Source of the DNA: a virus
Strand: one strand, 5' to 3'
IMG/VR virus record: IMGVR_UViG_3300008267_000462
Span: 1 to 26,090 of that record
DNA length: 26,090 nucleotides
The position numbers and the translations under genes were made by a program. Under the pieces are notes generated by a model. The model was not told where the DNA came from, searched no databases, and saw only the letters and a list, made by a program, of their open reading frames with translations. This document shows, one piece after another, positions 1 through 26,090 of the stretch; within the stretch, counting starts at the first letter, position 1, and each line of letters opens with the position of its first letter.

Positions 1-22
1 AGGTGGCTGCTTAAGCCATCCA

Positions 23-70
23 GACCAAGCCAGAGTGTGGGGTGTAATGGTTCGAATCCATGTTTGGTCA
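23..70 (+). tRNA. tRNA-like 3' part (T arm plus acceptor), probably degenerate or truncated
   Basis: Bases 51-57 read TTCGAAT, a canonical T loop, closed by a 4-bp stem (47-50 with 58-61). The following TTTGGTC (63-69) plus discriminator A70 pairs over 7 bp, including one G-U, with GACCAAG at 23-29. Acceptor and T arm are therefore present, but only 16 nt separate them (30-45), too few for normal D and anticodon arms. No CCA is encoded. An alternative is the end of a class II tRNA that began before the window, with an imperfect anticodon arm at 5-21 whose loop would read TAA. In that case the 23-29 match is chance. A working tRNA cannot be shown from this window. Confidence 0.35.
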
Positions 71-71
71 C

Positions 72-100
72 AACGGCTTCATAACCCGTTTTTATCTTTT
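72..100 (+). terminator. weak terminator-like hairpin after the tRNA-like fragment
   Basis: AACGG (72-76) pairs with CCGTT (86-90) around a 9-nt loop and runs into a T-rich tail (89-100). The stem is only 5 bp, so termination here is a guess. The T-rich tail is also the left end of the repeat that recurs at 408 and 791, where this hairpin is absent. Confidence 0.3.
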
Positions 101-115
101 AATTATACACCTGTG

Positions 116-134
116 AGCTCGGTTTATCCGGGCT
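116..134 (+). terminator. hairpin of repeat copy 1
   Basis: AGCTCGG (116-122) pairs with CCGGGCT (128-134) around loop TTTAT, giving 7 pairs with one G-U, followed by TTCGGGG. Compared with copies 2 and 3, the loop-closing pair is G-C instead of A-U, so both sides of the stem changed together. The tail has only two or three T residues, so it may be a weak terminator, a processing or stability element, or an attenuator. Confidence 0.5.
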
Positions 135-168
135 TTCGGGGTCGGTGGGAATATGGAGCCAATAACCC

Positions 169-196
169 GGTTCGTATATTAAACCATAATTTAAAA
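169..196 (+). promoter_or_regulatory. promoter-like block in repeat copy 1
   Basis: GGTTCGTATATT, then 6 nt, then ATAATTTAAAA. The same arrangement occurs at 487-514 and, outside the repeat, at 2688-2715. Each case is just upstream of a gene and after a terminator-like hairpin or a gap, which suggests a promoter. The factor that reads it is not known from sequence. Confidence 0.45.
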
Positions 197-204
197 TGAG
201 TGAT

Positions 205-399
205 ATGAAATTGATTCGAGAGTTTACCTGTGATTTAACCGGAGTGGAGTGTGTAATAGTGGAGAACCACTTCGGTGAGGAGGTATGTAATACCAAAGCC
301 GAATACCTAGAAATATTATCTAATGTGGAGTATGATGATAAACAGCTTAGGAGCGAACAGGGTGATTGGTGGGGTGATGACGATGAGTGGTTTAAATAG
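205..399 (+). CDS. small acidic protein of unknown function (cassette gene 1)
   Basis: 64 residues, starting MKLIREFTCDLTGVEC and ending in a strongly acidic, Trp-rich tail (GDWWGDDDEWFK). I do not recognise the family. I prefer the ATG at 205 to the in-frame ATG at 196, because aligning the upstream repeat puts 205 exactly at the start codon of the gene behind copy 2 (523), where the base corresponding to 196 is part of a non-start codon. It has no membrane segment or signal peptide. It lies between two repeat copies, so it looks like an exchangeable accessory cassette. A role in host takeover or anti-defence would fit its size, acidity and setting, but nothing in the sequence shows it. The gene is richer in G+C than the structural genes. 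Confidence 0.65.
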   Translation: MKLIREFTCDLTGVECVIVENHFGEEVCNTKAEYLEILSNVEYDDKQLRSEQGDWWGDDDEWFK

Positions 400-434
400 G
401 CAACAATTTTATCTTTTAATTATACGCCCTGTGG

Positions 435-452
435 AGCCCGAGCAATCGGGCT
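435..452 (+). terminator. GCAA-loop hairpin of repeat copy 2
   Basis: AGCCCGA (435-441) and TCGGGCT (446-452) form a perfect 7-bp stem closed by the GNRA-type tetraloop GCAA. TTTTGGGG follows. It stands just downstream of the gene at 205-399, where a terminator is expected. The U tract is only four bases long. Confidence 0.55.
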
Positions 453-486
453 TTTGGGGTCGGTGGGAATATGGAGCCAATAACCC

Positions 487-514
487 GGTTCGTATATTGA
501 GTTATAATTTAAAA
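487..514 (+). promoter_or_regulatory. promoter-like block in repeat copy 2
   Basis: GGTTCGTATATT, then GAGT, then TATAATTTAAAA, which contains an exact TATAAT. It ends 8 bases before the ATG at 523. The homologous blocks at 169-196 and 2688-2715 also precede genes. Copy 3 of the repeat has lost this block. Confidence 0.45.
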
Positions 515-522
515 CGAGACAT

Positions 523-780
523 ATGATTAAAGTTGATTTTACAGTGAGCAGATTAGATGGTACAGTGGTTAAGACATACTCCCTAGACCTAGAGCCAAGC
601 AACATATTAGACACACTTGAGGAGGCAAGACAAGTATGGGATGAGTACCATGTGAGAGCCAAAAGTGATAACCCGATTGCTCCATTTGAGGTATTTAAGA
701 CCAAGACATACAAGCAAGAAATGATGGAGCGCCAGTACCTACTTGACATGCACGACGAGTGCTGTGGGGAGGATTGGTGA
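523..780 (+). CDS. small protein of unknown function (cassette gene 2)
   Basis: 85 residues, beginning MIKVDFTVSRLDGTVVKTYS. It has a likely beta N-terminal part (1-22), a central acidic helix rich in Glu and Leu (about 24-46) and a charged helical C-terminus ending CCGEDW with paired cysteines. I do not recognise it. It has no transmembrane segment. The start follows the repeat-encoded ACATATGA context. It sits between repeat copies 2 and 3 and differs in sequence from cassette gene 1, although both have acidic, Trp-ending C-termini. Composition (about 45% G+C by eye) differs from the AT-rich virion genes, suggesting separate acquisition. Function is unknown; an accessory or host-interaction role is inferred from context only. 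Confidence 0.7.
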   Translation: MIKVDFTVSRLDGTVVKTYSLDLEPSNILDTLEEARQVWDEYHVRAKSDNPIAPFEVFKTKTYKQEMMERQYLLDMHDECCGEDW

Positions 781-790
781 CCCAAACCAG

Positions 791-859
791 TTTATCTTTT
801 AATTATACGCCCCTTGAGCCCGAGCAATCGGGCTTTCGGGGTGCAAAAAACAGACACAT
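791..859 (+). repeat. cassette repeat, copy 3 (internally deleted)
   Basis: Starts 10 bases after the stop of the gene at 523-780. The left block and hairpin (817-834) match copy 2 almost exactly through CGGGGT. The next bases then correspond to the far right end of the element (AAAACAGACACATATGA against AAAACGAGACATATGA in copy 2). About 55 bp, including the promoter-like block, are missing. This looks like an internal deletion. Confidence 0.8.
817..834 (+). terminator. GCAA-loop hairpin of repeat copy 3
   Basis: AGCCCGA (817-823) and TCGGGCT (828-834) with loop GCAA, the same stem-loop as copy 2, followed by TTCGGGG. It lies 36 nt after the stop codon of the gene at 523-780 and 26 nt before the next small gene. 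Confidence 0.55.
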
Positions 860-1024
860 ATGACAGCTTATACGTTTATCCAATTGAATCAATCGCGCAT
901 CCAAAATGTAGATGGGTGCCTAACCGCTGAGGCCAATATTACCGTTATGGAGCCAAATGGCCGCCTGGCTTTTTACTACTTTGAGGGTGGCCAATTGGTG
1001 GGCTCCAAGATCCAAGGTCTGTGA
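860..1024 (+). CDS. 54-residue protein of unknown function (cassette gene 3)
   Basis: An open frame of 54 codons beginning MTAYTFIQLNQSRIQNVDGC and ending GGQLVGSKIQGL, with stop TGA at 1022-1024. The residue pattern (NITVMEPNGRLAFYYFEGGQ) suggests a small beta sheet. I do not recognise a family. The main evidence that it is real is its start codon, which falls at the same point after the repeat (ACATATGA) as in the two preceding cassettes. Unlike them it lacks the promoter-like block, so it either depends on read-through past the hairpin or is poorly expressed. Base composition is close to 50% G+C, clearly unlike the virion genes. Its last codons run into the tandem-repeat tract at 1017-1062. 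Confidence 0.5.
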   Translation: MTAYTFIQLNQSRIQNVDGCLTAEANITVMEPNGRLAFYYFEGGQLVGSKIQGL

Positions 1025-1062
1025 TCTGTGGGTCTGTGAGTCTACGATCCTGGGATCCTAGG
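1017..1062. repeat. degenerate 7-8 bp tandem repeat
   Basis: The tract divides into successive units GTCTGTGA, TCTGTGG, GTCTGTGA, GTCTACGA, TCCTGGGA, TCCTAGG. All follow a pattern close to (G)TCTGNGA with drift along the tract. It begins in the last codons of the small gene at 860-1024 and ends at the palindromes GGATCC and CCTAGG. Iteron-like spacing near a gene-free region could mark protein binding, but unit divergence is high. Confidence 0.5.
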
Positions 1063-1197
1063 TTATGGGTACGTACGCCGGCGGTATATATATGGCATAT
1101 ATTACGTAGTATGGCCCCATGCGCGCCGGTGTCAATATAGCGCGGGTCGGTGAAGGACGGTGCTTAGACGCATCTTCACAGCTCTAACGATCTTTAC

Positions 1198-1214
1198 CCA
1201 TCGACATTGTATAT
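1198..1214. repeat. direct repeat, left copy (CCATCGACATTGTATAT)
   Basis: Matches the right copy at 1311-1327 at 15 of 17 positions, with a start-to-start distance of 113 bp. Both copies continue into TATA-rich sequence. Possible paired binding sites or duplicated promoters. Confidence 0.6.
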
Positions 1215-1310
1215 CCTTATATATCCCCATAATGTAAATCAAATTCCGAATTCAACCCGGGGGATAAAAACCCACAAAATCTAAAAAAGAAGATCTTAAA
1301 AAATTTTTTG

Positions 1311-1327
1311 CCATCGACAAAGTATAT
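1311..1327. repeat. direct repeat, right copy (CCATCGACAAAGTATAT)
   Basis: Second copy of the 17-bp repeat at 1198-1214. Its right half forms the left arm of the hairpin at 1320-1339. Confidence 0.6.
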
Positions 1328-1339
1328 AAAAATATACTT
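1320..1339 (+). terminator. AT-rich perfect hairpin with T-rich tail
   Basis: AAGTATAT (1320-1327) and ATATACTT (1332-1339) form a perfect 8-bp stem around AAAA. The sequence then reads GTACTTTTTTAC. It could be a terminator shielding the virion gene at 1381 or an operator-like palindrome overlapping its promoter. The stem has only two G-C pairs, so it is thermally weak. Confidence 0.4.
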
Positions 1340-1358
1340 GTACTTTTTTACAATACAC

Positions 1359-1374
1359 AATATTTATTATAAAA
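1359..1374 (+). promoter_or_regulatory. late-promoter-like box before 1381
   Basis: AATATTTATTATAAAA ends 6 bases before the ATG at 1381. It belongs to the box family ATATTTATAATAAAA that also precedes genes at 6599, 9960, 12584 and 20014. TATTTATA is the reverse complement of the T4 late consensus TATAAATA; on the + strand the box also contains a TATAA-type element. Confidence 0.5.
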
Positions 1375-1380
1375 CAATAA

Positions 1381-2046
1381 ATGGCAACATTTCAATTTGA
1401 TAACCCTTCCTCAGGATCAGCTTATTTTGTTATAGAAACAATAACAACATCCTCTCTTTACCCAGAAGGAACCCCAAAATATATGGAGGGTACTTGGAGT
1501 GTTGATGGGGTTAAATCCCAAGCAGGTGTAACCTTAGATATGTCTATCCCTTCAGCTAGTTATGCTTTAAATGGATCAAGTTCTTTTTCAATAAACACTA
1601 TAAATTTTGTATTCACAGGTTCAGACCAAGCAAATACAAACGATACAATTTATATAAATGCATCTACTAATGCATTTACAACTCCTATAGATTTTGCAAC
1701 AGAAACAGTTGTTATTTATTTCGATAAATATTCAACCCCCCCATATGATACTTATTTACTTGATATAGGCGCATCTACTACAGGATTGGATTCACTAATA
1801 ACTTTTTATTATGGAGGAGCAGATCAAACATACGGAAATACAATCCCATACTCAATAGATGGAGTGTTTGGTACCTTTTCAGGAGGATCAAATTATAACT
1901 TTGGTTTAGTAACAAGCTCCTTTATTGCTGGAGTTGTTGTTCAACCAGGTTATTCAATATTTAATTTTACCCCAAATATAACAATCCCAGTTGATACTAT
2001 TGAATTTAGAGGAACAGGAGAATATACAGTAACAATAACACTATAA
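1381..2046 (+). CDS. beta-rich probable virion protein, function unknown
   Basis: 221 residues, starting MATFQFDNPSSGSAYFVIET. It is rich in Thr, Ser, Gly, Ile and Tyr, with almost no Lys or Arg and alternating hydrophobic strands throughout. That composition is typical of phage tail-fibre, head-decoration or other appendage proteins. It has no signal peptide, no cysteine cluster and no recognisable catalytic motif. It is preceded by a box of the proposed late-promoter family and followed 4 bases later by another beta-rich gene, so the pair probably forms one late unit. I do not recognise a named family. The virion assignment is inferred from composition and the promoter-like box. Confidence 0.75.
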   Translation: MATFQFDNPSSGSAYFVIETITTSSLYPEGTPKYMEGTWSVDGVKSQAGVTLDMSIPSASYALNGSSSFSINTINFVFTGSDQANTNDTIYINASTNAFTTPIDFATETVVIYFDKYSTPPYDTYLLDIGASTTGLDSLITFYYGGADQTYGNTIPYSIDGVFGTFSGGSNYNFGLVTSSFIAGVVVQPGYSIFNFTPNITIPVDTIEFRGTGEYTVTITL

Positions 2047-2050
2047 AAAT

Positions 2051-2662
2051 ATGCCAACTTATAGAGCACAAGATTTAGCAAACAGAATACCAAATGTATT
2101 TTACATAGATGGGGTTGATACAATTAAGGAAGCTTATCTATCTACAGCAGTATATAGTTATAGAGAAGGATCCACTACTTGGGCCTCAGTTAGATCAGCT
2201 GTAGCTGCGGCTAATGTAAATAATACTATATCAATTCAAAATGATTTTGCTGGGACTTATTCTTTAGCTCGAACGGGAGTTCAATTTTCAACAACTTGGG
2301 GTATAGTACCTGTTGGTATATTTATAAGTTTTGTTTTGGATACTTTAACTTTACCTGAGGGGGGAACTTTAAAGATACAAGCCTTTAAAGGGACCTCTAC
2401 TGCTTTAACAGGTACTTCAAGTGAATTTGCTATCCCATTAAACCAAGGTTTAATTCCTTACTCTAATGAATTCGAAGTAAATGAAGAGAATGAACAACCG
2501 ATTTTATATTTTAATCAAACAGCAATTAATGACTTTATAGCTAATCCTAATCAAAATTTATTTATATTAGGAGAATATGATTATAATAATATTGCCCCTA
2601 CTACTATAAATAGTGCTGCGTATTCCCAAGTAGAGCCTGTTAATTTACAAGGGAATACTTAA
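2051..2662 (+). CDS. beta-rich probable virion protein, function unknown
   Basis: 203 residues, beginning MPTYRAQDLANRIPNVFYID. Residues 1-80 mix helix and strand; from about 85 onward it is beta-rich with Thr, Ser, Asn and Gly (TLTLPEGGTLKIQAFKGT). It ends in an Asn- and Thr-rich tail. No catalytic motif or membrane helix is evident. It starts 4 bases after the preceding stop, so the two are almost certainly cotranscribed. A virion appendage or assembly role is likely by company. I do not recognise a family and would not name it further. Confidence 0.75.
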   Translation: MPTYRAQDLANRIPNVFYIDGVDTIKEAYLSTAVYSYREGSTTWASVRSAVAAANVNNTISIQNDFAGTYSLARTGVQFSTTWGIVPVGIFISFVLDTLTLPEGGTLKIQAFKGTSTALTGTSSEFAIPLNQGLIPYSNEFEVNEENEQPILYFNQTAINDFIANPNQNLFILGEYDYNNIAPTTINSAAYSQVEPVNLQGNT

Positions 2663-2687
2663 AAAAATCCTTGGATATACGGATTAA

Positions 2688-2715
2688 GGTTTGTATATTA
2701 AGGGTATAAATAAAT
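2688..2715 (+). promoter_or_regulatory. promoter-like block before the 2742 operon
   Basis: GGTTTGTATATT followed by AAGGG and TATAAATAAAT. The first part matches the cassette blocks at 169 and 487 at 11 of 12 positions. The second part contains an exact TATAAATA (2705-2712), the T4 late-promoter consensus. A short inverted repeat, AATCC and GGATT (about 2667-2685), sits just upstream. It lies in the only gap between the virion pair and the accessory operon. Confidence 0.5.
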
Positions 2716-2741
2716 AAAGGTTTTACTAAAAAATAAAGGTC

Positions 2742-2870
2742 ATGAAAACAGAAGTTAAAAAAGCACTAAAAGAAGAACTTAAAGCAGTTCGAAACACTAG
2801 AATTTCAATTCTAATTGGTTTAACAATGGTTATCCTAGATATTATTCTTGTTACAACAAGTACTTGTTGA
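2742..2870 (+). CDS. 42-residue single-pass membrane protein
   Basis: An open frame of 42 codons: a charged N-terminal half rich in Lys and Glu (MKTEVKKALKEELKAVRNTR) and a hydrophobic segment at about residues 21-37 (ISILIGLTMVILDIILV), ending TTSTC. It is probably inserted with one helix in the membrane. The start has an AAAGGT ribosome-site-like motif at a good distance (2736-2741), and the same 18-base initiation context recurs at 3438-3455. Its stop overlaps the next start as TGATG, suggesting coupled translation. The function is unknown. Small phage membrane peptides often act in lysis control or superinfection exclusion, but nothing here proves that. Confidence 0.6.
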   Translation: MKTEVKKALKEELKAVRNTRISILIGLTMVILDIILVTTSTC

Positions 2871-3148
2871 TGAAGAATATGCTGCAACTTTTAACACCGA
2901 AGACGATGAAAAATAACCCAGAATTTAAATCAAAAAAATTAACTACCTCAGACGGAACTATAATGTATACATTTGATGGTAAATTACACAATTGGGATGG
3001 CCCAGCTTTAATCCCTGAAGGTAATATGAAAAAACGAGAATATTACTTAAATGGAATTAAAATGAGTGAAAAACAATGGAAAGAAGCCTTAAGAGGAAGA
3101 GATGGCCTTCCATGGTATAAAGGTTCGGGTGCTAAAGCTAGATTTTAA
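2870..3148 (+). CDS. small MORN-like (HNxDGPA) protein
   Basis: 92 residues. The central part reads DGKLHNWDGPALIPEGN, then a Lys-rich stretch and YYLNGIKMSEKQWKEAL. The pattern, a Gly/Asp turn with H-N-x-D-G-P-A followed by a second hairpin ending in Y-x-x-x-G and a short helix with a Trp, resembles the MORN-like repeats found in many phage and bacterial small proteins, which are possible interaction modules. I start it at the ATG at 2870 because it overlaps the preceding stop as TGATG; the frame extends upstream only through TTG codons. No enzymatic motif is visible. Its function in the phage is unknown. Confidence 0.7.
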   Translation: MKNMLQLLTPKTMKNNPEFKSKKLTTSDGTIMYTFDGKLHNWDGPALIPEGNMKKREYYLNGIKMSEKQWKEALRGRDGLPWYKGSGAKARF

Positions 3149-3151
3149 CAT

Positions 3152-3439
3152 ATGACTAGAGAAGAACATTTATTGGTTATTTTAGCTGAAGAATGTAATG
3201 AAGTTGCTCAACGAGTTGCCAAAGCATTAAGGTTTAAACTAGTAGACCCAAATGGAAGTGAACCCAATCAACCTTATACCAATAAAGATAGGTTAATCCT
3301 AGAAATAAATGATTTACTAGCTGTTATAGAAATGATTTTTGAAGATCAAGATATTGTTTCCCCAATGTTAAAAAATGATAAAAAACAAAAAGTAGAAAAA
3401 TATTTAAAACTATCTAAAGAATTAGGAACTTTAGATTAA
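3152..3439 (+). CDS. MazG-like all-alpha NTP pyrophosphohydrolase
   Basis: 95 residues. The metal-binding pattern of the MazG/dUTPase-like all-alpha NTP-PPase superfamily is visible: E13-E14-x-x-E17 in helix 1 (LAEECNEVAQ) and E51-x-x-D54 in helix 2 (LILEINDLLAV). Family members hydrolyse (d)NTPs to the monophosphate and pyrophosphate, using magnesium held by these acidic residues. In phages they are thought to adjust nucleotide pools or counter starvation signalling. The protein is short, close to the minimal four-helix core, and probably acts as an oligomer. It starts 3 bases after the preceding stop. Substrate cannot be read from the sequence. Confidence 0.72.
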   Translation: MTREEHLLVILAEECNEVAQRVAKALRFKLVDPNGSEPNQPYTNKDRLILEINDLLAVIEMIFEDQDIVSPMLKNDKKQKVEKYLKLSKELGTLD

Positions 3440-3449
3440 AATAAAGGTC

Positions 3450-3902
3450 ATGAAACGCATTACACAAGAAGAATCAAAACAGTTTATACCATGTAGTGAG
3501 GATTATGCAAATAATCCTCCTTCATATTTTACTGTGGTTGAACAAGAAGATGGATGGGATAAAATAACGTATTACACGGGTAAAAAACGCGGTCTATTTT
3601 TTGGCCGCGAGGGTGATGAATGGGTGTATATACTTACAAATCCTGCGATACCCGAAATGATTAAAATAGGATATACTACAAGTGATCCCCACACTAGAGC
3701 AGAACAAGTTTCTCGTGGGACTGGGGTTCCAATGGGTTATGAGGTTGCTTGGGCTTATAAATGTTATAAAGGGGAACGTATTGAAAAAGAAGTTCATAAA
3801 TATTTTAAAAAACAACGTGTAAGTCCTACTCGTGAGTTTTTTAGAGTTACACTTGATGAGGCAAAACAAATTATTGAACAAATAGGAGGAAAATATGTCT
3901 AG
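3450..3902 (+). CDS. GIY-YIG family protein of the T5orf172/MUG113 type
   Basis: 150 residues. The nuclease-like domain covers about 56-145: VYIL (59-62) stands for the GIY strand, IKIGYTT (71-77) for the YIG strand, then R83, an E-x-x-x-H pair in the helix IEKEVHKYFK (111-120) and REFF (128-131), the closing signature of T5orf172/MUG113 domains. Residues 1-55 are a separate N-terminal part without a recognised fold. Family members are putative single-strand or structure-specific nucleases, common in phages and sometimes mobile. Its start has an AAATAAAGGTCATG context like the gene at 2742. The stop overlaps the next gene by 8 bases. Confidence 0.75.
   Translation: MKRITQEESKQFIPCSEDYANNPPSYFTVVEQEDGWDKITYYTGKKRGLFFGREGDEWVYILTNPAIPEMIKIGYTTSDPHTRAEQVSRGTGVPMGYEVAWAYKCYKGERIEKEVHKYFKKQRVSPTREFFRVTLDEAKQIIEQIGGKYV
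3886..3891 (+). promoter_or_regulatory. consensus Shine-Dalgarno site AGGAGG
   Basis: AGGAGG lies 3 bases upstream of the ATG at 3895, inside the end of the preceding gene. It is the only perfect site I noticed. Most starts in the window have only A-rich leaders or weak AAGG motifs. Confidence 0.6.
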
Positions 3903-4155
3903 AAAAAGTTCAAATATGTATCAACAAATTGTAGATATGGAACTACAAGATTTAGAAAATGAGCTTGCAAACCTTCAAGATCAATTAATTAATGATTATG
4001 AAGTGTTAGAGGAAATGTGGATGTATCATCCTGCAAATCCGGATTTTATTAATCCTATTAAAGCATATGATTTATTGAAAAAATCAATTAGTGATTTAGA
4101 ACTTAAATTTGCTGATTTAGAGTTAAAAATTAAAGCGTTAAAATCTGCGAATTAA
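3895..4155 (+). CDS. coiled-coil protein of unknown function
   Basis: 86 residues, dominated by heptad-like Leu/Ile spacing in two helices: about 9-38 (MELQDLENELANLQDQLIND) and 57-84 (KSISDLELKFADLELKIKAL). A short Trp/Pro-containing turn (MWMYHPANP) joins them. An antiparallel helical hairpin or dimer is likely. It has no catalytic motif and no membrane helix. It overlaps the preceding GIY-YIG gene and has a strong ribosome site, so it is probably expressed at a higher level than its partner. The function is unknown. Such hairpins in phages often serve as small binding partners, but that is inference. Confidence 0.65.
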   Translation: MSRKSSNMYQQIVDMELQDLENELANLQDQLINDYEVLEEMWMYHPANPDFINPIKAYDLLKKSISDLELKFADLELKIKALKSAN

Positions 4156-4193
4156 ACCGTGGATTATGTTTTAGAGTAATATATACATATAGA

Positions 4194-4634
4194 ATGATGT
4201 CTTTGACGAGTATATTTGCATTATTCGGGTTTCCCGAAGAAAATAATGAAGAAAGAAGAAATTTAGAAAAAGATTTAGAGTTATTTAAAGAAACCCCTCA
4301 ATTTAAATTAGGTATGTTTCAAAAACTTATTCTGAATGGTACTTTATTTAAAAAACAAATTTTAAAATTCTTTTCAAAATCAGATCCTGAATTAGATGTT
4401 AATGGGATTGATGATGCCGGGGAGTATATGATGTATACTAGAGCATATTTTTGGATTCAAGAGTGTAAAACTAGAAGTAAATTTTGGAATGAAGCTTTAA
4501 AAATGTATTCAAATGAAGAATTTTTATGTGCAGTAAAATTGTCTATAAATTATTTTGAAAGTGTAGAAGAGTATGAAAAGTGTGCACATTTAAAGAAAAT
4601 ACAAGATTTTGTAGAAAAAAACTTGCCTAAGTAA
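4194..4634 (+). CDS. alpha-helical protein of unknown function
   Basis: 146 residues, predicted mostly helical, with many Lys, Glu and Phe. The C-terminal part (about 122-143, YFESVEEYEKCAHLKKIQDF) resembles the UVR-type helical hairpin seen in UvrB, UvrC and protein-arginine kinase activators, with the typical E-x-E-x-x-A-x-x-L-x-x-I spacing. That would suggest a protein-protein contact rather than catalysis. The rest is not recognised. ATG codons occur at 4194 and 4197 and I cannot choose between them. The 38-base gap before it contains TAATATATACATATAG, a possible promoter. The resemblance to UVR motifs is by eye only. Confidence 0.65.
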   Translation: MMSLTSIFALFGFPEENNEERRNLEKDLELFKETPQFKLGMFQKLILNGTLFKKQILKFFSKSDPELDVNGIDDAGEYMMYTRAYFWIQECKTRSKFWNEALKMYSNEEFLCAVKLSINYFESVEEYEKCAHLKKIQDFVEKNLPK

Positions 4635-4777
4635 AAAAAAGTTATTACCTTTAATTACATTTTAATTTTAAATGTTTAAAAATATAAGGTTATATTTAAA
4701 AAATAAGTAAATAAATAAAAATGAAAAATAAAGTCAATCAATCGTTGAACGTGAAAATTAATTAAATTAAATAAGTT
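4635..4777. promoter_or_regulatory. AT-rich intergenic control region
   Basis: A gap of 143 bases, almost all A and T, one of the longer ones after position 2742. It contains AAGGTTATATTTAAAAAATA (4686-4705), which recalls the promoter-like block at 2688, and a 14-codon open frame (4721-4765, MKNKVNQSLNVKIN) that might be a leader peptide or chance. It precedes the HD-domain, membrane-protein and sigma-factor genes, so it probably carries their promoter. Confidence 0.4.
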
Positions 4778-5572
4778 ATGAATCTTACCGCCGAACAAAT
4801 CCAAGAAAATTGGGATGCATTGATGGGATATATTAATGAATATATTTCCGAACCACGTAAAGAAAAATTGTTAGAATTTTATAATCAATATTCTGAACGT
4901 TTGATGTTAATGCCTGCTGCGCATAAAAAAGAATATCACAATGCTTTTCCCGGAGGATATGTAGAACATGTTTTACGCGTTATTCGATGTGCTATTAAAC
5001 AGGCTGAATTGTGGGAATCTGAAGGTTGTGATATGGCTACATTTACAACTGAAGAACTTGTATTTTCTGCTTTAAATCATGATTTAGGTAAAATGGGAGA
5101 TGAAAATGAGGAATCATATATCCCTCAAACTGATAATTGGAGAAAGGAAAAATTAGGAGAAGATTACATGTTTAATACTAAAGTCCCATTTTCATCTGTC
5201 CCTGATAGAGGTTTATTTATGCTCCAATCACATGGTATTCAGTATACATTTAATGAAATGATTGCTATCCAAACACATGATGGTTTATATGATGAGGCAA
5301 ATAAGAAATACCTTCTTAATTTTATGCCAGAACAAAAACCAAGAACATCTTTACCTTTTATCCTCCATCAGGCCGATTTAATGGCAGCACGTATCGAATT
5401 TGAACGTGAATGGTTACCTAAGTTAAAAGAAGGTAAAAAGTCCGTGGATAACGCAAAAGGGAATTTTACATTAGGGAACAAACCCAACACATCAAAGAAA
5501 ACTTCAACGAAAACTAAAGCATTAGGTTCGTTTAAAAGTGAAGGTTTAAAAAACATATTTGACAGTTTATGA
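4778..5572 (+). CDS. HD-domain phosphohydrolase
   Basis: 264 residues. The HD superfamily signature is present: H54 (EYHNAFPGG), H64 (VEHVLRV), the H101-D102 pair in ALNHDLGKMG, H152 (QSHG), H167-D168 (QTHDG) and D200 (LHQADLMAAR). These residues bind metal in phosphohydrolases acting on nucleotides or cyclic nucleotides. From about 225 onward there is a Lys/Ser/Thr-rich tail ending GLKNIFDSL, a short hydrophobic end motif that loosely resembles clamp-binding peptides of phage replication proteins. Related HD proteins are frequent in marine T4-like phages. The substrate is unknown; a dNTPase or an alarmone or cyclic-nucleotide hydrolase are options. It overlaps the next gene as ATGA. Confidence 0.78.
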   Translation: MNLTAEQIQENWDALMGYINEYISEPRKEKLLEFYNQYSERLMLMPAAHKKEYHNAFPGGYVEHVLRVIRCAIKQAELWESEGCDMATFTTEELVFSALNHDLGKMGDENEESYIPQTDNWRKEKLGEDYMFNTKVPFSSVPDRGLFMLQSHGIQYTFNEMIAIQTHDGLYDEANKKYLLNFMPEQKPRTSLPFILHQADLMAARIEFEREWLPKLKEGKKSVDNAKGNFTLGNKPNTSKKTSTKTKALGSFKSEGLKNIFDSL

Positions 5573-5856
5573 TAGCTTTAATAATTATAACATGTGTTTT
5601 AGCAGTATTAGTCGTAATTCTAGGATTTACGACTTTTAATCTTCTTCGAAAAAATGAAAAACAAGAAGATATTGTAGCAGGATATTTGGTATATTTAGAT
5701 AAATTATCCCGTACAATTGAAATCTCAGATAAAAAACTTAAAGAGTTAGATCGTGGTGGTGTATTTGAAAAAGATGATGAGGTTGGAGTTATATTTCAAT
5801 CTATTTTAAAAATCCAAGACATACTAAATGAGTTTAATCTTAGAAAATTCAATTAA
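5569..5856 (+). CDS. small membrane-anchored protein
   Basis: 95 residues. An N-terminal transmembrane helix (about 2-26, ALIIITCVLAVLVVILGFTT) is followed by a basic stop-transfer stretch (LLRKNEK) and a helical, charged domain of about 65 residues (LSRTIEISDKKLKELDRGG). The layout suggests an N-out, C-in anchor with a cytoplasmic helical domain. The start overlaps the HD gene's stop (ATGA) and the end overlaps the sigma gene by 29 bases, so the three genes are translationally linked. The function is unknown. It could tether the HD enzyme or a transcription component at the membrane, but this is inference from gene order. Confidence 0.65.
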   Translation: MIALIIITCVLAVLVVILGFTTFNLLRKNEKQEDIVAGYLVYLDKLSRTIEISDKKLKELDRGGVFEKDDEVGVIFQSILKIQDILNEFNLRKFN

Positions 5857-6568
5857 CAAGGTGCCAAAAAAAGCCCCAAATAGAAATTATTTTACCCAAG
5901 AAACAGAGGATGCTATTGTATTATACAATAATACTACTGATTTTGAATTAAAGAGTAAAATATATGAAGAAAAAATTCATTATGCTTTCTTTAAACTAAC
6001 CCAGAATATAATCCATACTTTTAAGTTTTATCATACCGAAGTAGAAAATTTAGAACATTTACAACATGAAATTATAGTATTTTTACTTTCTAAAATTCAT
6101 CTTTTTAACCCAAATAATGGAGCTAAAGCATATTCATATTTTGGTACTATTGTTAAACGTTGGCTTATTTTGTATAATGAAAAAAATTATAAAAGTAAAA
6201 TAAGTAAAGTTTCTACAGATGAACTTTTAAAAGATGATACTCATTCTTACACTTTAGATTCATCACCCTCAAACGATAGATTATCAAATTTTATGGATGA
6301 ATGGGTTGAATTTGTAAGTTTTAACATTTATGAAATTTTCCCTAAAGAATATGATGCTAAAATAGCAGATGCTATTCTTGAACTTTTTAGAAAACGAGAC
6401 CAAATAGATGTTTTTAATAAAAAAGCTCTTTACATCTATATCCATGAAATGATCCCCGATGCTAAAACCCCTAAAATTACTAAAATAGCAAATGTTCTTT
6501 ATAATATATTTAAAAAGAATTATTTGTTTTATCTGGAGCAAGGGTATATAGATCTTCAAATTTTGTAG
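5828..6568 (+). CDS. 55: late-transcription sigma factor, T4 gp55-like
   Basis: 246 residues. Residues about 22-105 contain a sigma-region-2-like block: a helical part with FFKLTQNIIHTFKFYHTEVE, then LQHEIIVFLLSKIHLFNP and KAYSYFGTIVKRWLILYNEK. This order (helix, an L-x-H-E-I-I helix, an F-N-P turn and an aromatic helix before a basic stretch) parallels T4 gp55, which replaces the housekeeping sigma factor and opens TATAAATA late promoters with the sliding clamp. The protein is longer than T4 gp55 (185 residues); the extra length is a helical C-terminal domain (about 150-246) I do not recognise. The start overlaps the preceding gene by 29 bases; a GTG at 5861 is a less likely alternative. Its placement directly before the virion genes fits the role. 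Confidence 0.72.
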   Translation: MSLILENSINKVPKKAPNRNYFTQETEDAIVLYNNTTDFELKSKIYEEKIHYAFFKLTQNIIHTFKFYHTEVENLEHLQHEIIVFLLSKIHLFNPNNGAKAYSYFGTIVKRWLILYNEKNYKSKISKVSTDELLKDDTHSYTLDSSPSNDRLSNFMDEWVEFVSFNIYEIFPKEYDAKIADAILELFRKRDQIDVFNKKALYIYIHEMIPDAKTPKITKIANVLYNIFKKNYLFYLEQGYIDLQIL

Positions 6569-6573
6569 TTTTC

Positions 6574-6589
6574 TATATTTATAAAAAAA
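6574..6589 (+). promoter_or_regulatory. late-promoter-like box before 6599
   Basis: TATATTTATAAAAAAA, 9 bases before the ATG at 6599 and just after the sigma-factor gene. It matches the shared ATATTTATAA core and is the first such box of the long virion block. Confidence 0.5.
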
Positions 6590-6598
6590 TATAGGCGT

Positions 6599-6937
6599 AT
6601 GAGTAATTTAGAATCTAACATATTTGGTAAGAAAAAATTCTCTGATCTTCTTAAAGAAATTTACGATAATCAAAAGAAAAAAGAACAGCAAATCACTGCT
6701 TTAATAGGTGAATTAAAACCTCTTATCAATGATATAGGTGATGCTACATTAATAGTTCCTTTAATCAAGGAATATATGGAACTAGGAATTAAAAATGATG
6801 AACAATTGGTTAAAATGGCTACTATTGTTCAACGTGCTTTAGCCTCTAACAAATCTGAAGAAGAAGGATTTGGGATGACTGAAGAAGAAAAAGCCCAATT
6901 ATTATCAGAGGTTAAAAAATTTAATCCTAAAGATTAA
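6599..6937 (+). CDS. small helical protein, function unknown, leads the virion operon
   Basis: 112 residues, helical and strongly charged (MSNLESNIFGKKKFSDLLKE, then KEQQITALIGELKPLINDIG). The middle part (about 45-85) looks like a small globular helical bundle, and the C-terminus is acidic then basic. It has no recognised domain and no membrane helix. It follows a proposed late box and its stop overlaps the gp5-like start as TAATG, so it should be made together with the baseplate hub. A chaperone or small baseplate component is possible but not shown. Confidence 0.65.
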   Translation: MSNLESNIFGKKKFSDLLKEIYDNQKKKEQQITALIGELKPLINDIGDATLIVPLIKEYMELGIKNDEQLVKMATIVQRALASNKSEEEGFGMTEEEKAQLLSEVKKFNPKD

Positions 6938-8214
6938 TGGCAATTTATAAAACTGGTATAGCTAATTCTACTAAGGGAGTATCTTCGGTTTCTTCAAGTC
7001 CTAATCTTTCTTCTCAACTAGACGCCTTAAAAAACCAAATGGTGGCTGCTAGGGTTACAGATATAGTTTTAGATGAAAATCATCCTAAATTTAATGATGT
7101 TGGGCAGTGGAATGGGATTGGGGCTATTTTTTATGAACTAGTTAACCAATCATCTACTGGGGGACCAACTTCATTTTCTTTACCTTATGATTCTCAATTA
7201 AAAACTTACCCTTTAGTTAATGAAATAGTTCTTTTAATATTTCTTCCCTCCCAACTTTTAGGAAAAAATTCTGCAAGTAAAACCCCATATTATTTAAAAC
7301 CTTTAGGAATATGGAATCACCCCCATCATGATGCCTACCCTAATTTAAATCTTCCTTCGTTTAAATCACAAGCTAGAGATTATGTTTCATCTAATGATGG
7401 AGTTGTAAGACAAGTTACAGATGGTTCTACTGATATTGAATTAAATAGTCCTACAAATCCTAGCCAAAATACATTTGTTGAAAAAACAAATATTCATCCT
7501 TTATTACCTTATATGGGTGATACTTTAATTGAAGGAAGATATGGGCAAAGTTTAAGATTTGGAAGTACGGCTAAATCTAAAAGCGCTATTACAAATTCAT
7601 GGTCTACCTCAGGTACAAATGGAGACCCTATTACTATCTTAAGAAATGGTCAACCTGTAAATGTTGATGATAGGGGGTGGATTCCTATAACTGAAAATAT
7701 TAGAAATGATTTATCATCAATTTACTTAACTTCATTTCAACGATTACAAGATTTTAAAGTAGCAAGTGAATTATATAATTCATATACTACTCCCCCAATA
7801 CTCCCAGGCTTATTTACCCAACCACAAATAGCACTTAATTCTAATAGAATCATTATTAATGCTAAAACAGATAGTGTTTTGTTAAGTGCTAAAAAATCAG
7901 TTGGTATATCTACCCAAGGAAGTACAAATATAGATGCTAAATCTTTTTATGTTAGTTCAAATGATATAAAATTAGGATCTAAAAATGCTACTGAACCTGT
8001 TTTAAAAGGGGATACAACAGTTGAATTACTAAAGCAATTAACTAAAGCTATTAAAGATTTAGCTACAATATTAGAAGTTGAAAAAAATTGGCCTGGGGGA
8101 AATTTACAAACAGGATATAATGCTATTGCTGGTAATGTTTTAGTAGTATTAAATGACATTACTTCCCAACTAAATGATAATAGTCTAAAATCATTAACAA
8201 CTAAAGTACAATGA
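6937..8214 (+). CDS. 5: baseplate hub / central spike protein, T4 gp5-like
   Basis: 425 residues. Residues about 35-120 and 180-220 look like the OB-fold hub domain of gp5-type proteins: VTDIVLDENHPKF near the start, LVNEIVLLIFLPS in the core and the conserved-looking turn GDTLIEGRYGQSLRFGS. Residues about 295-350 (NRIIINAKTDSVLLSAKKSV and so on) show the short alternating hydrophobic repeats expected of a trimeric beta-helix spike that pierces the outer membrane. The T4-type lysozyme insert is absent. The C-terminal 75 residues are helical. It is an early gene of the virion block and is coupled to its neighbours by TAATG and ATGA overlaps. Assignment rests on the motifs and gene order. Confidence 0.65.
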   Translation: MAIYKTGIANSTKGVSSVSSSPNLSSQLDALKNQMVAARVTDIVLDENHPKFNDVGQWNGIGAIFYELVNQSSTGGPTSFSLPYDSQLKTYPLVNEIVLLIFLPSQLLGKNSASKTPYYLKPLGIWNHPHHDAYPNLNLPSFKSQARDYVSSNDGVVRQVTDGSTDIELNSPTNPSQNTFVEKTNIHPLLPYMGDTLIEGRYGQSLRFGSTAKSKSAITNSWSTSGTNGDPITILRNGQPVNVDDRGWIPITENIRNDLSSIYLTSFQRLQDFKVASELYNSYTTPPILPGLFTQPQIALNSNRIIINAKTDSVLLSAKKSVGISTQGSTNIDAKSFYVSSNDIKLGSKNATEPVLKGDTTVELLKQLTKAIKDLATILEVEKNWPGGNLQTGYNAIAGNVLVVLNDITSQLNDNSLKSLTTKVQ

Positions 8215-9941
8215 GTGATTCAGTTCAATATGGTTTTGACAATTTACCTCCTTTTAAAAAAGGACCTTATACTTGGATTATAAGAGATAGAGATTGGATT
8301 GGTTATGCTGCAGATGTATACTATGAAGGTAAATACCTTGAAACTAAAAAATTTGAAAGAAGTTTTACTTTAAATATTTCTTATTGGGAAAATAATGAAA
8401 CCTCAGTAAGTAAAAGATATGATGGTGAAGAGGCAATTGATATAACTTTACAAAGAGAAGTTCAAAGATATGGTTTTTATAGTTTAGAAGAAAAAAAATA
8501 TTATCCTTCTTTAACTGATTTAGGTATACCAAACCCCCAACCAGGAGATGAAAAAGATGTTGAGGGAATTGATTTTACATCTATATTGAGTTTTTTAGGG
8601 GTTAAAATTTCCGATATAACTCTCCCCCCAGCTCTAACCTCAGCTATTTCAAATGTAAATATTTCAGGTTCTTCTATTTCAGGTAGCATAGAATCATCTC
8701 TTTCAGGTAGTTTAGGATTACCCAAACCACCAGAAATACCTAAAAAATTAAAATTAATACCTATTAAAGGAAAAATAGTAGATAGTACAACTAATGAACC
8801 CCTTAAAGGAGTTAGAGTATTTAGTCCATTAAAAAAACCTACTAAAACAGATAAAGATGGTAATTTTGAAGTTAAAGTACCTGAGATATTAAATACTCCA
8901 TTAGATCCTAAAAAATTTGAAATAAATGTTTCTGGTAAAAAAGGAAAATATGCTTCTACTAAAATTACCCCTTATACATCTACTAATGATGTTAAACTTG
9001 ATTTAGGTATTATTACTCTTCAACCTTTAGAATCAAATTTAAAACAAGAAATAACTGCACTTTTAACATTTAAAGATGCTGAAGTAGAAAAATATGCTAC
9101 TGTAGATTTAACTTTTGAATTTTTTCAACAAAAACAACTTAATATAAGCATTAGTGAACTAAAAAAATTAGTTATCCCTTTAGTTATAAACATGATAGCC
9201 CAATATGGATTATCCAAAGTTCAGGAAATGATAGCTGAAGTTGAAGCTAATGGAGGAGAATTAACAGATAATATTAAACAACAAATTGTTTGCCCTTTTC
9301 AAGATGCTCTTTTAAAAATAATTTCTTTAAAAAATAAATTAGTTCACCAATTAAATAATGTATTAAATAAAATCAATGGAGTATCCCAAACACTCCAAAT
9401 ATCAGATGATACAGTTCAAACAATAGATACCATATTTCAAGTTTTAAAAGTTTTACCTACTCCTACAGCTATAGGTGGTGTTGGTATTCCTATATCTGTA
9501 ATTAACACAGTGCAAGATGTTAAAACATTTTTAAATAACAACATTGGAAAAATTAAACAAGGAAGCAGTGCATTAAGTACTATATTAGGGTTATTAGTAG
9601 ATGTATTAACTCAAGTAATTTCTTTTTTAAATTTTTTAGACAAAATTACTCAATTTTGTTCTCAAGGAGAAATAAATCAAGAACAAATTTCAAAAGAATT
9701 AACAACTTTAACCCAACAACAATCAAAACAATTATCTCCTGTTGTAACTAATGTAAATGGATTTGAAATGGGAGTTGAAACCGAAAAAACAACCCAACCT
9801 TTAAAACGTAGAAGAGCAATAGCCCGAAATAAACAAGGTGTAGTTATGTTAAAAGGAGAATGGTCTTTTAGTTCAATAGATCAGATATTAATAGATGAAC
9901 TTGTATTTTATATTCAACAAAATAATTTAAAAGCAGAATAA
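8211..9941 (+). CDS. baseplate/tail structural protein with carboxypeptidase-regulatory-like domain
   Basis: 576 residues. Residues 1-100 form an N-terminal domain (YTWIIRDRDWIGYAADVYYE) without a name I know. A Ser/Gly-rich linker (about 145-170) leads to a carboxypeptidase D regulatory-like beta sandwich at about 181-273, with GKIVDSTTNEPLKGVRVFSP and TDKDGNFEVKVPE showing the family pattern. Such domains are abundant in Bacteroidota surface proteins. Residues 275-520 are helical with long hydrophobic helices (LSTILGLLVDVLTQVISFLN). The C-terminus ends in a basic stretch and a small alpha/beta part. It lies between the hub and wedge genes and overlaps the hub gene as ATGA. It is probably a baseplate component, perhaps joining the hub to the wedges or contacting the host surface. 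Confidence 0.65.
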   Translation: MSDSVQYGFDNLPPFKKGPYTWIIRDRDWIGYAADVYYEGKYLETKKFERSFTLNISYWENNETSVSKRYDGEEAIDITLQREVQRYGFYSLEEKKYYPSLTDLGIPNPQPGDEKDVEGIDFTSILSFLGVKISDITLPPALTSAISNVNISGSSISGSIESSLSGSLGLPKPPEIPKKLKLIPIKGKIVDSTTNEPLKGVRVFSPLKKPTKTDKDGNFEVKVPEILNTPLDPKKFEINVSGKKGKYASTKITPYTSTNDVKLDLGIITLQPLESNLKQEITALLTFKDAEVEKYATVDLTFEFFQQKQLNISISELKKLVIPLVINMIAQYGLSKVQEMIAEVEANGGELTDNIKQQIVCPFQDALLKIISLKNKLVHQLNNVLNKINGVSQTLQISDDTVQTIDTIFQVLKVLPTPTAIGGVGIPISVINTVQDVKTFLNNNIGKIKQGSSALSTILGLLVDVLTQVISFLNFLDKITQFCSQGEINQEQISKELTTLTQQQSKQLSPVVTNVNGFEMGVETEKTTQPLKRRRAIARNKQGVVMLKGEWSFSSIDQILIDELVFYIQQNNLKAE

Positions 9942-9943
9942 CC

Positions 9944-9959
9944 AAATATTTATAATCAT
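9944..9959 (+). promoter_or_regulatory. late-promoter-like box before 9960
   Basis: AAATATTTATAATCAT, directly abutting the ATG at 9960. If a promoter starts transcription from it, the message would be leaderless or nearly so. Confidence 0.5.
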
Positions 9960-10304
9960 ATGAAAAGTACAGATTTTAAAAAAATAATCAAACAAGCAGT
10001 AAAAGAAGCAATTCAAGAAGAATTGAAGGATATTTTATTGGAAGCTGTTCGTTCACCAAAACAAGTAGTTAAAGAATCATACGCTCCAACAACCACCCCT
10101 ATTCAACCTTCTCAACCTACATATGCCCCACCACCAATTGATTTTAGATCAAAATATGCTGAGGTTTTAGGTGAAACTGCTTTAAGTTTTACTTCACAAG
10201 ATGCTGTTCCTTTTAGACCACAAGTAAGTGATCCTGTAAATGGTAATTTAGGAGCAGGTGAAGTAGGAATGGACCAAATTATGAGCTTGCTAAATACTAA
10301 ATAA
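9960..10304 (+). CDS. small baseplate-associated protein, function unknown
   Basis: 114 residues. An N-terminal amphipathic helix (about 4-30, FKKIIKQAVKEAIQEELKDI) is followed by a Pro/Thr/Gln-rich linker (about 43-60, TTTPIQPSQPTYAPPP) and a C-terminal part ending GEVGMDQIMSLLNTK. The layout, a helix joined to a short tail by a flexible linker, suggests a tether or assembly factor. The segment ILLE near residue 28 also fits a T4 prohead-protease type cleavage site, but such matches are common by chance. It is coupled to the gp25-like gene by a TAATG overlap. Confidence 0.6.
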   Translation: MKSTDFKKIIKQAVKEAIQEELKDILLEAVRSPKQVVKESYAPTTTPIQPSQPTYAPPPIDFRSKYAEVLGETALSFTSQDAVPFRPQVSDPVNGNLGAGEVGMDQIMSLLNTK

Positions 10305-10708
10305 TGCCATTTAATTTTCAACAGATAAACCCAGTAGATTTAAATCCCAACGTTGGGGTAGGGGTTAATCTTCCATTTAGTGGACCTTCTGTTTTTACCC
10401 CAAATTATTTAACTTCCCAATCAATTAAAAATAATCTTATTAATTTTTTTCTAACTAATCCTGGAGAAAGACCTTTAAATCCAACTTTTGGGGGTGGATT
10501 ACGAGCTTTTATATTTGAACAAATGTCTGAAGGAACTCTAACTGGGATAGAAAATAGTATTAATTATAGTTTAGAAACTTTTTTTCCTAATATTATTGTT
10601 AATTCTTTAGAGATTTTAAAAGATGATGATACTAATACTATTACTATTAAATTAACATATTCTGTAGTTAATTCTAATATAAATGAAACTATAACCTTCC
10701 AACTATAA
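10304..10708 (+). CDS. 25: baseplate wedge protein, gp25-like
   Basis: 134 residues, a typical length for the GPW/gp25 family. Recognisable parts are the helix QSIKNNLINFFLTNPGERPL, the glycine turn FGGGLRAFIFE (about 64-74) and a helix with the ISINY-like pattern IENSINYSLETFFPN, then two C-terminal strands (TNTITIKLTYSVV). In contractile tails gp25 sits in the wedge core and starts sheath assembly by presenting a strand to the first sheath ring. It is directly followed by the gp6-like gene, the usual order in T4-like and related baseplates. Host membrane lysis activity, once ascribed to gp25, is not implied. Confidence 0.85.
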   Translation: MPFNFQQINPVDLNPNVGVGVNLPFSGPSVFTPNYLTSQSIKNNLINFFLTNPGERPLNPTFGGGLRAFIFEQMSEGTLTGIENSINYSLETFFPNIIVNSLEILKDDDTNTITIKLTYSVVNSNINETITFQL

Positions 10709-10711
10709 TAA

Positions 10712-12556
10712 ATGACTACTTTAAATCGAGATATAAGATATATTAACCGTGATTTTTCTGAATTTAGACAACGATTAATAGAATACTCTAGAACATATTT
10801 CCCTCAAACTTATACAGATTTTTCCCCTGCATCTCCTGGGATGATGTTTATGGAACAGGCCGCATATGTTGGTGATGTTTTAAGTTTTTATTTAGATAAT
10901 CAATTTCAAGAAACTTTTACTCAATATGCCCAACAAACAAATAATGTATTTGAATTAGCATATATGTTTGGGTATAAACCAAAAACAACAGGAGTTGCCC
11001 AAGTTACAGTAGATTTTTACCAACAAATCCCTTCTAAACTTTCAGGTTCAGAATACATTCCTGATTTTGATTATGCTTTAACAATTGGAGAAAATACAAC
11101 AGTTTCTTCTATTAATGGCACTACATTTTTACTCCAAGATAAAATCGATTTCTCAGTTTCTAGTTCCCAAGACCCAACTGAAATTTCAGTATATCAGATA
11201 GCAGGAAATAATCCTCAATATTATCTATTAAAAAAGAGCAGAAATGCTATATCTGCTACTATAAATACTCAAACATTTCCTTTTGGTTCTCCTTTCCCTT
11301 TTCAAACAGTTAATTTACAAGCTAACAATATAATTAAAATTTTAGATGTTGTTGATTCTCAAGGAAATAGATGGTATGAAGTAGATCATTTAGGTCAAGA
11401 AATGGTTTTAGATCCTATAAGAAATACTAACATAAATGATCCTAATAAATTAAATAATACCCCTTATTTATTAAAACTTAAAAAAGTTCAAAGACGTTTT
11501 GCAACTCGTTTTACATCATTATCTAATCTTCAATTGCAATTTGGTGCTGGATCTCCATATGATATTGATGAAGAAATTACCCCAAATCCAAATAATGTAG
11601 GTATAGGATTACCATTTGAAAAAGACAAATTAACAGCAGCATATTCACCTGTTAATTTTTTGTATACTGGAACTTATGGTATAGCACCATCTTCAACAAC
11701 TTTAACAGTTAGATATTTAACAGGAGGTGGGGTTGGTTCTAACATAACAGCTAACACATTGACCCAACCAAATTTATCAGGTACTAGATTTAACCAAACA
11801 GGATTAAATGCAACTACAGCAAATTATATTATAGCCTCAGTTTCTACAAATAACCCAGAAGCAGCATCTGGAGGTAGAGGTGGTGATACATTAGAAGAAA
11901 TCCGACAAAATACTCTAGCACTCGTTGCATCCCAAAAACGATCAGTTACTGCAGATGATTATTTAATTAGGGCTTTAAGTATGCCTTCTGATTTTGGTGC
12001 TATTACTAAAGCATATATTGAACAACCAAAGTTAACTGATAACCAAGTTTCTACTATTGAAACTCTTAATTTATATGTTTTATCTCAAAATGCTCAAGGA
12101 ACATTAGATTATGCTACCACATCATTAAAAGATAATTTAAGAACTTATTTATCCCAATATAGAATGATTGGGGATAATATTGAAATTAGAGATGCATATA
12201 TTATTAATATTGGTGTTGATTTTGAGATTATAGTTTTACCTGAATATAATAATAATGAAGTTTTATTAGCATGTATTAATGCCTTACGAAACTATTTTCT
12301 TATTTCTAAATGGCAATTAAACCAACCCATTCTACTAAAAGATCTTTATATCCTTTTAGATAAAATTTCAGGTGTTCAAACTGTAAAAAATATTTCTATA
12401 TCTAATAAAGCAGGGACTACTTCTGGGTATTCACAATATGCTTATGATATTGCTGGGGCTACCCAAAATCAAGTAATTTACCCATCCTTAGACCCTAGTA
12501 TTTTCGAAATAAAATTCCCTAACTCAGATATTAAAGGTAAAGTAGTTCCTTTATAA
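10712..12556 (+). CDS. 6: baseplate wedge protein, gp6 / Baseplate_J-like
   Basis: 614 residues, close to the length of T4 gp6 (660). The N-terminus (INRDFSEFRQRLIEYSRTYF, then SPGMMFMEQAAYVGDVLSFY) is typical of gp6 and related wedge proteins, where the helices pack around the tube end. The Baseplate_J signature lies at about 386-435: GGDTLEEIRQNTLALVASQK followed by RSVTADDYLIRAL. The C-terminal region (about 480-614) contains the ferredoxin-like repeats of this family. gp6 dimers link adjacent wedges into the inner baseplate ring and change contact on infection. It starts 3 bases after the gp25-like stop. Confidence 0.85.
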   Translation: MTTLNRDIRYINRDFSEFRQRLIEYSRTYFPQTYTDFSPASPGMMFMEQAAYVGDVLSFYLDNQFQETFTQYAQQTNNVFELAYMFGYKPKTTGVAQVTVDFYQQIPSKLSGSEYIPDFDYALTIGENTTVSSINGTTFLLQDKIDFSVSSSQDPTEISVYQIAGNNPQYYLLKKSRNAISATINTQTFPFGSPFPFQTVNLQANNIIKILDVVDSQGNRWYEVDHLGQEMVLDPIRNTNINDPNKLNNTPYLLKLKKVQRRFATRFTSLSNLQLQFGAGSPYDIDEEITPNPNNVGIGLPFEKDKLTAAYSPVNFLYTGTYGIAPSSTTLTVRYLTGGGVGSNITANTLTQPNLSGTRFNQTGLNATTANYIIASVSTNNPEAASGGRGGDTLEEIRQNTLALVASQKRSVTADDYLIRALSMPSDFGAITKAYIEQPKLTDNQVSTIETLNLYVLSQNAQGTLDYATTSLKDNLRTYLSQYRMIGDNIEIRDAYIINIGVDFEIIVLPEYNNNEVLLACINALRNYFLISKWQLNQPILLKDLYILLDKISGVQTVKNISISNKAGTTSGYSQYAYDIAGATQNQVIYPSLDPSIFEIKFPNSDIKGKVVPL

Positions 12557-12560
12557 CACC

Positions 12561-12576
12561 ATATTTATAATAAAAT
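12561..12576 (+). promoter_or_regulatory. late-promoter-like box before 12584 (exact 16-mer)
   Basis: ATATTTATAATAAAAT, identical over 16 bases to 19993-20008. It ends 7 bases before the ATG at 12584. Confidence 0.6.
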
Positions 12577-12583
12577 ATATTTA

Positions 12584-13708
12584 ATGGCTGTTTATAAGAT
12601 ATTCCCTACCCAAGATACTACTTTATATTCTGCTTACCCTGTAATGAATACAGGGTTAAATGCTATATGTGAAGTTTCTAATATTTTAGGTTTAAGTGGT
12701 AATCCTGAAATTGCTAGATATCTTACCCAATTTGATACCTCAGAAATTCAAGATATTATTAATAATAAGATAGATGGAAAATCTTATGATATTTTTCTTA
12801 GAAATTTTATAGCAGAAGCACAAGGAATAAACGCAAGCGTATCTCTTGAAATTCGCCCCACAGCCCAATCTTGGAATAATGGTACAGGATATTATTTAGA
12901 CTCCCCACAAACTACAGATGGAGCCTCTTGGTTATACTCAACTACCTCGGGTTCAGGAACTTGGAGCATGACAGGTTCTATTAGTGGCTTTTTATATACA
13001 GGATCATATAGTTCAACTTATGCTTCTCAAGGAGGTGGGAATTGGTTTATTACTTCCAGTTTTTTATCAACTCAATCTTTTGCTTTACGAAGTGTAAAAG
13101 ATATTGAAGTTAATGTAAAACCAACAGTAAATGCCTGGTATTCAGGATCTATTCCTAATTATGGATTTATAGTTAAACTTTCTAGTTCATTTGAATTTAA
13201 CCCAAATGAAGACGTTCAACCTACACTAAAATATTATACTGTTGATACTAACACTATTTATCCCCCTACTCTAGAATTTAGATGGAGAGATTATTCTACA
13301 GTACTAACTGGATCAGCTACTGGAAGTATAGTTTCTACTTCTAATCTTAAAATGTCTTTATCTGAAAATCCTGGGACATTCTACCCAGAAAGTATAAATA
13401 GATTTTACATCAATGTAAGTCCTTTATATCCTACAAGGGTATATCAAACCTCATCCTTATTTACTAATTTAAATTATTTGCCAACTTCTTCATATTATGC
13501 TATAAAAGACTTGGCTACTAATGAATACGTTATTAACTTCGACGACAATTATACTCAAATTAGTTCTGATAATAATGGAAACTATTTTGACATATATATG
13601 AGTGGATTAGAACCTGAAAGATATTATAAAATTTTAATTAAAACTACTATTAATAATTCAACTATAATATCTGATGATCATTACTACTTTAAAGTTATAA
13701 ACGGATGA
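12584..13708 (+). CDS. structural protein with DNRLRE-like N-terminal domain
   Basis: 374 residues. The first 160 or so resemble DNRLRE-type beta sandwiches: DTTLYSAYPVMNTGLNA near the start, the strand RYLTQFDTSEI, then SVSLEIRPTAQSW and a G-x-S-W motif (GASWLY). In other proteins this domain binds carbohydrate or acts as a spacer on surface proteins. The remaining residues (about 170-374) are beta-rich and Ser/Thr/Tyr-rich, and end with a small domain (PERYYKILIKTTINNSTII). It follows the gp6-like gene and precedes a coiled-coil protein and the giant protein, so it is probably part of the baseplate periphery or a fibre. Its stop overlaps the next start as ATGA. Confidence 0.65.
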   Translation: MAVYKIFPTQDTTLYSAYPVMNTGLNAICEVSNILGLSGNPEIARYLTQFDTSEIQDIINNKIDGKSYDIFLRNFIAEAQGINASVSLEIRPTAQSWNNGTGYYLDSPQTTDGASWLYSTTSGSGTWSMTGSISGFLYTGSYSSTYASQGGGNWFITSSFLSTQSFALRSVKDIEVNVKPTVNAWYSGSIPNYGFIVKLSSSFEFNPNEDVQPTLKYYTVDTNTIYPPTLEFRWRDYSTVLTGSATGSIVSTSNLKMSLSENPGTFYPESINRFYINVSPLYPTRVYQTSSLFTNLNYLPTSSYYAIKDLATNEYVINFDDNYTQISSDNNGNYFDIYMSGLEPERYYKILIKTTINNSTIISDDHYYFKVING

Positions 13709-14067
13709 GTGAAAATGTAAATTTTAATAAACAAGTATATAGTAAAGCTCAATATACTAAAGTAATTGATACTTCATTTAAAGAATTAGGAGTCCAAACA
13801 GTTCAAGAACAATTAAATCAACAACCTAATGTTAATGATTTTTTTGCTATGTATGATGATTTATTTTATGATATACCTGAATTAGGAGCTACTAATTCAC
13901 ATGAATATTTAATTAGAACAAGTAGTGAATATATAAATTTTACGGCAAATCAAGAATTGATAAATGCATTACAAGCAGAAATAAATCAATTAAGAACAGA
14001 ATTACTAGATTCTCAAAGACAAATAATAGAGTTACAAACAGGAACAACATTAGCTAACCCACAATAA
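13705..14067 (+). CDS. small protein with C-terminal coiled coil
   Basis: 120 residues. Residues 1-80 are mixed (YSKAQYTKVIDTSFKELGVQ, then MYDDLFYDIPELGATNSHEY). Residues about 84-113 form a clear heptad coiled coil (ELINALQAEINQLRTELLDS). An oligomeric connector is likely. It is coupled on both sides, by ATGA to the preceding gene and by TAATG to the giant gene, so it may be the assembly partner of one of them. No family is recognised. Confidence 0.65.
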   Translation: MSENVNFNKQVYSKAQYTKVIDTSFKELGVQTVQEQLNQQPNVNDFFAMYDDLFYDIPELGATNSHEYLIRTSSEYINFTANQELINALQAEINQLRTELLDSQRQIIELQTGTTLANPQ

Positions 14068-17000
14068 TGGCAGCAGAAATTACCCAAATAGATATTCAAG
14101 ATTTTAACTCACCAAGTTATGAAAGTCAAGATTCAAATTTATTAACTTCTTTTGATGTTAATACTTCTTTATCTTCTAGCAGTTATATAGAATTTTACGT
14201 ATATGACAATAACAGAAATCTTTTATCCTCAGAACCAAATTTTACCCAATATACAGTTTTAAATAATGGTCAATCTGCAGGAAATGGGGGCAATGTTTCT
14301 GAAATAATCATAGACCCTGAAGCAGCTTTAATTGATTTTGGGTTTGATCAAGGAGAATATATTACATATTTTAATTTCTTTAATAAACAAATCGGTTCAG
14401 ATATTCAAGTATTATATATTGCTGAAATATCTTCTGATAGAACTGAACTTAGATTAGATAGTACAACTTTATCTAATATTGATATAGTTGAACAGACTAA
14501 TACTCTTATTCAAGCAAGAGAAAATAGTACTTATTTTTTAGATTTTTATTTAAATTTTGGAGACAATGAATTAGCTTTAGCTAATAATATTATCTTAGAT
14601 GATGAAGACCCAAATAACCCCACTATATTAATTAAATTATACGAACCCCTTTCAGATTCATTTGATTTAAATTCTCAACTATGGATTATAACATCTGTAG
14701 AAGAGTCTAGAGCATATCAAGTAACATTTGAAGAAATTCCTATAATAATAAGTGATACTACACCTTTAAAGGGTCCTAATTTTAATCTTGAACTAAAAGA
14801 TAGAATTAACAATTCAACCCCTAATCTTTCTTATTCTGATTTAATTAATACAACTTTAACAAGTTCCCAAAACCAATTAAATAGCCTACTTGAGGAAAAA
14901 GAATTTGATATAAATATCGATTATACTAATTTTTCAGATTTTATTCATTTTAGCTCGGTTAAAACAAGAATTGAAAATTTTTATTATAAAGTTCAATTAA
15001 TAGAAGAATACTCATCAGCAATTTCTACTTTAGATGGAACTACAAATAATAATCCTAGTGGAAGTATAGCTATATTCCAAAGTAAAATAGACAATATTAT
15101 AACCAATTTTGATGGTTATGATTACTATTTATATTATTCAAGTGGCTCTTATGCTTACCCTAAAACTATTACAGAACCACCATATCTATTAAATTCAACT
15201 ACAAGTCCAACAGTTTTATCTTGGTTAGGAAGTGATGATCCTGATAATCCATATTATGGGGGAATTTTACTTTCCGCTTCAATATATGACCAGAATAATA
15301 AAGATAATTTATATTTTGTTATCCCTGAATATATAAGAGAAGATTCAAGTAATGATCCTTATCTACTTTTTATAGATATGGTAGGTCAACATTATGATAA
15401 TATTTGGATTTATTATAAAGATGTTACCCAAAAATACAATGCAGATAACCGTTTAGAATATGGTATTTCAAAAGATATAGTAGCGGATGCAATTCGTGAT
15501 TTTGGAGTTAAATTATACCAAAATAACTTTTCAAACGTAGATCTATTTACTGCATTTTTAGGTTTAACACCTGATGGAGCTTTATTCCCCTTTCCAAATA
15601 TAACAGGTTCACTTCCAACACCTAGTGGATTTGAATATGTTAACACTTTAATATCTGCATCTAGCGATTATATGCCGTTAGATGATGTTAATAAATCGCT
15701 GTATAAACGCATTTATCATAATTTACCATACCTACTTAAATCAAAAGGTACTTTACCTGGTTTACGCGCCCTTATTACTTCATATGGTATTCCTGATACA
15801 ATATTAAGAATAAATGAATATGGAGGTAAAGATAAAGTAGATTCAAATGATTGGGATTATTGGCAAAATGAATTTAATTATGCCTTTTATACATCTGGAA
15901 GTAATTTTATAACAACTCCCTGGAATCTTAATACCTCTTGGAATTCCCCAAATAATGTTCCTTCTACTTTAAAATTTAGATTTAAAACAAATGGTTTACC
16001 TACTTCAAATATAGCCTATTCTCAAAGTTTATGGTTTAATAATTTATCTTCTTCCATTACTTTAACATATACTGGATCTGCTTATTTTAGTGGTTCTTAT
16101 TCTGGCTCTATTATTGACCCATATTATCAATATGCTACATTAACTTTCCACCCAAACGCATCATCTTCACCTAACATTTCAGCTAGTGTATACCTCCCAT
16201 TTTATGATAGTGGATGGTGGTCAGTAATGGTTAATAGGAGCGGAAGTAATTTTACATTATGTGCTGGTAATAAAATATATGAAGGTGGTGATAATGGAAC
16301 TATACTAGGATTTTATGCTTCTTCTTCAATTGTTGGAAGTATTACTTCATGGACAGGAAGTGCTTCTTCATCTTTTGCTAGAGGTCCTTTAACCATATCA
16401 ACTAAAACGTACACCGCATTTTCTGGATCTTTACAAGAAATTAGATATTATGATACTAAAATAGAGGAAAATGTTTTTAAGGATTACATAATGAATTCTT
16501 ATTCAATTGAAGGAAATTCATTAAATGGTGGACCTAATGAGCTTGTCTTTAGAGCCCCTTTAGGTGGAGAACTCTATACAGGATCAGTTTCCATCCACCC
16601 AAAAGTAACAGGATCTTGGGTTATAACTAGTTCGTTTGCTTCAAATAGTAATTTTAATTTTAATTCCACCCCAACATTTGTACCAAACACAGAATATTTT
16701 TTCTATGATCAACCTATAGCAGGTATTAAAAATACTGTTAGTGATAAAATTAGATTAGAAAACGACTCTTTACCTTCTGGGAGTGTATTATCTCCAATTA
16801 GAGCATTATCTCAAACAATAGCAGCAAGTTCTAGTTATACTTCAAATATAAATTACCTTGAAGTAGCATTTTCTCCTCAAAATGAAATAAATGAGGATAT
16901 AATGGATCAATTAGGATTCTTTAATATAGGAGATTATATAGGAAACCCCATTGAACGCTTTTCAGGAAATTCATATCCAAATTTAGATAATTTAAGAAAT

Positions 17001-19973
17001 GAATATTTTGAAAAATATACTAAAAATTATGATTTAATTGATTTTATTCGTTTAATAAAGTTCTTCGATAATTCATTATTTAAAATGATTCGAGATTTTG
17101 TACCTGCACGTACAAGTCTTGCATCTGGAGTTGTTATTAAACAACACTTACTTGAAAGAAATAAATACCCACAACCTGTAATTAGTTGGGAAAATTTAGA
17201 TATCTCAGGAACCTTAAAACCTACATGGAATGATTACCAACCAGGTACTATAGAAAATTTTAGTGGTGGTACTGGAGGTTCATTTGAAACAATTAATGGG
17301 GTTAATACTTCTCCTTATGGTCCTAATGGAACAGGACCCGAAAATTTATTTGGTATTACTCAAAGTTGGGACGAAACTTATTCTACACTTTTAGGTGAAG
17401 TAACAGTAATTCATGATTCACAAGAAGAATTTTATGATGGTGAATTTAAAGGTTCGGTTATTTTGGTTACAACTCAAAGTTTAAACCAACCATATCCTTT
17501 AGAAAATGCTTCATTTGAATATACTCCAATATTGTATAAAAATAGTTTTTATGAAGTAAATAATATTTCAACTCTTACTGAATATCAATTTTTAAATTCT
17601 TTAACAGTTCCTGATCAAGGGGAAATTTTAATTTTAGCTCCTAGACTTAAAAAAAGTAATTTTATTCCCACTAATGGATATATTAAAATAAATAAAATAG
17701 ATTTTAATGGAGATAATATTTCTATTCCATTAGGACAATTAACTAATTTATTGATTAAATACACTGGAGATTCTAGTTATACTAATTATCAAGTTTTAAA
17801 TATTAATGAATATTCTACTTATTATTTATATGAAATTTCTAATCAAAATATAGATATTAATGGAACCGGAATAGATACTGAAATTAAAAATTATTATATA
17901 TCTTCTTCTATTACTTCATCATATACGTTAGCTCAAAATTTATTTCCACAAATTGATCCTATAACTCAAATTTTAACAGGATGGGGTATTCCTTTAGGTA
18001 ATACTTTAGGATATTTTAACTCATCTTCTGGATATTACACTTTACAAAATACCCCTAATATCCCACTCCAAATAACAGCATCTATCGTTACTAGTGGGTC
18101 TGCGGGAGGTGATTTTAGATTAATGCTTTTAAGACAAGGAGATTATAGCTCTTTAGCGGTTGGTGGATTTGGTGCTGGAGGTAATACTACTACTACTCTT
18201 ACAGCTTCATATTATGGATTAGATGGAGATCAAATATATTTAAGAGCATATAGAGGAATTACAGGAATATTTTCTACCTTAAAATCAGGTAGTTTACTTG
18301 TAACCCAAAGTATCTCCCCAACAGCATCCGTTCAAGATTCTATAATTTTAGAACCATATATCACCCAACCTAATTTTTATAATAGTGATGAAAATGCTTT
18401 ATTAAACAATGCTGAAAATGCTCGTTTAAGTACAATTTATCAAGACGTAGATTATTCAACAGGTATTGCAACCCCAACTAATTTTAGTTTATTGATTAGT
18501 GGAAGTGCTGATAAAGCTCCGGTTCAAGATTCAAATTACACTACTAAACGTCACATTATCCCTAGATATGAAGGAAGTAGATCAACTTCACAATTTTTAA
18601 ATAAATGGACCCTAGGAGATTCAGGAACATATGGTAAATTACCTTCTGTAGAATCTTCTAAAACATATGTAGCCTATAGTGATAGTATAGGAGGATATGC
18701 CCCTGAAAAAATGAATACTTCAGGAGTATCTATTAAATATTTAATTAGTGAAGATGGAGATTTAATTGCCCCTAATACTACTTTAAATTCATTAGGAATT
18801 AATCAACAAACCTTTGTATCTGGAGAAAAGATTGAATTGCAATCTTTAACTGCAGGGGGATTTACTCAAAATCCCAAATTAAATATTTTTAGAGGAGGAT
18901 CTTCTATTGAACCTATTTTATATAACCAGATAAAACATTATGATAATCCTGTAATGGAATTTGCTACAACTTTATCTTTTTCTGATAGAAACCCTGGATC
19001 TAATGCTACTATAGATGATCTTACAGCTACTTTAAGCCCAAATGATAGTTCTACTCTAGATTTAGTACAAACAGCTTATTCAGGAATAGACCTAACCCAA
19101 ATTATATCTAGCGGAAGTAATATAACAACAGAATTAAATAACGCTAGTGCATATACAGTAACATCTAATGTAATAAATGAAAATGTAGATTTAATATTTG
19201 AAGTTAATTTAAAAGTTGTTCGTTTACTTAACAGTATAGGTACGGTTTATGCTAGAGTATTTAGGACTAGGGGAGGAGTTAATACTCCATTAAATGAAGG
19301 AGTAGGTGGATTAGTTACTCAAGCTTCTAATACGACGGGAATTAGTTTAAATATAAATTTTACTGTAACTGTTCCTAGAGCAGATCTTCAAGTAAATGAT
19401 AGATTTGGGATACAAATGATAGCGGGTCAAGGTGGAACATATTATAGAAATGATAGTACTTTTAAAATATCAACTAATCCTTACCCTACTCCACCACTAG
19501 ACATTACTAATTTATGGAGTACAGGTTCAACTTCTATTTATGCTAATACTATATTTACTACTAGTTCTAAATTTATTCAATATTTTAATTCTTCTAATAT
19601 ATACCAAGAGGATATAGTAGGATCAGGATTTTTTCCTATAACTTTACCTGTTAGCATCCAAAGAGGAGATGAATTTAGATTTGAAGGAGATGAAACTAAA
19701 ACTTTTATGGTTGATAGAGTTGAAATTTCTACTTCCTCACCTGATCCTTATCTTATAATATATTTTGACAAACAAATTTCAGGATCAAACATTAATGTAA
19801 ATGAATTCCTTTTAAGAAGATATGTTGATAATCCTGCAGGTTTAATTTTAGATGGTTTAAAACCTTCTAATTTTGATCAACCATACCTTATCAAACCAGA
19901 ATACATGAGTGAAAAAATGGAACAAAATATAGGCAAATATATCGAAGATTTTACAAGTAAAGGTTTGCTTTAA
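14067..19973 (+). CDS. giant (1968-residue) baseplate/tail protein, multidomain
   Basis: 1968 residues, nearly twice T4 gp7. From about 420 to 560 it has tail-core motifs: VIPEYIREDSSNDPYLLFID, a helix with IWIYYKDVTQKYNADNRLEY and LPYLLKSKGTLPGLRALIT (about 552-570), which resembles the L-P-x-L-L-K-x-K-G-T signature of tail-protein-I-like and wedge proteins. A concanavalin/LamG-like sandwich follows at about 634-811 (WWSVMVNRSGSNFTL, then GSLQEIRYYDTKI). A second conserved-looking helical block (LIDFIRLIKFFDNSLFKMIR, then FVPARTSLASGVVIKQH) spans about 980-1040. The rest is beta-rich adhesin-like sequence, and the last 50 residues are helical. It is most likely the large peripheral wedge protein fused to receptor-binding modules. 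Confidence 0.7.
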   Translation: MAAEITQIDIQDFNSPSYESQDSNLLTSFDVNTSLSSSSYIEFYVYDNNRNLLSSEPNFTQYTVLNNGQSAGNGGNVSEIIIDPEAALIDFGFDQGEYITYFNFFNKQIGSDIQVLYIAEISSDRTELRLDSTTLSNIDIVEQTNTLIQARENSTYFLDFYLNFGDNELALANNIILDDEDPNNPTILIKLYEPLSDSFDLNSQLWIITSVEESRAYQVTFEEIPIIISDTTPLKGPNFNLELKDRINNSTPNLSYSDLINTTLTSSQNQLNSLLEEKEFDINIDYTNFSDFIHFSSVKTRIENFYYKVQLIEEYSSAISTLDGTTNNNPSGSIAIFQSKIDNIITNFDGYDYYLYYSSGSYAYPKTITEPPYLLNSTTSPTVLSWLGSDDPDNPYYGGILLSASIYDQNNKDNLYFVIPEYIREDSSNDPYLLFIDMVGQHYDNIWIYYKDVTQKYNADNRLEYGISKDIVADAIRDFGVKLYQNNFSNVDLFTAFLGLTPDGALFPFPNITGSLPTPSGFEYVNTLISASSDYMPLDDVNKSLYKRIYHNLPYLLKSKGTLPGLRALITSYGIPDTILRINEYGGKDKVDSNDWDYWQNEFNYAFYTSGSNFITTPWNLNTSWNSPNNVPSTLKFRFKTNGLPTSNIAYSQSLWFNNLSSSITLTYTGSAYFSGSYSGSIIDPYYQYATLTFHPNASSSPNISASVYLPFYDSGWWSVMVNRSGSNFTLCAGNKIYEGGDNGTILGFYASSSIVGSITSWTGSASSSFARGPLTISTKTYTAFSGSLQEIRYYDTKIEENVFKDYIMNSYSIEGNSLNGGPNELVFRAPLGGELYTGSVSIHPKVTGSWVITSSFASNSNFNFNSTPTFVPNTEYFFYDQPIAGIKNTVSDKIRLENDSLPSGSVLSPIRALSQTIAASSSYTSNINYLEVAFSPQNEINEDIMDQLGFFNIGDYIGNPIERFSGNSYPNLDNLRNEYFEKYTKNYDLIDFIRLIKFFDNSLFKMIRDFVPARTSLASGVVIKQHLLERNKYPQPVISWENLDISGTLKPTWNDYQPGTIENFSGGTGGSFETINGVNTSPYGPNGTGPENLFGITQSWDETYSTLLGEVTVIHDSQEEFYDGEFKGSVILVTTQSLNQPYPLENASFEYTPILYKNSFYEVNNISTLTEYQFLNSLTVPDQGEILILAPRLKKSNFIPTNGYIKINKIDFNGDNISIPLGQLTNLLIKYTGDSSYTNYQVLNINEYSTYYLYEISNQNIDINGTGIDTEIKNYYISSSITSSYTLAQNLFPQIDPITQILTGWGIPLGNTLGYFNSSSGYYTLQNTPNIPLQITASIVTSGSAGGDFRLMLLRQGDYSSLAVGGFGAGGNTTTTLTASYYGLDGDQIYLRAYRGITGIFSTLKSGSLLVTQSISPTASVQDSIILEPYITQPNFYNSDENALLNNAENARLSTIYQDVDYSTGIATPTNFSLLISGSADKAPVQDSNYTTKRHIIPRYEGSRSTSQFLNKWTLGDSGTYGKLPSVESSKTYVAYSDSIGGYAPEKMNTSGVSIKYLISEDGDLIAPNTTLNSLGINQQTFVSGEKIELQSLTAGGFTQNPKLNIFRGGSSIEPILYNQIKHYDNPVMEFATTLSFSDRNPGSNATIDDLTATLSPNDSSTLDLVQTAYSGIDLTQIISSGSNITTELNNASAYTVTSNVINENVDLIFEVNLKVVRLLNSIGTVYARVFRTRGGVNTPLNEGVGGLVTQASNTTGISLNINFTVTVPRADLQVNDRFGIQMIAGQGGTYYRNDSTFKISTNPYPTPPLDITNLWSTGSTSIYANTIFTTSSKFIQYFNSSNIYQEDIVGSGFFPITLPVSIQRGDEFRFEGDETKTFMVDRVEISTSSPDPYLIIYFDKQISGSNINVNEFLLRRYVDNPAGLILDGLKPSNFDQPYLIKPEYMSEKMEQNIGKYIEDFTSKGLL

Positions 19974-19974
19974 T

Positions 19975-20008
19975 AATATTTATTAGTATAATATATTTAT
20001 AATAAAAT
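19975..20008 (+). promoter_or_regulatory. double late-promoter-like box before 20014
   Basis: AATATTTATTA (19975-19985), like the box at 1359, is followed by the exact 16-mer ATATTTATAATAAAAT (19993-20008). The second ends 5 bases before the ATG at 20014. It is the only place with two boxes. Confidence 0.6.
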
Positions 20009-20013
20009 AAAAC

Positions 20014-20685
20014 ATGGGATATTTAAATAACCAAGTAGTCACAATCGACGCAATTTTAACAACTAAAGGTAGAGAATTATTAGCTAAAAATGATGGTTCT
20101 TTTAGAATTACACAATTTTCATTAGCAGATGATGAAATAGATTATACCTTATATAACCCTACCCACCCATCAGGTTCTGCATTTTATGGTGAGGCTATTC
20201 AAAACATGCCTTTACTTGAGGCTTTCCCTCAAGAAACCCAAATCATGAAATATAAGTTAGCTACCCTACCTCGTGGAACAGCCAAATTACCTGTACTAGA
20301 TTTAGGATACTCAGCTATATCTTTAAAACAAGGAGCTTCATTAGCTATTACTCCTCAAACTCTAAATTTCTTAGGTAATACCCAAACGTTTGAAACTAGT
20401 GGATACTCAGCTACTATTTCGGATGTTAGATTAATGAGTACATTTACAGGAATAGGAATTAATACTACAGCTGCAGAAAATGCTAATACTGCTGCTACTT
20501 CTACTGCTACATTAGGAACTAATGTTTCTACAACAATAATAGGTTCTCAAATTAACTTAAGAGCAACTACTGTAAATACATTATTTGGAAATAATACTCA
20601 ACTATCTGCAACATTAACTGTAGTAGGTTTAGATAGTGGTGCTCGTGTAACTATTCCAATTACAATTAATAAAACAACTGTTTAA
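20014..20685 (+). CDS. virion structural protein, function unknown
   Basis: 223 residues. It begins MGYLNNQVVTIDAILTTKGR and continues with FRITQFSLADDEIDYTLYNP and MPLLEAFPQETQIMKYKLAT. These phrases look like a family found next to baseplate and fibre genes in marine tailed phages, but I know no assigned function. The second half (about 110-223) is a low-complexity beta domain rich in Thr, Ala, Asn and Ser. The gene has two late-type boxes in front of it and is followed by the two related genes at 20697 and 21717, so the three probably form one late unit that may build a tail appendage. Confidence 0.65.
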   Translation: MGYLNNQVVTIDAILTTKGRELLAKNDGSFRITQFSLADDEIDYTLYNPTHPSGSAFYGEAIQNMPLLEAFPQETQIMKYKLATLPRGTAKLPVLDLGYSAISLKQGASLAITPQTLNFLGNTQTFETSGYSATISDVRLMSTFTGIGINTTAAENANTAATSTATLGTNVSTTIIGSQINLRATTVNTLFGNNTQLSATLTVVGLDSGARVTIPITINKTTV

Positions 20686-20696
20686 ATATATAACTA

Positions 20697-21710
20697 ATGG
20701 CATTTAAAAGATTAGATCCTGAAGATTTTGTAGTAAGTAGTGATTCAATTACTTCTACACTTTGGTCAACTGGAGCCCCAACATTAACTGAATTTTATAC
20801 TTCCTCTATCCAATTAGCTGGATCTTCAGGGAATTATTACTTAAGCGTTTATCAAACTGCCTCTACAGAAGATATAGCTGCTGTACAATTTGATATTGTA
20901 TATGCTGATTCTATAGGAAGTGGAAGCGAATGGTTTAATGCTATTGTCCCAGGTAATTCATATACTAAAACAATGTATGGTCAATATCGTTCATTAATTT
21001 TAGAAGATGAAAATGCTCAATTTATTTTTGGTACTGGAACAAATATTGTAACAGGTTCATATTTTTGGGCCTTATCGTTTGAAAGAGCCCGTTATAAACA
21101 ATCATTATTCCCTGGTTCTTTAAACTTAAAACTCTCAGGATCAGGAGGTATTATTAATTTAACAGATGATTCACTAGATAATCCCGTAAACACATTTATT
21201 GGAGCTTCCCGTGTATTCCAGTTAATCTCAGGATCTAATGGAACAGCAGGTTCATTACCAAATAGTGGATATGTAGCAGGATCAGGTTCATATGGGTTAG
21301 TATTTCCTGATTTAGGAACTATTTTATTAAATCCATTTGCAATAAGCCAATCAATTAGAGTTGCCCCGAGCCGTTCAAATAATTCAGATGGTTTAAATAA
21401 TCAACGTTTATTTACGGCTATTAATTTAGGGGATTCATTTACAATTAATTCCCAAGAAACTATTACCTCAGATTATGTTTTTGTTAGGGCTAGAAATTCT
21501 GAATTTAATTATTCAGAAAACCCAAGTTTTATTTCAGGATCAACAGGTGAGGTAATATATGATAATTTTATTAATAATCCTCAAGTTTACATTACAACTG
21601 TAGGAATGTATAATGATAGTAATGATTTATTAGCAGTAGCTAAATTATCAAGACCATTAATTAAAGACTTCACAAAAGAAGCTCTTATTAGAGTAAAACT
21701 AGATTTTTAA
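20697..21710 (+). CDS. virion/tail structural protein sharing a C-terminal domain with the next gene
   Basis: 337 residues, beta-rich. The N-terminal part (MAFKRLDPEDFVVSSDSITS, then STLWSTGAPTLTEFYTSSIQ) leads to a central Ser/Gly-rich region. The C-terminal 65 residues or so contain FNYSENPSFISGSTGE, YITTVGMYNDSNDLLAVAKL and IRVKLDF. The same three phrases, in altered form, end the gene at 21717, so the two share a homologous C-terminal module while their N-terminal parts differ. A shared attachment or trimerisation end with different outer parts is a reasonable reading. It starts 11 bases after the preceding stop with a weak AAATATATAA upstream. Confidence 0.65.
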   Translation: MAFKRLDPEDFVVSSDSITSTLWSTGAPTLTEFYTSSIQLAGSSGNYYLSVYQTASTEDIAAVQFDIVYADSIGSGSEWFNAIVPGNSYTKTMYGQYRSLILEDENAQFIFGTGTNIVTGSYFWALSFERARYKQSLFPGSLNLKLSGSGGIINLTDDSLDNPVNTFIGASRVFQLISGSNGTAGSLPNSGYVAGSGSYGLVFPDLGTILLNPFAISQSIRVAPSRSNNSDGLNNQRLFTAINLGDSFTINSQETITSDYVFVRARNSEFNYSENPSFISGSTGEVIYDNFINNPQVYITTVGMYNDSNDLLAVAKLSRPLIKDFTKEALIRVKLDF

Positions 21711-21716
21711 GAATGA

Positions 21717-22670
21717 ATGAGCGTTTACAAACCATTCATAACTTCGGACGTTACTGTCTCTCCATTTAAAGTAAATAAAACTTTTACTTTTGGATCAACT
21801 GCTGCTTTAACTGGCTCTGGAATAGATCTTTTTCTTGGAGAAAATACAAACCCAACATTGTGGGTTTCTGGTTCAAACCCAACAGGATATATTAATCCTC
21901 AAGATAAATTTTTAGTTTACCGTTCAATTAGAGAACTTTATTACTATAATTATCTTTTAGATGATGATGGATCCCCAGTTACAACTGCTTCCTTTAATCC
22001 TGATGGAACTATAACAACCACTACTGCTTATACTCCAAATGCATATAATTATCTTTGTAATACTCTTTTAGCTAATAGGTATTTTCCAACAAGTTCTGGG
22101 GAAATAATAGGAGTTATATCTATCCCTTCAAATGTGTTTGGAGAATATATTAAACCTGGAACTTTTAATTTATCTAATGGGACTTATACTTTAACAGATG
22201 ATGGTGAAGGAAATGTTATTACCGGAAGTTCAAAAGTAGGAGATATAATTTATGAACATGGGATGGTTATCTTAACTAGTGATGGTATTCCAAATCAAGA
22301 TGGGTACGGTTTTATAACATATGAAGGTGGAGTATACGGAATTGGAGATGAATCTTTTATTCAAGGATTTACAAATAGTCCTAACTTAACTTGTTCTTTT
22401 GATAGTACTCTTACTATATATGAAACCCAATATAAATGCACTATTAGAGAAAATGAATTTAATTTTTCCCAAAACCCAACATTAATTTCAGGGAGCTCAA
22501 ATAGTGGTATATTATATAGTTTTGCAACTGGTTCTTATTTTGATCCTTTTATAACAACAGTAGGATTATATAATAATAATTATGAATTATTAGCTGTTGC
22601 AAAGTTAGCTCAACCTTTACCTTTATCGTCCGTTACGGACATGAATATATTAGTTAACTTAGATATGTAA
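21717..22670 (+). CDS. virion/tail structural protein, C-terminal paralogue of its neighbour
   Basis: 317 residues. It begins MSVYKPFITSDVTVSPFKVN, has a Tyr-rich helix (VYRSIRELYYYNYLLDDDG) and strands with VISIPSNVFGEYIKPGTF and IIYEHGMVILTSDG. The C-terminus reads FNFSQNPTLISGSSNS, FITTVGLYNNNYELLAVAKL and NILVNLDM, aligning with the end of the gene at 20697. The N-terminal two thirds are not shared. It is probably a tail or fibre component. It starts 6 bases after the previous stop, so it is cotranscribed. It is the last virion gene before the replication genes. Confidence 0.65.
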   Translation: MSVYKPFITSDVTVSPFKVNKTFTFGSTAALTGSGIDLFLGENTNPTLWVSGSNPTGYINPQDKFLVYRSIRELYYYNYLLDDDGSPVTTASFNPDGTITTTTAYTPNAYNYLCNTLLANRYFPTSSGEIIGVISIPSNVFGEYIKPGTFNLSNGTYTLTDDGEGNVITGSSKVGDIIYEHGMVILTSDGIPNQDGYGFITYEGGVYGIGDESFIQGFTNSPNLTCSFDSTLTIYETQYKCTIRENEFNFSQNPTLISGSSNSGILYSFATGSYFDPFITTVGLYNNNYELLAVAKLAQPLPLSSVTDMNILVNLDM

Positions 22671-22678
22671 ATTTTTTT

Positions 22679-23137
22679 ATGGAAAATTGGTTATACAAAG
22701 ATAAAAGGATAGAATCTTTAGAGGATTTCCCTGAAGGGACATTCGGATTTATTTACATTACAGTACACGAACCCTCAGGCAAAACATATTTAGGTAAAAA
22801 ATCTTTATACCATAATGTAAAGAAAAAATTAACTAAAAAAGAATTAGCTGAACAACCTACAACTAGAGGGCGTAAATCTTTAACTACAACTATTCAAAAA
22901 GAATCTGATTGGAAAACATATTACGGTTCTGCTAAACCTATAGTTGAACTTATAAAACAGGGTAAACAAAAAGATTTTATGCGCAAAATATTATGTTTAG
23001 CTCCAAACAAAAAACTTCTTACATATTATGAATGTAAGTATTTGTTTAAATATGAAGTTTTAGAAAAACCAGAGGAATGGCTAAATGATAATATTTTAGG
23101 TAAATTTTACACAAAAGATTTTGCTTCTATAGATTAA
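22679..23137 (+). CDS. SegE-like GIY-YIG endonuclease
   Basis: 152 residues. The GIY-YIG core begins with FIY (24-26, GTFGFIYITVHEPSG) and YLG (37-39, KTYLGKKSL). Then come an N-terminal-half insert rich in Lys, a WKTYYGSAKPIVEL segment (about 73-86), a helix with YYECKYLFKYEVL holding a likely catalytic Glu, and WLNDNILGKFY near the end, all in the order of the T4 SegE-like family. Such enzymes are usually free-standing homing endonucleases that spread by cutting genomes lacking the gene. It lies exactly at the border between virion and replication genes, a typical insertion spot. The stop of the preceding gene is 8 bases upstream. Confidence 0.78.
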   Translation: MENWLYKDKRIESLEDFPEGTFGFIYITVHEPSGKTYLGKKSLYHNVKKKLTKKELAEQPTTRGRKSLTTTIQKESDWKTYYGSAKPIVELIKQGKQKDFMRKILCLAPNKKLLTYYECKYLFKYEVLEKPEEWLNDNILGKFYTKDFASID

Positions 23138-23154
23138 ATTCGTACTTTTAAAGT

Positions 23155-24084
23155 ATGGTAAATGAACTATTAGTCAATCTAGTTAATTCTGTTTTAGGAT
23201 CAGGTAAACGTACCGCTAGAGGTAATCAAGCTTATACTTGTCCCTTTTGTCACCACCATAAACCTAAATTAGAAGTTAATTTTACTGAAAACAAAGAAGG
23301 AAATAATCCTTGGAACTGTTGGACGTGTGGTAAAAGGGGAAAAACAGTTCGAAGTTTATTTAAACAAATCCAAGTTGATGCTAGTTATTTTCAAGAATTA
23401 AGTAAACTAGTTAAAAATATTTCTTCTGATGATATAGGAGAAATAAAACACACCTTACTTGAACTCCCAAAAGAATTTAAAACATTTCTTAACAACCAAG
23501 ATATTACAGCTAGACATGCTTTATCTTATTTAAAAAAACGAAATATATCAAAAACAGATATTTTAAAATATAATATAGGATATTGTGCTTCGGGTCAATA
23601 TGCTAATATGATAGTTATACCCTCATATGATGGTAACGGTAAATTAAATTATTTTACCGCGAGATCATTTGAAAAAGATCCTTATGTTAAATACCGTAAC
23701 CCGGAAGTATCTCGCGATATAATTGCGTTTGAGTTGTTTGTTAATTGGGATTTGCCTATTATATTATGTGAAGGGCCATTCGATGCTTTAGCTATAAAAC
23801 GAAATGTTATACCATTATTTGGTAAAAATATCCAACTATCTTTAATGAAAAAATTAGTTGAATCAAAAGTACAAAAAATATACATTGCACTAGATAATGA
23901 TGCAATGAAACAAGCCCTTGGCTTTTGTGAACAGCTTTTAGATATTGGTAAGGAAGTTTACCTGGTTGAACTTCAAGGGAAAGACCCGAGTGAAATGGGA
24001 TTTGAACATTTCACAAAACTTATACAAACTGTTTCTCCCCTAACGCAGTATAAACTTATGGAGAAAAAATTATCTTTAATATGA
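23155..24084 (+). CDS. 61: DNA primase, DnaG-like with zinc finger and TOPRIM (T4 gp61-type)
   Basis: 309 residues, close to T4 gp61 (342). A zinc ribbon spans C29-x-x-C32 (YTCPFCHHHKPK) and C55-x-x-C58 (NCWTCGKRGK). The TOPRIM domain has E206 in LPIILCEGPFDALAIK and the D247-N-D249 pair in IYIALDNDAMKQ, followed by KDPSEMG, which matches the third acidic element. These residues bind the magnesium ions used to make RNA primers for lagging-strand synthesis, with the replicative helicase as partner. The helicase gene is not in this window. It overlaps the nuclease gene at 24081 as ATGA, which suggests a replication/recombination operon. Confidence 0.85.
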   Translation: MVNELLVNLVNSVLGSGKRTARGNQAYTCPFCHHHKPKLEVNFTENKEGNNPWNCWTCGKRGKTVRSLFKQIQVDASYFQELSKLVKNISSDDIGEIKHTLLELPKEFKTFLNNQDITARHALSYLKKRNISKTDILKYNIGYCASGQYANMIVIPSYDGNGKLNYFTARSFEKDPYVKYRNPEVSRDIIAFELFVNWDLPIILCEGPFDALAIKRNVIPLFGKNIQLSLMKKLVESKVQKIYIALDNDAMKQALGFCEQLLDIGKEVYLVELQGKDPSEMGFEHFTKLIQTVSPLTQYKLMEKKLSLI

Positions 24085-24854
24085 AAAAAAGAAATGTTAA
24101 AAAATCTTATAACAGAATTTTAGAAATTTCTGAAGATGCACAACAAATAACCCTCCCAGATTCTAGATATTATAGGCGAAATGGAAAGTATTATCCATCT
24201 GTAACATATGTTTTATCATATTATCCTAAAGGAAAATTTTTTGAAAACTGGCTTAAACAAGTAGGATTTGCTTCTGAACATATTGTTAAAAAAGCAGCTG
24301 AAGAAGGTACCCAAGTACACGAATTGTGTGAAGAATATTTAAATGGAGCAGAATTAAACTTTTTATCAACTACAGGCAAACCACAATATAATCCTGATGT
24401 ATGGCAAATGTTTTTACGTTTTGTTGAATTTTGGGAAGAATTTAAACCAACATTAATTGAAACTGAAGTACATTTATTTTCAGATGTATTAGAAATAGCA
24501 GGTACCTGTGATTTAATTGTAGAAATTAATGGTGAAATTTGGTTATTAGATCTTAAAACTTCTAATCATTTACAATTAACATATGAATTACAAACTGCAG
24601 TTTATGGTCAATGTTATGAAGAATGTTTTGGAAAGAAAATTGATCGTTACGGTATACTATGGCTTAAATCTTCTAAGCGTAAAGCTGCAAAAGGTAAAAT
24701 GCAAGGTAAAGGATGGGAAATAGTTGAATCAACTCGAACATTTGAAGAAAATCTTGATATTTTTAAAACAGTAAAACGTCTATTTGATTTAGAAAACCCA
24801 ACCCATTCCCCTATATTTACAGAATTTAGAACATCAGTTAAGCGAAATTCATAA
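24081..24854 (+). CDS. PD-(D/E)XK nuclease, RecB-like exonuclease family
   Basis: 257 residues. The PD-(D/E)XK core is clear: the N-terminal Tyr/Ser region (YYPSVTYVLSYYP), GTQVHELCEEYLNG with H80, E127 in LIETEVHLFS, then D144 (GTCDLIVEING) and D157-L-K159 (WLLDLKTSNH), with Q171 and Y175 of motif IV (ELQTAVYGQCYEE). The acidic residues and Lys form the metal site for phosphodiester cleavage. Proteins of this layout serve as exonucleases or Cas4-like enzymes in recombination, repair or host DNA breakdown. Only three cysteines lie outside the core and no Fe-S cluster pattern is evident. It is coupled to the primase by ATGA. Confidence 0.8.
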   Translation: MKKRNVKKSYNRILEISEDAQQITLPDSRYYRRNGKYYPSVTYVLSYYPKGKFFENWLKQVGFASEHIVKKAAEEGTQVHELCEEYLNGAELNFLSTTGKPQYNPDVWQMFLRFVEFWEEFKPTLIETEVHLFSDVLEIAGTCDLIVEINGEIWLLDLKTSNHLQLTYELQTAVYGQCYEECFGKKIDRYGILWLKSSKRKAAKGKMQGKGWEIVESTRTFEENLDIFKTVKRLFDLENPTHSPIFTEFRTSVKRNS

Positions 24855-24865
24855 TATGTATAAGC

Positions 24866-25618
24866 ATGATAAGTTTAGTTCAACTGTTGAAGGAAGTACA
24901 ATCCTCACCTAAAGCTATTTTTATGGCAGGACCTGCGGGTGCTGGTAAAACTTTTACCTTAAATAAATTAGGTATTAAAGGTTTTACAATGATAAATGTA
25001 GATGAGGACTATGAAGAACTTTTAAAGAAAGAACTAGGCAAAGAAGATTTTGCTTCAATGTCTCCTGAAGAATTATCTACTGCTGCTAAATTAATGGGTA
25101 AAGCCCGAGTTACAACTAAAGAAAAAGAGACCCAAGCAATAGGTACTCTACAAAACATTGTAATTGATGGCACAGGAGCGGCTTCAAAACCACTTTTAAA
25201 GAAAAAACAAGAACTAGAAGCAAGAGGATATAAAACATTTATGATAATGATTTATGTTTCTCCTATGACTTCTTTAAAACGAAATGCTGAACGAGGTAGA
25301 AGTTTACCTACAATAGCTGTATTAAAAAGTTGGCAAGGTTTAGTTTCAAATATTGATTTATATAGACAAGAATTTGGTAACAATATTGTTATAGTAAATA
25401 ACGATCCTGAAGATGTTGATAAATCATTTGATCCTGAACAAATTCAACAATTGTTTCCTATGCCTCAAGGCAAACCTAAAACACCTGAAGAGTTAGCAAA
25501 ATCAAAAGCAGATAAAGAAAAAACAAATCAAGAAATTAAAGCACTATTAAATATAGAACAAGAATTTGATACATTTGATGTTGCTAAACAAAAAGTAAAT
25601 CAATTTATAAATGAATAA
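24866..25618 (+). CDS. P-loop kinase, zeta-toxin / polynucleotide-kinase-like
   Basis: 250 residues. Walker A GPAGAGKT (22-29) follows a short N-terminal helix (MISLVQLLKEVQSS). D46 in INVDEDYEELL is the likely catalytic or substrate-binding acid of zeta-type kinases. IVIDGTGAASKPLLKKK (about 96-113) is the Walker B-like strand and its loop. MTSLKRNAERGRSL supplies the Arg-rich lid. Zeta-like enzymes phosphorylate UDP-sugars or nucleic-acid ends; in phages the substrate is mostly unknown. The C-terminal 45 residues are Lys/Glu-rich and helical. The LLKE at 7-10 loosely fits a prohead-protease cleavage site, like the next gene's leader. The next ATG overlaps its end by 8 bases. Confidence 0.7.
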   Translation: MISLVQLLKEVQSSPKAIFMAGPAGAGKTFTLNKLGIKGFTMINVDEDYEELLKKELGKEDFASMSPEELSTAAKLMGKARVTTKEKETQAIGTLQNIVIDGTGAASKPLLKKKQELEARGYKTFMIMIYVSPMTSLKRNAERGRSLPTIAVLKSWQGLVSNIDLYRQEFGNNIVIVNNDPEDVDKSFDPEQIQQLFPMPQGKPKTPEELAKSKADKEKTNQEIKALLNIEQEFDTFDVAKQKVNQFINE

Positions 25619-26090
25619 ATTAGTTGAATCACTTATTAAACCCATATTAGAGCAGACCCAGAAGGGTATTGCTTTAGTACCTGGTGGTTTTAAACCACCT
25701 ACATTAGGTCATTTTTATTTAGTAGATGAAGTAGCTAAAAATCCAAATATTGATAAAGTACTTGTTTTAATAGGACATAAAGATAGAGATGGTGTAACAA
25801 AAGATGAAAGTTTAGCTATTTGGAACATTTATAAAAAATATCTCCCTTCAAACGTTGAAATCAAATTAGCAGATAATCCTTCCCCAATATCAGATGTAGG
25901 TTCATTAATTAAAAATAATCCGGACACCATGTTTTACCCTGTGGTGGGAATTAGAGGTGAAATGGATTTAGGTGACTTAAAACGTTTTAATAGCATGGAG
26001 GGAAAATATGAAAATTTTCAACCCCTAGTTATTAAATCAGAAGAAAGTGAGAATAGAATTAGTGGAACTAATACACGTGCGGCTTTAATT
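25611..26090 (+). CDS. nucleotidyltransferase of the HxGH/ISGTxxR type (cut by window end)
   Basis: 160 residues are visible with no stop before the window ends. After a short helix (MNKLVESLIKPILEQTQKG) the core begins with ALVPGGFKPPTLGHFYLVDE, where TLGH takes the place of HxGH. RISGTNTRAAL near the end is the ISSTxxR-like element of cytidylyl/adenylyl-transferases. These bind the nucleotide phosphates in enzymes such as NMN or pantetheine adenylyltransferase. Proteins of this kind are widespread in T4-like phages with no settled substrate. It is translationally linked to the kinase gene, so the two may act together, for example on NAD, sugar nucleotides or RNA ends. The C-terminus is not seen. 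Confidence 0.75.
   Translation, partial: MNKLVESLIKPILEQTQKGIALVPGGFKPPTLGHFYLVDEVAKNPNIDKVLVLIGHKDRDGVTKDESLAIWNIYKKYLPSNVEIKLADNPSPISDVGSLIKNNPDTMFYPVVGIRGEMDLGDLKRFNSMEGKYENFQPLVIKSEESENRISGTNTRAALI

Follow-up and report, generated by a model that had tools for sequence, protein, structure and literature searches.

Here, we describe a locus in an uncultured phage at which small genes are probably exchanged as cassettes. The window, i.e., the whole stretch of DNA that was analyzed, is a single IMG/VR contig of 26,090 bases that starts at position 1 of its record. We consider it likely that the locus near its left end is a cargo-exchange site similar to the promoter early stem-loops (PeSLs) of T4-type phages and that it marks the border between small genes and structural genes in a group of Immutovirus-related myophages. 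According to this model, ORF3, together with a conserved RNA hairpin at its translation start (hairpin A), would be the fixed anchor, and cassettes consisting of hairpin A, a promoter-like block (B) and a small gene would accumulate in a slot upstream of this anchor. The repeated A and B parts probably serve as sites of homologous or near-homologous recombination through which cassettes are gained and lost, so that the cassette set would differ from genome to genome and most cargo genes would have a promoter of their own. Hairpin A would act on the mRNA rather than as an efficient terminator, while the cargo may serve in host interaction. The model builds on features read from the sequence, i.e., the repeats, the anchor, the variable slot, a conflict between gene trees, the identity between element copies, covariation in the hairpin and selection on ORF2 and ORF3.

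The initial annotation had described a repeat preceding three unrelated small genes. A blastn search of the 26-kb record with the second copy (405-526) as the query bore this out and identified copy 1 at 90-208 (86% identity to copy 2, E 5.8e-34) and copy 3 at 791-842 (92% identity, E 7.3e-17), which comprises only the first 56 bases of the element and lacks its second half; no further copies were found within the record. The three genes behind these copies are mutually unrelated. In an ungapped alignment, 129-208 is 90% identical to 447-526. The element is a composite of part A, which comprises a left arm (TTTATCTTTTAATTATAC, referred to as aL) and a two-tier GC hairpin (AGCCCGA-GCAA-TCGGGCT within CCCC/GGGG), and part B, the promoter-like block. 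On the plus strand, copy 1 consists of aL at 91-108, the hairpin at 109-143 (from sequence, alignment and folding) and block B at 148-195, with GGAATA at 148-153, TTCGTATATT at 171-180 and then CATAATTTAAAA. In copy 2, aL is at 408-425, the hairpin at 426-460 and block B with the leader at 466-522 (GGAATA at 466-471, TTCGTATATT at 489-498), while copy 3 has aL at 791-808 and the hairpin at 809-843 immediately ahead of ORF3 but has no promoter block. As initially noted, the region is richer in G+C, with 39-53% in the first 1.2 kb versus 25-41% (mostly near 31%) beyond. An exact 24-mer of the element spacer had no match in viral contigs, and a DNA-level search in phages gave no match.

ORF1 (205-399, plus strand) encodes 64 aa from the ATG at 205, although its first ATG is at 196. 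Because the ATG at 205 lies ~20 nt past the [T/C]ATAA motif, a spacing typical of 213 promoter sites, and aligns with the start of ORF2 at 523 in copy 2, we suggest that 205 is most likely the start codon. The claim that each gene's ATG falls at the same point of the element applies to ORF2 and to the second in-frame ATG of ORF1, not to its first; it does not extend to copy 3, in which the promoter block is missing and the ATG of ORF3 is located 16 nt past the outer stem. We found no relatives of ORF1, and this frame could have arisen by chance. In contrast, relatives were identified in 21 viral contigs for ORF2 (523-780, plus strand, 85 aa) and in 37 for ORF3 (860-1024, plus strand, 54-55 aa). 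AlphaFold models of both proteins are confident and predict a bb-a-bb-a fold for ORF2 (pLDDT 92) and a helix plus four strands for ORF3 (pLDDT 94). The median dN/dS (Nei-Gojobori), calculated after leaving out the many pairs saturated at synonymous sites, is 0.24 among 16 ORF2 sequences and 0.21 among 22 ORF3 sequences. These values indicate purifying selection on both genes, and the refuting outcome named in the initial annotation, frames without such selection, did not occur for them.

The initial annotation also regarded the cargo as good candidates for host-takeover or anti-defense functions, and our searches did not demonstrate such roles. Neither ORF2 nor ORF3 matched anything in named phages, and ORF2 was not found in bacterial and archaeal genomes. 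Pfam and PHROGs searches with the three ORFs and ten cargo proteins returned nothing informative, with the exception of phrog_12728, a family of unknown function, for the L048 cargo. The best PDB match to the predicted ORF2 fold is T4 Dmd (5hy3_B, rank 1), an antitoxin against RnlA and LsoA; this match is weak (E 0.021, Z 6.4, 57 residues, 2.1 A), RB69 Dmd (5i8j) scored Z 6.2 in the fold search, no match fell below E 0.001, and Dmd was only rank 11 among viral models. Moreover, the fold is small and common to many small phage proteins. At the sequence level, ORF2 showed no relationship to T4 or RB69 Dmd (hhalign probability 0.14%), a profile search of PDB sequences with ORF2 did not recover Dmd, and a comparison with Dmd and TifA gave nothing. 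We therefore treat the likeness to Dmd as a weak lead and not as an assignment. For ORF3, the fold search gave no clear match; BLIP, OsmE and the immunity protein BtiO scored Z 5.2-5.7, which is within the described noise of the tool.

Reading the architecture in about 38 related IMG/VR contigs supported the idea of a modular array with swappable cargo, including the prediction that related phages carry further copies with different genes behind them. Hairpin A is followed by ORF3, a conserved noncoding tract and structural genes, and the variable slot lies upstream. The slot is empty in L022, L035 and L049, as it is in L043, where two tandem copies of A enclose no gene. It holds only ORF2 in L027, L031, L042, L047 and others, and ORF2 plus an unrelated gene in the window (64 aa), L040 (89 aa), L029 (141 aa) and L034 (65 aa). 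Other genes occupy it in L023 (three), L036 (four), L048 (one) and L055 (one), while ORF3 itself is replaced in L011/L066. Hence, gene content is not fixed among relatives, contrary to the refuting outcome named in the initial annotation. Some slot families also occur outside the slot: the MMLAIA family is in the slot in L034 and upstream in L023 and L053, the MKKLMMI family is in the slot in L048/L055 and upstream in L053, and the MTTEELV type is both in the slot and downstream in L026 and upstream in L066. In most relatives, a small repeat protein of the GRPVN..SxRQxRLxEL type is encoded just upstream of the array (L011 4262-4594 and equivalents). In the more distant phages L012 and L013 (~4780-5320), ORF2 occurs without hairpin A, and promoters of the type TTGACA..TTATCTTT replace block B.

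Comparisons between genomes gave two signs of recombination at the slot. First, the four proteins encoded downstream of the array are closest to those of L022, L023 and L024 (83-94%), as is ORF3 (76-87%); L022 and L023 lack ORF2, and the ORF2 of the window is closest to that of L040 (85%), whose ORF3 is only 56% identical. Second, the segment comprising the hairpin end, the spacer and the promoter box is 98% identical between copies 1 and 2 but at most 84% identical to that of any other genome, which argues for recent duplication or within-genome homogenization of these copies. The exact mechanism is something that we infer. Separately, the window encodes a T5orf172/MUG113 domain protein at 3450-3902 (Pfam E 3e-17), and two versions of this protein, ~70-90% or ~42-51% identical to that of the window, alternate among relatives, which suggests exchange at this gene as well.

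Block B has the anatomy of a promoter and is probably active as such. A total of 213 distinct B sites across the relatives share GGAATA, TTCGTATATT and TATAAWTAAAA; GGAATA is located ~21 bases ahead of TATATT, followed by TTCGTATATT, 4-5 bases and TATAAWTAAAA, and the ATG is usually 19-21 bases past the latter. B precedes nearly every small gene in the related phages and is thus phage-wide, with only part A being special to the array site. The element had been described as one control element of the strip; this fits the hairpin half, which is specific and belongs to the leader of ORF3, and does not fit the promoter half. Each genome carries the composite of hairpin A and B only 1-2 times, but B by itself occurs at high density in the plastic region; recombination may therefore act on B and not on the complete element.

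The two-tier hairpin ahead of ORF3 folds in nearly all genomes. Among 24 distinct hairpin sequences, 90% of cells pair, and pairing falls to 55-65% if the partner is slid by one; six of the 12 pairs show changes on both sides, with 22 such cells versus 5.8 in shuffles. Because the automatic alignment misplaced the outer stem in some rows, this stem was tested by exchanging partners between genomes, and its own partners bind better than swapped ones (permutation p 0.0011). Altogether, these comparisons show that hairpin A covaries. The ATG of ORF3 is located 8-10 bases past the inner stem in most genomes and 23-27 bases past it in the group to which the window belongs.

A simple explanation for the arrangement would be that the hairpin ends the upstream transcript and B starts the next one, with no role in exchange and with the cargo differences reflecting ordinary phage gene turnover. 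The position of the hairpin after the tRNA-like element (see below) and after ORF2, ahead of the next promoter, is consistent with this idea, as is the presence of B ahead of almost all small genes. However, a terminator scan found no standard terminator at the hairpins of the window, which are followed by only 2-4 T and then GG without a U-run. In addition, in L052, L053, L057 and L058 the hairpin is located between the previous stop codon and the ATG of ORF3 with no B block between them; because no promoter separates the hairpin from the ATG, it must be read through in these genomes, which weakens a terminator-only function. The homogenization of copies within a genome and the tree conflict at the slot point to recombination instead. 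We therefore regard this explanation as possible but improbable, and the sequence indicates that hairpin A is not a normal terminator. The best-supported reading is that it is an mRNA element involved in translation initiation, processing or stability of the ORF3 transcript. Because the hairpins in copies 1 and 2 stand upstream of the promoter, these would be either leftovers of duplication or elements acting on the upstream transcript.

Its location directly at the ATG of ORF3 together with its covariation could also be explained if the ORF3 protein, which is predicted to be small and compact, binds hairpin A to repress its own translation and the duplicated A copies are by-products. We consider such autoregulation unlikely: L011/L066 retain the hairpin although ORF3 is replaced, the hairpins of copies 1 and 2 would be absent from the cargo mRNA, and the ORF3 fold search gave no clear match hinting at RNA binding.

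The small-gene mRNAs of the phage share a leader consensus, GTATAATTAAAAAGATAA, whose reverse complement is the left arm aL. We analyzed 29 aL copies, all from genomes that contain three or more B sites, and found that 21 have exact runs of 12-19 nt complementary to leaders of the same genome, with 12 of the 29 reaching at least 13 nt. When 1676 random 30-mers of these genomes were compared in this way, 0.18% of them reached 12 nt and none 13 nt. In a pattern search of whole records, leaders were found in one orientation, and aL was the main match in the opposite orientation apart from a few strays. This complementarity may reflect an antisense RNA, an inverted DNA site or an old inversion. 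In the first case, an RNA comprising aL and the hairpin, derived from the end of the tRNA-like element/ORF2 transcript, would pair with many small-gene leaders (GUAUAAUUAAAAAGAUAA) and shut down these mRNAs at the switch to late genes. Besides the complementary runs and the orientation of aL in leader-rich genomes, the order of hairpin, single-stranded seed and hairpin is the layout of many small RNAs. We nevertheless regard such a device as quite doubtful: aL and the leader are nearly invariant, making covariation uninformative, an inverted DNA binding site would look alike, and L052, L053, L054, L057 and L058 lack aL ahead of ORF3.

We also considered whether aL and the promoter leader are the terminal inverted repeats of a tiny mobile element that carries cargo by transposition, given that the full element ends on the right with an inverted copy of its left arm. 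We dropped this idea as highly improbable: the right arm is merely the ubiquitous promoter leader and is missing from copy 3 and most ORF3 copies, neither a transposase nor a target-site duplication was seen, and the copies are confined to one locus.

The initial annotation placed a tRNA-like fragment beside the array. An acceptor stem (GACCAAG/TTTGGTC, 7/7 pairs) and a T-arm (loop TTCGAAT) joined by a short connector are indeed present at 23-70 on the plus strand; this minihelix of 48 bases, without a D or anticodon arm, is not simply a tRNA cut by the contig end. It is followed at 73-93 (plus strand) by a small terminator-like hairpin (ACGG/CCGT, then TTTT), and this motif recurs in L004, L018, L019 and L020, where GC arms flank CTTCATAA. 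In many relatives, tRNA-like elements lie directly ahead of the first A, with the anticodon region missing or replaced, and in L012 such an element lies directly ahead of ORF2. The acceptor and T-arm stems change together between genomes (GTCAGG/CCTGAC, GGTCAT/ATGACC, GGAGTG/CACTCC, GACCAAG/TTTGGTC). The elements are very variable in length (L040 631-758; L032 1556-1658; L031 5422-5547; L022 5766-5845; L055 171-239; L042 47-89), and the distance from the acceptor start to the T-loop is 23-130 bases, compared with 53 bases in a standard tRNA. With an insert for the anticodon arm, those in L032 (44.7 bits), L055 (42.1), L018 (41.7), L040 (39.9), L005 (33.9) and L007 (31.7) exceed the Rfam tRNA gathering score. 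In the window, Rfam gave no hit at gathering and did not find the minihelix on the plus strand; a weak minus-strand tRNA match at 39-112 was below the threshold. ARAGORN with default settings found no complete cloverleaf in the window or in L004-L017, and with introns allowed it matched only L004 and L005. L029 (~4915-5010) and L055 (~245-335), two otherwise different genomes, share a structured segment between two tRNA-like elements (AACCGGGTTAGGCTCCGG..CCAAGCC..GGGTCTGCAGGCCC); in this segment, AATCC/GGATT is replaced by AACCC/GGGTT, which is a compensatory change.

The tRNA-like elements are possibly processing signals or decoys. Given the established minimal substrates of RNase P and RNase Z, these enzymes could cut such a shape, and the cut would then define where the A-ORF3 mRNA begins at its 5' end. 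Extending this, we speculate about an RNA switch in which the tRNA-shaped minihelix, possibly cut by host RNase P/RNase Z, releases a short RNA of aL and the hairpin. By pairing of its single-stranded arm with the leader that dozens of early mRNAs have in common, this RNA would silence these mRNAs as late genes start, and the duplicated copies would double as recombination sites for new cargo; we regard this scenario as a long shot.

PeSLs are reportedly the subject of studies by Arbiol et al. (2010), on T4-type phages, and by Comeau et al. (2014), whose paper is said to carry 'Composite conserved promoter-terminator motifs' in its title. In the passages on PeSLs in PMC4503421 and PMC3950731, the gene content at these elements is described as shuffled between relatives. 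Judged by such secondary descriptions, PeSL cassettes are the closest known kind, and the locus appears to work like a PeSL and is best called a variant. Similar to PeSLs, a conserved promoter beside a conserved stem-loop is repeated between small ORFs in a plastic region, and the genes between copies are shuffled among related phages. Unlike PeSLs, the locus belongs to a different phage lineage with a different promoter, its stem-loop is not a U-run terminator and must be transcribed through in four genomes, and the composite is not dense, with the stem-loop at one locus in 1-3 copies per genome. It also differs in the covarying hairpin at the start of the anchor gene, in an additional left arm that is complementary to the leader of the mRNAs and in the adjoining tRNA-like element. 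The comparison with moron loci made in the initial annotation was dropped, since the hairpins have no standard terminator and the genes are small early-type genes of large myophages, for which PeSLs are the better parallel. To our knowledge, described cassettes are not known to include a covarying hairpin, an arm complementary to the leader or a tRNA-like minihelix; all three are testable RNA features.

In the haloarchaeal virus HGTV-1, a motif with a TATA-box and an inverted repeat precedes many ORFs and was proposed to aid shuffling (PMC3950731). It resembles our element in combining a repeated promoter-like region with an inverted repeat; however, HGTV-1 is an archaeal virus and its motif precedes the majority of left-hand-side ORFs, whereas here a single slot is involved. 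The small genes in the T4 region that contains dmd (dmd-tifA-adfA) have been described as a possible anti-toxin island (PMC9391042). The likeness to this island consists of a small-gene cluster that changes by recombination and the Dmd-like best fold match of ORF2; in contrast, ORF2 lacks sequence similarity to Dmd or TifA. A comparable island in T4 carries anti-toxin genes. With this locus, PeSL-like gene shuffling would extend to a group of uncultured myophages that are relatives of a Flavobacterium phage. Hairpin A ahead of ORF3 offers a simple marker by which small, fast-changing phage genes can be collected from metagenomes.

The baseplate wedge protein is 45% identical to that of the Flavobacterium phage vB_FspM_immuto (Immutovirus), the closest named phage, and 44% to that of the Microcystis phage Mel-JY01; because these values are nearly equal, the host is not certain. 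The order of the T5orf172, phosphohydrolase and tail genes is the same in vB_FspM_immuto, and the same type of TTCGTATATT block precedes its small genes. It differs in that tblastn gave no match to ORF2 or ORF3 and in that, by eye, neither hairpin A nor a tRNA-like element was seen at the corresponding border.

Downstream of ORF3, the array is bounded by a conserved noncoding tract at 1070-1330, which contains GGCGGTATATATATGG and CCATGCGCGCC..GTCAATA as well as two CATCGA boxes (1199 and 1312). Across loci, GGCGGTATATATATGG is followed by CCAYGCGCGCC..GTCAATA and, in most, one or two CATCGA boxes, and CGGTATATATA-type and GTCAATA blocks occur together in 36 loci. The tract is possibly an origin or a control site of the late region. 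In L019 (5600-6100), L017 (1270-1900) and L008 (1330-1750), ORF3 and this tract are separated by low-complexity repeats of the GGTGACCCTGGAG/GGTATGAG type that extend over hundreds of bases.
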